Source of the DNA: Nitrospirota bacterium
GTDB lineage: Bacteria; Nitrospirota; UBA9217
DNA length: 62,421 bases
Assembly (NCBI GenBank): GCA_035516965.1
Contig: DATIZR010000060.1
Span: 1-62,421, forward strand
Reading direction: 5' to 3'
In this document: piece by piece, positions 1 to 62,421 of the stretch
Layout of the letters: the number at the start of each line of letters is the position of its first letter
How positions within the stretch are numbered: the first letter of the stretch is position 1
Notes under the pieces: generated by a model
Told to the model about the DNA's origin: nothing
Databases searched by the model: none
Seen by the model: only the letters and a program-made list of their open reading frames with translations
Position numbers and translations under genes: made by a program

Positions 1-126
1 GTGCGCAAGAAGCCGCTCAGCCGCAGGACCATGGAGATCGCCCAGAGCATCGGCGCCGGTCTGCTGATCACGCTGATCGCGGTCGTTTCCTATAATGACA
101 TCATGAGGATGTTCTTCAGCAAGTAA
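1..126 (+). CDS. rseP: RseP-type site-2 protease, C-terminal end (partial)
   Basis: The window opens inside a reading frame that gives 41 residues before TAA. It has a basic stretch (VRKKPLSRR) followed by a hydrophobic segment (LLITLIAVVSYNDIMRMF). This matches the conserved last transmembrane helix of the RseP/site-2 zinc metalloprotease family, whose members end in a similar 'NDI.R' motif. RseP cuts membrane-bound regulators within the membrane. The catalytic HExxH and PDZ parts lie outside the window. Support comes from the next gene, ispG, since rseP-ispG-proS is a common order in delta-proteobacterial genomes. The short length is the main uncertainty. Confidence 0.72.
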   Translation: MRKKPLSRRTMEIAQSIGAGLLITLIAVVSYNDIMRMFFSK

Positions 127-170
127 GGGAACTAGCCGGCAAGCCGGCAAGCTCAAGAGGGATTCTTTCA

Positions 171-1256
171 TTGATGGACCCTATACCCCGCAGGCGAACA
201 AGGCAGATCTCCCTCGGTTCCGTCAAAATCGGCGGAGGCGCGCCGGTCGTCGTCCAGTCCATGTGCAACACGGACACGCGGGACGCGGCAAAGACGCTCG
301 AGCAGATGAGTCATCTCGAACAGGCGGGATGCGAGGTGGTGAGGCTTGCCGTTCCCGACCTTGACGCGGCAAAGGCGCTGGGCGGGATCCGTAAGGGTAC
401 GAAGCTTCCCCTCATTGCGGACATTCACTTCGATTACCGCCTGGCGCTCGAAGCCGTGAAGCAGGGCGTGGACGGGCTCCGGATCAACCCGGGCAATATC
501 GGCGGGAAGGACAAGGTGGCCGAGGTCGTGGCCGCATGCAGGGAGCGGAATATCCCGATCCGCATCGGTGTGAACGCGGGCTCGCTCGAGAAGAATCTGC
601 TCGAACGGTACGGCCACCCGACGCCCGAAGCGATCGTCGAGAGCGCCTTCGGCCATATCCGCATTCTTGAAGACCTGAACTTCACGAACCTCAAGGTCTC
701 GCTCAAGGCCTCCGACGTGATGACGACCGTCGCGGCCTACCGGCTGTTCTCTCAGCAGTCCGACTATCCGCTCCACATCGGCATCTCCGAAGCCGGCACG
801 CTCTTCTCCGGCACGGTCAAGTCCAGCGTGGGGCTCGGCATCCTGCTGAGCGAAGGCATCGGCGACACCATGCGGGTCTCGCTCACCGCCGATCCCGTCG
901 AGGAGGTCCGCGCAGCCTACGAGATATTGAAAGCCCTCAAGGTCCGGCAGCGCGGCGTGAACATCATCTCCTGCCCGACCTGCGGCAGGACCGAGATCGA
1001 CATCATCGGGCTTGCCCAGGAGGTGGAAAAACGGCTGGCCCACATCAAGGAGCCGATCACCGTAGCGGTCATGGGCTGCGTGGTGAACGGGCCGGGCGAG
1101 GCGCGCGAGGCCGATGCGGGCATTGCCGGCGGCAGGGGAGTGGGCCTCTTGTTCAAGTACGGAGAGATCGTCAAGAAGCTTTCCGAGGAGGACCTCGCCG
1201 ACGCGCTCGTGAAGGAAGTGGAAGAGATAGTAAGCAAAACAAAATTGAAATCATGA
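171..1256 (+). CDS. ispG: 4-hydroxy-3-methylbut-2-enyl diphosphate synthase IspG
   Basis: 361 residues, the size of the short bacterial IspG (GcpE). It reduces methylerythritol cyclodiphosphate to HMBPP in the non-mevalonate isoprenoid pathway. The N-terminal TIM barrel begins near VQSMCNTDTRD. The C-terminal 4Fe-4S domain shows ISCPTCGRTEID and MGCVVNGPGEA, which carry the three cluster cysteines and the conserved NGPGEA motif. A TTG at 171 and an ATG at 174 are both possible starts; the AGAGG at about 156-160 fits the TTG better. It sits 44 bases after rseP and is followed by a short repeat and proS, so it is probably cotranscribed with them. Confidence 0.96.
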   Translation: MMDPIPRRRTRQISLGSVKIGGGAPVVVQSMCNTDTRDAAKTLEQMSHLEQAGCEVVRLAVPDLDAAKALGGIRKGTKLPLIADIHFDYRLALEAVKQGVDGLRINPGNIGGKDKVAEVVAACRERNIPIRIGVNAGSLEKNLLERYGHPTPEAIVESAFGHIRILEDLNFTNLKVSLKASDVMTTVAAYRLFSQQSDYPLHIGISEAGTLFSGTVKSSVGLGILLSEGIGDTMRVSLTADPVEEVRAAYEILKALKVRQRGVNIISCPTCGRTEIDIIGLAQEVEKRLAHIKEPITVAVMGCVVNGPGEAREADAGIAGGRGVGLLFKYGEIVKKLSEEDLADALVKEVEEIVSKTKLKS

Positions 1257-1262
1257 TACTTC

Positions 1263-1345
1263 TCGCGCAAAGGCGCCAAGACGCAAAGGAAAGCTGGATC
1301 TCGAGAGTCTTTTGCCTTTCTCTGCGACTTTGCGGCTCTGCGCGA
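1263..1345. repeat. MITE-like element, family 1 (inverted ends)
   Basis: Left end 1263-1293 and right end about 1314-1345 are imperfect inverted repeats built on the words GCGCAAAGGCGC and GACGCAAAGG. Related copies occur at 9256-9287 (one end), 47619-47708, 48944-48968 (one end), 50515-50670 and 53499-53662. It fills the ispG-proS gap. It shows no coding content. Confidence 0.75.
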
Positions 1346-1405
1346 GGCCGCCTTGTTTTGATTCTCGATTTGGTTTTATGAATTTGGTTCCTGAGGGGGT
1401 TCTCA

Positions 1406-3094
<1,689 letters not shown>

Positions 3095-3179
3095 CAATAG
3101 TCCGGAACCGGGAGATCGGAGTGCTGAACCAGGCGTTCTTCTCCGGACTTCAAGCACCGAGCTCCGAACAGGGGTGTGT

Positions 3180-3431
3180 ATGGACCGGGATATCGAACGG
3201 ATCAAAACCATCGTAGAAACGGCGGGCCAACGGTATCTGAGCAGGGGCGGGAGCGTGCGTCTGGCCGCGATCGAGGGCGGTATGGTCAAGATCGCGCCGG
3301 CGGGATTCTGCTGGCGCTGACATATCACCCGGGTGGCCCTGGTGCGGGGCCTCGAGGAGCAGTTGCGGTCTGAATTCCCCTGGGTGGAGCAGGTGCTCGT
3401 GGTGAAGCCGCAGCAGGAAACTCCACCGTAA
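3180..3431 (+). CDS. Nfu/NifU C-terminal-domain protein with in-frame UGA (putative selenoprotein, CxxU)
   Basis: From ATG 3180 the frame runs to TGA at 3318-3320 and then continues open, in the same frame, to TAA at 3429-3431, for 83 codons. The first part (MDRDIERIKTIV...LSRGGSVRLAAIEGGMVKI) and the part after the TGA (HITRVALVRGLEEQL, FPWVEQVLVV) together cover a complete NifU C-terminal (Nfu) domain. This domain carries an Fe-S cluster on a CxxC pair. The TGA falls exactly on the second cysteine of that pair: AGFCWR-TGA, so the motif is C-W-R-U (codon 47). A SECIS-like hairpin lies at 3335-3351. Seen: open frame, family match, position of TGA, hairpin. Inferred: UGA is read as selenocysteine. 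The alternative is a TGC-to-TGA nonsense mutation. It lies 85 bases after proS; AGGGG precedes the start. Confidence 0.72.
3335..3351 (+). promoter_or_regulatory. Putative bacterial SECIS hairpin
   Basis: GGCCC at 3335-3339 pairs with GGGCC at 3347-3351 and leaves a seven-base loop, TGGTGCG. Nineteen bases separate the TGA (3318-3320) from the loop. Bacterial SECIS elements are known to be small hairpins inside the coding region, with a G among the first two loop bases and a spacing of roughly 16-37 nt. Both conditions hold here. The stem is short, so this alone is moderate support. Confidence 0.55.
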
Positions 3432-3438
3432 AAAGAAC

Positions 3439-3466
3439 TTGAATTTCAGCGGTAAAGTACTATAAT
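3439..3466 (+). promoter_or_regulatory. Sigma-70-type promoter for the 75-residue protein
   Basis: TTGAAT at 3439-3444 and a perfect TATAAT at 3461-3466 are separated by 16 bases. The next gene starts at 3497 with a GGGAGGG ribosome-binding site, giving a leader of roughly 25 bases. Confidence 0.6.
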
Positions 3467-3496
3467 CGCTGGTTAGGGATAGGGAGGGTTCGCCGC

Positions 3497-3724
3497 ATGG
3501 AAGAGATCGTAAAACTCGCACTGACGCCTCAGCAGGTCGCTGAAATCAAAAAGCAGATCGGGTTCGATCTGGAGGAAATCTATCTCACCAAACGATCCCT
3601 CAACAAACTTCGCGTTTTCCGGCTCCGGCTCACGGAGGAACAGCAGCTTCTCCTGGAAGACAAGCTCGGACAGAAGGTCCGGGAACTGACCGTTACACGT
3701 TCCGTGGCCACAAGGATTCTCTAG
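3497..3724 (+). CDS. Small hypothetical protein (75 residues)
   Basis: Start ATG 3497 follows GGGAGGG and a sigma-70-type promoter, and the codon use matches its neighbours, so it is likely real. The product is soluble and charged, with predicted helical character. It contains TPQQVAEIKKQIGFDLEEIYL and RLTEEQQLLLEDKLGQKVREL, two amphipathic stretches that might dimerise. No cysteines or known catalytic motif are visible, and I do not recognise the family. It lies between the Nfu-like gene and a small lipoprotein gene, each apparently with its own signals. Confidence 0.65.
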   Translation: MEEIVKLALTPQQVAEIKKQIGFDLEEIYLTKRSLNKLRVFRLRLTEEQQLLLEDKLGQKVRELTVTRSVATRIL

Positions 3725-3812
3725 CCAGCCGGGGAGCAGCCGGCGCTCTCGCCTGCTGCTGCAATTTCCCGGCTCCTACCGTGCGTTCCGTACTCGAAAG
3801 GAGGTGATTCTC

Positions 3813-4019
3813 ATGAAAAGATATTTTGTTCTTATCCTGTCCCTCGTGGTCGTTCTTACCATTGCACTCGTTGGATGTGAAAAAAAGGCGGAAGCCCCGA
3901 AGCCCGTTGAGCAGCCTGCTGTGGCCCCGGCCGCCCCGGCTCCCGCACCGACGGTTCCTGCGCCGGCCCCGGCAGCACAGCCCATACCGGCACCGGCTTC
4001 CAAACCGGCAAAGAAATAA
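3813..4019 (+). CDS. Small proline/alanine-rich lipoprotein
   Basis: 68 residues. A basic N-terminus and hydrophobic helix (MKRYFVLILSLVVVLTIAL) lead to the lipobox LVGC, so Cys22 is the probable lipidated residue. The rest is a Pro/Ala-rich stretch ending in lysines (KPAKK), resembling an extended spacer that could reach through the periplasm. The ribosome-binding site AAAGGAGGTGATTCTC is almost ideal, which suggests strong translation and fixes the ATG at 3813. A terminator hairpin follows, so it is probably monocistronic. Its role cannot be told from sequence. Confidence 0.8.
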   Translation: MKRYFVLILSLVVVLTIALVGCEKKAEAPKPVEQPAVAPAAPAPAPTVPAPAPAAQPIPAPASKPAKK

Positions 4020-4050
4020 TCCAGGGAAAGACATCAGCAGCATCTGCACC

Positions 4051-4074
4051 GGCCCCCCAATGAGGGGGCCTTTT
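4051..4074 (+). terminator. Rho-independent terminator after the lipoprotein gene
   Basis: GGCCCCC (4051-4057) pairs with GGGGGCC (4064-4070) around CAATGA, followed by TTTTAT. Confidence 0.85.
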
Positions 4075-4200
4075 ATTTGGTTCTGTAGTATAATGGTTCC
4101 TGCGGCACCGGCCGTCCCCGAATGGCCGGGCGGATAACCGGCCCGCGGGAAGGCATTGCCGGGGCGCTACCCTTCCGATGCGAAATGACAGGATGAGCGT

Positions 4201-5994
4201 ATGACCAGACTGACGACGGACCTTCTCTGCGAGATCCTCCTGAAGGAGGGCAGGATCTCCCCCGAGCAGGCACGAGAGATCAAGGTCAAACAGGACATAC
4301 AGCGTATGAAGGTGCTCAAGGCCAGGGGCGACCCCCTGCAGCGGGGGAGGATGCACCTGGACGCGGAGGTGTCCCCCATCGAGGTCGCGGCATCGCTTGA
4401 GCTGGAAATCCCACGGGAGCCGGGCAAGGTGCTGACCGAAGATATGATCACGGAAGCGGTTGCACGGCACGCCGGGCTTCCCTTCAGGAAGATCGATCCC
4501 CTCAAGCTGAACCCCGAAGTGACGACGCAAATCCTTTCCCGCGCCTTCGCGCGCAGGACCGTTTCGGTCCCGCTCGAGCGAAACGACGACAAACTGACGA
4601 TCGCCGTCGCCGATCCCTTCAACATCGAAACGATCGAGAACATCGAGCGCATGGGGTACAAGGTCAGCCGTGTCGTGGCGCCGAAGACCGATATCCTCAA
4701 GATCATTACCGAGTTCTACGGGTTCCGGTCATCGGTCACCGCCGCGGCGAAGGAAATGTCTTCCCAGGTCGACCTCGGCAACCTGGAACAGTTTGTCCGG
4801 ATGAAGCCCGTCTCGGAGATCGAGGCAACGGACCGGCACATCGTGAACGCCGTGGAGTTCCTGTTCCGTTATGCTTTCGACCAGCGGGCGAGCGACATCC
4901 ACATCGAGCCGAAGCGCGAGTCGAGCGAGGTCCGGCTCCGGATCGACGGCATGCTCCACACGATCCACCGGACGCCCAAGGCGGTCCACCCCGCCTTTGT
5001 CTCGCGCATCAAGATGCTCTCGCGGATGGACATCGCGGAAAAGCGCCGGCCCCAGGACGGCAGGATCAAGACGGAATACAAGGAGCGCGAGGTCGAGCTC
5101 CGCGTCTCCACGATGCCCACGGCGTTCGGCGAGAAGGTGGTCATCAGGATCTTCGACCCCGACATCCTGCTCCAGGACCTGGAGGAGATCGGGTTCGAGC
5201 CGCGTGACTACGAAGTGTTCCGCTCCTTCCTGACGAGGCCGCACGGGATCGTGCTCGTCACGGGGCCCACGGGAAGCGGCAAGACCACGACCCTCTATTC
5301 GGCCCTGAAGACGGTCGCGACGCCGGAGGTGAACGTCGTCACCATCGAAGACCCCGTCGAGATGGTCCATGAACAGTTCAACCAGGTGAGCGTCCAGCCC
5401 GCGGTCGGCGTCACCTTCGGAAGCACCCTGCGCACGGTGCTGCGGCAGGACCCGGACATCATCATGGTCGGCGAGATCCGGGACCTGGAAACCGCGGAGA
5501 ACGCGGTGCAGGCGGCTCTGACGGGCCACCTGGTCTTCTCCACCCTGCATACCAACGACGCCCCCAGCTCGATCACGCGGCTCCTGGACCTCGGGGTTGC
5601 TCCGTACCTCATTTCCTCCACGGTGATCGGCGTCATGGCCCAGCGGCTGGTCCGCAAGATCTGCACCCACTGCGAGAAGGTCTATCAGCTGCTCCCCGAG
5701 GAGGCGGAGGCTGTCGGACTGGATTCATCCGGGAACGGGATCACCGTGAAGTACGGTGAAGGCTGCCCCCAGTGCCGCGGGACCGGGTACCAGGGAAGGA
5801 CGGGCATCTTCGAGATCATGGAAGTGAACGAGCGGATCCGTTCGATCATCAGGGAGAAGACGGACGCCGAACAAATCCGGAAGGCGGCGGTTTCCGACGG
5901 CATGACCGCTCTGCGCGAGGCCGCGGTCCGGAAGATGCTGAACGGGGAGACGACCTTTGACGAGGTCATCAGGGTCACGGGGGAGAAGATGTGA
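4201..5994 (+). CDS. GspE/PilB-family secretion or pilus assembly ATPase
   Basis: 597 residues. The N-terminal MshEN-like domain (to about residue 170) is followed by the GspE core with HIEPKRE, Walker A (GPTGSGKTTT, near residue 358), the Asp box, Walker B (DPDIIMVGEIRDLETAE) and the His box (FSTLHTNDAPSS). A zinc-binding CTHC...CPQC pair follows. Such hexameric ATPases drive assembly of pseudopili or type IV pili from the cytoplasmic side. It stands alone, far from the gsp operon, which has its own gspE at 23339. It may therefore be a pilB, or a second T2SS/T4P motor. An AGGA site precedes the ATG. No pilin gene is adjacent. Confidence 0.9.
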   Translation: MTRLTTDLLCEILLKEGRISPEQAREIKVKQDIQRMKVLKARGDPLQRGRMHLDAEVSPIEVAASLELEIPREPGKVLTEDMITEAVARHAGLPFRKIDPLKLNPEVTTQILSRAFARRTVSVPLERNDDKLTIAVADPFNIETIENIERMGYKVSRVVAPKTDILKIITEFYGFRSSVTAAAKEMSSQVDLGNLEQFVRMKPVSEIEATDRHIVNAVEFLFRYAFDQRASDIHIEPKRESSEVRLRIDGMLHTIHRTPKAVHPAFVSRIKMLSRMDIAEKRRPQDGRIKTEYKEREVELRVSTMPTAFGEKVVIRIFDPDILLQDLEEIGFEPRDYEVFRSFLTRPHGIVLVTGPTGSGKTTTLYSALKTVATPEVNVVTIEDPVEMVHEQFNQVSVQPAVGVTFGSTLRTVLRQDPDIIMVGEIRDLETAENAVQAALTGHLVFSTLHTNDAPSSITRLLDLGVAPYLISSTVIGVMAQRLVRKICTHCEKVYQLLPEEAEAVGLDSSGNGITVKYGEGCPQCRGTGYQGRTGIFEIMEVNERIRSIIREKTDAEQIRKAAVSDGMTALREAAVRKMLNGETTFDEVIRVTGEKM

Positions 5995-6109
5995 TTCACC
6001 CGGACGTGCACATGCCGAAGCTCAAATATCAAAATCGTCCTGTCGGGATGCTTGCCGCTTGTTCTGACATTTGGATTTCGGCCTTTGCAATACCCGTAGG
6101 GCTATTCTC

Positions 6110-7375
6110 ATGACCTTCCTCATGGATAACTGGCCGCTCGTCGCAGCCGCGTCGCTCTGTGTGCTGTTCGCCGCATTCTTCGCGGCGTCCGAGACGGCCA
6201 TCGTCTTCGCGAACAAGGCGCACCTCCGCGAGCTTGCAGACGCCGGCAGCGGGCGGGCGAAGGCGGTCATCCAGCTCCTGGGAGAGCGCGACCGCCTCCA
6301 CGGGACGCTACTGCTCGCCGAGAACTTTTTCATCATCATGGCCTCGGCCCTCGGCACGGTGACGGCAATGCACCTTTTCGCCGATACGACCATTTCCATC
6401 GTCACCTCGGCCCTGGTCTCCACGGTGCTCGTCGTCCTGGTCTCCAAGCTGGCCCCGAAGGGACTCGCTGCCCGGGACCCGGACCGTCTGGCGCTGATCG
6501 TTGCCCGGCCGATGCGGTTCACCATGAGGCTGCTGTCTCCGGCCGCGCGCCTGCTGGCCGGCGCCGCCGACTTTTTCGCGGGCCCCGGCCCCCAGGGCAT
6601 GTCCTGCACCGCGGTCGTGACCGAAGAAGACATCAAGGCAATGATCAATCTCGGGGAGGAGGGCGGTTCCCTCAAGGAGGAAGAGAAGGAACTCCTGCAC
6701 AAGGTCTTCGAGTTCGGCGACACCCTCGCGGCGCAGGCCATGCGCCCCAGGACCGAGATCGTGAGCATCCCCTCGATCGCCACGCTGCAGGACGTGCTCA
6801 ATCTCGTGTCTGAATTCGGCTATTCGCGCTACCCGGTCATCGAGGAAACGATCGACTCCGTCATCGGGATCCTGTATATCAAGGATATCCTTGTCGCAAT
6901 GTCGGCAGGCGAAGTGAACCGCGTGGACGGCATCCAGCGATTCATCAGGCCGGCCTATTTCATCCCGGAGAACAAGCGCGTGAGCGAGCTCCTGTCCGAG
7001 ATGCAGCGCGAACGGTTCCAGATCTCCATCGTCATCGACGAATACGGCGGGACCTCGGGACTCGTGACGCTGGAGGACCTGATCGAAGAGATCGTCGGCA
7101 GCATCCACGATGAGCTTGAGACCGCGGAAAAGGACGTCGAGGTCGTTGACGAGAAAAACTTCGTCATCTCGGGCCAGTCTGCGCTCGACGAGGTGAACGA
7201 ACTGCTCGGTACGTCACTCCATTCCGCTGATTTCAACACCCTGGGCGGGTTCGTGTTCGGACTGTTCGGAAGGATGCCCCGTGTCGGCGAGCAGCTCAAG
7301 TACAAGAACCTCAAGCTCGAGGTGCTGGAGCTTGAGGGACGGAAGATCAACAAGATCAAGATCACCAAGCTGTAA
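6110..7375 (+). CDS. CNNM/CorC-family transporter (DUF21 + CBS pair + CorC_HlyC)
   Basis: 421 residues. The N-terminal DUF21 domain has several hydrophobic helices (for example LVAAASLCVLFAAFFAAS and IVTSALVSTVLVVLVS). Next come EGGSLKEEEKELLHKVFEFG and two CBS motifs (MRPRTEIVSIP; RFQISIVIDEYGGTSGLVTL), then EEIVGSIHDE and a C-terminal CorC_HlyC domain. The family is linked to magnesium or cobalt efflux and ion homeostasis, often annotated 'hemolysin'. I chose ATG 6110 because the transmembrane domain begins right after it; ATG 6122 is also possible. It lies 115 bases after the ATPase gene. Confidence 0.9.
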   Translation: MTFLMDNWPLVAAASLCVLFAAFFAASETAIVFANKAHLRELADAGSGRAKAVIQLLGERDRLHGTLLLAENFFIIMASALGTVTAMHLFADTTISIVTSALVSTVLVVLVSKLAPKGLAARDPDRLALIVARPMRFTMRLLSPAARLLAGAADFFAGPGPQGMSCTAVVTEEDIKAMINLGEEGGSLKEEEKELLHKVFEFGDTLAAQAMRPRTEIVSIPSIATLQDVLNLVSEFGYSRYPVIEETIDSVIGILYIKDILVAMSAGEVNRVDGIQRFIRPAYFIPENKRVSELLSEMQRERFQISIVIDEYGGTSGLVTLEDLIEEIVGSIHDELETAEKDVEVVDEKNFVISGQSALDEVNELLGTSLHSADFNTLGGFVFGLFGRMPRVGEQLKYKNLKLEVLELEGRKINKIKITKL

Positions 7376-7417
7376 GAGACAAGAGACTCTCCGGTCGCTA
7401 TAAAGAGGGAGGTGTTT

Positions 7418-8341
7418 GTGCGTAAGAAAGTTACGGTTGTCGGTGCGGGCAATGTGGGGGCGTCGCTGGTGCAGCGGATTGCGGAGGCCAGGCTTGCCGA
7501 CGTGGTGATGGTGGATGTGATGGAAGGCGTGCCGCAGGGCAAGGGGCTCGACCTCCTGGAGGCGGGACCGGTCCTGGGCTATGATGAGAAGATAACCGGG
7601 AGTAATAGCTACGACGAGACCGCGGGATCGGACATCATCGTGATCACGGCCGGATTGGCCCGGAAGCCGGGCATGAGCAGGGACGACCTGCTCGCCGCGA
7701 ACGGCAGCATCGTGAAGCAGGTCGCGCAGGAAACGGGCCGACGCTCTCCCGATGCGGTCATGATCGTTGTCACGAACCCCATGGATGTGATGGCGTATGT
7801 AGCCATGAAGGCCACGGGCTTTCCGCGCGAGCGCGTGATCGGCATGGGAGGCGTGCTCGATTCGGCGCGGTTCCGCACGTTTATCGCCATGGAACTGGGC
7901 GTGTCCGTGGAGAACACCCATGCCTTCGTGCTGGGCGGACACGGCGACTCCATGGTGCCGTTGCCGCGCTACTCGACGGTCGCCGGCATCCCGATCACCG
8001 AGCTCATGAGTGCCGAGACGATCAACAGGCTCGTCGAGCGCACGCGGAACGGCGGTGCCGAGATCGTGGCGCTGCTCAAGACCGGGAGCGCATACTATGC
8101 GCCGTCCGCCTCCACCCTCGAGATGGTCGAGGCTATCCTGATGGACAGGAAGAAGATACTTCCCTGCTCGGTCTGGCTCGAAGGCGAGTACGGTGTAAAG
8201 GGCGCTTTTGCCGGCGTGCCAGTGAAGCTCGGCGCCGGAGGCATGGAGCTGGTGATCGAGATCAGACTGAATGCGGACGAGAACGCGGGGTTCATGAAGT
8301 CCGTTGACGCGGTGAGGGCGGGATGCGCGAAATTCACGTAG
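7418..8341 (+). CDS. mdh: Malate dehydrogenase (LDH-like type)
   Basis: 307 residues from GTG 7418 (GGGAGG placed five bases before it; a GTG at 7412 is also in frame). It interconverts malate and oxaloacetate with NAD. Visible are the Rossmann motif VVGAGNVG, the substrate-loop segment [29 protein letters not shown] and the catalytic His in GGHGDSMV. The arginines in the loop favour malate over lactate. It overlaps the next gene, the fumarase alpha subunit, by 19 bases, so the two are cotranscribed and translationally coupled. This gives a compact mdh-fumarase block for the C4 side of the TCA cycle. Confidence 0.95.
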
Positions 8342-9162
8342 ACGAGATCAGGGACAACGTGGCCCAGATCTGCATCGATGCCGCCTACAACCTGAGCGAC
8401 GACGTGCTCGCCGCCTTCGACAGGGCCGTCGAAACCGAGACGTCGCCGGGGGCAAAGGAGATCATCGGCCTGCTCAAGGAGAACGCTCATATCGCGAGGG
8501 AAGACCACATCCCGATCTGTCAGGATACGGGCATCGCGATCTTCTTCGTGGAAGTGGGCCAGGACCTGCGGATCAAGAACGGTTTCCTTTCTGACGCCAT
8601 CAACGAGGGCGTGCGCAAGGGGTATAAAGAGGGGTATCTCCGGAAGTCGGTGGTCGACCCGATCACGCGCAGGAATACCGGCGACAACACTCCCGCGATC
8701 ATCTACACCGAAGTGGTTCCTGGCGACCGGCTCAGGATCTCCTTCATGCCCAAAGGCGCAGGAAGCGAGAACATGAGCGTGATCCGGATGCTCAGGCCCA
8801 CTGAGGGCGTGGAGGGCATCACGAACTTTGTGCTCGAGTGCGTTCGGAAGGCGGGCGCGAATCCCTGCCCGCCGGTCGTAATCGGCGTGGGCATCGGCGG
8901 GGATTTCGAGAAGGCGGCGCTCATCGCGAAGAAGGCGCTGCTCCGGCACGTGGGAAGCCCCAACCCGAAACTGGAGCTGGCGTCCCTTGAGGAGACGCTG
9001 CTCAAGGCGGTGAACAAGACCGGCATCGGCCCGGAAGGCCTCGGCGGCAAGGTGACCGCCATGGCCGTACACGTGGAAAGTTTCCCCTGCCACATCGCGA
9101 GCCTCCCCGTGGCCGTGAACATCAACTGTCACGCGGCGCGGCACAAGACCATTATCCTGTAA
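8323..9162 (+). CDS. Class I fumarate hydratase, alpha subunit
   Basis: 279 residues, the size of the N-terminal half of FumA-type fumarase when split in two genes. It forms the 4Fe-4S part of the enzyme that hydrates fumarate to malate. Cluster-related cysteines appear in [16 protein letters not shown] and NINCHAARH; other family motifs are [10 protein letters not shown] and the C-terminal HAARHKT. The ATG at 8323 lies inside the end of mdh, preceded by GAGGG. The beta subunit follows after 130 bases of repeat sequence. The oxygen-sensitive cluster type fits an anaerobic life style. Confidence 0.94.
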
Positions 9163-9287
9163 CCACAGATGAACAGGGGTAAAGCCAGGGATCGAAGAAA
9201 AGGAATCAGGCATGAACGCCGAAAAACACGGATCAAAGATTCTCCCGTTTTAATAAACCTTTGCGAACTTTGCGTCTTTGCGAGAAA
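9161..9287. repeat. Repeat-filled gap between fumarase subunit genes
   Basis: 9161-9180 carries a degenerate copy of the AACCACGGATGAACACGG repeat, and 9256-9287 carries one end of the MITE-like family 1 (TTTGCGTCTTTGCGAGA). No gene is present. The repeats have inserted between two subunits that are expected to be coexpressed. Confidence 0.65.
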
Positions 9288-9292
9288 AAACT

Positions 9293-9871
9293 ATGACCGA
9301 TCCCGTGAAAATCCATCCTCCCCTGACCGACGACGTGATCATGAGCCTCAAGGCCGGCGACCGGGTCCTGATCACGGGCGTGATCTTCACCGGCAGGGAT
9401 ATGGCGCACAAGTACATGGTCGAAGGACAGAAAAAGGGAGAGAAGGTCCCCTTTGATCTCAGGGGTCAGATCCTTTATTATACCGGCCCCACGCCCGCGG
9501 CGCCGGGCCGGGCCATCGGGTCCGCCGGGCCGACGACCAGCTATCGCATGGACAAGTACACGCCCCACCTGCTCGAGCTGGGCCTCAAGGGCATGATCGG
9601 CAAGGGGCCCCGCGGGCAGGACGTGAAGGACGCGATCATGAAACACAAGGCGGTTTATTTCGCCGCGATCGGGGGAGCCGGCGCCCTGATCTCCAAGTCG
9701 ATCAAAAAGGCCGAGGTGATCGCCTACCCCGAGCTCGGGACGGAGGCGGTCATGAGGCTCGAAGTGGAAGACTTCCCGGTCGTGGTCGTGAATGATGTGC
9801 ACGGAGCGGACCTGTACCGCATGGGCGTGGAACAATACCGGGAGGTTGGCGGGGAGGAAGACACGTGCTGA
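9293..9871 (+). CDS. Class I fumarate hydratase, beta subunit
   Basis: 192 residues from ATG 9293, corresponding to the C-terminal half of FumA-type enzymes. Characteristic stretches are LKAGDRVLITGVIFTGRDMA, GPTTSYRMDKYTP, the glycine-rich GLKGMIGKG and FAAIGGAGALISKSIK. It completes the fumarase with the alpha subunit encoded just upstream. The frame can be opened further upstream to a TTG at 9278, but that lies within the repeat, and the homologous region starts after the ATG. Confidence 0.94.
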   Translation: MTDPVKIHPPLTDDVIMSLKAGDRVLITGVIFTGRDMAHKYMVEGQKKGEKVPFDLRGQILYYTGPTPAAPGRAIGSAGPTTSYRMDKYTPHLLELGLKGMIGKGPRGQDVKDAIMKHKAVYFAAIGGAGALISKSIKKAEVIAYPELGTEAVMRLEVEDFPVVVVNDVHGADLYRMGVEQYREVGGEEDTC

Positions 9872-9951
9872 GGGGGACACTACCGACAGCCGGGGTACCG
9901 CTTCGCGGGACGAACCGATAAACACGGGTGAACCGCTGAGATGCAAGTGCC

Positions 9952-10020
9952 GTCATTCCCGCGAAAACGGAAATCCGGGATTAGTGCAAATATAAGATTC
10001 CTGCCTTCGCAGGGATGACG
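9952..10020. repeat. GTCATTCC-type inverted repeat
   Basis: The stretch begins GTCATTCCCGCGAAAACGG and ends GCCTTCGCAGGGATGAC. Its two ends are imperfect inverted copies. Related copies are at 37863-37967, 40693-40773 and 44278-44355. It lies between the fumarase beta gene and apt. Confidence 0.7.
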
Positions 10021-10041
10021 ATTATCCCGTCAGGAGAACTC

Positions 10042-10575
10042 ATGCCGATCAAATCGAAGATCAGAACCATTCCCGACTATCCCAAAAAGGGCATCATGTT
10101 CCGGGACATCACCACGCTCATCAAAGACCCCGTCGGGTTCCGGCTGGTCATCGACACGCTCACGCAGCGCTATGTCCACGCGGGATTCGATTTCGATACC
10201 GTCGTGGGAATCGAGTCGCGCGGTTTCATCATCGGCTCCGCGCTGGCCTACACGCTCGGCAAGGGTTTCATCCCCATCCGGAAGAAGGGCAAGCTGCCGG
10301 CCGAAGTGGAGTTTCAGGAGTACGCGCTCGAATACGGAACGGACCGGATCGAGATCCACAAGGACGCGCTGAAGGAGGGCGAGCGGGTGCTCCTGGTGGA
10401 CGATTTGCTGGCCACGGGCGGCACGGCGCTGGCGGCCGCAGCGCTCATCGAGAAACTCGGCGGGGTGGTCGTAGAGATGGCGTTCATCGTGGATTTGCCG
10501 GAGGTCGGCGGGCGGAAGAAGATTCTGGAGAAAGGCTACAAGCTCTTCGCGTTGACGGAATTCGAAGGGGAGTAG
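10042..10575 (+). CDS. apt: Adenine phosphoribosyltransferase
   Basis: 177 residues. It converts adenine and PRPP to AMP (purine salvage). Recognisable parts are IRTIPDYPKKGIMFRDIT at the N-terminus, GIESRGFIIGSALAY, RKKGKLP and the PRPP-binding loop VLLVDDLLATGGTALAA. The start ATG 10042 follows CAGGAGAACTC. A strong terminator follows directly, so it ends a transcription unit. Confidence 0.96.
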   Translation: MPIKSKIRTIPDYPKKGIMFRDITTLIKDPVGFRLVIDTLTQRYVHAGFDFDTVVGIESRGFIIGSALAYTLGKGFIPIRKKGKLPAEVEFQEYALEYGTDRIEIHKDALKEGERVLLVDDLLATGGTALAAAALIEKLGGVVVEMAFIVDLPEVGGRKKILEKGYKLFALTEFEGE

Positions 10576-10600
10576 GAGCTGTTCTCAACAGTGGATGTTG

Positions 10601-10637
10601 AAACGGCACTGTCGGATGTGGACAGTGCCGTTTATAT
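10601..10637 (+). terminator. Strong terminator after apt
   Basis: A perfect 13-base stem, 10601-10613 with 10621-10633, encloses GGATGTG and is followed by TATATTTG. It may also serve the minus-strand lipoprotein gene that ends at 10685. Confidence 0.85.
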
Positions 10638-10684
10638 TTGATGACTTAACTACTCGTTCGCACTTGAGGAGGGTCTTTCCTTTT

Positions 10685-11266
10685 TTACCGAAGATTTTTT
10701 TGCTGGATAGTGGCCGTATCAATGGCTTTCATGATGCTTGCATTAGTAGGATCGAATGCAAGAATGCTTTTCCAGAGGGAAATCGCTTCGGCAAGATTAC
10801 CTTTTCTGTATTCGGCCAATGCCCGTTGGGAAAGATGGGAGCTGCAATCCTCCAAGCGTCCATGCAGGAATCCCTTGTCAAGCGGCGGCTTCCGAACTAT
10901 TTCTTGGCAGTAAGACTTGTTCTTCTGCAAGACATAATAAGCCCGCCCTGATGAGACAAAATCCTCTCTGCTGAAAGCCTCATTGGCGGCACGGTGAATA
11001 TCCTCTATGGTTTTATCGTAGTTCTTGAAGAGCGCTTGGTTTTCGGGATATTTGCGGCAGGCTTCAGCGTAGACGTCCAACGCACTTCTATAATTGCCCT
11101 GGATGACATACTGTTCGGATTTCATACGTGTTTGGTCAACTTCCCTGCGGGCGCTCTCGCCCAACGTCCTGTCAATTCCTGTGTTCTTCTGTGCCATACA
11201 GGAAGAAATCACCAGAAGTATCAAAACCGCATCGAGCGTTATTGTTTTCCGGGAAAGGCGCCGCAT
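10685..11266 (-). CDS. TPR-repeat lipoprotein
   Basis: 193 residues. The N-terminal signal ends in a lipobox (LVISSC), so it is probably lipidated at Cys23 and faces the periplasm. The mature part contains TPR-like helices (YVIQGNYRSALDVYAEACRK, AFSREDFVSSGRAYYVLQKN, ALAEYRKGNLAEAISLWKSI). These usually mediate protein contacts. Its start lies only 8 bases after the stop of the HD-GYP gene, so the two form an operon and may act together in one signalling or envelope function. The specific role is unknown. Confidence 0.8.
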   Translation of the reverse strand: MRRLSRKTITLDAVLILLVISSCMAQKNTGIDRTLGESARREVDQTRMKSEQYVIQGNYRSALDVYAEACRKYPENQALFKNYDKTIEDIHRAANEAFSREDFVSSGRAYYVLQKNKSYCQEIVRKPPLDKGFLHGRLEDCSSHLSQRALAEYRKGNLAEAISLWKSILAFDPTNASIMKAIDTATIQQKNLR

Positions 11267-11274
11267 CTATTCGT

Positions 11275-12627
11275 CTACCCCCTCATTACCTGCATTTCCT
11301 CGGCGATCCGTTTATCCATGATCCTCGTGAAAGTCCTAACAAGCTCGGGATGAAATTGCTTGCCAGCGCACTTGATAAGTTCCTCCAGGGTCTCCATCTC
11401 AGAAATAGCGCCCCGATAGGGTCTGTTCGATGTCATTGCATCATAGGTATCGGTTATCGCGATAATGGCGGCAAAGGAAGGAATGGCATCTCCCTGGAGA
11501 CCGTCGGGATAACCTTTGCCGTTGAACCATTCATGGTGATGTCTGACCGGAGGTATATATTTTTGCAGAGACGGCGCTTTACTGAGAATCTCGGCCCCGT
11601 ATTCGGTATGGCGCATCATTTCATCGTATTCCCGTACGGTCAGCTTGTCTCTTTTGCGGAGGATCGAGTCCGGCGTTTTGATCTTTCCGATATCATGGAA
11701 CAGGCATGCGACCTCGAGTTCCTCCAACGCCGCATCGTCTAGTCCGACTTCTCTCCCGAGCTGCAAAGAAAGCACGGAAACCCTCGCCGAATGCCCATGG
11801 GTATAGGGGTCTCTCGCATCAATTGCCGCGGCAAGCACCCTCACCGTGGAAACATAGGAGTCTTCCAGCTCTTTGGCGTATGCATTGAGCTTGCTGCTCT
11901 GCGCGTCTATCAATGCCATCATCTCATTGAAACTCGCAGTCAATTTCCCGAACTCGTCTTGTGAATAGATTTTGAGCCTTCGACACTCTTTCCCCTCCTT
12001 GAGGTCATCAACTCCTCTGGACAGCTCCTGAATCGGCTTCGTCAAAAACGACGAAAGGGCGATGCTGCCGGCAATGCCCAGCATGAGAATGAGCGCAAAG
12101 AATATCATGATTCTCTTTTGCGCCGCATTCTGGGCATCCTTCAGCGACGATTTGTTCACGCTGAGAATTACCGAGCCCTGATGTTTATTGAACGAGACAA
12201 TGGGGCTTACAATTTCAAAGTATCCAGCGGATGGACTCGCTGATTCCGTTATCGTACTGCCGTCAGCGCCTTCGCGGAGTAAGCGCCCTTGAGGGGGCGA
12301 CAGCTTATTTCCGGCTTTCGCTATATCGCTGTGCACGATGATCTTCATATCGGGACCGACTATCGCTATGGATTCCACGTCCGGATTTGACTCGTGCATC
12401 CTGAAAACCATGTTGTCAAGGCCGAGGAAGTCCTTCGAGAGCAGACTGTAACCCGCAGATGCGGCGATGCTTTTCGAAATGGCTTCCGATCGTTTGAGAA
12501 CCTCACTGAGGAGATAACGGTTCATTATCGAGAGGGTAATGGTGTAGAAAGCGAGAGCTGAGACAATAAGCAGGAAGAGCACCATGCCGGTAATTTTGAA
12601 TCTGACGCTGTTAAATTTGGTGGGCAT
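11275..12627 (-). CDS. Membrane HAMP / HD-GYP protein (putative c-di-GMP phosphodiesterase)
   Basis: 450 residues. A first transmembrane helix lies at about residues 12-33, then a periplasmic sensor region to about 170, a second helix (IMIFFALILMLGIAGSIAL), HAMP (about 195-245) and an HD-GYP domain (about 255-445). The HD motif (HDIGKIKTPD), HGHSARVSVLS and HHHEWFNGKGYPDGL are intact, as needed for cyclic-di-GMP hydrolysis. A promoter, TTGCCA-17-TAAAAT, lies upstream. It is followed closely by the TPR lipoprotein gene. Known for the family: phosphodiesterase activity; the sensed signal is not evident. Confidence 0.92.
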   Translation of the reverse strand: MPTKFNSVRFKITGMVLFLLIVSALAFYTITLSIMNRYLLSEVLKRSEAISKSIAASAGYSLLSKDFLGLDNMVFRMHESNPDVESIAIVGPDMKIIVHSDIAKAGNKLSPPQGRLLREGADGSTITESASPSAGYFEIVSPIVSFNKHQGSVILSVNKSSLKDAQNAAQKRIMIFFALILMLGIAGSIALSSFLTKPIQELSRGVDDLKEGKECRRLKIYSQDEFGKLTASFNEMMALIDAQSSKLNAYAKELEDSYVSTVRVLAAAIDARDPYTHGHSARVSVLSLQLGREVGLDDAALEELEVACLFHDIGKIKTPDSILRKRDKLTVREYDEMMRHTEYGAEILSKAPSLQKYIPPVRHHHEWFNGKGYPDGLQGDAIPSFAAIIAITDTYDAMTSNRPYRGAISEMETLEELIKCAGKQFHPELVRTFTRIMDKRIAEEMQVMRG

Positions 12628-12691
12628 ACCGAAATGAGATATTCATTTACGACGGTCAATGCAACTTAGGTCGCATATACCAAATAATAAA

Positions 12692-12720
12692 ATTTTACCC
12701 TAAATAATCTGTTTTGGCAA
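12692..12720 (-). promoter_or_regulatory. Sigma-70-type promoter for the HD-GYP operon
   Basis: On the minus strand TTGCCA (12720-12715) and TAAAAT (12697-12692) are 17 bases apart. This leaves a leader of about 58 bases before the start at 12627. Confidence 0.55.
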
Positions 12721-12924
12721 GTTATCACCCCGAAAAAACGACACAGCGAAACGATTGAAAATACACTAGTATTTTACACTGCCTCGATGATTCTATCGGT
12801 CGTACGCACCTGCAACGCTGCAATGGCAGTATAAGTCGGAAATCAGGAACCAGTCGGAACTTTCACGTAAAGTGAGGCATGAAGGAGTCCGCTTGAGCGC
12901 GGCGGTCCCGCAAAAGGAAGGGAA
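12721..12924. other. Gap between the HD-GYP and REC-LpxC genes
   Basis: No gene is seen. It includes a 7-base-arm palindrome at 12758-12775 (AAAATAC...GTATTTT), 38 bases upstream of the HD-GYP promoter, which could be an operator. I looked for a c-di-GMP riboswitch on the minus strand and did not see its conserved core. Confidence 0.4.
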
Positions 12925-14253
12925 CTATGTCCTGGAGCTGCTCTGGACAGCCTGGTACAAGCGTTGCACCAGGGCCTGATTGTAGCCATGGGAGGTCATG
13001 TTGGCGGTTATGCGTCCTCTGATGTGAAGGCCGAGGAGGTAGAGGTCTCCGATCAGGTCCAATATCTTGTGTCGCACGAATTCGTCGGGATAACGGAGTT
13101 CCGTGTTGATGACCTTGCCATCGTACATGATGATATGGGAGTGGAGATATCCGCCCCCGACCTTTCCAAGCTTCTGTGCCATTTCGATGTTCTCAAAGGT
13201 GTTGAAAGAGCGGGCCGGGGCAATCTCCTTTGCGAAAGACGCGCTTTCAGGGTTGAACGTGAGGACCTGTTCGCCTATGGGTTGCGGGTAGTCAACCCTC
13301 ATCGATATCTCGAACCCTTCAAAGGGCTCCGCATAGAGATGCTTTTCATGCCTGTCCTCGTTTCCCACTCCGATCTTCCGGCGGATGACGGCAACTTTGG
13401 TGGAGGCAGACTGTTCCTCTATCCCTGCCGCTTCCAGGAGTTCGCAGAAATCCTTGGCAGAGCCGTCTATGTTCGGTATCTCCTCGTCGACCTTTATGAG
13501 CACGTTCGTTATGCCGTACATGGATAGGACCGCCATCAGGTGCTCAATGGTGCGCACCCGCCGTCTGCCGTTGTCGAGCGTGGTGGAGTTGGCAGAGAAG
13601 GTCTTTGGCGAGCCGGCCTGGGAGAAGTCCTCAAGGGAGGTGATATGCCCGCGAATGGTTTGACCGTCAAGCGTTTGAAAGACGATCCCTTCGTTGGGCC
13701 CGAGGGGGCTCAGGATGACACCGGTGTTCCGGCCGCTCAGGAGCCCGATCCCGTTCAGGACCACATTCCCTCTGAGGGTTCGCTGAGGTTCGGGGGAGTC
13801 AGCCACTTCCACCTCGCCAGGGGGAATCGAAAGGTCGGCACTGACGATCTCAAGCCGCGTGTCCGAAGGCAGGGGCTCACCGCCCCCGGAGGGCCGGTGC
13901 TTGAGGGCGGACGCCACTTTGTCGAGCAAGACCTCCAGATGAAGAGGTTTTTCCATAAAATCGTAGGCGCCGGCCTTGATCGAGGCAACCGCAGCCTCGA
14001 TGCCGGCATGTCCGCTCATCATGATGATGGGGAGTGTGGGCATCCGGGCATGAAGACTCTTCAGGAGTTGCATTCCGTCTATGCCGGGGAGCCAGATATC
14101 CAGAAGGACAAGAGAGGGCTCCATGGTGTCGAGCCTCTGCCAGAAGCTCTCCGCATCCGGGAATACGATGGTCTGATACCCCTCGTCCTTCAGGATGCTT
14201 GCTATGGTGGAACCAATGGAAGATTCGTCGTCTACTATGCAGATAGGGTTCAT
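12925..14253 (-). CDS. lpxC: Response-regulator receiver domain fused to LpxC
   Basis: 442 residues in two domains. Residues 1-120 are a CheY-like receiver with acidic D8/D9, phosphoacceptor D52 (LLDIWLPGIDG), S80 (MMSGHAG) and K102 (EKPL). Residues about 157-435 are UDP-3-O-acyl-GlcNAc deacetylase, the first committed enzyme of lipid A synthesis. Its zinc and catalytic residues are present: E237/H238 (TIEHLMAV), H395 and D399 (VRHKILDLIGDLY) and H422 (TSHGYN). The linker is about 35 residues. LpxC is normally a stand-alone protein of about 300 residues, so phospho-control of the enzyme is an attractive inference. No histidine kinase gene is adjacent. The start at 14253 lacks a clear ribosome-binding site. 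Confidence 0.93.
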   Translation of the reverse strand: MNPICIVDDESSIGSTIASILKDEGYQTIVFPDAESFWQRLDTMEPSLVLLDIWLPGIDGMQLLKSLHARMPTLPIIMMSGHAGIEAAVASIKAGAYDFMEKPLHLEVLLDKVASALKHRPSGGGEPLPSDTRLEIVSADLSIPPGEVEVADSPEPQRTLRGNVVLNGIGLLSGRNTGVILSPLGPNEGIVFQTLDGQTIRGHITSLEDFSQAGSPKTFSANSTTLDNGRRRVRTIEHLMAVLSMYGITNVLIKVDEEIPNIDGSAKDFCELLEAAGIEEQSASTKVAVIRRKIGVGNEDRHEKHLYAEPFEGFEISMRVDYPQPIGEQVLTFNPESASFAKEIAPARSFNTFENIEMAQKLGKVGGGYLHSHIIMYDGKVINTELRYPDEFVRHKILDLIGDLYLLGLHIRGRITANMTSHGYNQALVQRLYQAVQSSSRT

Positions 14254-14348
14254 ATAAGGTTATGTCCGATGTTCGTTCCGCGAAGGTCGATGCTTGCTTG
14301 AACCTTCGCGCGCTTCGCGTTCTTCGTGGTCAACTCGTTTCTCGTTTT

Positions 14349-14987
14349 TCACTTCCCCGTAACATCCTCCTTGATCACCTTTGCCGGATTGCCTCCGCCC
14401 CGGCAGTTTTCCTGCCCGAAAACCCTCGCGACCACGGACCCGGCCGCGACCACGCAGCCTTTCGGTATCCTGCTGCCCTTCAGCACCGTCACATTGGCGC
14501 CGATCCAGACATGATCTCAGACCAGGATCCGCGGATCCCGGTCTTTCCGTCCCTCGAAATCGAGACGCTGGAAATCCTCGTCCACGAACTCACAGCCCCA
14601 GGAGATCAGGAAGTCGTCGCCCACTTCGAGGCCGTGCATGATAATGTACTTGATGTTTGCGCTCATGATCCCCATGCCGAATCGTGCCACGGCCTCTTTT
14701 CCAATATCGAAGCGGCATCCCTTGCCGATCGAGCACTTGGATGAGAATTACAGGCGGCCGCTGACGTTGAGGTACGTGCGGTCCTATTTATGCATGAAAC
14801 CGAGATGCTGCATGCCAATATGTACGAGTCCACCGGTGCTGATGTTCTCCATGCCTTTTATGATCAACCGGTCGTTCGCTACGAGGTTCTTGCCCGCCAA
14901 CCGGTACCGGAGAGAGGACAGCAGGACGCGCACAAGTGAGGAGTCCGATTCCCTGTATTTTTGCTAGAGTCTTACGAGCTGACGCAT
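14349..14987 (-). pseudogene. Hexapeptide-repeat acyltransferase, broken
   Basis: Read on the minus strand from ATG 14987, one frame encodes a left-handed beta-helix acetyltransferase (CSIGKGCRFDIGKEAVARFG, then DHVWIGANVTVLKGSRIPKG, then CRGGGNPAKVIKED). The frame has four in-frame stops of all three types: TAG near residue 8, TAG after FMHK, TAA after VSGRL, and TGA before DHVWIG. The match to the family on both sides of each stop is good, so this is a recent decay without frameshifts. Function is lost; the original would be of the colanic-acid/serine acetyltransferase type. Confidence 0.8.
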
Positions 14988-15093
14988 ATTCCTCTCTCCC
15001 TGCCCGACGGTTTCTCCGGGAATTATAGTTCATTTTGAAGAGATGTAAAGCGCAAAAGAAAATGCAGGTCCCGGCAAGGACCGATGTTTTCCG

Positions 15094-17055
15094 TTAAAGA
15101 TTGTTCACGAGTCTGTACAGCTCCGGATACTCGTCTCTGGCCAAGGCGCACTCCTCCTTCAGCAGCCGCAGCGCTTCCGTGACGTGCTTCAGGAAGTATT
15201 TTTTCCCCTTCACCATTGACAGGAAACCGTATGCTCCCAGCGCCTGCATATGCCGCTGGAGACGGCAGGGAAGCAGGCTTTCCCGGAAGAGCCCTTCGCT
15301 GAATCCCGAAGCCTCATGGTTCATCTCGTCAATATAGTATTCAAGCAAGCGGCTGCGGACCCTCTCGTCGAGCCGGTGATAGGGGTCCCAGAGGATCGAC
15401 GCCACATCGTACGCCGGCGGGGCCATCCTGGCCCCCTGGAAGTCGATGAGGTGCGGAAAGCCGCCCTGGGTGATCATGATGTTCTGGCACTGGAAATCGC
15501 GGTGGATAACGCCCTTGGGGTAGCCGTCCGCCTTCTGAGCCAGGCGGTGAAATTCCCGGTCGAGCGCACCCCGGTCCTTCAGGAGCAGCTGCTTCAAGCC
15601 CGAAAGGAATCGATCCGCAAAATAACCCGTTTCCCAGCGAAGATAATCATAATCGAAGACCCTCTCGCCCAGGGGGGGGCATTCATCGATGTGCTGCGTG
15701 ACGCGGGAGTGAAGATTCACCAGGATGTCAAGGACGCTCCGGTAGATGTCCTCAACGTGTTCGTTTCCGCATCTCAGTTTCAGGTATGAGTACAGGCTCA
15801 TGTCGCCCAGGTCTTCGAAGATCGCCCGCTTCCGGTCGTCATCCGAAGCGATCAGCCAGGGCACGGGCACGGAGTGGTTCTCGAAAAAGCGGCTGTAGAC
15901 GATGTGTCGTTCATAGTCCGGATCATCGGGCCGGCATTCCATGAGCACGACCGTCTTCCCGTCGTTCCGGATGCGATAGTAACGCCTGTCCGAGCCGCCG
16001 AGGCCGATCAGCAAGGCGTCGGCATCGTTCCGGTCCTGTGCGGCGCCCTGCAGGCCCATGCCGAAGTGGTTGGCGAACAGGGGGTCCGAGAGGGAGACCT
16101 TCTTCTGCTCCGCCGCATGGAACGTCGGCTGGAAATCCGTCTCCCGCAGGCTGATCGTGTAGTCCGGGCCGATGATTTCGTTCTCGTGGCTGCCCGCGGC
16201 GCGCGTCCCGGGCATCACGATGCAGTTCCTGAGAGAGGCGTCCTCTTCTACCGTGCTTCCCGATTCGACCACCACGTATCCGTCCATGCCAAAGGCCTCG
16301 AAGACCGTGTTGGCGGACAGATAAACGGTCTCGCCGCTTTCCCGCAGCACATCGAGGACTCCCATGGCGTAGCTGGTCGGAGTGCCGATGTCGTTCCAGG
16401 AGGACCCCGTGAAATCCATGGTCTGGACCCGGTGTCCTGCGCGGGCCGCATCGATCCAGGCCACGGTTGCATGGGAAATCCCGGGAGGAAAAAACCTCAG
16501 GATCTCCGGCGAGTAGACCGCGATGCCGGTATAGGCCACCTTGTCCGCGACCTTCGAAGGATCGGGCCTGGACTCGCCCGGGTTTTCCACGTCAAGGACC
16601 AGGCCGCGGCCGTCAACCACCACGTTGCTGAGCTTCGGGTGCCTGTGCGTCACGAGCGTCGCGATACTGCCCGAGGACAGATGCGCTTCGATCAGGCGGC
16701 CGAAGTCGATATCGAGCAGGATGTCCGCGTTGTGAACGATGAACGGGCCGGACGAAAGGAAAGACTCCGCGTTCTTGAGCGCGCCGCCCGTCCCGAGGAC
16801 CGGGTCCTCGGGGAAAAAGGTGATGCGGCCGGCCCAGGGCGATGCGGCGGCCCAGGAGCGGATGAGGTCGGGCTTCCAGTGCAGGTTGATCCCGATCCTG
16901 CCGCTGCAAACGGCGGTCAGTCTTTCCAGGATGCCTTCGATCATTGGCCTGCCGAGGATCGGGAGGAGCGGCTTGGGCAGGTGGTTCGTGACGGGCCTGA
17001 GCCGTTCGCCGAGGCCGGCAGCCGGGAGGAAGATAGTAAGGGGATATTTTGACAT
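15094..17055 (-). CDS. MurU-like nucleotidyltransferase fused to AmgK-like sugar kinase
   Basis: 653 residues from ATG 17055. The N-terminal half (about 1-235) is a sugar-nucleotidyltransferase with FLPAAGLGERLRPVTNHLPK, DPVLGTGGALKNA and FIVHNADILLDIDF, followed by a short region of beta-helix type (YVVVESGSTVEEDASLRN). The C-terminal half (about 330-653) is an aminoglycoside-phosphotransferase-fold kinase with IFEDLGDMSLYSYL, catalytic VIHRDFQCQNIMI and metal-binding LIDFQGARMAPPAYD. AmgK phosphorylates MurNAc at C1 and MurU makes UDP-MurNAc, usually as two proteins. The neighbouring NamZ-like gene supports this reading. An in-frame ATG at 17094 is less likely because homology starts at SKYPL. 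Confidence 0.85.
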   Translation of the reverse strand: MSKYPLTIFLPAAGLGERLRPVTNHLPKPLLPILGRPMIEGILERLTAVCSGRIGINLHWKPDLIRSWAAASPWAGRITFFPEDPVLGTGGALKNAESFLSSGPFIVHNADILLDIDFGRLIEAHLSSGSIATLVTHRHPKLSNVVVDGRGLVLDVENPGESRPDPSKVADKVAYTGIAVYSPEILRFFPPGISHATVAWIDAARAGHRVQTMDFTGSSWNDIGTPTSYAMGVLDVLRESGETVYLSANTVFEAFGMDGYVVVESGSTVEEDASLRNCIVMPGTRAAGSHENEIIGPDYTISLRETDFQPTFHAAEQKKVSLSDPLFANHFGMGLQGAAQDRNDADALLIGLGGSDRRYYRIRNDGKTVVLMECRPDDPDYERHIVYSRFFENHSVPVPWLIASDDDRKRAIFEDLGDMSLYSYLKLRCGNEHVEDIYRSVLDILVNLHSRVTQHIDECPPLGERVFDYDYLRWETGYFADRFLSGLKQLLLKDRGALDREFHRLAQKADGYPKGVIHRDFQCQNIMITQGGFPHLIDFQGARMAPPAYDVASILWDPYHRLDERVRSRLLEYYIDEMNHEASGFSEGLFRESLLPCRLQRHMQALGAYGFLSMVKGKKYFLKHVTEALRLLKEECALARDEYPELYRLVNNL

Positions 17056-17218
17056 ATCAAAAAAAGCGCTCTCTCGCAGAGGCGCTGAGCTCATGGAGAG
17101 GCGATCAAAGCCATTCAGACAATTTCAAACAAGGGGATTCCTTTCTGACAACTATCAGTGAAGGAATTTCTTAAATGGTTCCTCTGCGTGCTCTGCGTTT
17201 CCGCGTGAACAGTGCCTC

Positions 17219-18406
17219 TTATTTATAGATTAAATATTTCTTTCGTATTTTCTCGAACGCCCGCGATTCTTGCTTCCACCACGCTTCCATCTCGTCAAGG
17301 TCCTTCCATGCCTCGATGCCCTTGCGCAGGCGGTCCGTGCCCGCAAGGATGTCGACCGGCATCTTGATCTCCTCGTATTCATAAGGAGGCTGCTTCCAGG
17401 CGAATTCGCGTGGCCAGGTGTTGTGGATCGCCTTCAGGACGGCGACGCCGGTCTTGAAAGGCTTGAACCTCCCACGGTCCGTCACATGGATCTGAGCCCC
17501 GCCGCAGAGCATGTTCGCATGCTTTTGGAAGGTTGGCAGGAAGGAGAGCGGGCGGAAGGCCACGCCGGGAAGCCTGAATTCATCAAGCACCCTCACGAGC
17601 GTCTCGGGATGCACAAAGGGCGCGCCAAAGATCTCAAAGGGCCTTGTGGTTCCCCGCCCCTCGGAGAGGTTCGTACCCTCGAGCAGGCACATGCCGGGAT
17701 AGACGAGGGCCGTATCAAGGGTCGGCATGTTGGGAGACGGAAGGGCCCAGGGCAGCCCTGTCTCGTCGAACCATTGTTTCCGGCTCCATCCCGTCATGGT
17801 CACGACCCGGTAATCAAGGCCGGGATAGAACTCGGCGCAGAGATAGAGGCCGATCTCGCCGATGGTCATCCCGTGGCGCACGGGCAGGGGGCGCTGACCC
17901 ACAAAGGACGCGTACTCAGGATCGAGCACCGGGCCTTCCGTGCCGAGGCCGGTGAGCGGGTTCGGCCGGTCGAGTACGATCACGGCCTTGCCGGCCTCAT
18001 GGCAGGCCTGCATGCACAGCTCAAGGGTCCAGATGAAGGTGTAGTACCGGCTGCCCACGTCCTGCAGGTCCACAACGAGCAAATCGACGTCCTTGAGCAT
18101 GCCGGGAAGGGGTTTTCGCGTCCGGCCGTAGAGGCTGTAGACCGGGAGGCGGGTTGCGGGATCGCGGAAACCCTCCCATTCGATCATGTTGTCCTGCGTC
18201 TGGCCCAGGATCCCATGCTGGGGACCATACAGGGCGGTCAGTCTGAACTTCTTCGATCCCGCACAGACCGAAATGGCGTGCCGCAGCCTGCGATCGATCG
18301 AGGCGGGATGCACCACGAGGCCCGCGCGGGCTCCCTTGAGGTCTCCGGGCCAGAGCCTTTCGACCCGGTCCAGCCCCGAGAGCACGGCCTTTTTCTTCTT
18401 CGGCAT
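17219..18406 (-). CDS. DUF1343 protein, NamZ-like exo-N-acetylmuramidase
   Basis: 395 residues, full length for DUF1343 (YbbC). Family stretches are TALYGPQHGILGQTQDN, VVDLQDVGSRYYTFIWT, LDRPNPLTG, LPVRHGMTIGEIGLYL and YPGMCLLEGTNLSEGRGT. A B. subtilis member (NamZ) removes MurNAc from the non-reducing end of peptidoglycan fragments. No signal peptide is seen (the start is MPKKKKAVLSGLDR), so it would act in the cytoplasm on imported muropeptides or sugars. It is upstream of the MurU-AmgK-like gene on the same strand, giving release, phosphorylation and nucleotide activation of MurNAc in sequence. Confidence 0.87.
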   Translation of the reverse strand: MPKKKKAVLSGLDRVERLWPGDLKGARAGLVVHPASIDRRLRHAISVCAGSKKFRLTALYGPQHGILGQTQDNMIEWEGFRDPATRLPVYSLYGRTRKPLPGMLKDVDLLVVDLQDVGSRYYTFIWTLELCMQACHEAGKAVIVLDRPNPLTGLGTEGPVLDPEYASFVGQRPLPVRHGMTIGEIGLYLCAEFYPGLDYRVVTMTGWSRKQWFDETGLPWALPSPNMPTLDTALVYPGMCLLEGTNLSEGRGTTRPFEIFGAPFVHPETLVRVLDEFRLPGVAFRPLSFLPTFQKHANMLCGGAQIHVTDRGRFKPFKTGVAVLKAIHNTWPREFAWKQPPYEYEEIKMPVDILAGTDRLRKGIEAWKDLDEMEAWWKQESRAFEKIRKKYLIYK

Positions 18407-18463
18407 GCCAGATTATATTGCCGGCGGCCGCCAATAGCAACAGTTATTTGGCGGGTTGCGATG

Positions 18464-18492
18464 TTGATTCGGTTAGCTTCTTCCACTATAAT
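18464..18492 (+). promoter_or_regulatory. Sigma-70 promoter, apparently leaderless
   Basis: TTGATT (18464-18469), a 17-base spacer and a perfect TATAAT (18487-18492). The ATG at 18499 is only six bases after the -10 box, so transcription should start at about the start codon. Confidence 0.65.
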
Positions 18493-18498
18493 AGAGGC

Positions 18499-18669
18499 AT
18501 GGCATACAAGGTTGTCGAGACCAGCACCGTCACCGATGAAGAGATCGAAAAGATCCTGAACCAGTGGACTGCGGAGGGATATACGTTCGAGAGCATCCAC
18601 TTCGTCACGGCCGATTCCTCACGGCGGCCGAAGATGGCCTTTCTGTTCTTCGCGAAAAAAGGGGAGTGA
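18499..18669 (+). CDS. Small protein resembling DUF4177
   Basis: 56 residues: MAYKVVETSTVTDEEIEKIL, then NQWTAEGYTFESIHFVTADS and RPKMAFLFFAKKGE. The pattern YKVVE...LNxWxxEGYxFESIHF...FLFF is that of the small DUF4177 fold, a soluble alpha/beta protein of unknown role. The start is at the predicted transcription start of a consensus promoter; a GAGG sits only three bases before it. The next gene begins 94 bases later with its own GAGGAG site. Confidence 0.72.
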   Translation: MAYKVVETSTVTDEEIEKILNQWTAEGYTFESIHFVTADSSRRPKMAFLFFAKKGE

Positions 18670-18763
18670 AGAGCTTGCCGCGGAGGCACCGGGAACCGGA
18701 GAGGATCAAGAGAGAAGTCAATCACCGGGGATCAGCACCCATCGGCTTCAAAGAGGAGATATC

Positions 18764-19444
18764 ATGAACGTCCTTATCATCAAGAACATCGCAGCGGAAG
18801 GTCCGGGCACGATCGAGGATTATCTCAGGGCCCGGAAGACGGCCTATTCGGTCGTGGATCTGAGCCAGGGAGAGACCGCGCCCGATCCCGATCCTTTCAC
18901 CCACGTCGTCATCATGGGCGGACCCATGGCAGTGTATGAAATGGACCAGCATCCCTTTCTGAAGGACGAGGCTGGGCTGATCGGCCGCGCGATCGGCATG
19001 AACAAGCGCGTGCTGGGCGTCTGCTTGGGTGCGCAGATGATCGCCCACGTGCTCGGCGCGAGGGTCTATGCAGGCGGCGCAAAGGAGATCGGCTGGTCCC
19101 GCGTCGCCATCACGCCAGACGGGATAAAGGACCCGCTCATGGCAGCGCTCGCTGTGGACGGAGGCAGCATTGCCGAGGTATTCCAGTGGCACGGCGATAC
19201 CTTTGACCTCCCTGCCGGCGCGGTCCTGCTCGCTTCGTCTCAGCTGTTCCCGCATCAGGCGTTCCGGTATTCCGACCGGGTATACGCGCTTCAATTTCAC
19301 ATCGAGGTCACGCCGGTCATCGTGCAGGGCTGGCTCAAGGATGAACAGGGGATAGACTTGAACAGCGTCGATGCCGAATCGAACAGGATCTACGATCCCT
19401 ACCGGCAGCGGGCGGACGGCTTTTACCGGGGATTCTTCAGCTGA
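18764..19444 (+). CDS. Class I glutamine amidotransferase-like protein
   Basis: 226 residues of the stand-alone GATase1 fold (GMP-synthase-like). The nucleophile lies in GVCLGAQMIAH and the histidine-glutamate of the triad in ALQFHIEVTP; VVIMGGPMAVYEMDQHPFL is the usual substrate-loop region. Such proteins release ammonia from glutamine or have shifted to peptidase-like or gamma-glutamyl hydrolase roles. No synthetase partner is adjacent, so the biological substrate is unknown. The ATG follows GAGGAGATATC. Confidence 0.88.
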   Translation: MNVLIIKNIAAEGPGTIEDYLRARKTAYSVVDLSQGETAPDPDPFTHVVIMGGPMAVYEMDQHPFLKDEAGLIGRAIGMNKRVLGVCLGAQMIAHVLGARVYAGGAKEIGWSRVAITPDGIKDPLMAALAVDGGSIAEVFQWHGDTFDLPAGAVLLASSQLFPHQAFRYSDRVYALQFHIEVTPVIVQGWLKDEQGIDLNSVDAESNRIYDPYRQRADGFYRGFFS

Positions 19445-19524
19445 AACGGTGAAGCCCCGGGTTCCGGCGGCCGCTCCCCGGCAAGGGGGACGGGCCCGCG
19501 AAAGGCATCCGCGCGTTCTCATTA

Positions 19525-19553
19525 TTGACACCCCTTCACGAGGGGGTTATAAT
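19525..19553 (+). promoter_or_regulatory. Consensus sigma-70 promoter of the gsp operon, apparently leaderless
   Basis: TTGACA (19525-19530), a 17-base spacer and TATAAT (19548-19553) match the consensus exactly. The ATG at 19561 is seven bases after the -10 box, so the first mRNA would be leaderless. The spacer holds an inverted repeat, CCCCTTCACGAGGGG, which might be an operator. Confidence 0.8.
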
Positions 19554-19560
19554 CCCGCCC

Positions 19561-20130
19561 ATGGTTCGGGGCATTCATCATTGGTTCACAGCGGCCGGAC
19601 GCGGCGCGCTGCTGCTCATGGTGCCGGCCGTGCTGGCGGTGCTTATCCCGCTTCCTGCGCCCGCTCAGACCGCGTCTGAGGGGCCCTTCCGATTGATCGG
19701 GATCATCGCCGGCAGTGAGTTCACGGGCGCTGTGCTCGACGATTCGACCGGGAACCAGACCTTCTATCACCTCCGCGAAAGCCTTCCCGACGGGTCGCAG
19801 ATCGTAGCCGCTGCGGACGACCACGTCTCGGTGAAGAGAAGCGACGGCACATCGTACCGGCTGTTTATCAGCCATGATGCCAAACCGTCTCCCCAGACGG
19901 CGCGTCCCCCGGTTGCCGTCGCACCGGCTGTTATGCCGGCCCCCGCTGCGCCGTCCACGACGCTTCTGCCGCAGGCGGAAAAAGAAAATCAATGGCGGTA
20001 CAGACGGGCTTCTCCTGGGGGCGCCGGTGGCGGACAGCAGGCCGCTGTGCAGGGAACCGGGCCCAACAAGACCGGGAAACAGGCGGCCGGGTCGAGAAGG
20101 CACAGCGGTTCTGACACGGACCAGGAGTAG
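19561..20130 (+). CDS. Secreted GspC HR-domain-like protein
   Basis: 189 residues. A probable signal peptide ends near AQTASEG. The following segment (FRLIGIIAGSEFTGAVLDD, TFYHLRESLPDGSQIVAA, VSVKRSDGTSYRLFI) lines up with the homology region of the GspC encoded downstream (YKLIGTVEGDVFAGAVLED, VFYRIHQQLPDGSQIIKV). It lacks both the membrane anchor and the PDZ domain of GspC. The last 85 residues are Pro/Ala/Gly-rich and look disordered. As first gene behind the operon promoter it may be a partner or competitor of GspC at the GspD gate. Codon use in the tail is less convincing than in the HR part. Confidence 0.68.
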   Translation: MVRGIHHWFTAAGRGALLLMVPAVLAVLIPLPAPAQTASEGPFRLIGIIAGSEFTGAVLDDSTGNQTFYHLRESLPDGSQIVAAADDHVSVKRSDGTSYRLFISHDAKPSPQTARPPVAVAPAVMPAPAAPSTTLLPQAEKENQWRYRRASPGGAGGGQQAAVQGTGPNKTGKQAAGSRRHSGSDTDQE

Positions 20131-20297
20131 CGGTGCACTCCTGATGATTACCGTCCAGGGCTCTTCCGTACCATACCCGGTACGCGGTTTTCCGCTCTCG
20201 TGCTACATTGCCGATCTCTCCCGGAGAGGGAATGCGGCGTCGCACCTGTTTTTTGTAGTTGAATATTTGGGGGAAAAGCAGTAAAGTAAAGGCTATC

Positions 20298-21119
20298 ATG
20301 AAGGAAACCAGAAAAGCTTATAGCCTGGCCCTTGTCGCGCTCCTGACGCTGTCGGCCTATTTTCTCGCGGACACCGTTGATGCTATGATCGGCCGGAGTC
20401 TCGACGCGGCGCCAACGTACGCGGCGCCCATCGCGAACACCAGGCCCCCCATCGAGCCCCGGCGCGAGATGAGCGATTATGCCTCGGTCCTCGAGCGCGG
20501 TCTCTTCGGCGAGGGGAAGGGGCCGTCGAATGCGCCGGCTGCTGCCGACGCGGTCAACTACAAACTGATCGGCACCGTCGAGGGCGATGTGTTCGCCGGC
20601 GCGGTTCTCGAGGACGCAACGGGGCAGGTTTTCTACCGCATCCATCAGCAGCTGCCAGACGGTTCGCAGATCATCAAGGTACTTCACGACCGCGTCACGC
20701 TCCGCCGGGCCGACGGCACGACAGCCGACATCCAGATCGTGGATGACACGAAGATCGTGAGCATGGTGAAGGCGGGGCCGGGTGTGCGGAGGATCGGAGA
20801 TGGCAAGTTCGCCATAGATCAGCGGGAGATGCAGGCAAGCACCGAGAACATGAGCCAGCTGCTGACGCAGGCGCGGGCGCTTCCCTACGTGGAGCAGGGG
20901 AAGACCATAGGGTTCCGCATCACGGAGATCGTTCCCGGAAGCCTGTATGAAAAGATCGGGCTCGTGAACGGGGACGTGATCCAGAAGATCAATTCCCAGG
21001 ACGTCGATGATCCCGGCAAGTTCTTCCAGCTGTACCAGGGCCTGAAAGAGGAAAAGAACATCTCGATCGACCTGGTGCGCGGCGGTCAGCGTCAAAGCCT
21101 GAATTACGAGATACGCTAA
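20298..21119 (+). CDS. gspC: Type II secretion protein GspC
   Basis: 273 residues. A single N-terminal transmembrane helix (YSLALVALLTLSAYFLADTV) is followed by a short linker, the HR domain (about 85-155: YKLIGTVEGDVFAGAVLED) and a C-terminal PDZ domain (about 185-273: IGFRITEIVPGSLYEKIGL, NGDVIQKINSQDVDDPGKF). GspC is the inner-membrane protein that contacts the secretin and helps choose cargo. The ATG at 20298 is chosen because the anchor starts there; no strong ribosome-binding site is seen. A gap of 147 bases leads to gspD. Confidence 0.93.
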   Translation: MKETRKAYSLALVALLTLSAYFLADTVDAMIGRSLDAAPTYAAPIANTRPPIEPRREMSDYASVLERGLFGEGKGPSNAPAAADAVNYKLIGTVEGDVFAGAVLEDATGQVFYRIHQQLPDGSQIIKVLHDRVTLRRADGTTADIQIVDDTKIVSMVKAGPGVRRIGDGKFAIDQREMQASTENMSQLLTQARALPYVEQGKTIGFRITEIVPGSLYEKIGLVNGDVIQKINSQDVDDPGKFFQLYQGLKEEKNISIDLVRGGQRQSLNYEIR

Positions 21120-21266
21120 ATCCTGCCAGACAGCCCAGAGGATCAGAAGCATATCGTGCACGGCACGGTCGTCCATGAAGGACGGGACGCGGCTCACGTG
21201 ATAACGGGGCTTCCTGTCAATCGTCCCTTCGCACTGCCTAGTCAATTATCCCAGGGAGGCTGAAGA

Positions 21267-23342
21267 GTGAAAAAAACAGCGGCCTTGCTGCTCGCAGGGT
21301 TTGTCACCGCTTATGGTGCGTATGCCGCGGAGAAACCGGGGCCGGCAACAGCGTCTCCCGGCCCTTCCTCGCGGCAGCTCGACGCACGGAAACCCGGATC
21401 CGGCGATGATTTCATAACCCTGAACTTCACGAACATCGACATCAATGCACTCGTGAAGGTGATGAGCGAACTGATGCGCCGGAACTTCATCCTTGACGAG
21501 CGCGTGACCGGCAAGGTCACGCTCATGACGCCGACCAGGATATCACCCGATGAAGCGTACCAGGTGTTCCTCTCCGCCCTCGAGCTCAAGGGTTTCACGG
21601 CAATCGAGGACGGAAAGATCACCCGCATCATCCCGGCGGCCACCGCCCGGCAGAGCGGACTGAAGGTGCTGAAGGGCAATGATTTCAACGACCAGGGATT
21701 CGTCACCAAGCTGATCAGGCTCTCGTACGTGAACCCGAACGAACTGGTGCGGACCCTCACGCCCCTGGTGAGCAGGGACGGGAGCCTGATCGCCTACCCC
21801 GCCACGAATTCTCTCATCATCACCGACGCGACGCCCAACGTCAGAAAAATGGAGAGCCTGATCGCGTCGCTCGATATTCCCGTTTCTGAGGGAAGAGGCA
21901 AGATCAATGTCTACTATCTGAAGAACGCGAACTCGGAGGATTTCGCCAAGGTGTTGTCGGCCCTCGTGTCCCGGCTGCCGGTCCCGCCGGCGGGGGGAAT
22001 ACCGACCGCGGGGCCGTCGGCCATCCTCGAGGGGCAGGTCACGGTCGCCTCGGACAAGGCCACCAATTCGCTGATCATCGTTGCCTCCCCGAGCGACTAC
22101 GAGACCGTCAAGGACGTGATCCAGAAGCTGGACATCAGGCGGCGCCAGGTGTACGTCGAGGCTGCGATCATCGAGATGAGCCTGACAAAGATGCGCGACG
22201 TCGGGTTTGAGTTCCTGTACGCGCCCCAGGAGATACAGACTGGAACGGGGGCGCCGACTACTCCTTTGGGCGGAACGAACTTCGGCAACATCGCGAACGT
22301 GGCTGCGACGGGACCGGCCGCCCTGGCACAGATGAGCGGCCTGGCTGTCGGCGTCATCAAGGGGACCTTCACCTATAACGGTGCGACCTTTCTGAATGTC
22401 AGCGCCCTGCTCCACGCTCTTCAGAACGACGGTAATGTGAACGTCCTCTCAACGCCGAACATTTTAACTACGGACAACCAGAAGGCCGAGATCATGGTGG
22501 GCCAGAACATCCCCATTATCGCGGGATCGACCTCGTCTGCGGCCACGGGCGGCAACATCCAGACGCAGATCAACCGGCAGGACGTGGGCATCAAGCTCCA
22601 GATCACCCCCCAGATCACCTCCGACGACAACGTGCGGCTCGAGGTCAAGCAGGAAATCTCCGACGTCATCCAGACTGCGGGCCTGAACGCGAACGTCCTG
22701 GGCCCCAGCACGAGCAAGCGCTCTGCCGATACCACGGTGGTGATCAAGGACCGCCAGACCATGGTGATCGGCGGACTTATCCGCGACAACGTTACGTCGA
22801 ATACCTCGAAGGTGCCACTCCTGGGTGACATTCCCCTTCTGGGCTGGCTCTTCAAGACCCAGACAACCAGCATTGAAAAGACCAATCTCATGATCTTTAT
22901 TACGCCATACATCATCAAGAACGAGACAGACGTGGCCGAGCTCACCAAGAAAAAGGGCGACGCCCTCGAGAAATTCCGTGATCAGTACGGGATCGAGAAA
23001 AAGGACATGGGCGGACTCATTGAAACGAAGAAGCCGAAAGTCGCTCCGACAGGGACCGCGCCTTCTCCTGCCCAGCCTGCGGAAGAGACCGGCGCCATGG
23101 AGAACACAGGGACCACGTCTGCTGTAGAGTCAACGCCCACCGGCTCGAACTACGGGGCTCCCCTGAACAACACGCCGATCGAGTCCGGTCCATCCGGCAC
23201 AGCTCCGACTGCTCCCCTGAACGGCATGCCGATCGAGTCCGGTCCGTCCGGCACTGCTCCGTCCAAGCCCCTGAACGGCGCGCCGCTCCAGACAGCCCCC
23301 ACGGGCACGGTCCCCGCGACTCCTCCGGAGGGTTCCCGGTGA
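21267..23342 (+). CDS. gspD: Type II secretion secretin GspD
   Basis: 691 residues. A signal peptide (KKTAALLLAGFVTAYGAYA) precedes N0 and N1-N3 domains (FITLNFTNIDINALVKVMSE; VNVYYLKNANSEDFAKVL type repeats; RQVYVEAAIIEMSLTKMRD) and the secretin core (NVNVLSTPNILTTDNQKAEI to VPLLGDIPLLGWLFK). It forms the outer-membrane channel. The C-terminus holds three copies of an 18-residue Pro/Gly/Ser repeat (PIESGPSGTAP) in place of a recognisable S-domain. The start is GTG 21267 after GGGAGG. Its stop overlaps the GTG of gspE (GTGA). Confidence 0.97.
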   Translation: MKKTAALLLAGFVTAYGAYAAEKPGPATASPGPSSRQLDARKPGSGDDFITLNFTNIDINALVKVMSELMRRNFILDERVTGKVTLMTPTRISPDEAYQVFLSALELKGFTAIEDGKITRIIPAATARQSGLKVLKGNDFNDQGFVTKLIRLSYVNPNELVRTLTPLVSRDGSLIAYPATNSLIITDATPNVRKMESLIASLDIPVSEGRGKINVYYLKNANSEDFAKVLSALVSRLPVPPAGGIPTAGPSAILEGQVTVASDKATNSLIIVASPSDYETVKDVIQKLDIRRRQVYVEAAIIEMSLTKMRDVGFEFLYAPQEIQTGTGAPTTPLGGTNFGNIANVAATGPAALAQMSGLAVGVIKGTFTYNGATFLNVSALLHALQNDGNVNVLSTPNILTTDNQKAEIMVGQNIPIIAGSTSSAATGGNIQTQINRQDVGIKLQITPQITSDDNVRLEVKQEISDVIQTAGLNANVLGPSTSKRSADTTVVIKDRQTMVIGGLIRDNVTSNTSKVPLLGDIPLLGWLFKTQTTSIEKTNLMIFITPYIIKNETDVAELTKKKGDALEKFRDQYGIEKKDMGGLIETKKPKVAPTGTAPSPAQPAEETGAMENTGTTSAVESTPTGSNYGAPLNNTPIESGPSGTAPTAPLNGMPIESGPSGTAPSKPLNGAPLQTAPTGTVPATPPEGSR
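23156..23320 (+). repeat. 54-base tandem repeat at the end of gspD
   Basis: About three imperfect 54-base units beginning near 23156, 23210 and 23264 encode an 18-residue motif containing PIESGPSGTAP. The first two units are nearly identical; the third has diverged. Confidence 0.75.
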
Positions 23343-25021
23343 GACGCCTGATCGGGGAGATACTGGTCGAGTCCGGGCTTTCCCCGGAAAGGCTCAAGAA
23401 AGCGCTCGACCTCCAGAAGAAACGGGGAGGACGGATCGGCACGCTCCTGATGCGCCTCAATTTCGTGACCGAGGCCGATGTGCTGAACGCCCTCGGCGCA
23501 CAGCTGGGACTGCCGGTGCTGACCGAGCTCGGCGACGTTGACCGGGAACTGGCGCTCAAAATTCCGATCACCTATGCAAAGAAGGCGGTCGTGCTTCCGC
23601 TCCGGCAGGAGAACGGGACCGTCATTGCCGCCACAGCAGAGCCGCTCACCCTGACCACCGTTGATGATCTGCGCATCCTCTTCGGCGCCAACGTCGCGCT
23701 CAGCCTCGCACCGACCGACAAGATCCTCGACACCGTCAACCGCCTGTACAGCGAGGACATGAACAAGGCCGAGGACACGGCCCAGGAGATGGAGGAAGAC
23801 GACCTTTCGTTCCTGGCCGCCGAACTCGAGGAGCCCACGGACCTGCTCGAGGTCACCGACGACGCGCCGATCATCCGGCTCGTGAACTCGCTCCTGTCCC
23901 AGGCCATCCGCGAACGGGCAAGCGACATCCACATCGAACCCTTCGAGAAGGACCTCGTTGCCCGGTTCCGCATCGACGGCATCCTGTACAATATCCTGAC
24001 CATCCAGAAGCGCTACCAGGCGAGCATCGCATCGCGCGTCAAGATCATGTCGGGCCTGAACATCGCCGAGAAGCGGCTTCCGCAGGACGGAGGCATGCGC
24101 ATCAAGATCGGCGGCAAGGACGTGGACGTCCGCGTCTCGATCGTGCCCACGGCCTTCGGCGAGCGCATCGTGCTCCGCCTCCTGTACCGCGAGAGCGCGC
24201 TTCTGTCGCTGGAGCAGATCGGGTTCTCCGGGGACTACCTGGTGCGGTTCAACGAGCTGATCACCCGTCCGCACGGGATCGTCCTCGTGACGGGGCCGAC
24301 GGGAAGCGGCAAGACGACGACCCTCTATGCGTCGCTCTCCAAGATCAACACGCCGGACAAGAACATCATCACCATCGAAGACCCCATCGAGTACCAGCTC
24401 AAGGGCATCGGTCAGATCCAGGTGAATGCCAAGATCAACCTTACCTTCGCGGCCGGTCTGCGGTCCGTGCTGCGCCAGGACCCCGACGTCATCCTCGTGG
24501 GCGAGATACGGGACTCGGAGACCGCCGAGATCGCGATCCAGGCGGCGCTCACGGGGCACCTCGTGTTCTCCACGCTCCACACGAATGACGCGGCGGGCGC
24601 CGTGACCCGGCTGATCGATATGAAGGTCGAACCGTTCCTGATCTCCTCCTCGGTGATGGCCATTCTCGCCCAGCGGCTCGTCCGCGTGCTCTGCAAGGAA
24701 TGCCGCGAGCCTTACGGGATGACGCCGGCAGAGGCCCAGGAGCTCGAGCTCAAGGAGGCGGGGGGCGCCACGGTGTACCGCGCGAAGGGCTGCGAGGCTT
24801 GCTTCAATACGGGGTACCTCGGCCGGAAGGCGATCTACGAGCTGCTGCTCGTCGACGATGAGGTCCGGCAGCTTATCATGAAGAACACCGATGCGGCGAC
24901 GCTCAAGGCCGCGGCCATACAGCGGGGCATGAGGACGCTCCGCCAGGACGGAGCGGACAACGTGCTCAAGGGCATCACGTCCGTCGAAGAGGTCGTGCGC
25001 GTGACGCAGAGGGAAGCGTAG
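23339..25021 (+). CDS. gspE: Type II secretion ATPase GspE
   Basis: 560 residues. An MshEN-type N-domain (MRRLIGEILVESGLSPERL) leads into the core: HIEPFEKDLVARFRIDG, Walker A GPTGSGKTTTLY (near residue 320), Walker B DPDVILVGEIRDSETAE and the His box FSTLHTNDAAGAV. A CKEC...CEAC zinc site lies near residue 455. It powers the pseudopilus from the cytoplasm through GspL and GspF. The GTG start overlaps the gspD stop, showing translational coupling. Confidence 0.96.
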   Translation: MRRLIGEILVESGLSPERLKKALDLQKKRGGRIGTLLMRLNFVTEADVLNALGAQLGLPVLTELGDVDRELALKIPITYAKKAVVLPLRQENGTVIAATAEPLTLTTVDDLRILFGANVALSLAPTDKILDTVNRLYSEDMNKAEDTAQEMEEDDLSFLAAELEEPTDLLEVTDDAPIIRLVNSLLSQAIRERASDIHIEPFEKDLVARFRIDGILYNILTIQKRYQASIASRVKIMSGLNIAEKRLPQDGGMRIKIGGKDVDVRVSIVPTAFGERIVLRLLYRESALLSLEQIGFSGDYLVRFNELITRPHGIVLVTGPTGSGKTTTLYASLSKINTPDKNIITIEDPIEYQLKGIGQIQVNAKINLTFAAGLRSVLRQDPDVILVGEIRDSETAEIAIQAALTGHLVFSTLHTNDAAGAVTRLIDMKVEPFLISSSVMAILAQRLVRVLCKECREPYGMTPAEAQELELKEAGGATVYRAKGCEACFNTGYLGRKAIYELLLVDDEVRQLIMKNTDAATLKAAAIQRGMRTLRQDGADNVLKGITSVEEVVRVTQREA

Positions 25022-25202
25022 AGTTCAATGCAACGACAGGTGACTTGCGAAAACGCGGGGGCAGGCAGGTTAACACAGATAATGGCATCGGAATCGGGGC
25101 GGATTTCCCCCTGGTTCCATCCGCCTGCAACCGCGTCTGCGAGCGGCCGCGCGAATGCAGGGTGTGTATATCTGTGTTCATCTGTGGTTTCCGACAGAAA
25201 AA
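25022..25202. repeat. gspE-gspF gap with degenerate repeat copies
   Basis: A TTAACACAGAT near 25070 and an inverted partner at 25168-25190 (TATCTGTGTTCATCTGTGG) resemble the ends of the GxxExxY-associated repeat found at 31046-31546. The interval has no gene. Confidence 0.5.
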
Positions 25203-26420
25203 ATGCCCGTTTACGAATATAAAGGAGTGACCGCCTCTGGCAAGAAGGTCTCCGGCGTGCAGGACGGAGACGGCCTGAAGGCGGTACGTGCGAAGCTGAA
25301 AAAAGACGGGGTCGTGGTCCTCGAGATACAGGAGGGCGGTGCGCTTCGCGCGAGCCGCTCGCGGGAGATCACGTTCCGGAGGCCCGGCGTGCGGCTTGGC
25401 GACCTGGCCAACGCGACGCGCCAGCTCGCTACGCTTCTCTCCGCCGGCCTTCCGCTGATGGAGGCGCTCACCGTGATGGTGGAGCAGGAGGAGTCGCCGC
25501 CCCTGAAGGCCGCGCTCTCGTCGGTCCGGGACGCCGTCCGGGAAGGCGCGTCGCTTGCCGACGCCCTCAAGGCGAACCCGAAGGTCTTCTCGCCGCTCTT
25601 TATCAACATGGTCTCGGCAGGCGAGGCCAGCGGCACGCTCGAGATCACCCTGGCTCGGCTGGCGGATTTCCTGGACGAGCAGGTGCGGTTCCGGGGCAGG
25701 TTCGCGGCGGCCCTCGCCTATCCCGTGCTCATGACCGTGATCGGCGTGGCCGTGCTGTTCTTCCTGTTCAGTTTCGTTCTCCCGCGCGTGGTCGGGATGT
25801 TCGAGGACATGAAGCAGCAGCTCCCTTTCATGACGATCGCGCTCCTGTGGATGGTGCAGGTCGTATCGAAGGGCTGGTGGGCGATCTTGGCGGCCGTGGG
25901 TGCGGCGGTCTATTATGTTCAGCGGTTCTTTGCGACGCCCGCGGGCAAGGCCTGGCGGGACGACCGGGCCCTGAAGCTGCCTCTGTTCGGGACCCTGGTC
26001 AGGATGATCGCCGTGTCGCGCTTCACGCGCACCCTCGGGACGTTGCTCCACAGCGGTGTGCCCACGCTTACAGCGCTCGATATCGTTCAGAGCGTGGTCG
26101 GGAACTCGGTCCTCGCCGCTGCAATCCAGCGTGCACGCGAGAGCGTGCGCGAGGGTGAATCGATCGCCGAGCCTCTCCGGCGGAGCGGGCTGTTCCCGCC
26201 GGTCGTGATCCAGATGGTCAGCGTGGGGGAGCGGAGCGGCGAGCTCGAGCAGATGCTGCTCAAGATCTCAGACTCCTTCGACCGGACCGTCGAAACCCGC
26301 ATAGCAGCGCTCATGTCGCTGCTCGAACCGGTGATCATCCTGGTGATGGGGCTGGTGGTCGGGTTCATCGTCATCGCGATCATGCTGCCGATCCTTCAGA
26401 TGAGCTCGGGCGTGAGATGA
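25203..26420 (+). CDS. gspF: Type II secretion inner-membrane protein GspF
   Basis: 405 residues. It starts MPVYEYKGVTASGKKVSG, the typical GspF/PilC opening. Two T2SSF domains are visible, each with the ATRQLATLLSAGLPLMEAL / FTRTLGTLLHSGVPTLTAL motif, and three long transmembrane helices (VLMTVIGVAVLFFLFSFVLP; WWAILAAVGAAVYYV; IILVMGLVVGFIVIAIMLPI). It is the membrane platform of the secretion machine. The frame is open upstream, but the family start is at 25203. Confidence 0.95.
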   Translation: MPVYEYKGVTASGKKVSGVQDGDGLKAVRAKLKKDGVVVLEIQEGGALRASRSREITFRRPGVRLGDLANATRQLATLLSAGLPLMEALTVMVEQEESPPLKAALSSVRDAVREGASLADALKANPKVFSPLFINMVSAGEASGTLEITLARLADFLDEQVRFRGRFAAALAYPVLMTVIGVAVLFFLFSFVLPRVVGMFEDMKQQLPFMTIALLWMVQVVSKGWWAILAAVGAAVYYVQRFFATPAGKAWRDDRALKLPLFGTLVRMIAVSRFTRTLGTLLHSGVPTLTALDIVQSVVGNSVLAAAIQRARESVREGESIAEPLRRSGLFPPVVIQMVSVGERSGELEQMLLKISDSFDRTVETRIAALMSLLEPVIILVMGLVVGFIVIAIMLPILQMSSGVR

Positions 26421-26573
26421 GATTCATAGTAATAGTAACCACGGGAGCTTCACTCACACGGGCTTCGCGTCACAGATAAAAAAAGGCTCCGCGTTCGTCA
26501 TCATAAGAGTCTGTGCGTGCGGCAAAGCCGCACCCGTGTTCATCCCTGGTTAAAAATGTTCGGGAGGTTGTTC
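26421..26573. repeat. gspF-gspG gap with inverted repeat pair
   Basis: TAACCACGGG at 26436-26445 and an inverted partner at 26533-26553 (CCCGTGTTCATCCCTGG) are a decayed pair of the GxxExxY-associated ends, about 100 bases apart. The GGGAGG at about 26561-26566 serves gspG. Confidence 0.5.
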
Positions 26574-27008
26574 ATGAAGAATCAAAAAGGTTTTACCCTC
26601 ATCGAGATCATGGTGGTCGTCATCATCCTCGGCCTGCTGGCCGGCCTGGTGCTGCCCCGGATCCTGGGGCAGGAGGAGAAGGCGAAGGTCGAGACCACGA
26701 AGGTGCAGATCCGTTCGCTCGAAGGCGCGCTCGATGCGTACAAGCTCGATAACAATTTTTATCCGACCACGGACCAGGGGCTCGACGCGCTGATCAAGAA
26801 ACCGGAATCGGGCCGCATTCCGGCCAAGTGGCGCGAGGGTGGCTACCTGAAGCCTGCCCGTATCCCCAAGGACCCCTGGGGCAAGGACTACGTGTACCTC
26901 TCTCCGGGCAACGAAGGCAGGGAATATGAGATCGTGTCCTACGGCGCGGACGGGGAGCCGGGCGGCGAAGGGAACAACGCAGATATCCAGAGCTGGAAGA
27001 TGGAGTAG
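26574..27008 (+). CDS. gspG: Major pseudopilin GspG
   Basis: 144 residues. A five-residue leader ends in the prepilin peptidase site (KNQKG|FTLIEIMVVVIILG), with Glu5 present. The C-terminal part shows the GspG pattern YPTTDQGLDALIKKP and DPWGKDYVYLSPG, then EIVSYGADGEPGGEGNNADI, which carries the calcium-binding residues of the family. It forms the shaft of the pseudopilus. GGGAGG lies just before the ATG. Confidence 0.96.
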   Translation: MKNQKGFTLIEIMVVVIILGLLAGLVLPRILGQEEKAKVETTKVQIRSLEGALDAYKLDNNFYPTTDQGLDALIKKPESGRIPAKWREGGYLKPARIPKDPWGKDYVYLSPGNEGREYEIVSYGADGEPGGEGNNADIQSWKME

Positions 27009-27024
27009 GCCGACGGTTCGGAGC

Positions 27025-27609
27025 ATGGAGTCCGGAGTGAGGAGCATTGAGAAGCAAAAAAGCGCGGTTCCGGCCGGAAGACCGGAGGGTCCTCTCTTCG
27101 CATCAGGCACTCTGCACCCCAAGGGTTTTACCCTCATCGAACTTGCTATTGTCATCGTCATCCTCGGCTTCATGATAGCGCTCGTCGCTCCGCGTTTAGG
27201 CGAGCTCGGCGAGGCGAACCTGAAGCGGAGCGCGCGGCACCTCACGGGCATGATCCGTTTCCTGCATGAAGAGTCGCAGGCGAAGAAGGCGGCCTACCGC
27301 CTGGTGTTCGACATCCAGGACGGAAAGTACTGGGCCGAGGCGCCGTCGCAGCTTTCGGACAAGACATTCGAGTACAAGCGGCTCCAGTCGGTGATCGCCG
27401 GCGAGGGGAGCCTTTCGGGCCAGACGACCTTTCGGGACGTCGTTGTTGTCGGCCACCCTGACCAGCCCGTTATCCTCTTCACCCCGGACGGCTGGATCGA
27501 GCATGCGATCATCCATCTCCGCGACGGCAGCGACCGCGATTTTTCCCTGGTTTTGAACGCGCTCACGGGAAACACCCAGCTCCTCGATGGATACGTGGAG
27601 GAGAAATAA
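27025..27609 (+). CDS. gspH: Minor pseudopilin GspH
   Basis: 194 residues from ATG 27025. The prepilin site KGFTLIELAIVIVILGFMIAL follows an unusually long leader of about 33 residues; a shorter start inside the leader cannot be excluded. The mature part (LGELGEANLKRSARHLTGMI, RLVFDIQDGKYWAEAP) fits GspH/FimT. It is a low-abundance pseudopilin near the tip of the fibre. The upstream sequence (GGAGCATGGAGTCCGGAGTG) is low-complexity and resembles the repeat found in the gspI and gspJ leaders. Confidence 0.88.
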   Translation: MESGVRSIEKQKSAVPAGRPEGPLFASGTLHPKGFTLIELAIVIVILGFMIALVAPRLGELGEANLKRSARHLTGMIRFLHEESQAKKAAYRLVFDIQDGKYWAEAPSQLSDKTFEYKRLQSVIAGEGSLSGQTTFRDVVVVGHPDQPVILFTPDGWIEHAIIHLRDGSDRDFSLVLNALTGNTQLLDGYVEEK

Positions 27610-27633
27610 TGCATGGTTTGGAGTCATGAGTTC

Positions 27634-27731
27634 GGAGTGCGGAAGACGGAAAGAAACAGAGAAAAAGATATGGTTAAAGATTCTCCCGCTCGTCCCTCGT
27701 CTCTTGTCTCTCGTCGCTCCCGGGGTTTCAC
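27634..27731 (+). repeat. 98-base direct repeat, copy 1 (gspI leader)
   Basis: Aligns without gaps to 28109-28206 (offset 475) with only a few mismatches. It spans the ribosome-binding region and the leader codons up to the prepilin cleavage site of gspI. Confidence 0.85.
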
Positions 27732-28095
27732 GCTGCTCGAGGTCATGGTCGCCGTGGCGATTATGGCCATGGTGCTCGTGACGCTGATCGGGGTCAAGAA
27801 CCGCAGCATGGAAGATGTGCTGCTGGCGGAGCATATGACCACGGCAACGCTGCTGGCGAAGCGCGAAATGACGGACATGCTCCAGAATCGCGCGAATCTT
27901 CCGAAGGAGAACGAGTCCGAAGGCGAGTTTAAGGAGGAGGAGTACAAGGACTACACTTGGAAAAAGACGATCGCTCCCCTTACGATAGAAACCGGGACCG
28001 GGACCCTCCCCGTCACCATAAAGGAGCTCAAGGTGGCGGTATTGTGGAAGGAAGGCGGCAGGGACGAGAGCGTTGAGCTGGTGAGCTATGAGTAG
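27670..28095 (+). CDS. gspI: Minor pseudopilin GspI
   Basis: 141 residues from ATG 27670. The leader SSLVSRRSRG|FTLLEVMVAVAI has the prepilin peptidase site with Glu5. The mature part contains NRSMEDVLLAEHMTTATLLA and ends KVAVLWKEGGRDESVELV, as in GspI. An ATG at 27613 is also in frame. The whole leader is made of a repeat shared with gspJ. Its stop lies inside the start of gspJ. Confidence 0.9.
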   Translation: MVKDSPARPSSLVSRRSRGFTLLEVMVAVAIMAMVLVTLIGVKNRSMEDVLLAEHMTTATLLAKREMTDMLQNRANLPKENESEGEFKEEEYKDYTWKKTIAPLTIETGTGTLPVTIKELKVAVLWKEGGRDESVELVSYE

Positions 28096-28831
28096 AAGTT
28101 TCGAGTGCGGAGTGCGGAAGACGGAAAGAAACAGAGAAGAAGATATAGTTAACGGTTCTCCCGCTCGTCCCTCGTCTCTTGTCCCTCGTCGCTCCCGGGG
28201 TTTCACACTCCTCGAAGTGCTGCTTGCCATGGCGATCCTTGCCGTGATCATGACCGTCATCTATGCGAGCTTTTCCACGGCCGGGAGGGACGTGGAACAG
28301 GCGGAAGCCATGCGGGACGAGACGGACCTGGCCCGCGCGCTGATGACCCGGCTCTCGACGGACATTGCTAATGCCTGGGGCAAGCCGGACCCGAATGGGC
28401 CCACGTTCTTTAGAATCCAGAAGGAAGAACTGCAGGACACCAGCGCGGCCACGGGCGAGAAGATCAGGCACGACAGGATCGACCTGACCACGCTCACGAA
28501 CAGCTGGCCCAGGCTGAACACGAAGGAGACGGAACTCTGGGAGGTCGGCTACTTCCTCAAGGAGAAGCCGGACGGCAAGGGATATTCGCTGTACCGGAGG
28601 GAGAAGCGCGAGCTGAGTAATGATGTCCTGGCGGGAGCGGGGCAAGGGGGCGAGGAGTACGAGATCACCGACCGCGTAGAGACGCTCCGTTTCGCGCTCT
28701 CCAGTGACGGCACGAACTGGACCGATAACGGGTGGAACAGCAGCGGCTTGCCGAAAACCGTGGAGATAACCATTATCCTCGACAACGGCAGGACATACAC
28801 CACGCATGTGGATGTGGGGAACCCGTCATGA
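28088..28831 (+). CDS. gspJ: Minor pseudopilin GspJ
   Basis: 247 residues. The cleavage site RRSRG|FTLLEVLLAMAILAVI follows a leader of about 39 residues encoded mostly by the duplicated repeat. The mature part (EQAEAMRDETDLARALMTRL, ETELWEVGYFLKEKPDGKG, GLPKTVEITIIL) fits GspJ. ATG 28088 overlaps the gspI stop; shorter starts within the leader are possible. GspJ forms the tip complex with GspI and GspK. Confidence 0.9.
   Translation: MSRSFECGVRKTERNREEDIVNGSPARPSSLVPRRSRGFTLLEVLLAMAILAVIMTVIYASFSTAGRDVEQAEAMRDETDLARALMTRLSTDIANAWGKPDPNGPTFFRIQKEELQDTSAATGEKIRHDRIDLTTLTNSWPRLNTKETELWEVGYFLKEKPDGKGYSLYRREKRELSNDVLAGAGQGGEEYEITDRVETLRFALSSDGTNWTDNGWNSSGLPKTVEITIILDNGRTYTTHVDVGNPS
28109..28206 (+). 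repeat. 98-base direct repeat, copy 2 (gspJ leader)
   Basis: Gap-free copy of 27634-27731. In both genes it is read in the same frame and encodes a basic leader with RPSSLV and RRSRG. Confidence 0.85.
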
Positions 28832-29703
28832 GCGCGGACACTGATTCGGCCCCTCTGAGGCCGCTGCTTCGGAACGAGCGCGGCGTTGCCCTGCTGATCG
28901 TGCTCCTGGTGACGGCGCTCCTGATCGCGCTCATCTTCGAGTTCGCCTACGCGACGCGCATCAGCCTGAACAGTGCCGTCAACTTCCGCGACAGCCAGCG
29001 GGCATACTTTCTTGCGCGGTCCGGCATCAATGCTTTTATCGCCGGCGGCCAAGGGCTGCGGGGCTTGATACCGCCGGGAGACTGGTATCCTTTGCCTATT
29101 CAGCCGGACGAATCGACGGTCATCATGGTCAAATGGGAGGATGAGTCCGGCAAGATCAAGATCAATGATATAAAAAATGATCCAGCAACGAAGGAGATTG
29201 TGACGAGGCTCTTTGAGACTATGAAAGGAATCGATAAAAAAGTAGTGGACGGGATGACCGACCCGAACAGCGGTATCAACAGCGTCAACTTATTGTTATT
29301 GTCGGGACTCCATCAGTATATGAGCAATGATGATTTCTTCAAGGTGGCTGACAGTCTGACCGTATCGCCGGTCAGCCTGAACAAAATTACAATTAACATT
29401 AACACTGCTTCAACAGACGTGCTGCAAAGCCTTAGTATACCTGCAATGGATGTGGAGAGAATCGTACAAGACAGAAAAGATACGCCATATGCTGACGCTG
29501 ATCTTACCTCGACAGGGAGGTTATCGAGCATCATCAGGATGCAAGTTAGTGGCTCAAATCTCTCGACTCTATTGACTACCCATTCGGCCGGGTATTATAA
29601 GTACTCTGCCCGCGCCGCGGTAGGAGGTTCTGCATCGCCCGTCACCAAGCAGATCGATGCCATTGTGAATGGAAACACCGTCTCCTACTGGAGTTCGTTG
29701 TGA
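28828..29703 (+). CDS. gspK: Minor pseudopilin GspK
   Basis: 291 residues. The N-terminus RNERGVALLIVLLVTALLIA is the GspK-type signal, which lacks the usual Glu5. Next comes YATRISLNSAVNFRDSQRAY and a large globular domain with INTASTDVLQSLSIPAMDVE, a helix-hairpin-helix-like segment typical of GspK. The ATG overlaps the gspJ stop (ATGA). Bases 29160-29570 are noticeably richer in A/T than the rest of the operon. Confidence 0.93.
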   Translation: MSADTDSAPLRPLLRNERGVALLIVLLVTALLIALIFEFAYATRISLNSAVNFRDSQRAYFLARSGINAFIAGGQGLRGLIPPGDWYPLPIQPDESTVIMVKWEDESGKIKINDIKNDPATKEIVTRLFETMKGIDKKVVDGMTDPNSGINSVNLLLLSGLHQYMSNDDFFKVADSLTVSPVSLNKITININTASTDVLQSLSIPAMDVERIVQDRKDTPYADADLTSTGRLSSIIRMQVSGSNLSTLLTTHSAGYYKYSARAAVGGSASPVTKQIDAIVNGNTVSYWSSL

Positions 29704-31037
29704 AGATCGTCGGTCTTAAAATAGAGAAGGGCATCGTTGCGGCGTCGGTGGTGGAGAAGGATTTCCGCCGAAAGGATCTCGTAGATTCTTTCAGCCAGGC
29801 CTTTGCCAGCGATGAAGAGCTCACGGACATCCTGAAAAGCAAGGCGCGGGACTGGGCAGGCGCGAAGATCGTTTCGTCCATTCCGGGGCACCTTTTTACC
29901 CAGCGTTTCGTGCAGCTGCCCTTTGCCGACCGCAAGCGAGTGGAAAAGGCACTGCCCTTCGAGATGGAGGACCTGGTGCCCTTCGACCTAGGCGAGGTGG
30001 TCATCGACCATGTCGTTCTGAACGCGGCCGCGAACGGCAAGGACTCCGCCGCGCCCAGGGAGTCCCAGGTCCTGGCCATAATGCTGCCGAAGGAGATACT
30101 GAAGAAGCACCTGGACCTGCTTGCCGCCGCCGGGATCGACCCGCAGGTCGTCGTCCCCTCGTATGTCGGACTCGAATCCCTCTCGCGCATGATGAAGGCC
30201 GAGGGATGCGCACTCCTTGCCTGCGGCAGCGATGTTTGCATGCGGAGCGGACAGGCGGTCAAGGGTCTCCGGAGCTTCTCCGATTCCGCTTCGACGGCAA
30301 GCATCCGGCACACGCTCCAGGCGCTCGAGATAGAACAGAAAGAACGGGTCGAGAAGATCTGCTTCCTCTGCCCGGACCACGATTCGGAAGCTCTCTTTAC
30401 GGACCTCGGCATTGCCGTGGAGCAGGTAGTCCCGGAGTACGGCGGGAAGAAACCGGCAGACCCGCTGACCCTCGGGATCGCCCTGTCCGAGGAGATCAAC
30501 TTCCGGAAGCAGGAATTCACGTACAAGCTGGTCGACGAGGGGATGCGCAGGAAAAGAAGGACGGTCGTTATCGCAGCATCGATCGCCGCCGTTCTGTTCG
30601 CCGTGAACCTCGGGGTGAAGTTCTACCTGGTTGAGACGTCCTACGGCAAGCTGGACAAGGAGATCAAGGCGATCTACCATCAGGCCATGCCCGATGCCAA
30701 GATCGTTGGGGATCCCGTGCAGCAGCTCCGCAGCAGCCTGGAAGAAGCCCGCAAGAAGTTCGGAGCGCTCGGGAGCGGGACCTCGGCCCTGGACACGATG
30801 AAGGCGGTGACCGACGGGATCCCGAAAGAGGTCCGCGTCAGTTTCCAGGAGTTCAATCTCGAGGGCGACCGGTTGAAGCTCCAGGGCGAAGCGGGCTCCT
30901 TCGAGGCCGTGGACAAGATCAAGGCGGAGCTCCAGAAGTCGGAGCTGTTCGGGGACGTCAATGTGCTCGACACCCGGATGGGGACGGACAACAAGGTGAA
31001 GTTCCGGCTCGATATCAAACTGAAGCAGGCGCTGTGA
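29700..31037 (+). CDS. gspL: Type II secretion protein GspL
   Basis: 445 residues. The cytoplasmic actin-like domain (MKIVGLKIEKGIVAASVVEK; VKFVQLPFADRKRV-type motif FVQLPFADRKRVEKALPFE) reaches to about residue 280. A transmembrane helix (TVVIAASIAAVLFAVNLGVK) follows, then a periplasmic ferredoxin-like domain (VRVSFQEFNLEGDRLKLQGE). GspL links GspE to the membrane. The GTG start overlaps the gspK stop. An inserted element follows before gspM. Confidence 0.92.
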   Translation: MKIVGLKIEKGIVAASVVEKDFRRKDLVDSFSQAFASDEELTDILKSKARDWAGAKIVSSIPGHLFTQRFVQLPFADRKRVEKALPFEMEDLVPFDLGEVVIDHVVLNAAANGKDSAAPRESQVLAIMLPKEILKKHLDLLAAAGIDPQVVVPSYVGLESLSRMMKAEGCALLACGSDVCMRSGQAVKGLRSFSDSASTASIRHTLQALEIEQKERVEKICFLCPDHDSEALFTDLGIAVEQVVPEYGGKKPADPLTLGIALSEEINFRKQEFTYKLVDEGMRRKRRTVVIAASIAAVLFAVNLGVKFYLVETSYGKLDKEIKAIYHQAMPDAKIVGDPVQQLRSSLEEARKKFGALGSGTSALDTMKAVTDGIPKEVRVSFQEFNLEGDRLKLQGEAGSFEAVDKIKAELQKSELFGDVNVLDTRMGTDNKVKFRLDIKLKQAL

Positions 31038-31045
31038 CATGCGAT

Positions 31046-31546
31046 ATAACCACGGATGAACACGGTTAAAAACAGGAAAAAAGCATTTGTAAGATGAGAA
31101 TCGAAACACGTTATAACCACGGATGAACACGGTTAACTGCTAAAAAATGGCGTCTGAAAAGGAACTACTGCATAGAGAAGTTACAAAGGAAATTATTGAC
31201 TCTGCTTTTAATGTCCACAATGCAGTCGGGTGCGGTTTGCTTGAAAAGGTATACGGCAATGCCCTTGTCTGGGATGTGGAACTAAAAAAGAAAAAAGTGG
31301 TCCCGCAGCAACAATACAGTGATGTATCGGGACAACCAGATCGGCACGTATTACGCCGATCTGGTTGTTGAGGATAAGGTAATAGTGGAAGTAAAATCAG
31401 TCGAGAAAATCGATGACATACACCGTGCGCAGCTATTGAACTATCTCAGGATTTCCGGGATTCGAGTCGGTTTGATCATCAATTTTTCGCAACCCAAGTT
31501 GGAATACGAAAGGTTTGTAGTTTAAACCGTGTTCATCCGTGGTTAT
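31046..31546. mobile_element. Small GxxExxY element with inverted-repeat ends, inserted in the gsp operon
   Basis: Two identical 24-base copies (31046-31069 and 31113-31136, core AACCACGGATGAACACGG) lie before the GxxExxY reading frame. An inverted copy with one extra A (31522-31546) lies after it and overlaps its stop codon. The unit sits between gspL and gspM, where most other gsp genes overlap or nearly touch. Seen: the repeats and ORF. Inferred: they travelled as one unit. No transposase is present. Confidence 0.65.
31147..31525 (+). pseudogene. GxxExxY family gene with a frameshift
   Basis: The first frame (31147 on) gives REVTKEIIDSAFNVHNAVGC and GLLEKVYGNALVWDVELKKK. After VVPQQQYS the frame must shift near 31315-31320 to continue with MYRDNQIGTYYADLVVEDKV, then IVEVKSVEKIDDIHRAQLLN and INFSQPKLEYERFVV. 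Joined, they make a full GxxExxY protein of about 125 residues. The family has the GLLEKVY (GxxExxY) motif and a PD-(D/E)xK-like pattern (DLVVEDKVIVEVKS) suggesting a nuclease fold. The change equals one extra base or two lost. It may be real decay or a sequencing error. Confidence 0.82.
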
Positions 31547-31563
31547 CAAGGGAAGAGGTTTAC

Positions 31564-32064
31564 TTGAAACTCGAAGAACGAGATAAAAAGGTCCTGATCT
31601 ACGGCGGCATCGCGGCGGCCCTGATCCTGCTCTACGCGCTCGTGCTGTCCCCGCTCTACGGGGACCTTTCCCGGAAGCGGGATGCGATCCCGAAAAAGGA
31701 GCGCGACCTTGCCGACATCCGCGTGCTCAAGGGTGAGTACCTCGAGATGCAGCAGCGTCTGCAGCAGCTGCAGGCAGTGGCCGCGCAGCGCGGGCCGCTG
31801 CTCACGGAGATCGAGAACATCACCAAGCAGACGAACCTGACCAGCAAGATCGTGTCGCTCAAGCCGCAGACGGGCGTCCAGTCAGCGACCTTCAAGGAGA
31901 GCGTCGTCGAGGTGCGGCTGGACAACATTACGCTCTATGACGTCGTGAACTATGTGAACCGGCTCGAGAAGGCGACGCTGCGCATCCGGAAGCTGTATTT
32001 CAAGCCCCGCTTCGACAATCCGAAGTTCCTGAACGCCACGATCCTGGTCTCGAGCGCCGGGTAA
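31564..32064 (+). CDS. gspM: Type II secretion protein GspM
   Basis: 166 residues. A short cytoplasmic start (LEERDKKVLIYGG) and one transmembrane helix (IAAALILLYALVLSPLYG) are followed by a coiled-coil region (LQQLQAVAAQRGPLLTEIEN) and a ferredoxin-like end (VVEVRLDNITLYDVVNYVNR). It partners GspL in the periplasm. The start is TTG 31564, preceded by GAAGAGG. Confidence 0.88.
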   Translation: MKLEERDKKVLIYGGIAAALILLYALVLSPLYGDLSRKRDAIPKKERDLADIRVLKGEYLEMQQRLQQLQAVAAQRGPLLTEIENITKQTNLTSKIVSLKPQTGVQSATFKESVVEVRLDNITLYDVVNYVNRLEKATLRIRKLYFKPRFDNPKFLNATILVSSAG

Positions 32065-32070
32065 GCACCG

Positions 32071-32901
32071 ATGATCGACAGAAATACACTCATCCGCAGG
32101 TTCTCGTTCGCCGCGTATTTTGTAGCCGCATTCCTGCTCTTCCTTCTCTTCCTGTTCCCCTTCGACCGGATCAAGTCGCGGGTGGAGTCCGAGGTCCGGC
32201 TGCGGACGCCCCTCGAGCTGTCCATCGCCCGCATCTCTCCGCGGTTCTTCAACCAATTCCTCCTCTCCGACGTGGTGCTGTCCGACAAGCAGGGAAAGGT
32301 GCTGTTCGAAAGCCCGTCGGTGAACACCTCGGTGTCGCTCTTCAGCCTGCTGCGCGGAGGCATGTCCGTCTCGATGAAGGCGGCCGCGTACGGCGGCCAG
32401 CTGCTCGTCACGATGCAGCAGGGCCCGGGCAGGCAGTCGGTGATGCTGGACGCGGACGGGCTCGACATCTCGTCCTACACGCTGCTCCGGAACGCAGGCT
32501 TCAAGCTGACCGGGAAGGTGGGCGGCAATTTCGAGATGACCAATGATGCGGGCAAGGGGCGTCTCTCGGTGAAAGGCGTGACGTCGCGGGATCTCAAGAT
32601 CAAGGGCTTTGCAATCCCCGACCTGGATTTCGACAATGGCTGGGTCGAGGCGGATGTGAGGGGCGACCGCCTGATGATCAAGAAGCTGGAGCTCAACGGG
32701 AAGGAGCTCACGGTCCGGATCACGGGGGATCTGGTGCTGCGCGAACGGGGTATGATGAACCTCCTGATCAGGTTCAAGCCCTCGGAGCGTCTGGTACATG
32801 AGCAGGCCGCGCTGCTCTCACTGTTAAAGGGCCGCGACCCCGAAGGTTTCTACCAGCTTACGCTGGGCGGGCTGCTGTCGGAGCCGACGCCGAGGTTCTG
32901 A
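32071..32901 (+). CDS. gspN: Type II secretion protein GspN
   Basis: 276 residues. One N-terminal transmembrane helix (AAYFVAAFLLFLLFLFPFD), then a periplasmic AsmA/GspN-like domain (RTPLELSIARISPRFFNQFL; LEIARGGMSVSMK-type segment LLRGGMSVSMKAAAYGGQL). GspN is present in only some type II systems, and its exact role is unsettled. It begins six bases after gspM and ends the operon; a bidirectional terminator follows. Confidence 0.88.
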   Translation: MIDRNTLIRRFSFAAYFVAAFLLFLLFLFPFDRIKSRVESEVRLRTPLELSIARISPRFFNQFLLSDVVLSDKQGKVLFESPSVNTSVSLFSLLRGGMSVSMKAAAYGGQLLVTMQQGPGRQSVMLDADGLDISSYTLLRNAGFKLTGKVGGNFEMTNDAGKGRLSVKGVTSRDLKIKGFAIPDLDFDNGWVEADVRGDRLMIKKLELNGKELTVRITGDLVLRERGMMNLLIRFKPSERLVHEQAALLSLLKGRDPEGFYQLTLGGLLSEPTPRF

Positions 32902-32944
32902 AAGCGCTTCCCCTGACCCCCTGTCAGGCAGCCGCAACGAAAAA

Positions 32945-32974
32945 AAGAGCCTGCCCTGAGGCCGGCTCTTTTCG
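32945..32974. terminator. Bidirectional terminator between gspN and the TraF-like gene
   Basis: AAGAGCC (32945-32951) pairs with GGCTCTT (32964-32970), with further pairing of GCC and GGC inside the loop. An A-run lies on the left and TTTT on the right, so it can stop both converging transcripts. Confidence 0.85.
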
Positions 32975-33001
32975 TCTTATAATTCTGCCCCCCGATCGAT
33001 C

Positions 33002-34201
33002 TTAGAACCTGAGCGCAATGTCGACCGAAGCATCGCCCTGCCGCTCCTTGAAGTCATACCCCGCGGCCAGATCCAGCCTGAATGCGTAGATCCGGAAGCC
33101 GAACCCGGCCGTGTAGATTGCCTTCGAGCTGCTGTCGGCCGTGTTCTTGTTCGCGCCCGCTCTTACGATGACGCTTTCCGACAGGAACGTTTTCTCCAGC
33201 CCCACCGCGGCGATCTGGCTCTCATAACCGGGCGTGAGGGTTTCGTTCTTCCTGAGATCATAGTCTGCCGAGAGGGTGAAGGTTTTGGAGGGACGCCAGG
33301 CAAGGCCCGCCCGGTACTGCGGGTCCAGGGTCACCTCGTCGGTCCTCGTTACCAGGGTGACATCGCCTGTCGCCTGTTTCTGTGCGAAGAGCCCTGCGAC
33401 CGGGAAGGACGGCTTGTTCAGGTCCCTGCCGACCACTCCGATGCGGAAGCTTTCAACGGGCACGAACAATATGCCGGCATCCAGAGAGGCCTTGCTGCTG
33501 GAGGTCTTGTTCTTCTTCACATCGTCCTTGAAGGTGCTGAATGTCGTCGACGTCAGGCTCTGGGAACTGACGTAGGTGTCGGCATAGATCATCTTGGCAT
33601 TGACCCCGATGAACAGCTTTTCCGCGAAGGATGTCGCCACAGAGAGCACCGGCTCCCTGAGCACGATCCCGATGCCCGTCGCCGTGGAATCATTGAACGC
33701 CACGAAGTTGGGGTCCGTGGGCGTGGCCGAGGTGTGCAGCGAGTCAATCGTCGGGTAGACGCCGGCATAGCCCAATCCCATCGCACTGACGGCTATGGCC
33801 GACTTGGACACCGGGATCGAAACGAAAAGACCCGTTGACCCGTCGATGTCCGCACCCGTCTTGGGTTTGTCCAGCTGTGCCAGAATTGATTGCATCTGAG
33901 TGATGGCCGCGGGGTCGCCTGCCTGAACAAGCGGGAAAATATCATTGATATTGGTCCAGGTGTCCTTGATGCCCATGTGGTCCTTGACGCCGGCCTCAAC
34001 GGGTATCCGTATGTCGACACGGCGGTTGTCGGCCAGGGAGGCCGGGTTCCAGTAGACTGCCGTCGAATCATTGACCGCTGCAACGGAGGCTCCGCCCATG
34101 CCCAGGGCGCGGGGACCGACGATCGAGAATGGAGCTGCGTGCAGCAGCGTCGGAAAGATCAGGATGATGAGAATGGTTAGAATAGCACTCTGCTTTTTCA
34201 T
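33002..34201 (-). CDS. TraF-like / outer-membrane beta-barrel protein
   Basis: 399 residues from ATG 34201 (GGAGGAG just before it). The signal peptide (KKQSAILTILIILIFPTLLHA) is followed by the family opening IVGPRALGMGGASVAAVND, STAVYWNPASLA. The remaining alternating strands end in an aromatic C-terminus (DASVDIALRF), typical of outer-membrane barrels. It fits the conjugal-transfer TraF/PorV-like group, which exists in many genomes without plasmids and whose role is unclear. The convergent gsp operon ends 100 bases away. It has its own promoter. Confidence 0.85.
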   Translation of the reverse strand: MKKQSAILTILIILIFPTLLHAAPFSIVGPRALGMGGASVAAVNDSTAVYWNPASLADNRRVDIRIPVEAGVKDHMGIKDTWTNINDIFPLVQAGDPAAITQMQSILAQLDKPKTGADIDGSTGLFVSIPVSKSAIAVSAMGLGYAGVYPTIDSLHTSATPTDPNFVAFNDSTATGIGIVLREPVLSVATSFAEKLFIGVNAKMIYADTYVSSQSLTSTTFSTFKDDVKKNKTSSSKASLDAGILFVPVESFRIGVVGRDLNKPSFPVAGLFAQKQATGDVTLVTRTDEVTLDPQYRAGLAWRPSKTFTLSADYDLRKNETLTPGYESQIAAVGLEKTFLSESVIVRAGANKNTADSSSKAIYTAGFGFRIYAFRLDLAAGYDFKERQGDASVDIALRF

Positions 34202-34235
34202 GAGAAACTCCTCCCTGCACCTTTTTGTTCTTAAT

Positions 34236-34263
34236 AGCATAACACTGGACAAATTTTTGTCAA
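34236..34263 (-). promoter_or_regulatory. Sigma-70 promoter of the TraF-like gene
   Basis: Minus strand TTGACA (34263-34258), 16-base spacer, TATGCT (34241-34236). The leader to ATG 34201 is about 28 bases and includes the ribosome-binding site. Confidence 0.65.
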
Positions 34264-34286
34264 GCTAAAGTAGTAGGATGATGGGT

Positions 34287-34315
34287 TTGACATTCCGGCC
34301 ATGAACCCCTAGAAT
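34287..34315 (+). promoter_or_regulatory. Promoter of radA, apparently leaderless
   Basis: TTGACA (34287-34292), 17-base spacer, TAGAAT (34310-34315), then seven bases to the radA ATG at 34323. No ribosome-binding site precedes this ATG. Confidence 0.7.
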
Positions 34316-34322
34316 ATCCCCT

Positions 34323-35696
34323 ATGAAAACGCCGAAATCCAAGACCGTTTATGTATGCCAGTCCTGCGGCACCCAGTCTCCCCGCTGGATGGGAAAATGT
34401 CCCGACTGCGGCCAGTGGAACACCATGGTCGAAGAGCGGGTCGAGAAGCCGAGGGATGCCGGGATCGCGAAGCGGCGGAACGGCTCCGAGCCCCTGTTGC
34501 TCGGAGATATCCAGGCGCGTGACGAGGACCGGTTCGTGACGAAGATCGGCGAACTCGACCGTGTGCTGGGAGGCGGCATTGTCGCCGGCTCCGTGGTCCT
34601 TATCGGCGGCGATCCGGGGATCGGGAAATCCACGCTCGTGCTCCAGATGCTGCGCCAGGTGTCGGAGCTCAGGGGAAAGGCGCTCTACGTAACGGGCGAG
34701 GAATCTCCGTCCCAGATCAAGATGCGCGCCGAGCGGCTCGGGGTAAAGGCGGAGAACCTCTACGTGCTGGCCGAGACGTCGCTTGATGATATCATCTTTG
34801 CCGCCGACGGGCTCGAGCCCCAGGTGATCGTCGTGGACTCGGTGCAGACGGTGTTCACTTCTGAGCTGCCTTCCGCTCCGGGCAGTGTGGGACAGGTCAG
34901 GGAAGTTTCGGGGAGGCTCATGGTCCACGCGAAGCGCACCGGCATACCCACGTTCCTCATCGGACACGTGACCAAGGACGGCGCCATCGCCGGTCCCCGG
35001 GTGCTCGAGCACATCGTGGACACGGTGCTCTATTTCGAGGGCGACCGGGGGCATGCTTTCCGCATCCTGCGCGCGGTCAAGAACCGCTTCGGCTCCACGA
35101 ACGAGATCGGCGTGTTCGAGATGAAGGAGAGCGGCCTGGCAGAGGTGGCCAACCCCTCGGAGATCTTCCTGGCCGAGCGGCCGGCGGACGCCACGGGCTC
35201 CGTGGTCGTGTCCTCCTTGGAAGGCACGCGCCCTATCCTGGCGGAGCTCCAGGCGCTCGTGGCGCCGTCGAAGCTCACCATGCCGCGCAGGACCTGCATC
35301 GGCGTGGATTTCAACCGCGTGTCGCTGCTTTTGGCCGTGCTCGAGAAAAGGGTCGGCATGCACCTCATGGGCATGGACGTGTTCGTGAACGTGGTGGGCG
35401 GCCTCAGGATCGACGAACCCGCAGTGGACCTCGGCGTGATCGCCGCCGTGGCATCGAGCTTCCGGGAGAAGGCCATCAACGCCCAGACCCTGGTCATGGG
35501 CGAGGTGGGTCTCGCGGGTGAAGTCCGCGCGATCAGCCAGGCCGAATCGCGGCTCAAGGACGCGGCCAAGCTCGGGTTCACCCGGTGCATCCTTCCCGCG
35601 GCGAGCGTCGAAAAGCTGGAGAAGACCGCTGCGCTCAGGAACATGGAACTCCTCGGCGTGAAGAGCGTCGATGAGGCCATGGAGCGGCTGTTCTGA
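34323..35696 (+). CDS. radA: DNA repair protein RadA
   Basis: 457 residues, standard for RadA (Sms). An N-terminal zinc finger (CQSCGTQSPRWMGKCPDC) is followed by the RecA-like ATPase with Walker A GGDPGIGKSTLV, the RadA signature KNRFGSTNEIGVFEM (KNRFG), and a C-terminal Lon-protease-like domain (VDLGVIAAVASSFREKAIN). RadA helps process branched recombination intermediates. The ATG lies at the predicted transcription start. It is transcribed away from the TraF-like gene from an intergenic region of about 120 bases. Confidence 0.97.
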   Translation: MKTPKSKTVYVCQSCGTQSPRWMGKCPDCGQWNTMVEERVEKPRDAGIAKRRNGSEPLLLGDIQARDEDRFVTKIGELDRVLGGGIVAGSVVLIGGDPGIGKSTLVLQMLRQVSELRGKALYVTGEESPSQIKMRAERLGVKAENLYVLAETSLDDIIFAADGLEPQVIVVDSVQTVFTSELPSAPGSVGQVREVSGRLMVHAKRTGIPTFLIGHVTKDGAIAGPRVLEHIVDTVLYFEGDRGHAFRILRAVKNRFGSTNEIGVFEMKESGLAEVANPSEIFLAERPADATGSVVVSSLEGTRPILAELQALVAPSKLTMPRRTCIGVDFNRVSLLLAVLEKRVGMHLMGMDVFVNVVGGLRIDEPAVDLGVIAAVASSFREKAINAQTLVMGEVGLAGEVRAISQAESRLKDAAKLGFTRCILPAASVEKLEKTAALRNMELLGVKSVDEAMERLF

Positions 35697-35888
35697 GAGG
35701 TTTTGCTTCTCCCGGCGCCGCGGCGCGGTTGACCGGTCATGGTGACGGCAGTGCTGTCAGCGGAGAATACGAGGGAACCTGTTTGTATCAGCTAAAGGCG
35801 ATTTTCCTTTCTTCCCGCGACCTCCTTTCATGATGGCTTGATAACATTCCATTTGTTTTGGCCCTTTCCCTGTGGTATCCTTCACGCT

Positions 35889-37811
35889 ATGACGATCGGA
35901 AGACTCGGGAACCTGTTCGGCACAAGGCGCGGCATGTCGCTCCTTTTCGTGCAGCTTCTGCTCGTGCTCGTCTTCAGCTATTTTTACCGCGGCTACCAGT
36001 CGAGCGACAGATGCGTCCAGTGCCACGCCGACAAGGGGAGGATGGCCTCGCTCGGATATCCGCAGTTCGTGATGACCCGCGAGCAGGTCCAGAAGGAGTC
36101 GCGCCATCCGAACACCGAATGCCGCGACTGCCACCTGGGGAACGGCCTCTCCGGCGATCCCGCCGGGGCGCACAGGGGCATGCTGAAGCTCATCGTCCTC
36201 GATAACGACCTGAACATCATGCCGCGCAAAGGGCATGTCAATCGCCTGCTTCCCGACGGCTCCGACCGGATGCGCGAAATGCTGCCCCGCCTCGCTGACG
36301 GCTCCCTCGATTACGATGTCGGCACCCTCCTCTGGCACGACCGGAACACGACCACGCTGGGGTACGATCCCGCCATCGCGCAGAAGACCTGCGGCAAGTC
36401 AGGCTGCCATGCCGACGAGGTGAAGCAGTTCAGTACGAGCGTGATGGGAGCGAACTTCCGGCAGCGGTCTATGAGGACGTGGAACGATATCCACGGCCCG
36501 AATAACTGAGGGCCGTCCTTTGCGGACACCCTGCCGGTCGGCAGGGCGGAAGGAAACAGGTTCTCCTTCGAAAACACGCAGAAGATCCTGAACGAGATCA
36601 ATCTTGCGCTCACGAACGACCAGGCCATCGCCAAGCAGAAGGCGTGCAACATCTGCCACGCAGGCTGCCTCGACTGCCACTATGCGCCCAGCCGCGAGCG
36701 GGGCAGCCATGCGTTCAGCAGGACGCCGCCGTCGCCGAACTGCACCGGCGGCGGGCGGAGCACCTTCGTCTGTCATGCGGGTACCATGGAGCGGCGAAGG
36801 GGCGACAGCTATCTCGGGAAGGATTTTTCCGAGCCGGCAGGCCTGCCGGAGGACGTTCACGTCTCGAAAAAGATCGAGTGTGTTGACTGCCATCAGACCG
36901 GGCCCGGCGGCATGGGCCATATCGAACGCAAGGCGACCTGCCAGGACTGCCACATCGAGGTCGAGGAAGCCATGGCAAAGAGCGTGCACAAGAACGTAGC
37001 CTGTGCGGCCTGCCACGTGAAGATCCTCGGCGGCTACGAGATGACCTCCTGGGGCCCGGGCATGATCGCCTCCAGGCCGAACCCGTTCAAGAAGTATTCA
37101 TTATATTACGGCCCGCAGGAACCGCCGATCCTGATCAGGGACCAGAAGGGCACGTGGATGCCGACCAAGATCTGGCCGAACAGCGTCGGCGGGTTCAAGG
37201 AGACCATCGCAGCAAGGCAGGGGCTCACGTTCCGGTGGCCCAAGGGCGAGACGCACGATGCCTTTGCGCAGCTCGGGACCTTCAACTTCCCCGGAGGGAA
37301 CAACAACTATCTCGCGTGGCTCCAGGTCGAGGAGGTTGCCCATCCGCTCGGCAAGTCGCGCACCTGCGGAAGCTGTCATGACTCCGGGACCCAGGTTGCC
37401 AGGGTCTCGTGGCACTATTTCGATTCACAGGGGGCCGAGCCCTTTGACGGGAGCCAGAAGGTCGTGGCCGACAGGAACGGGATCCACGTAAAGGACATCA
37501 AGGCGGCATCCCCGATGAAACTCATGGAAGGCGGGAAGATCGAGAACTTCGCCGCATGGATGAAACTGGGCGATATCTGGAAAACGAGCGGGGACTTCTC
37601 GATCCCGAAGTCCGATCCGGTCAAGTACCGGAACCTCGAACAAGGCATCCGCGATGCAATGCTTCGGCTTGATGCGATCGACAGGCAGCTCAGGGTTCGG
37701 GAGGCAAGGGGCGAGGATGTGAAGAAGCTCCGGAGACGGTGGAAAGAGGTCCGCGCCGCGGCAATGCATGAGCCGGCATCGGCTCGGAATTTATTGAACG
37801 AAATGAGGTAA
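35889..37811 (+). CDS. Membrane-anchored multihaem c-type cytochrome with in-frame UGA (putative selenoprotein)
   Basis: From ATG 35889 the frame reaches TGA at 36507-36509, then stays open in the same frame to 37811, 640 residues in all. An N-terminal helix (MSLLFVQLLLVLVFSYFY) anchors it. Haem sites: CVQCH, CRDCH and CGKSGCH before the TGA; CNICH, CLDCH, CVDCH, CQDCH, CAACH and CGSCH after it, so nine canonical or CX4CH sites plus an odd CX9CH. Neither half is a sensible protein alone, since the second has no signal and no start until 36786, past two haem sites. The codon (207) lies in HGPNN-TGA-GPSF. A SECIS-like hairpin follows. It may relate to Geobacter ExtKL-type cytochromes, which I recall only vaguely. 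The -10-like TATCCT lies seven bases before ATG. Confidence 0.82.
36529..36546 (+). promoter_or_regulatory. SECIS-like hairpin in the cytochrome gene
   Basis: CCCTGCC (36529-36535) pairs perfectly with GGCAGGG (36540-36546) around the loop GGTC. Twenty-six bases separate the TGA from the loop. The GGTC tetranucleotide matches the loop core of the E. coli fdhF SECIS. Stem, loop and spacing all fit the bacterial consensus. Confidence 0.8.
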
Positions 37812-37862
37812 TACAATTTTAAGGAGGAAGGCGGGTAGAGCTGAGCGTAACCCGATGCTTTT

Positions 37863-37967
37863 GTCATTCCGGGCTTGCAAGCCCGCCCCGTACTTCATAC
37901 GGGGGAATCCAGCGGTTCAGATTCGTCGTTAAAGACCCCGGGATTTCCGCTTTCGCAGGAATGAGTG
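37863..37967. repeat. GTCATTCC-type inverted repeat
   Basis: Begins GTCATTCCGGGCTTGCAAGC and ends CCGCTTTCGCAGGAATGAG; the outer ends are inverted copies. It occupies most of the cytochrome-nitroreductase gap. No gene is seen there. Confidence 0.7.
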
Positions 37968-38006
37968 ATATTGAAACACGGAGGCTTCTTGACAATCGTC
38001 TCCAAC

Positions 38007-38584
38007 ATGTCGGATTATCGAAAACCGGACCACGACATCTCCCCTATCTTCGTGAACCGCTGGTCTCCGCGGGCCATGTCCGGGGAGGAGATCACGAGGG
38101 AGGAACTGATGCGGCTGTTCGAAGCTGCGAGGTGGGCGCCGTCTTCGAACAACAATCAGTCGTGGCGCTTCCTGTACGCCCTGAGGAGCGGTCCGCACTG
38201 GGAAAAGTTTTTCGGATTTCTGACGCCGGGTAACCAGGCATGGTGCAAGAACGCAGCGGTCCTCATCGTGGTGATCTCGAAAACGACTTTCGACTATAAC
38301 GGCAAGCCCGCCCGTACGCATACCTATGATACCGGCGCTGCCTGGGTGAGCCTTGCGCTCCAGGGGTCCTTCATGGGCCTTGTCGTCCACGGCATGCAGG
38401 GATTCAGCTACGACCTGGCGAAGACCGGGCTCAACGTGAGCGACGAGTACCAGGTGGAGGCCATGGCGGCTGTCGGGCGTCCGGGGAACAAGGCAGACCT
38501 GCCGCCGGCCCTGCAGGAGCGGGAGTTCCCTCGAATCGAAAGAAGCTCGAGGAGATCGTTTTTGAGGGCGGGTTCGGAACGTAG
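38007..38584 (+). pseudogene. Nitroreductase family protein with 3' frameshift
   Basis: The FMN-binding nitroreductase fold is clear: ISPIFVNRWSPRAMSGEEI, LFEAARWAPSSNNNQSWRF, TYDTGAAWVSLALQGSFMG, AMAAVGRPGNKADLPPALQE. After EREF the frame (38530 region, TTCCCTCGAAT) departs. A shift by one base restores SNRKKLEEIVFEGGFGT with a stop at 38582-38584, the normal end of the family. One base is probably missing. As deposited, the frame would run on to 38681 with a non-homologous tail. It is either a sequencing error or a recent mutation; only the last 18 or so residues are affected. Confidence 0.8.
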
Positions 38585-38730
38585 TGCCGGCGAAATGATG
38601 GCCGTTCAGCGCGGAAATCTCCCCTCACTCCTCCTTGCTCCACCCCGGGAGGGAGAAGTCAGGACCGAGGACGGCCGGTAACGGGTCAACAACGCTTGTC
38701 ACGGTCAGCAGCCACGGAGGATCATCACGC

Positions 38731-39201
38731 GTGAAAAAGACGATTACCATACTGGGCTACCTCTTCCTCGTGCTGATCGTGGTTCTTGCGACCACGTTTG
38801 GTGCCCTCTACCTGATCGGTAAGAAGCTGGACAAAGAGAGCAAGGCGTATGTTGACGCTGCCGTCCCCGCTATCGCCGCCGACTGGGACATCGAGGAACT
38901 GAGGAAACGGGCCAGCCCTGAGTTCGACAGCGGCCTGGACTACGACGAAGTCGGGGAATACTTTGATTCGCTCCACGAACTGGGGAAGTTTGAGGCCTAT
39001 CAAGGCTCCACCGGCGAATCCACCATAGCCATCTCGCTCCGGTACGGGTACGAGGTCACGGCCGATTATACCGCGACGGTCAATTTCGAGACAGGGACGG
39101 CCGAGATCCAGGTCTTGCTCATCAAACAGGGGGGCCTCTGGCAGATCCTTGACTTCAAGGTGAGCCCCGAGGCCTATTCCGAGGACAAGAATATCATCTG
39201 A
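38731..39201 (+). CDS. Hypothetical membrane-anchored protein
   Basis: 156 residues from GTG 38731, preceded by GGAGG about ten bases earlier. An N-terminal transmembrane helix (TITILGYLFLVLIVVLATTF) is followed by a soluble domain (SPEFDSGLDYDEVGEYFDSL; TVNFETGTAEIQVLLIKQGG; LWQILDFKVSPEAYSEDKNI) that resembles DUF4019-like or NTF2-like folds, with a 'LWQI..F' ending. I cannot name the family. Its stop overlaps the ATG of the next gene, so the two are coupled. Confidence 0.72.
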   Translation: MKKTITILGYLFLVLIVVLATTFGALYLIGKKLDKESKAYVDAAVPAIAADWDIEELRKRASPEFDSGLDYDEVGEYFDSLHELGKFEAYQGSTGESTIAISLRYGYEVTADYTATVNFETGTAEIQVLLIKQGGLWQILDFKVSPEAYSEDKNII

Positions 39202-39812
39202 TGAACACGCTCGTTAAAACCATCGAGATCATCGGGACCTTCGCCTTTGCGCTGTCGGGCATCATCGAGGCGCGCAAGAAGGGCATGGACATCGTCGGCA
39301 TCTATGCCGTGGCGATGATAACCGCCTTCGGCGGCGGCACGCTGCGCGATTTCATCCTGGACAGGCGCCCGCTCTTCTGGGTCCAGCACTACTGGTACCC
39401 GATCATCTTTCTGGGCCTGTCCTTGCTCGGCGGGTCCATCACGAGACACGTGACGGAGCACAGAAGGTCGATGACGACGGTGCTCGTGCTCGACGCGCTC
39501 GGCTTGGGCCTCTTCAGCGCAACGGGGGCCTCGCTCGCCCATCAGGCCGGCTTCAACCCGTTCATCGCCTCGCTGCTGGGCGTGACAACGGGGGTCTTCG
39601 GCGGTGTGATGCGCGACATCATCTGCAATGAGATCCCCTACGTGTTCCAGCGCACGGAGCTGTATGCCACGTGCGCCTTCATCGGCGCCTGGTGCTACCT
39701 CATTGCGATGGACGTCACGGCCAACGATATTTTCGCCGCCGTCGTCTGCATCTCGGTTACATTTCTGTTGCGGATGTTCGCCTTGCGGTATAAAATCAGG
39801 CTGCCCATATGA
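39201..39812 (+). CDS. TRIC-type cation channel family protein (UPF0126)
   Basis: 203 residues with six or seven hydrophobic helices in two repeated halves. Family signatures are GTFAFALSGIIEARKKGMD, AFGGGTLRDFILDRRPLFWV and the second-half counterpart TGVFGGVMRDIICNEIPYVF. Prokaryotic TRIC homologues form potassium-permeable trimers; the duplicated GG..RD motif is the pore-lining part. Overlaps both neighbours by about four bases, so it sits in a three-gene operon with 38731 and 39809. Confidence 0.92.
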   Translation: MNTLVKTIEIIGTFAFALSGIIEARKKGMDIVGIYAVAMITAFGGGTLRDFILDRRPLFWVQHYWYPIIFLGLSLLGGSITRHVTEHRRSMTTVLVLDALGLGLFSATGASLAHQAGFNPFIASLLGVTTGVFGGVMRDIICNEIPYVFQRTELYATCAFIGAWCYLIAMDVTANDIFAAVVCISVTFLLRMFALRYKIRLPI

Positions 39813-40357
39813 CCCTCTCTGTTCCCAGAAGCACCCTCCGCAATACCTATGGATGGGATGTTGAGCTGACGTGCGCGCAGTGCCGGTTTACCGGCATGCC
39901 GCGCTATGAGGGCTGGTCGCACGGCCTGAAGACGGACGCAGGCGGCGACGCGGCGGTGTATGCGAAGGTCGCCTGCACGCAATGCGGCCGGAGACTGACG
40001 GACGAAGCGGCAGGGAAGCTTGTCGACCTGTTCGCGGGGATCGATACGCCGGACCGGAACAGGAAGCTCATATCCCGTTTCGCGATCCAGCTGGTCCTGG
40101 TGCCGTTTGTGCTCGCCTTCGTGCTGTTCTTCGGAACGCAGATGGACTGGTGGGGATGGGGGCTCGGCACGGTCTGGGTCCTGCTGGCATCCGCCGTCTC
40201 CATCCCGGCGCTCGCGACGCTGAAGAATAACGGGGTAGCGGATCTGCTCTTGCACTGTGAGTGCGGAAAGCCCCATTATGTATTCATGGGGACGCTGGAC
40301 GGCTGCTCCTGCTATCGCTGTTTCTCCTGCGGAACGTTGATGAAACTGCGGGAGTAA
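39809..40357 (+). CDS. Zinc-ribbon membrane protein of unknown function
   Basis: 182 residues. N-terminal paired cysteines (CAQC, CTQC), two transmembrane helices (IQLVLVPFVLAFVLFF; WGWGLGTVWVLLASAVSIPA) and C-terminal cysteines (CECGKP, CSCYRCFSC) suggest cytoplasmic zinc ribbons flanking a hairpin in the membrane. It begins within the last codons of the TRIC gene and is probably cotranscribed. I do not recognise a named family. Confidence 0.72.
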   Translation: MTLSVPRSTLRNTYGWDVELTCAQCRFTGMPRYEGWSHGLKTDAGGDAAVYAKVACTQCGRRLTDEAAGKLVDLFAGIDTPDRNRKLISRFAIQLVLVPFVLAFVLFFGTQMDWWGWGLGTVWVLLASAVSIPALATLKNNGVADLLLHCECGKPHYVFMGTLDGCSCYRCFSCGTLMKLRE

Positions 40358-40470
40358 ATCCATTCGACGGTCAGTGCGGCGGGAGCAGCAAGGATGCAAT
40401 CCCGGATTCGTGGTGGGGATTGCCGCGCTCCCTCCGGTCGCACGCACTGACGGAAACCAGGGAGGTTCTC

Positions 40471-40677
40471 ATGCCGTACGTCAATATCAAGATCACCAGG
40501 GAAGGCGCAACCGCCGAACAGAAGAAACGCCTCATCGAGGGGACGACCAGGATGCTCCATGACATCCTGGGGAAGAACCCCCAGACCACGGTCGTGGTCA
40601 TCGAGGAAGTGGAAACGGACAACTGGGGCATCGGCGGCGAGACGATCACCGAACGCAGGAAACGGGAGAAGAAGTAG
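40471..40677 (+). CDS. 4-oxalocrotonate tautomerase family protein
   Basis: 68 residues. It starts MPYVNIKITREGATAEQKKR, leaving Pro1 as catalytic base after removal of Met. The rest (LIEGTTRMLHDILGKNPQTT, VVVIEEVETDNWGIGGETI) fits the small tautomerase superfamily. Substrates vary widely and no degradation pathway genes are adjacent, so the reaction is open. GGAGG stands five bases before the ATG. Confidence 0.92.
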   Translation: MPYVNIKITREGATAEQKKRLIEGTTRMLHDILGKNPQTTVVVIEEVETDNWGIGGETITERRKREKK

Positions 40678-40692
40678 ACATCGCATTAATCT

Positions 40693-40773
40693 GTCATTCC
40701 GGGCGAGACCTGGAATCCAGCGGCTTTGGTCTAAAGAATTAGACTCTGGATTCCCGCTTTCGCGGGAATGACG
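40693..40773. repeat. GTCATTCC-type inverted repeat
   Basis: Outer ends GTCATTCCGGGCGAGACC and CTTTCGCGGGAATGAC are inverted; an inner inverted pair CTGGAATCCAG / CTCTGGATTCC is also present. It lies between the tautomerase gene and the DAHP synthase gene. Confidence 0.75.
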
Positions 40774-40792
40774 AATTCTCAAGGAGCTCTTC

Positions 40793-41821
40793 ATGCTTAT
40801 CGTGATGCACCACTGGGCCACAGACAAGGACGTCGCACTGGTGAAAAAGACGATAACTTCCATGGGGCTGAAGCCCGTCGCGATCCCGGGGGCCGAGCGT
40901 ACGGCCATCGGGATCATCGGCAACCAGGGCAGGGTGAACGACGCACCGCTCCGGGGCATCAAGGCGATCCTGGAGATCATCCATGTGACCAAGCCCTACA
41001 AGCTTGTGAGCCGGGACTTCCATCCCCGCGATTCGGTCGTGACGCTGGGCGGAAAGGTCCGGGTCGGCGGCACGTCGCCCTTCCTCGTGATCGCAGGACC
41101 CTGCGCGGTCGAGAGCAGGGACCAGCTCATGAAGACGGCGCGCCTGCTCAGGAAGACGGGCGTTCCCGTGCTCCGCGGCGGCGCGTACAAACCGCGGACA
41201 AGCCCGCACAGCTTTCAGGGTCTGCGCGAGGGCGGGCTGGAGCTGCTCGACGAGGTCAGGAAAGAGACGGGCCTCCTGGTCGTGACCGAGGTCGTGAGCC
41301 CGGAGCATGTCGGCCTCGTAGCCGATCATGTGGACATCCTCCAGGTCGGCGCGCGGAACATGCAGAACTTCGATCTCCTGACCGAGGTCGGCAAGATCAG
41401 GAAACCGGTCATCCTGAAGCGGGGACTCTCGGGGACGGTCGAGGAATGGCTCGGCTCCGCTGAGTACATCCTGCTCGGCGGCAACCCGAACGTCATTCTC
41501 TGCGAGCGCGGCATCCGCACCTTCGAGACCGCGACGCGGAACACGGCCGACCTCGCCATCATACCGCTCGTGAAGGAGAGGACCCATTTGCCGGTCATCT
41601 TCGATCCGAGCCACGCCACGGGCAAGAGAAATCTCGTCGGCCCCATGGCTCTGGCATCGGTCGTCGCAGGCGCGCAGGGCGTGATGGTCGAGGTCCATCC
41701 CGACCCCGAACACGCCCTTTCCGACGGCCCCCAGTCGCTGCACTTCAGGGAATTCGAGAAGCTGCGGGCGCAGATAAAAAACCTGGAAACATTCGTCAAA
41801 CAGAAGATCGCCGGCGCTTGA
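40793..41821 (+). CDS. aroF: DAHP synthase (3-deoxy-7-phosphoheptulonate synthase, Thermotoga/Bacillus type)
   Basis: 342 residues. An N-terminal ferredoxin-like regulatory domain (about 1-70, [20 protein letters not shown]) is fused to the KDPG-aldolase-like barrel: [64 protein letters not shown] and [13 protein letters not shown]. It condenses PEP and erythrose-4-phosphate, the first step to aromatic amino acids. The N-terminal domain is where tyrosine or phenylalanine binds in relatives. The next gene is a TyrR-like sigma-54 activator. Confidence 0.95.
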
Positions 41822-41830
41822 AAAAATCAT

Positions 41831-41875
41831 AAACCGCGGGTCCTGAAAGTCGAACCCGTGTACATCCGTGGTTAA
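41831..41875. repeat. Short remnant of the AACCACGGATGAACACGG repeat
   Basis: AAACCGCGGG at 41831 and an inverted CCCGTGTACATCCGTGGTT ending at about 41873 are a collapsed pair of the ends that flank the GxxExxY unit at 31 kb. Confidence 0.55.
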
Positions 41876-41883
41876 CAATCCTT

Positions 41884-43590
41884 ATGAACAAGAGCATCGA
41901 GATCATACTGGACTCGACCCACGACGGGATGATCGCCATCGATCAGGATGGCCTGGTCACGCTCTTCAATAAGGCCGCAGAGCGAATCACCGGCCTCAAG
42001 GCCTCCGCTGTCATCGGCCGGAAGGCGGCCGACGTCATCCCCAACACGCGCCTCCCGCTCATTCTCTCCACGGGCGAAGCCGAACTCAACCAGCAGCAGA
42101 CCATCGGCCAGGCCGCCATCATCACGAACCGCGTTCCCCTGCGCGATGAGGCGGGCCGGCTCGTCGGCGCTGCGGCGGTGTTCCGCGACGTGTCCGAGAT
42201 CAAGGCCCTGACGGAGCGGGTGTCGGACCTATGGTCGGCGCGCAACCTGCTCGAGGCGGTGATCGATGCCACGGAAGACGCCATTTCCGTCGCCGACGAG
42301 AACGGCAACACCATCATCATCAATCGCGCCTATACCCGCATCACGGGGCTGCACCGGGACGAGGTCGTCAACAAACCCGTGACCGTCGATATCGCGGAAG
42401 GCGAGAGCATGCATCTGCAGATCCTCAAAACGGGCAGGCCCGTCCGTAATGTCCGGATGCGGGTCGGGCCTGCACGGAAGGAGGTCATCGTCAACGTTGC
42501 CCCGATCCTCATCGACAACAGGGTCCGCGGCAGCGTCGGCGTGATCCACGACATCTCCGAGATCATGGGCCTTACCGAGGAGCTTGCCAATGCGCGGAAG
42601 CTCATTCGACGCATCGAGGCGCGCTATACCTGGGACGACATCGTGGGTGCGAGCGCGTCGCTGGCGCAGGCCAAGGACATGGCCATGCGCGCGGCCGAGA
42701 CGCCTGCCACGGTACTTTTGCGCGGAGAGAGCGGGACCGGCAAGGAGCTCTTTGCCCACGCGATCCACAACGCGAGCCGCAGGAGCAGGGGCCAGTTCGT
42801 GCGCGTGAACTGCGCGGCCCTGCCCGAGAGCCTGCTGGAAAGCGAGCTCTTCGGCTACGAGGAGGGCGCCTTCACCGGCGCGGTCAAGGGGGGCAAGCGT
42901 GGCCTTTTCGAGGAGGCGGGCAGGGGGACCATCTTCCTGGATGAGATCGGCGAGATCGCGTCGCCGCTCCAGAAGAAGCTTCTTCGCGTATTGCAGGAAA
43001 AGGAGATCATGAAGGTCGGCAGCACCGTTCCGCTCCCTGTGGACGTGCGGGTCATTGCGGCGACCAACGCGAACCTGGAGCAGATGGTCAGGGACCGCAC
43101 CTTCCGCGAGGACCTATACTACCGCCTGAACGTGCTGCCCATCCGGATCCCGCCGCTCCGGGACATCAGCGACGACATCCCCCTGATCGCGAACCATCTG
43201 CTCATCAGGCTGAACAAGGACTACGGACGGCAGGTGGAGCGGATCAGCAACGGGGCAATGGAGGCTCTGAAGGGATATCCCTGGCCCGGAAACGTGCGGG
43301 AGCTCGAGAGCGTGATCGGGCGCGCCATGATCAACATGAAACCCGCGGACAGGACCATCGAGGCAATGCACCTGCCGCTCTTCGAAAGCGAACGGATCGG
43401 CCGGATCATCCTCGGCACCGCGCCGGGACCGGTCGTGCCCCTGAGCCAGGCGATCGCCGAGGCCGAGAAAGCGGCGATCGAGCGCGCGCTTCACGAAGCC
43501 AAGGGAAACCGCGAACAGGCTGCGCAGCTCCTCGGCACGGCAGTCAGGAACCTGTATTACAAAATGAGGAAGCACAAGATAAAGCTGTAG
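41884..43590 (+). CDS. Sigma-54-dependent transcriptional activator with two PAS domains
   Basis: 568 residues. Two PAS domains (about 5-105 and 122-225; each with a DITG-like core such as [14 protein letters not shown] and [14 protein letters not shown]), then the AAA+ domain with Walker [16 protein letters not shown] (near 280), the sigma-54 contact loop GAFTGA (near 327), FLDEIGEI and the R-finger region, and a Fis-type HTH at the end ([20 protein letters not shown]). No receiver domain, so it likely senses a ligand or redox state through PAS. A sigma-54 promoter lies 2.8 kb downstream before prpB; control of that operon is a guess. Confidence 0.93.
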
Positions 43591-43596
43591 GTTACG

Positions 43597-44109
43597 TTAC
43601 GCATTCCGCAGAACTTTGAGCGCCATCTTGTCGTCGGCGGTCTTGATCACCGAAGTTGCCGTCTTCCCTGAGCTTGTCGTGGCGTAAAAATAATAGATAT
43701 TGATGCCCGCCTCTGCGATGACCTTCGCTATCCTCTCCAGCGACCCCGGCTTGTTCGGCGTTTCTACCATGAGCACCGACGATTCGTGGATCTCGAGAGC
43801 CCCGATCCTGTCAAGAGCCTTTTCCGCCTTTACGAGGTCGTCCACGATCAGCGTGAACGTGGCCTTGTCGCGGAAGCCGCTTGCCGAGTATCCGGTTGCC
43901 GCCAGGATGTTCACGTTCTCCGCGGCAACGGCCGCGGCCACTTTCGCGGTCAGCCCGATGCGGTCATCAAACGTGGCCGTGATCTCCTTCGCGGTATGGA
44001 CGGTATACGCGGGGGCCGCGGATGTCTTCGCCAATGCCACGGCCTTCGCGGTACGCTTGATTGCCGCCTTCCTGGATTTCTTCGCTGCCGCTTTTTTCGC
44101 CTTAGCCAT
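43597..44109 (-). CDS. Lysine-rich tail plus two ACT-like domains
   Basis: 170 residues. The first 30 or so are histone-H1-like (AKAKKAAAKKSRKAAIKRTA), the kind of Lys/Ala-rich tail that binds nucleic acid or membranes. Two ACT domains follow: EITATFDDRIGLTAKVAAAV with VNILAATGYSASGFRDKATF, and SSVLMVETPNKPGSLERIAK with GINIYYFYATTSSGKTATSV. ACT domains bind small ligands, mostly amino acids. The DRIGLTAKVA and NKPGSLERIA turns are well kept. It converges with the sigma-54 activator, six bases apart. ATG 44109 is preceded by AAGGAGAG. Confidence 0.85.
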   Translation of the reverse strand: MAKAKKAAAKKSRKAAIKRTAKAVALAKTSAAPAYTVHTAKEITATFDDRIGLTAKVAAAVAAENVNILAATGYSASGFRDKATFTLIVDDLVKAEKALDRIGALEIHESSVLMVETPNKPGSLERIAKVIAEAGINIYYFYATTSSGKTATSVIKTADDKMALKVLRNA

Positions 44110-44375
44110 GTTTTTCTCTCCTTATATAATGAAGTAGCAGAATCGTGCCGGGCCGGAACGCGAACCCGGCATCCTCATGCCATGATGTCAATTGCAGCAG
44201 TTCATTTCACGTGAAACTATATCATAAGACGAAGCTTCCATACAGGAATTTCAACGAATTGGTGCCCTGGAGGCATTCATCATTCCCGAATGCTCCGATC
44301 GGGAATCCAGTTTCTTTGCGATGAGTCCCGGATTCCGGGTCACGTCCGGAATGAGGCAGAAAAATACTTTCACTT
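44110..44375. other. Gap between ACT gene and acetolactate synthase gene
   Basis: No gene is seen. It holds the leader of the ACT gene and, at 44278-44355, an inverted repeat of the GTCATTCC type (CATTCCCGAATGCTCC ... ACGTCCGGAATGAGG). Confidence 0.6.
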
Positions 44376-45998
44376 CTAAAGCAGCTTATAGATCAGCTCA
44401 TTGTCCGAATAATCGATGGGGACATCGATGATGACGGGCACGTCCCTGGTCAAAGCATCGCGGAGCAGGGAGGTGAAGTCATCGTTTTTCGTGAGACGCA
44501 GGCCCATTGCGCCGAAGCCCTCTGCAACCTTGACAAAGTCGGGGTTCGCGAAGTCGACGCCAAAGGACGTACCGAACTTGTTCGTCGACTTCCACTTGAT
44601 GAGGTTGTATCCGCCGTCGTTGAAGACGACGATCGCCATGCCCAGCTTCATCCGGACCGCGGTCTCGAGGTCCTGCAGGTTCATCAGGAAGCCTCCATCG
44701 CCCGAGAGTGCGACGACCTTGCGTTCCGGATGCAGGAGCTTGGCCGCCACAGCCGTGGGGAGCGAGAATCCCATGGATGCGAAGCCGTTCGACAGGATGA
44801 AGGTGTTGTTGTCATAGACGGGGTAGAATTTAGCCGCCCAGAACTTGCACGTGCCCACGTCCGAGACAAGGATGTCGGAGTCGCCGAGCACCTTTCTGAT
44901 GCCGTACAGCACCTGCGGGGGCCGGATCGGCCAGGTCTTCTGCGACCCGATGCGCTCGAACTCGTCGCGGAAGCCGGCGTGGAGATCGATGGCGCACTGG
45001 CTCTTCTTGTTCGTGCTGAGCATGCCCTCGAGGAGCTCCACGCTCTCCCGGATGTCGGAAACGATCTCGACCTCGGGCACGTAGTGGAGGTCGACCTCGC
45101 TCGACGTGAAGTCAATATGGATGATCTTCTTGTCGAGCCCGGGGTTCCAGTTCTTCGGCGCATACTCGACGAGCCCGTACCCGACGGCGATGATGAGGTC
45201 GGCCCGCTTGAATACGTCCCCGATCTGGCGGTCGTTCGCCAGGCCGATGGCGCCGATGCAGGAGGGGCTCTTTGCGCTGAGCGCCCCCTTGCCCATGAAG
45301 GTCGTGACCACGGGGATGCAGAGCAGTTCGGCGAACTGCCGGAGCTGGGCGTTCGCGCCCTTGCGCACGACGCCGTGGCCGGCCAGGATCACGGGAAACT
45401 CGGCCGCCTCGATCAGGTCGGCGGCCTTCCGGAGGGACTGCCGGTCAGGCGAGCTCCTCCTCGCCCTGATGGGCGGTATCATCGCGGCATACATGTCGTA
45501 GACCTTCATGGATGCAATGTTCTCGGGAAGCTCGAGGTGCGTGGGGCCGGGCTTTTCCGCTTCGGCGAGCTTGAAGGCCTTCCGGACCATCTCGGGGATG
45601 ACCTCGGGCGTCTCGATCCGGCCGTTCCATTTGGTCACGCTCTCGCACATCTCGACGATATTGATGTACTGGTGCGACTCCTTGTGGATCCGCTTGAGGT
45701 CCGCCTGGCCCGTGATCGCAACCACGGGCGAGGCATCGAGATAGGCATCGGCAACGCCGGTCAGGAGATTCGTGGCGCCCGGTCCCAGGGTCGCCAGGCA
45801 GACGCCGGCCCTGCCCGTGAGCCTGCCGTACGCATCGGCCATGAAGGCAGCAGCCTGCTCATGGCGGGTGACGATGAACCGTATCTTCGAGGTCCTGAGC
45901 GATTCCATGAGGTCAAGCGTCTCTTCGCCCGGGATGCCGAAGATATACTCCACTCCCTCATTCTCGAGGCATTTGACCAGCAGGTCCGAGGCCTTCAT
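44376..45998 (-). CDS. Acetolactate synthase-like thiamine-diphosphate enzyme
   Basis: 540 residues. PYR domain: FGIPGEETLDLMESL, RHEQAAAFMADAYGRLTGRA, ATLGPGATNLLTGVADAYLD. Central domain: ILAGHGVVRKGAN. PP domain: FILSNGFASMGFSLPTAVAA, the ThDP motif GDGGFLMNLQDLETAVRMKL through VVFNDGGYNLIKWK. It condenses two pyruvates to acetolactate. No regulatory subunit (ilvN/ilvH) is adjacent and the size fits the stand-alone catabolic AlsS type, though other ThDP decarboxylases are possible. It is divergent from prpB. Confidence 0.85.
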   Translation of the reverse strand: MKASDLLVKCLENEGVEYIFGIPGEETLDLMESLRTSKIRFIVTRHEQAAAFMADAYGRLTGRAGVCLATLGPGATNLLTGVADAYLDASPVVAITGQADLKRIHKESHQYINIVEMCESVTKWNGRIETPEVIPEMVRKAFKLAEAEKPGPTHLELPENIASMKVYDMYAAMIPPIRARRSSPDRQSLRKAADLIEAAEFPVILAGHGVVRKGANAQLRQFAELLCIPVVTTFMGKGALSAKSPSCIGAIGLANDRQIGDVFKRADLIIAVGYGLVEYAPKNWNPGLDKKIIHIDFTSSEVDLHYVPEVEIVSDIRESVELLEGMLSTNKKSQCAIDLHAGFRDEFERIGSQKTWPIRPPQVLYGIRKVLGDSDILVSDVGTCKFWAAKFYPVYDNNTFILSNGFASMGFSLPTAVAAKLLHPERKVVALSGDGGFLMNLQDLETAVRMKLGMAIVVFNDGGYNLIKWKSTNKFGTSFGVDFANPDFVKVAEGFGAMGLRLTKNDDFTSLLRDALTRDVPVIIDVPIDYSDNELIYKLL

Positions 45999-46421
45999 GT
46001 TGGCGATACCCCCTTGGATTCAAAACCGTAGAGTCAGCATCCTTCTCCACCTTCACCACTGAGGACGCAGTGGATGCCGGGGAAAACCTGACCACGACAA
46101 GACAGGGGAATGCTGTCTATCGCAGCGGCGCAGAGTTCGGATCTTGAATCCTGAGACTTGAAACCTTGGCCTTGAATCCTTCTCTGCGTCCTCCGCGTGC
46201 TCCGCGAGAGACGGTTTTTTGGTTCCGTCCGTCCCTGCATACATCAAGCTGGGACTTGATATCCATTATGCCATAGAAATTGAAATGAAATAACCTGCGT
46301 GCAAATATTTTCAAACATGAACATTCTTGCATGAACGCCGCATCCGCGTACGCTATACTCATCCCTTCAAATGCTCTGTATTTCGGCCGTTTAATGATTT
46401 TTCATTTACCCTGAGGCCTTC

Positions 46422-46437
46422 TGGAACGATACTTGCT
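46422..46437 (+). promoter_or_regulatory. Sigma-54 (-24/-12) promoter upstream of prpB
   Basis: TGGAACG, four bases, TTGCT: one mismatch to the consensus TGGCACG-N4-TTGCW, with GG and GC exactly 12 bases apart. Transcription would start near 46448, leaving a leader of about 270 bases. prpBCDE operons of enteric bacteria are also sigma-54-dependent (PrpR). Confidence 0.68.
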
Positions 46438-46484
46438 CTTACTATTATGCATTAAGCGTTCCCCGGTCAATCCCGCGACTTGCA

Positions 46485-46510
46485 ATTCCCCGGCTTCTGC
46501 CGGGTGGAAT
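46485..46510 (+). other. Stable hairpin in the prpB leader
   Basis: ATTCC+CCGGC pairs with GCCGG+GGAAT around TTCT, with a two-base bulge (GT). No terminal T-run. A second hairpin, GGAGCC-TCC-GGCTCC, follows at 46544-46558. Together they make a structured 5' leader. Confidence 0.6.
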
Positions 46511-46603
46511 GCGTCGTAACCCGCGGGAGGTCGCTATTATTAGGGAGCCTCCGGCTCCTGCCCGAGGGGGCTCCACTCCCGCCATCGGGCGTCCGATTAC
46601 CGC

Positions 46604-46633
46604 TTGACTTCGGAGAGTAAGGAAACATATAGT
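46604..46633 (+). promoter_or_regulatory. Second, sigma-70-type promoter for prpB
   Basis: TTGACT (46604-46609), 18-base spacer, TATAGT (46628-46633). Would give a leader of about 80 bases. Confidence 0.45.
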
Positions 46634-46719
46634 AGCTTGTTCTGTCGCATTGTCCGTATAGCGCCATCCCGATTTCAGATGGAAAGGGAGCGGCCTTATT
46701 CTCCGGGGAGGATCTCAGC

Positions 46720-47610
46720 ATGACGAAACAGAACTCAGCAGGCGCCCGCTTCCGGGCGGCGATCAACGAGGAGAAGCCACTGCAGGTGGTCGGCGCGATC
46801 AATGCCTATGCCGCTCGGCTCGCCGAGCGCTCCGGGTTCAAGGCGCTCTACGTCTCGGGCGGCGGCGTTGCCGCGAGTTCGCTCGGCGTTCCCGATCTCG
46901 GCATCAGCACTATGGACGACGTGCTGACCGACGTCCGGAGGATCACGGACATCTCGAGCCTTCCCGTCCTGGTCGACATCGACACGGGCTGGGGCGGCGC
47001 TTTCAACATAGCGCGCACGATCAGGTCCATGATCAAGTTCGGCGCCGCGGCCGTCCACATCGAGGACCAGGTGCAGGCGAAGCGCTGCGGCCACCGGCCG
47101 GGCAAGGCGATCGTGCCGAAGGAAGAGATGGTGGACCGCATAAAGGCCGCCGTCGACGCCAGGACAGATCCCGCCTTCGTCATCATGGCGCGGACCGATG
47201 CCATCGCCGTCGAGGGAGTCGATGCGGCGATCGACCGGGCCGTTGCCTGCGTCGAGGCCGGCGCGGACATGATCTTTCCGGAAGCCGTGAAAGACCTCGC
47301 AACGTACAAGAAATTCGCACAGGCAGTCAAGGTCCCGGTCCTGGCCAACATCACCGAGTTCGGCTCCACCCCGCTCTTCACTGTCGAGGAGCTTCGCTCG
47401 GCGGACGTGTCCCTGGCCCTTTACCCCCTGTCCGCGTTCCGCGCCATGAGCAAGGCGGCCCTCGCCGTGTACGGCGCCATCCGGAAGGAGGGGACGCAGA
47501 AGAACGTGGTCGACCAGATGCAGACCCGCGCGGACCTCTATGACTATCTCGGGTATCATGCCTTTGAGCAGAAGCTTGACGAGGTTTTCGGAAACATAAA
47601 AAAACAATAA
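46720..47610 (+). CDS. prpB: 2-Methylisocitrate lyase
   Basis: 296 residues of the isocitrate lyase/PEP mutase superfamily. It cleaves 2-methylisocitrate to pyruvate and succinate. Key stretches: [37 protein letters not shown], the active-site loop KRCGHRPGK (Cys and His), [20 protein letters not shown] and [10 protein letters not shown]. The KRCGHRPGK loop is typical of PrpB rather than isocitrate lyase. The start ATG follows GGGGAGGATCTCAGC. First gene of the methylcitrate cluster. Confidence 0.95.
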
Positions 47611-47618
47611 TGGCGTTT

Positions 47619-47708
47619 TCGCGCAAAGGCGCCAGGCTCGCAAAGAAAGGCCAAATCATTAGGTCGTCAAACTAAGACTTAAGATTTCCTTTGCGTCTTT
47701 GAGCGAGA
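47619..47708. repeat. MITE-like element, family 1, between prpB and prpC
   Basis: Left end 47619-47648 (TCGCGCAAAGGCGCCAGG...) and inverted right end 47685-47708 (CCTTTGCGTCTTTGAGCGAG), with about 36 bases between. Confidence 0.75.
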
Positions 47709-47739
47709 CGCAGTGCTTTTAATTTAAGGAGGACAAACC

Positions 47740-48912
47740 ATGAGCTCGAATACCGGCGCACCAGTAGCAGCGGACCCCGCTGCCCCGAAAGTGAAGAAAT
47801 CCGTCGCCCTGTCGGGCGTGATCGCGGGAAACTCGGCGGTCTGCACCGTGGGCCGTACCGGGAACGACCTGCATTACCGCGGATACGACATCATCGAAAT
47901 GGCGAGGCTCTCGACCTTCGAGGAGACCGCCTATCTCCTGATCCACGGCGACCTTCCCACGGAGTCGCAGCTGAAGGACTACCGCAAGAAGCTGAAGCAG
48001 CTGCGCGGCCTGCCCCACCAGGTCAAGACGGTGCTCGAGCTTATTCCGGCATCGGCCCATCCCATGGACGTGATGCGCACCGGCTGCTCCATCCTCGGCA
48101 ACGTGCTGCCTGAGAAGGACGACCAGAACATACCGGGCGCCCGGGACATCATTGACCGACTGATCGCCTCCTTCGGATCCCTGCTCCTGTACTGGTGGCA
48201 CTACAGCCAGAACGGCCGCAGGATCGACGTGGAAACCGACGACGATACCGTGGCCGGCCATTTCCTGCACCTGCTGCACGGCCGGAAGCCTTCCCCGCTC
48301 CATGAGAAGGCGCTCGACCAGTCCCTGATCCTCTACGCGGAGCACGAGTTCACGGCCTCGACCTTCACCGCGCGTGTGATCGCCGGCACGCTGTCGGACT
48401 CCTATTCCGCCATCACCGGGGCCATCGGCGCCCTCCGGGGGCCGAAGCACGGGGGCGCGAACGAGGCAGCCCACGAGATCCAGCGCCGGTACCGCACGCC
48501 CGACGAGGCGGAGGCGGACATCATGGCCCGCGTGGCGCGGAAGGAGATCGTAATCGGCTTCGGCCACCCGGTGTACACGGTGAGCGATCCCCGGAACCAG
48601 ACGATCAAGGCGATCGCCAGGGGGCTCTGCGAGGACGGCGGCAACATGAACCTGTTTTCCATCGCGGACCGCATCGAAGCGGTGATGAAGCGCGAAAAGA
48701 ACATGTTCGCGAACCTCGACTGGTATTCCGCGGTGGCCTACCATATGATGGGTGTGCCCACCTCGCTCTTCACCCCGATCTTCGTCATCTCGCGGACCAC
48801 GGGATGGGGCGCGCACGTGATCGAGCAGCGGCTTGACAACAAGATCATCCGGCCTTCAGCAAACTATACCGGCCCCGATGACCGGAAGTACGTGCCGATC
48901 AGGGAGAGATAG
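47740..48912 (+). CDS. prpC: 2-Methylcitrate synthase / citrate synthase
   Basis: 390 residues of the small citrate synthase group. It joins propionyl-CoA to oxaloacetate. Catalytic regions: [17 protein letters not shown] (His), [20 protein letters not shown] (His and Arg) and [20 protein letters not shown] (Asp). The VYTVSDPRN form and the prp neighbourhood favour 2-methylcitrate synthase, though such enzymes often accept acetyl-CoA also. AAGGAGG stands before the ATG. Confidence 0.93.
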
Positions 48913-48943
48913 TCACCAACAGCAAGGGCAGGATACATCTGGC

Positions 48944-48968
48944 CTTTCTTTGCGACTTTGCGCGAGAC
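48944..48968. repeat. Family 1 repeat, single end, between prpC and prpD
   Basis: CTTTGCGACTTTGCGCGAG-type word without a clear left partner. Confidence 0.6.
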
Positions 48969-49022
48969 TTGTCCCGTTTATTTACAGGATGCCGATCAAT
49001 TCAAGAAAGGAAACATCCCTTC

Positions 49023-50474
49023 ATGAGTTCCCACCTCTCCAACGTCCGGCCTGAACCGGACAAGGTCCTCGTCGATATCGCAGAGTATGTCAAGAATTAC
49101 ACGATCACGTCCGATGAGGCCTTCGAGACTGCCCGGCACTGTCTCATCGACACCATCGGCTGCGGCATCGAGGCGCTGGGCTACCCGGCCTGTACGAAGC
49201 TGCTCGGGCCGATCGTTCCCGGCACCATCGTCCCGAACGGGGCCAAGGTGCCCGGCACGCAGTTCCGGCTCGATCCCGTGCAGGCGGCGTTCAACATCGG
49301 CGCAATGGTCCGCTGGCTCGACTTCAACGATACGTGGCTCGCTGCCGAGTGGGGCCACCCATCGGACAACCTCGGCGGCATCCTGGCCACCGCGGACTGG
49401 CTTTCCCGCACACGCATTGCGAACGGCAAGGAGCCGCTCATCATGAACACCGTGCTCGAGGCCATGATCAAGGCGCACGAGATCCAGGGCGTGATGGCGC
49501 TCGAGAACGCCTTCAACCGCGTGGGCCTGGACCACGTGGTGCTCGTGAAGGTGGCTTCGGCCGCCGTGTGCGCCTGGCTCATGGGAGGCACGCGGGACGA
49601 GATCGCAAACGCCGTGTCGCAGGCCTTCGTGGACGGCCAGTCCCTCCGGACCTACCGCCATGCGCCGAACACCGGCTCGCGCAAGTCCTGGGCCGCCGGA
49701 GACGCTACGAGCCGGGCCGTGCGCCTCGCCCTCTTCTCGATCAAGGGGGAGATGGGCATCCCGAGCGTGCTGACCGCCAAGGGATGGGGATTCTACGACG
49801 CGCTCTTCAGGGGAAAGGAATTCAAGTTCCAGCGGCCCTACGGCTCCTACGTGATGGAGCAGGTGCTGTTCAAGATCTCCTTCCCGGCGGAGTTCCATTC
49901 CCAGACCGCCGTCGAAGGCGCCATGATGCTGCATACAAAGCTGAAGGGGATGGGCAGGACCGCTGCCGACATCAGGAAGATCACCATCCGGACCCACGAG
50001 GCGGCCATCCGCATCATCGACAAGAAGGGCCCGCTCAGCAATCCCGCGGACCGCGACCACTGCATCCAGTACATGGTCGCCGTGCCGCTCATCTTCGGCC
50101 GGCTCACGGCCCAGGACTACGAGGACGGCGTTGCGGCCGACCCGCGCATCGACGCGCTGCGCGACAAGATCACCTGCGTCGAGGACCTGCAGTTCACGAA
50201 GGACTATCATGATCCGGAAAAGCGCTCCATCGCCAACGGCCTGACCGTCGAGCTGAACGACGGCACGGTCCTTCCCGAGGTCGTGGTAGAATACCCCATC
50301 GGACACCGCCGCAGGCGCAGCGAAGGCATGCCGGTCCTGGTCGAGAAGTTCAAGACCAATCTCGGCCGACGCTTCCCGGCGAAGCAACAGAAAGCGATCC
50401 TCGATGTCTCGCTCGACCGCCGGAGGCTCGAGGCCATGCCGGTGAACGAGTATGTGGACCTGTACGTGATATGA
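49023..50474 (+). CDS. prpD: 2-Methylcitrate dehydratase
   Basis: 483 residues of the MmgE/PrpD family. It dehydrates 2-methylcitrate to methylaconitate. Typical stretches: [40 protein letters not shown] (active-site region), [40 protein letters not shown] and [19 protein letters not shown]. The frame is open to 48969, but the family starts with [20 protein letters not shown] at 49023. No iron-sulfur site is expected. Confidence 0.95.
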
Positions 50475-50514
50475 AGGCTGACTGACAAGCCTGTTTCGAA
50501 CCGGGAAGATTTTT

Positions 50515-50670
50515 TCGCGCAAAGCCGCAAAGACGCAAAGAAGGCAATAGCTTGTTTCGAACCAAGAATATTTTTCGCGGAGGGCGCCAAGCTCGCCCAT
50601 AAAGGTTAAGGACGTTTCAGGTTTAAACCAGCAGTAATGATTTTCTCTGCGTCTTTGCGGCTTTGCGCGA
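50515..50670. repeat. MITE-like element, family 1, between prpD and acn (best-preserved ends)
   Basis: The 28-base ends 50515-50542 and 50643-50670 are inverted copies with one mismatch. About 100 bases lie between them and contain a further partial copy. The whole prpD-acn gap is repeat; no gene is present. Confidence 0.88.
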
Positions 50671-50727
50671 GACAGCCTTGTTTCTCAGGTTTGTCCAAGT
50701 CTTGGTTTTCTCTTTTCGGTATACCGA

Positions 50728-53436
<2,709 letters not shown>

Positions 53437-53862
53437 AGAAAGATTCCGGACCTGCCGGAATGACGGAAGGACTGGCAGGCAAATAACGGAAAGAAAATTT
53501 TGCGCAAAGGCGCAAAGACGCAAAGTTTAAAACCGGAGATTATGTCTTTTTTTTGCGAGCTTAGTTTATGGCCGCGCTTACGCGAGTGCAGGCACAGGCA
53601 AAGGATGTAACGGTTTTATCAGGTAATGCCTTCTTTGCGTCTTGGAGGTTTTGCGCGAGACGCCTTTTACGTCATTGCGAGGAGTATTTTTGCGACGCGG
53701 CAATCTCAAACGTATTGATTTATCCAACTGCGAGATTGCTTCGCTCCGCTCGCAAAGACGGCCAAAGGACTTTTTCAACAACCTATGTAGAGGGCCGGGA
53801 ATGATGGATTCCCGCTCCTGCCATAATATGGTCGTTCACAAGTCACAAGGGGGAGGCATATC
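53437..53862. repeat. Repeat-packed gap between acn and prpE
   Basis: 426 bases with no convincing gene. 53499-53662 is a family 1 MITE-like element (left TGCGCAAAGGCGCAAAGACG, right TTGCGTCTTGGAGGTTTTGC). 53671-53760 is a different inverted-repeat element (GTCATTGCGAGGAG ... CTTCGCTCCGCTCGC). The prpE site AGGGGGAGG lies at about 53848-53856. Confidence 0.8.
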
Positions 53863-55761
53863 ATGGGGAAGTATTACGATCTGTTTCAGAAGAGCATCAA
53901 GGATCCCGAGGGTTTCTGGGGCCAGGCCGCGGAGGCCGTGACCTGGAGCAGGAAATGGGACAGGGTCCTCGATGATTCGAAAAAGCCGTTCTACCGGTGG
54001 TTCGCGGGCGCGGAGCTGAACACCTGCTTCAACGCGCTCGACCGCCACGTCATGGCGGGCAGGGCGGACCAGGCCGCGCTCATCTACGACAGCCCCGTGA
54101 CCGGCACGATCAGGAAGTACACCTACCGGGAGCTGCTCGACCTGGTCTCCCGCTTCGCCGGCGCGCTTGCAGGCCTCGGCGTCCGGAAGGGCGACACGGT
54201 CATCATCTACATGCCGATGATCCCGCAGGCGGTCATCTCCATGCTCGCCTGCGCGCGGCTCGGCGCTGTCCACTCCGTGGTCTTCGGCGGGTTCGCGCCC
54301 CACGAGCTGGCGATCAGGATCGACGACGCGAAGCCGAAGGTGATCGTCACCGCCTCGGGCGCCATCGAAGGGAAGAAAACGCTGGAATACAAGCCCATGC
54401 TCGACAAGGCGATCGAAGAGGCATCGCACGCTCCCAAGCATTGCGTGATCTTCCAGCGCCCCTTCGTGAAGGCATCTCTCAATCCCGGCCGCGACCACGA
54501 CTGGGAGGATCTCATGGCAAAGGCCGTGCCCGTCGAGTGCACGATGGTAAAGGCGACGGACCCGCTCTACATCCTGTACACGTCGGGGACCACCGGAAAG
54601 CCGAAGGGCGTGGTGCGCGACAACGGCGGCCATGCCGTTGCGCTCCGCTGGAGCATGCGCCACATCTACGGGGTCCAGCCCGGCGACGTGTACTGGGCGG
54701 CATCGGACGTGGGATGGGTCGTGGGCCACTCCTATATCGTCTACGGCCCGCTCCTCCACGGGTGCACGACGGTCCTGTACGAGGGCAAGCCGGTCGGGAC
54801 ACCCGATGCCGGGGCGTTCTGGCGCGTCATCTCCGAGCACAACGTCAAGGTCCTGTTCACGGCTCCCACGGCGTTCCGGGCCATCAAGAAGGAAGATCCA
54901 AAGGGCGAGTTCATCAAAAAGTTCGACCTCTCGGGCTTCAAGTATCTCTTCCTTGCCGGAGAGCGGCTCGATCCGGACACCTACCACTGGGCGCACGATC
55001 TCCTGAAGAAACCGGTCATCGACCACTGGTGGCAGACCGAGTCGGGCTGGCCCATCACCGCGAACTGCATGGGCATCGAGCCCTTCCCCATCAAACCGGG
55101 CTCTTCCACCATGCCGGTGCCGGGCTTCAACGTCATGATCCTCGACTCCGATGGCAAGCCGGCTGGGCCGAAGTCGACGGGCCTCGTCACGATCAAGCTT
55201 CCCCTCCCCCCGGGCACGCTGCCCACGCTCTGGCAGGCGGACCAGCGTTTTCTCGAGTCCTATCTCAAGGTCTACCCGGGCTACTACTATACGAGTGACG
55301 GGGGGTATATCGACGAGGATGGGTACGTCTTCATCATGGGCCGCGTGGACGACGTGATCAATGTTGCGGGCCACCGGCTGTCCACGGGCGAGATGGAGGA
55401 GGTTGTCTCGACGCACCAGTCCATCGCCGAGTGCGCGGTCATCGGCGTGCACGACGACCTGAAGGGACAGGTGCCGGTCGGTCTCTGCGTGCTGAAGGCG
55501 GGCGCGGACCGCGCCGAAGAGGATATCCAAAAGGACCTCGCGAAGATGATCCGCGACACCATCGGCCCCATCGCCTCGTACAAGGAGACCTGCGTGGTGA
55601 AGCGCCTTCCCAAGACCCGTTCCGGGAAGATCCTGCGCGGCACCATGCGGAAGATCGCGGACAGCGAACCTTACCTCATGCCGTCCACCATCGACGATCC
55701 GACAACTCTGAACGAGATCGAAGAGGCGCTGAAGAAGGTCGGGTATGCGAAGAAGCAGTGA
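53863..55761 (+). CDS. prpE: Propionyl-CoA synthetase
   Basis: 632 residues, AMP-forming acyl-CoA synthetase of the PrpE branch. It activates propionate (or acetate) for the methylcitrate cycle. Seen: ACS N-terminal DPEGFWGQAAEAVTW, ATP loop YILYTSGTTGKPKGVVRDNG, acyl-pocket region DVGWVVGHSYIVYGPLLHG, WWQTESGWPITANC, hinge MGRVDDVINVAGHRLSTGEM and the catalytic lysine in KTRSGKILRGTMRKI. VRDNGGHAVALRWSM is typical of PrpE. ATG 53863 follows AGGGGGAGG. Confidence 0.93.
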   Translation: MGKYYDLFQKSIKDPEGFWGQAAEAVTWSRKWDRVLDDSKKPFYRWFAGAELNTCFNALDRHVMAGRADQAALIYDSPVTGTIRKYTYRELLDLVSRFAGALAGLGVRKGDTVIIYMPMIPQAVISMLACARLGAVHSVVFGGFAPHELAIRIDDAKPKVIVTASGAIEGKKTLEYKPMLDKAIEEASHAPKHCVIFQRPFVKASLNPGRDHDWEDLMAKAVPVECTMVKATDPLYILYTSGTTGKPKGVVRDNGGHAVALRWSMRHIYGVQPGDVYWAASDVGWVVGHSYIVYGPLLHGCTTVLYEGKPVGTPDAGAFWRVISEHNVKVLFTAPTAFRAIKKEDPKGEFIKKFDLSGFKYLFLAGERLDPDTYHWAHDLLKKPVIDHWWQTESGWPITANCMGIEPFPIKPGSSTMPVPGFNVMILDSDGKPAGPKSTGLVTIKLPLPPGTLPTLWQADQRFLESYLKVYPGYYYTSDGGYIDEDGYVFIMGRVDDVINVAGHRLSTGEMEEVVSTHQSIAECAVIGVHDDLKGQVPVGLCVLKAGADRAEEDIQKDLAKMIRDTIGPIASYKETCVVKRLPKTRSGKILRGTMRKIADSEPYLMPSTIDDPTTLNEIEEALKKVGYAKKQ

Positions 55762-55823
55762 CGATGTCATCGAATGGAACTACTCGGTATGAGTAACATT
55801 CAGAAGACGCGAAAAACCAATCT

Positions 55824-56010
55824 ATCCGCAGATGTCGCAGATGGCCGCAGATTTTAAAACCAGTAATTTCAGCGCGGTTTAATCTGTGAAATCGGCACTT
55901 GCAAGGGCGAGGGGTCTTTCGTTCATGAAACTCGAACAATCCGTAGGGTTGTGATCAGACGCTCCAGCCTTAATTTGCATTGATCTGCGCAATCTGCGTC
56001 ATCTGTGGAT
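55824..56010. repeat. Inverted-repeat element (CAGATGTCGCAGAT type)
   Basis: ATCCGCAGATGTCGCAGATG at 55824 and an inverted counterpart ending at 56010 (GCGCAATCTGCGTCATCTG) bound about 120 bases. This is a third family of short element. It fills the prpE-MBL gap. Confidence 0.7.
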
Positions 56011-56015
56011 AAAAA

Positions 56016-56861
56016 ATGAAGACCGGTTTTAAAATAGGCGACTTCGAGCTGACCTGGCTGAACGGCGGCAGGTTCGAGCTGGACGGCGGGGCCATGTTCG
56101 GAGTCGTGCCGAAGGTCCTGTGGCAGAAGAAATATCCCGCGGACAATGAAAACTATATCAGCCTCAATGCCTGGCCGATCCTGGTCAGGACCCCCTCGTC
56201 CCTGGTCCTGATCGAAACGGGCCTGGGAAACAAGCTGACCGACAAGCAGAAGAAGATCTACCGCGTCAGGGAAGAGTGGTCGATCCTGTCCGATCTTTCC
56301 CGCATGGGCATCAACCGCAAGGACATCGATAAAGTGATCCTGACCCATTACGATTTCGATCATGCAGGCGGCGTGGTCATGCAGGACGAGGCGGGAACGC
56401 CCAGCCTGACGTTCCCTGAAGCGAAGCATTTCCTCCAGCAGAAAGAGTGGGAGGACGTGCTGAACCCGAACATCCGGTCCATCAACACCTATTTGCCCGT
56501 CAACATCGAGGCGATGAAAGGAAGCAGGAATCTCGAACTGGTCAGCGGCGAGGCGGAGATCGCGCCGGGCATCACGGTCGTTCACACGGGCGGCCACAAC
56601 GGGGGCCACCAGATCGTCCGCCTGGAATCAGGGAACGAGCGCGCGCTCCATCTGGGGGACCTTCTGCCCACCCATGTCCACGCCAATCCCCTCTGGGTCA
56701 TGGCCTACGACAACTTTCCCATGGAATCGATCGCCCTGAAAGAGAAATGGATCAAGTCCGGCGTCGCGGCAGGGGCGTGGTTCACCTTTTATCATGATCC
56801 CTTCCTGCAGGCGTGCAAATTCGACGAGAAGGGAAATGTGGTTGAGAAGTGGGAGGGATGA
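56016..56861 (+). CDS. MBL-fold metallo-hydrolase
   Basis: 281 residues of the metallo-beta-lactamase fold. The metal motif reads ILTHYDFDHAGG (residues 108-119), so the usual HxHxDH is H111-Y-D113-F-D115-H116, with Asp at the second His position. Further ligands: HTGGHNGGHQIV (about 189-200), ALHLGDLLPTHVHA and FYHDPFLQAC. The arrangement resembles the lactonase/AttM-like branch. Substrate unknown. It follows prpE after a repeat and has a terminator behind it, so it is probably separate from prp function. Confidence 0.87.
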   Translation: MKTGFKIGDFELTWLNGGRFELDGGAMFGVVPKVLWQKKYPADNENYISLNAWPILVRTPSSLVLIETGLGNKLTDKQKKIYRVREEWSILSDLSRMGINRKDIDKVILTHYDFDHAGGVVMQDEAGTPSLTFPEAKHFLQQKEWEDVLNPNIRSINTYLPVNIEAMKGSRNLELVSGEAEIAPGITVVHTGGHNGGHQIVRLESGNERALHLGDLLPTHVHANPLWVMAYDNFPMESIALKEKWIKSGVAAGAWFTFYHDPFLQACKFDEKGNVVEKWEG

Positions 56862-56901
56862 ACGCTCCCGGACAGGGAGAAGATAATAGAGGAATATCGT
56901 A

Positions 56902-56930
56902 AAGGCTCGGAAAAATTCCGGGCCTTATTC
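56902..56930 (+). terminator. Terminator after the MBL gene
   Basis: AAGGCTCGG (56902-56910) pairs with CCGGGCCTT (56918-56926) with one G-T pair around AAAAATT. The sequence around it (AATATCGTAAAGGC) is shared with the hairpins at 57784 and 61798. Confidence 0.8.
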
Positions 56931-56940
56931 GTTCTTACCA

Positions 56941-57125
56941 AACCACAGAGAACGCGGAGCAGTGCAACCTGTGTTCTCAACTGACTCAACAAAAAGACCA
57001 TTCTTCAAGACGTGAAGGATGCAGAAAACGAAATAAATGCTGTAGAAGAGGGCACAGAGTGGTAGGCCATAAGAAAAGTCTGAGTCATTGTGAGAATTAA
57101 AGATTTCTCTGTGTGCTCTGTGGTT
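56941..57125. repeat. 185-base gap segment with inverted ends
   Basis: AACCACAGAGAACGCGG at 56941 and the inverted TGTGTGCTCTGTGGTT ending at 57125 bound AT-rich noncoding sequence. The form is like the GxxExxY-type remnants. The 340-base gap holds no gene. Confidence 0.6.
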
Positions 57126-57201
57126 AATTCTTGACAATACGATTTCCGTCATAAGGAGGCCCATTTTTTTATTTATATCAAAGCCGGGATATGTTACCAT
57201 C

Positions 57202-57750
57202 ATGACCATGGAACGGGAAAAGACTGCCGGAGGCGCCGGGGCCCACGGCCCGGACGAATTCTCCGAGAGAACGACGGCAGGTGAGTTCATCAAGGCTGCG
57301 CGGGCGCACCTCAAGAGCGGAGAACAAAAGCAGGCCTACTCAGTCCTGCTGAAGGCGCTGGTCTTCTACCCGGATCATCCGATCATCCTCTCCTACACCG
57401 GCTGGCTTAAGGCAGTCGTCGATAAGAAGCATCTCAGCGGCGTCGCGTCCTGCAGGAAAGCGATCGTCAAGTTCAAGACGTCCGATCCTGACGTTGCCAA
57501 AACCGTGTATCCCTTCCTGTACCTCAACCTGGGAAGGACGTTTCTCCTCGCGGGAAAGAAGAAAGAAGCCGTCGACAGTTTCACGAAAGGCTTGAGCTAC
57601 GACCGGGGGCATTACGATCTCAAGAAGGAAATGAAAGCCCTCGGCATCCGGAAAAAGCCCATCCTGCCCATTCTCTCCCGGGACAACCCGCTCAATAAAC
57701 TTGCCGGCAAACTGATAAAGGCTAAAAGCACGACGGCAAAGCCCCGCTGA
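57202..57750 (+). CDS. TPR-like small protein
   Basis: 182 residues. TPR-like helices: FIKAARAHLKSGEQKQAYSV LLKALVFYPDHP and YLNLGRTFLLAGKKKEAVDS FTKGLSYD; the second resembles a consensus TPR unit. The tail is basic (KLIKAKSTTAKPR). No signal peptide, so cytoplasmic. Two ATGs (57202, 57208) are possible and no ribosome-binding site is clear. Probably a protein-contact module; partner unknown. A terminator follows within 40 bases, in the left flank of the AT-rich island. Confidence 0.72.
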   Translation: MTMEREKTAGGAGAHGPDEFSERTTAGEFIKAARAHLKSGEQKQAYSVLLKALVFYPDHPIILSYTGWLKAVVDKKHLSGVASCRKAIVKFKTSDPDVAKTVYPFLYLNLGRTFLLAGKKKEAVDSFTKGLSYDRGHYDLKKEMKALGIRKKPILPILSRDNPLNKLAGKLIKAKSTTAKPR

Positions 57751-57770
57751 ACGCTGCAGTGCTTCAACAT

Positions 57771-57905
57771 AGCGAATACCGTAAAGGCCCGGGATTATAT
57801 CCTGGGCCTTTTTCATTGGAGAATCGCTTGATTTCAATTCGGAACTATACTATGCTCAGCGCATAATAACGGAAGGCCGGATAAGCTTGAGGATATTCAA
57901 AAGGA
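57771..57905. repeat. Left flanking copy of the AT-rich island repeat
   Basis: Aligns to 61783-61925 over about 140 bases: both run AATACC, a terminator hairpin, TTTTCATTGGAGAATCGCTT, GATTTC, GGAACT, TACTATGCTCAGCGCA and then diverge slowly. Identity is high in the first 90 bases. Confidence 0.85.
57784..57813 (+). terminator. Terminator after the TPR gene
   Basis: AAGGCCCGGG (57784-57793) pairs with CCTGGGCCTT (57801-57810; one G-T pair) around ATTATAT, followed by TTT. Confidence 0.88.
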
Positions 57906-57982
57906 ATAGCAGGGGTCACCTATGGCCCACTATGGCCCATGCCTTGCGAAGCATTTTCGGATTGTGATATATATTGAGTACT

Positions 57983-58903
57983 ATGAAAATTAGTGTGCTT
58001 GTTTGTACATACAATCGAGCCGAACGCTTGAGAAGAATGCTAAAAAGTCTTCGAGAGGCTATGGTCCCTGATGATTCATCATGGGAAGTTATTTTGGTAG
58101 ATAACAATTCGGATGATGATACTCGATTTGTTTTTGAAGAATTTCAGAAGCATTATGAATCAAGAATAAGATATGTATTCGAGGAAAAAAGGGGGATCTC
58201 CCATGCTCGTAACCGTGGGATAAAGGAAGCGAGGGGCGAAATTATCGCGTTTACAGATGATGACGTGATAGTAGACAAATATTGGATCCAAAATATCGAA
58301 AAAGCATTTAAAGAAAATGATAATGTAGCATGTGTAGGTGGGAAGATACTGCCGATTTGGGAAGTTTCCCAGCCGAAATGGCTGAAACCGAATCTCTATA
58401 ATTATTTAGGACTGTTGGATTATGGTAATTCAGTCACGTACCTGGATTCGCCAAATATATGGGGAGCCAATTTTGCCGTAAAATCCGAAATGTTCAAAAA
58501 ATACGGGCGATTTGATTCAAATCTTGGAAGAATTCCAAGAAAATTGTATAGTGGTGAAGAAACAGAATTTTTGCAGAGATTGCAAAATGCCAAGGAAATA
58601 ATATTATATCATCCTTTATCAATCATTTATCACTGTGTTTCCGCCGATAAAATATCAAAAAGATACTTTCGCAAGTGGCGCTTTGATGAGGGGGAGTTGC
58701 AAGGGATTCTTATGAAAGACATGAAATATTTCAATTTATTTAATATTCAATCTCTTACAAATAAAAAAATGTTGAGGGATATCATTGCGAGTGTATTGAG
58801 AATTGTATGTTTCTCGAGAAACAAGTTCGAACATGAATTAAGGATCTGCTTTATTTTGGGATTCCTATCAGGGAGAATGAAAGGAATGGGCATAAAATCA
58901 TGA
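57983..58903 (+). CDS. Family 2 glycosyltransferase
   Basis: 306 residues, GT-A fold. Nucleotide-sugar motifs: ISVLVCTYNRAERLRRML at the N-terminus, VDNNSDDDTR, GISHARNRGIKEARGEIIAF and TDDDVIVDK (DxD type), with a later acceptor region GEETEFLQRL. It transfers a sugar onto a growing glycan or protein. The gene is AT-rich with different codon choice (many AAA, AAT, ATA) from the flanks, which suggests acquired DNA. ATG 57983 is chosen; TTG 57974 is in frame. A TATATT lies seven bases before the ATG. Confidence 0.9.
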   Translation: MKISVLVCTYNRAERLRRMLKSLREAMVPDDSSWEVILVDNNSDDDTRFVFEEFQKHYESRIRYVFEEKRGISHARNRGIKEARGEIIAFTDDDVIVDKYWIQNIEKAFKENDNVACVGGKILPIWEVSQPKWLKPNLYNYLGLLDYGNSVTYLDSPNIWGANFAVKSEMFKKYGRFDSNLGRIPRKLYSGEETEFLQRLQNAKEIILYHPLSIIYHCVSADKISKRYFRKWRFDEGELQGILMKDMKYFNLFNIQSLTNKKMLRDIIASVLRIVCFSRNKFEHELRICFILGFLSGRMKGMGIKS

Positions 58904-58916
58904 CCTATGGTGCGTT

Positions 58917-60002
58917 ATGTTTCCTCACCTGAATAAATATTTCAGAATGATATATTTTATCCAATCCAATTATTTTTCAAAAGGGCCGATTTCTGTCGAT
59001 ATTGAGTTGAGTAACCGATGTAATTTAAAATGCAAGATGTGTTGGTTCCACGGGGAAAATGGGATTGGAGATCGATATGAAAATTCAGAAATGACGACAG
59101 AGGAGATTCTGGAATTAATAAATCAATTGGCGGTATACAGGCCTCATATATATTTTGGTGGAGGGGAACCCTTTATCCGGGAAGATTTTATTACAATAAT
59201 GGCCCATGTGAAAAGCTTTGCTTTGCCGATCTCATTCACGACAAATGGAACTCTTTTGAACCAAGAGAAGATTGAAAAAGTCGCTGAGTTGGGAGTTGAC
59301 CACATTAATTTTTCGATCGATGGGCCCGAAGAACTGCATGATAAACTGCGTGGACGGGGTAATTTCGGAAAAGTAATGTCAAATATGCAACATCTTTTGG
59401 ACTGTAAAAAAAGGAAAAATATTAAAAAGCCTTTAATAACTGTAAATATAACAGTAAACCCTTTGGTTGTCGGTCATTTGAAAGAGACCATTAATTTAAT
59501 AAGAAAAACAACCGGTGATGAGGTTGATTATTTTAGAATCCATCACCTGTGGTTTACTACTCCGACAGAATTAAAGGTTCACAAGGCGGCAATTCATAAA
59601 ACGCTTGATAGGTCAGCTCCTGGTGCAAAGGCCCATTGCATCCCCCTTTCTCAACATATTGATTCCATCGCATTATCCAATGAAATATCCCAATTAATAG
59701 ACGTGGAAAAATTAATATTTTTCCCAAATCTTCAGGGAAAAGAAATCCACGAATACTATTCCGAAAGCTATCGGCTAAGGAAAAGGTGTATAGCGCCTTT
59801 CCGTGCAGCGCTTGTGAAACCAAATGGCGATCTAATATTCTGTCCCGACGAATGGATCGATGACTATGTACTTGGAAATATCCGTGATGATCGTTTTGAG
59901 GATATTTGGAACAATAAGAGAGCCAGGCACTTTCGATCAGTAGTTTTTTGGAACAAGTCGTTTTCAGGCTGCAAAAGATGCAGTTGGATGCATAGTTTTT
60001 GA
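58917..60002 (+). CDS. Radical SAM protein with SPASM-type C-terminus
   Basis: 361 residues. The radical SAM cluster motif is CNLKCKMC (CxxxCxxC, in IELSNRCNLKCKMCWFHGEN). GGGEPFIREDF, FTTNGTLLNQEKI and FSIDGPEELHDKLRG are the usual core strands. The C-terminal CIAPFRAALVKPNGDLIFCP, LGNIRDDRFEDIWN and SGCKRC form a SPASM-like auxiliary cluster region. Such proteins modify peptides or sugars. It starts 13 bases after the glycosyltransferase and shares its low GC. Confidence 0.92.
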   Translation: MFPHLNKYFRMIYFIQSNYFSKGPISVDIELSNRCNLKCKMCWFHGENGIGDRYENSEMTTEEILELINQLAVYRPHIYFGGGEPFIREDFITIMAHVKSFALPISFTTNGTLLNQEKIEKVAELGVDHINFSIDGPEELHDKLRGRGNFGKVMSNMQHLLDCKKRKNIKKPLITVNITVNPLVVGHLKETINLIRKTTGDEVDYFRIHHLWFTTPTELKVHKAAIHKTLDRSAPGAKAHCIPLSQHIDSIALSNEISQLIDVEKLIFFPNLQGKEIHEYYSESYRLRKRCIAPFRAALVKPNGDLIFCPDEWIDDYVLGNIRDDRFEDIWNNKRARHFRSVVFWNKSFSGCKRCSWMHSF

Positions 60003-60050
60003 AAAATCGAAAATGAACACTAACTCGAGGATTTCCATGGAGAAGGTGGA

Positions 60051-61679
60051 ATGAAACACCCCGTTAAAATCGTATTTCTGGCAATGGATGCAGGGGATAA
60101 ATTTTTGATCCAAAACTGGGCCGGGGATGGGACATTACCAACCATGCATTCGCTTCTTGCCAGGGGACTTGTTGGGGAAACAATAAGTGTTGAAGGGTTG
60201 TATGAGGGATCCACATGGCCATCCTTTTACACAGGCGTGACGCCTGCACGTCATGGATTTCACCGTTTAACCCAAATCAATCCGGGAACGTATGAATTCC
60301 ATAAATGTTATCCCGGCGAATTTATCAAGGCGAAACCCTTCTGGAACCATCTCAGCAGCGCCGGGGAGAAAGTCGCTATCTTGGATATCCCGCTGTCAGG
60401 GATATCGAAGGGATTGAATGGGATTCAACTGGCGGAATGGGGATCCCATGATGGAGTATACGGATTTCATACATGGCCCAGAGAATTAAAGGGGGATGTA
60501 ATCAAGCGGTTCGGGAATCATCCGATGGAAAAGTCTTGTGACTCTGATAGGAGGTCTCCGCAAGATTTCTGTAGATTTAGGGATCAATTGATCGAGGGTG
60601 TTAAAAAGAAATGTGAGCTTACCATACATTACCTGAATAAAGGTGAATGGGGCTTTTTTGCCCAAGTATTTACCGAAGGCCATTGCGCTGGTCATCAATG
60701 CTGGCATCTTCACGACCCGGCTCACCCTAATTATGATCCAGAATTTGTCTCCCTTACGGGGGATCCGATTCGAGAGGTTTATAGAGCCATTGATAGCGCG
60801 ATTGGAAGGATTTTGGCACACGTTGACGAAAACACGTATGTTTTCTTCCTTGCCACCCATCGGATGGCCCATAATGTTGGTGGGAACTTCCTGCTTGAAA
60901 AGATTTTGGAGAAGTTGAATTTTTTAAAAAAAAATCCTACCGCCGCTGCCCTCGAGCAACAAGGGATGATTAATAACATTATTAGTCTTGCAAACGGGGG
61001 ATGGCAAAAACTGCCCAAACCGATTCAGACGACTTTGAAGCCTGCTCTATTACCTCTATACAATTTAGCCAGACACCGGGTGGCAGGGGAAGATCTCCCC
61101 CAAATATCTTCCACGATGGATTTGAAAAATTGCAAGTGTTTTCCCCATGAAAATGGAAACCTCGTAAGCGGCATCCGGATTAATCTGTTAGGAAGGGAGC
61201 CAAGCGGGCTAATAAAGCCGGGAAAGGAATTGACGGATTTTTGCCTAGAATTAAGCGAAGATCTGCTGAATATTGTTGACAGGGATAGCGGCAAGCCGAT
61301 GGTAAAAAGGGTCATGAAAACCTCCGAATTATACCAGGGCGAGTATATTGACTATTTGCCGGATCTTTTAGTGGAATGGAATGAAGACAAACTGATAGGC
61401 AGTAAAGGGGTAACCGACGACAAGTCTTGTTGGTTGCAATTGACTTCAGAAAAAATTGGAATGGTTGAAGGTAAATATACTTATTGTCGCACAGGGGACC
61501 ATAGACCAGAGGGATTATTTATTGTGATTGGACCTGGAATCAATCCGGGGGCTATAGGAAGAACCATTTCCATTATGGATTTTGCGCCTACATTTTTGAA
61601 TTTATTTGGTTTAACAAATCCGGATTTGGATGGAAAACCGATTAGCGAAATTTTTGGAAAAGAGAGTTATTTTAAATAA
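60051..61679 (+). CDS. Alkaline phosphatase-superfamily protein (phosphodiesterase/phosphomutase-like)
   Basis: 542 residues. It starts KIVFLAMDAGDKFLIQNWAG, and EGSTWPSFYTGVTPARHGFH carries the Thr/Ser nucleophile region; the metal-site pattern appears in FVQVFTEGHCAGHQCWH-like FAQVFTEGHCAGHQ and in the C-terminal TGDHRPEGLFIVIGPGI and SIMDFAPTFLNLFGL. This is the type I phosphodiesterase/nucleotide pyrophosphatase branch seen in polysaccharide clusters. GAGAAGG precedes the ATG. Last gene of the AT-rich island. Confidence 0.87.
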   Translation: MKHPVKIVFLAMDAGDKFLIQNWAGDGTLPTMHSLLARGLVGETISVEGLYEGSTWPSFYTGVTPARHGFHRLTQINPGTYEFHKCYPGEFIKAKPFWNHLSSAGEKVAILDIPLSGISKGLNGIQLAEWGSHDGVYGFHTWPRELKGDVIKRFGNHPMEKSCDSDRRSPQDFCRFRDQLIEGVKKKCELTIHYLNKGEWGFFAQVFTEGHCAGHQCWHLHDPAHPNYDPEFVSLTGDPIREVYRAIDSAIGRILAHVDENTYVFFLATHRMAHNVGGNFLLEKILEKLNFLKKNPTAAALEQQGMINNIISLANGGWQKLPKPIQTTLKPALLPLYNLARHRVAGEDLPQISSTMDLKNCKCFPHENGNLVSGIRINLLGREPSGLIKPGKELTDFCLELSEDLLNIVDRDSGKPMVKRVMKTSELYQGEYIDYLPDLLVEWNEDKLIGSKGVTDDKSCWLQLTSEKIGMVEGKYTYCRTGDHRPEGLFIVIGPGINPGAIGRTISIMDFAPTFLNLFGLTNPDLDGKPISEIFGKESYFK

Positions 61680-61782
61680 AAAGACCCTGTAGGGGTCATA
61701 TCATCAATGTCGGCAAGTATGTAAACGAATGAAGATTTGCCCCCCCATTATTCACACCCGGATAAGGAGGAGCAGAGAGTCG

Positions 61783-61925
61783 AGCGCAATACCGCAAGGC
61801 CCAGGAACATATCCTGGGCCCTTTTCATTGGAGAATCGCTTGATTTCCCTGCGGAACTGTACTATGCTCAGCGCAATGATCTATATAAGGAAGAGCGGAT
61901 GAGAAATCGAGGATGTTCAGAAATA
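61783..61925. repeat. Right flanking copy of the AT-rich island repeat
   Basis: Direct repeat of 57771-57905. It includes its own terminator hairpin, GGCCCAGGA (61798-61806) with TCCTGGGCC (61812-61820), and the word TTTTCATTGGAGAATCGCTT. Confidence 0.85.
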
Positions 61926-62063
61926 GATAACCTCATTCCGTCTAGTCGAGGAAGAGCTATTCGGGTAAGGAAGTTGAAAGAACAGAAGGCAAGCAAACTT
62001 GTCCCGAGGTAGAATCTTCACGGGCTGTTGTTCAAACCCAATCTTGTCGCACTGTAATATCTT

Positions 62064-62110
62064 GGGGGACGGGGAACGAATGGGGTCAGGTCTTTCTTCT
62101 TGATATTGCA
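62064..62110. repeat. REP-like sequence
   Basis: GGGGGACGGGGAACGAATGG followed by GGTCAGGTCTTTCTTC. From memory this resembles sequences beside IS200/REP-associated tyrosine transposases in other genomes. No transposase is present here. Confidence 0.4.
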
Positions 62111-62253
62111 TTCATCCCTCGAGAGCCATAAGGCCCTGGCCAAAACTTCTTCTGGTCCGGTTCTACCGGAGTTCGTTCAGTTCTCTCCGTTTCGCAGGGT
62201 GGGTCAATACAAGTCTTTATCAAACGTGCGGTTAATCACGGCAGGGAATAAAA

Positions 62254-62421
62254 ATGCTTCATCAAAACCCGACAACAGTGCCGTCAGTCGCTCAGGATTA
62301 TCCCGAATGGCATCGAGGGCGCAAGGACTATGCCCTCTGGCTGATCGAGCTCGGCAATGACGAAGTCAACAAGAAAGTGCATGCGGCACGGGAACATCTG
62401 GCCGAATTTCTGCTGAAGCCC
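62254..62421 (+). CDS. Possible 2'-5' RNA ligase family protein, N-terminal part
   Basis: The frame from ATG 62254 is open to the window end (56 residues): MLHQNPTTVPSVAQDYPEWH, RGRKDYALWLIEL, NKKVHAAREHLAEFLLKP. The YPEWHRGR.xYALW start and HLAxFLL segment recall 2'-5' RNA ligase/cyclic phosphodiesterase-fold proteins, whose HxT motifs would follow beyond the window. The call is tentative because no catalytic motif is visible. Confidence 0.45.
   Translation, partial: MLHQNPTTVPSVAQDYPEWHRGRKDYALWLIELGNDEVNKKVHAAREHLAEFLLKP

Follow-up and report, generated by a model that had tools for sequence, protein, structure and literature searches.

The question this locus raises is whether an Nfu-like gene with a UGA inside its reading frame is a damaged copy or encodes a selenoprotein in which selenocysteine (Sec) replaces the second cysteine of the cluster-binding motif. 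The window, i.e. the whole stretch of 62,421 nucleotides analysed here, is contig C60 of a 3.8-Mb Nitrospirota genome that is 98% complete and shares its genus with Nitrospirae bacterium GWC2_57_9. As judged from comparative sequence analysis, the gene, referred to here as Sec-Nfu, very probably belongs to a real and conserved selenoprotein family of Nitrospirota that is apparently undescribed; this judgement covers its identity and the decoding of Sec, not its role.

An Nfu domain encoded across an in-frame UGA

The gene and its key positions are the following:

3180 to 3431, plus strand: Sec-Nfu coding sequence, 83 residues, ATG at 3180 and TAA at 3429 to 3431, supported by its translation, the Pfam NifU match, 21 homologues and dN/dS below 1 before and after the TGA
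3309 to 3320, plus strand: CxxU motif C44-W45-R46-U47 at the position of the CxxC of Nfu domains, from profile alignment to 2z51, 1xhj and 2jnv; invariant in alignment A2
3318 to 3320, plus strand: in-frame UGA, read as selenocysteine, with TGA in 21 of 21 homologues and selA, selB, selC and selD in the genome

The TGA is codon 47 and the only internal stop of the reading frame, lying in the context G-F-C-W-R-U-H-I-T-R, and the translation reads MDRDIERIKTIVETAGQRYLSRGGSVRLAAIEGGMVKIAPAGFCWRUHITRVALVRGLEEQLRSEFPWVEQVLVVKPQQETPP. With U read as Cys the protein matches the Pfam family NifU (PF01106) with 33.5 bits at a cut-off of 27, as do all 16 Sec-Nfu members scanned, confirming the original prediction that a complete NifU C-terminal domain of 83 residues runs across the TGA. 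The same holds for the predicted placement of the TGA at the second Cys of the CxxC, giving C-W-R-U, since both the translation and the profile alignment place it at this column of the solved Nfu structures. An AlphaFold2 model (mean pLDDT 82) has human NFU1 (2m5o) as its best solved fold match with Z 11.9 and an rmsd of 1.9 over 78 residues, followed by Arabidopsis CnfU (2z51) with Z 9.6, and Foldseek likewise puts Nfu domains on top.

In all 21 Sec-Nfu sequences the CxxC cluster motif is replaced by CxxU, leaving a chemically equivalent position that is no longer a Cys. Ordinary Nfu proteins have small residues between the cysteines (GA, GS, SG or AG, as in CGAC, CGSC and CSGC), whereas Sec-Nfu carries the bulky or basic residues W/Y/H45, R46, H48, T50 and R51, which are fixed or nearly so. 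The W-R inside the motif and the His following U thus look, from sequence and alignment, like parts of an active site and unlike a plain cluster cradle. The same genome also encodes an ordinary CGAC Nfu on another contig (C40), suggesting Sec-Nfu is an additional, specialised copy.

Conservation of the UGA and the selenocysteine machinery

Among 148 related genomes a search found 11 close homologues, each of which has TGA at the column in question. When 396 Nitrospirota genomes were searched with a profile, 20 genes scored at least 95 bits, again all with TGA; the next match scores 49 bits, and the matches below the gap are ordinary Nfu. The in-frame TGAs tallied in such weaker matches (e.g. 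L025-L029 and L036) were rejected as Sec codons, being terminal stops of ordinary Nfu genes. Short protein patterns with Cys at the position of U miss TGA (a contig scan gave no match), for which reason about 85,000 species were scanned with a DNA pattern, G-[FY]-C-[WY]-R-[U or C]-H-x-T-R, in which the U/C codon could be TGA, TGC or TGT. It matched 14 contigs, every one from Nitrospirota and every one with TGA. Altogether we count 21 distinct sequences, from at least 21 genomes, in three Nitrospirota families (f1, f13 and f21).

A Cys form with TGC or TGT was found neither among the 21 homologues nor by the strict DNA pattern over about 85,000 species, although this pattern also missed the true members L087 and L089, so that divergent Cys forms may exist outside Nitrospirota. 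The original prediction had treated close relatives with an ordinary TGC as an argument against selenocysteine; the relatives all carry TGA. Viral contigs searched with the Sec-Nfu profile gave no match. In a tree with 24 ordinary Nfu, the 21 sequences form one clade with a support of 100/100. Length and reading frame are preserved across the homologues, and the start codons of family f21 are preceded by AAGGAG-type ribosome sites. Downstream of the UGA, dN/dS is 0.07-0.40 in non-saturated pairs, similar to the upstream part, and H48, T50, R51, L54, V55 and W68 following U47 are invariant in a 16-row alignment. A second, unlinked reading frame starting after the TGA was rejected, dN/dS and alignment being continuous across it.

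The host has the complete machinery for Sec insertion, in agreement with the original selenocysteine reading, which had been made to depend on the presence of selB and selC. The tRNA-Sec gene (selC, anticodon TCA) lies at 275-373 of contig C42, which also carries selB and selA, and selD is found on contig C86 (L057, 4133-5059). This selD contains one in-frame TGA, and the selenophosphate synthetase is thus probably a selenoprotein as well. As an observation on its organisation, the region at C42:1-14000 (L056) has selC, selB and selA on one strand, unrelated genes separating selC from selB. Across the 148 genomes, selB or selC is present in 11 of 11 Sec-Nfu carriers compared to 65 of 148 overall (hypergeometric 7e-5, a value that ignores relatedness), and selC was found in eight of nine further carriers.

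The original prediction had also pointed to a second in-frame UGA in a cytochrome of the window, which we located at 36507-36509. It lies between haem motifs, in the context GPNNUGPS, of a plus-strand reading frame (35889-37808) for a multihaem c-type cytochrome with eight CxxCH motifs, which gives weak NCBIfam matches only, to ExtN/ExtO; this cytochrome is possibly the second selenoprotein of the window.

The SECIS-like hairpin

Downstream of the UGA lies a hairpin:

3335 to 3351, plus strand: SECIS-like hairpin with arms GGCCCTG and CGGGGCC around the loop GTG, drawable in 21 homologues and supported by covariation and synonymous constraint

Its sequence is GGCCCTGGTGCGGGGCC, and it folds with 7 bp and a GTG loop or with 6 bp and a GGTGC loop. 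The loop starts 20-21 nt past the UGA, and the 7-bp form, with the loop at 21 nt, has -11.4 kcal/mol. The hairpin described previously, with 5 bp and the loop TGGTGCG, is the same element, but two inner pairs had been left open in that drawing. The published bSECIS model (a stem of at least 4 bp and a loop of 3-9 nt that lies 16-37 nt past the UGA and has a G at its first or second base; PMC13188914) agrees with the window hairpin in spacing, loop and stem. Rfam returned no prokaryotic SECIS match for the region, only chance lncRNA matches. Compared to shuffles of this GC-rich stretch the single sequence folds no better (z = +0.86), and we therefore used comparative tests, which are what makes the hairpin convincing.

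All 21 homologues allow a fitting hairpin to be drawn, with a G in the first two loop bases and the loop 20-21 nt past the UGA. The hairpins of family f1 and two of f13 are strong (-9.4 to -12.4 kcal/mol), those of f21 are moderate (-5.2 to -10 kcal/mol) and that of L044 is weak (-2.8 kcal/mol). Several f21 hairpins require one mismatch or a four-base loop, the loop register differs between clades, and the loop is GGUC, GGUG or CGUG depending on the clade. In one fixed register 87% of the cells are paired and 13 cells are changed on both sides, with a covariation score of 0.287. None of 500 shuffles reached this score, and sliding the partner by between one and three columns brings it down to at most 0.10; the shuffle tests are inflated by relatedness, a flaw from which the slide control is free. 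The compensatory changes include C-G, A-U or G-C at column pair 20-32 and G-C, A-U or U-A at pair 18-34.

Synonymous diversity points in the same direction, being 0.25 in codons +5 to +10 compared to 0.53 elsewhere and the lowest of 50 six-codon windows. The observed mean hairpin energy is -8.3 kcal/mol, compared to -3.2 kcal/mol (sd 0.66) under synonymous codon resampling, and was reached in none of 200 resamplings. In 24 ordinary Nfu genes used as a control the corresponding values are -2.2 and -1.2 kcal/mol, so that the excess is small (3 of 200) and due in part to one sequence at -13, whereas the excess for Sec-Nfu is 5 kcal/mol. The compensatory changes and the local synonymous constraint thus bear out the SECIS-like element that had been predicted to follow the UGA. 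The pairing extends into the protein: in the 21 sequences residues +6 and +10 after U covary as Ala/Gly, Asp/Val or Gly/Ala, because their codons supply C-G, A-U or G-C at one SECIS base pair. Judging from these codons, the Sec-Nfu protein sequence is shaped by RNA structure at these two residues.

These data bear on two other explanations of the UGA. Seen in one assembly alone, an in-frame stop might be put down to a nonsense mutation or to faulty sequencing, but the identical TGA in 21 independent sequences of three families, with purifying selection downstream, refutes a broken gene. Any UGA may in principle be read through to some extent with another residue, e.g. Trp by suppression; we regard this as highly improbable here, since the column is Cys and not Trp in related Nfu, and since the hairpin and the accompanying sel genes would have no reason. 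Moreover, several Sec-Nfu members terminate in TGA, showing UGA to be still a stop in these genomes, and for the same reason a lineage-wide recoding of UGA to Trp was rejected.

Gene neighbourhood, possible role and relation to known systems

Two genes lie upstream of Sec-Nfu on the same strand:

171 to 1256, plus strand: ispG, an isoprenoid-synthesis [4Fe-4S] enzyme, NCBIfam ispG 448-511 bits, two genes upstream
1406 to 3094, plus strand: proS, prolyl-tRNA synthetase, NCBIfam PRK09194 747 bits, 85 bp upstream of Sec-Nfu, synteny kept in family f1

The order ispG-proS-Sec-Nfu places ispG at the same position in six loci of family f1; Sec-Nfu is attached here to a widely conserved operon, so its nearness to ispG says little. 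On the 3' side, a plus-strand reading frame of 75 residues (3497-3724) follows directly, is kept in four loci of family f1 and has no match in Pfam or NCBIfam. The radical-SAM protein MnmL (TIGR01212) adjoins or lies near Sec-Nfu at every one of the 11 f13 and f21 loci for which upstream DNA was seen, as identified by ORF clustering or MnmL motifs; four of these loci have an opposite-strand, nitroreductase-like gene separating the two. Judged by eye, an opposite-strand nitroreductase-like gene stands directly upstream of Sec-Nfu in f21 (L069, L070, L052, L053, L054 and L055). In family f1, MnmL is encoded on another contig. Both IspG and MnmL are [4Fe-4S] enzymes.

Nfu domains bind [4Fe-4S] clusters and pass them on, and E. 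coli NfuA is important under oxidative stress (PMC8593673). Taken together with the Fe-S enzyme neighbours, this cluster handover favours delivery or repair of clusters as the role of Sec-Nfu. We propose a model in which the hairpin, 14 nt past the UGA and with its GGUC or GGUG loop, would recruit SelB and Sec-tRNA-Sec, whereupon the ribosome would insert selenocysteine at the UGA, resulting in the full 83-residue protein. Alongside the genome's ordinary Nfu, Sec-Nfu could then be specialised in carrying or repairing Fe-S clusters, using its CxxU to serve [4Fe-4S] enzymes that are sensitive to oxygen, among them IspG and MnmL, a role to which we give about even credence; the CxxU pair might provide Se/S cluster ligands, a redox pair in transfer, or both. 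A more tentative prediction is a homodimer with an intersubunit [4Fe-4S] cluster held by two Cys and two Sec ligands and tuned for delivery or repair at IspG and MnmL.

The main rival to a carrier role is a thiol-selenol redox enzyme on a reused Nfu fold, in which the CxxU would cycle between selenylsulfide and reduced states without an Fe-S cluster, and we take this to be a serious if somewhat doubtful possibility. The surroundings of the motif have shifted from small to bulky, basic and near-fixed residues, and in the predicted structure C44 and U47 sit at the start of a helix, resembling redox CxxC sites, which are typically found there. CxxU is, furthermore, common among redox selenoproteins (PMC13188914). 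However, the close relatives by sequence and fold are all Fe-S carriers, and Fe-S enzyme genes adjoin Sec-Nfu or lie near it. The constant company of MnmL in f13 and f21 could also suggest a Se or S carrier for tRNA wobble-uridine modification with MnmL as its partner, in line with MnmL being present in 11 of 11 carriers of the 148-genome set compared to 63 of 148 overall, a co-occurrence inflated by relatedness. We consider this improbable, since MnmL of f1 lies on a separate contig and the two neighbour settings indicate Fe-S enzymes in general and not tRNA chemistry.

Published inventories of selenoproteins do not hold this family: no NifU/Nfu entry is present among the 119 prokaryotic families of the 2026 catalogue (PMC13188914, Table 1), the 87 families of the 2022 list (PMC9312934, Table 1) or the nine new families of the 2025 deep-Sep paper (PMC12013277). 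NCBIfam has no dedicated Sec-Nfu model and gives sub-threshold matches to NfuA/NifU equivalogs only, and full-text literature on Nfu or NifU and selenocysteine yielded nothing relevant, subscription papers and GenBank annotations being outside this scope. In Sec-Nfu, selenium would sit where one of the most widespread of the Fe-S carrier domains binds its cluster. Should Sec bind the cluster, this would represent a biologically encoded Se-ligated carrier cluster, for which a comparison of U47 with U47C could reveal the contribution of selenium to transfer; if the protein is a redox enzyme instead, the Nfu fold would have been recruited to new chemistry. In either case the selenoproteome gains a family whose genes are split into two short pieces by gene finders, and Sec-Nfu offers what appears to be a clean case of SECIS RNA pairing driving amino-acid covariation.

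Within Fe-S assembly, the nearest precedent is the HesB-like selenoprotein (TIGR01911), a Sec-containing relative of Fe-S carriers of the A-type family, which has its own fold and a UxGP motif and is unrelated to Nfu. The redox selenoproteins SelW-like, AhpD-like, PrdC and GrdA share with Sec-Nfu a CxxU with Sec in second place, but have different folds and lack an Nfu domain. The SECIS of E. coli fdhF likewise is a hairpin with a GGUC loop after the UGA, with the loop 18 nt past the UGA compared to 20-21 nt in Sec-Nfu, and differs in stem sequence and by its bulge. Closest is the Nfu or NifU C-terminal domain itself (PF01106; NFU1, CnfU and the C-terminal domain of NfuA), with which Sec-Nfu has in common the fold, the domain length, the position of the CxxC/U and a Pfam match above the cut-off. 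It differs in having Sec in place of the second cluster cysteine, in the W/Y/H-R within the motif and the H-x-T-R that follows, and in forming a clade of its own.
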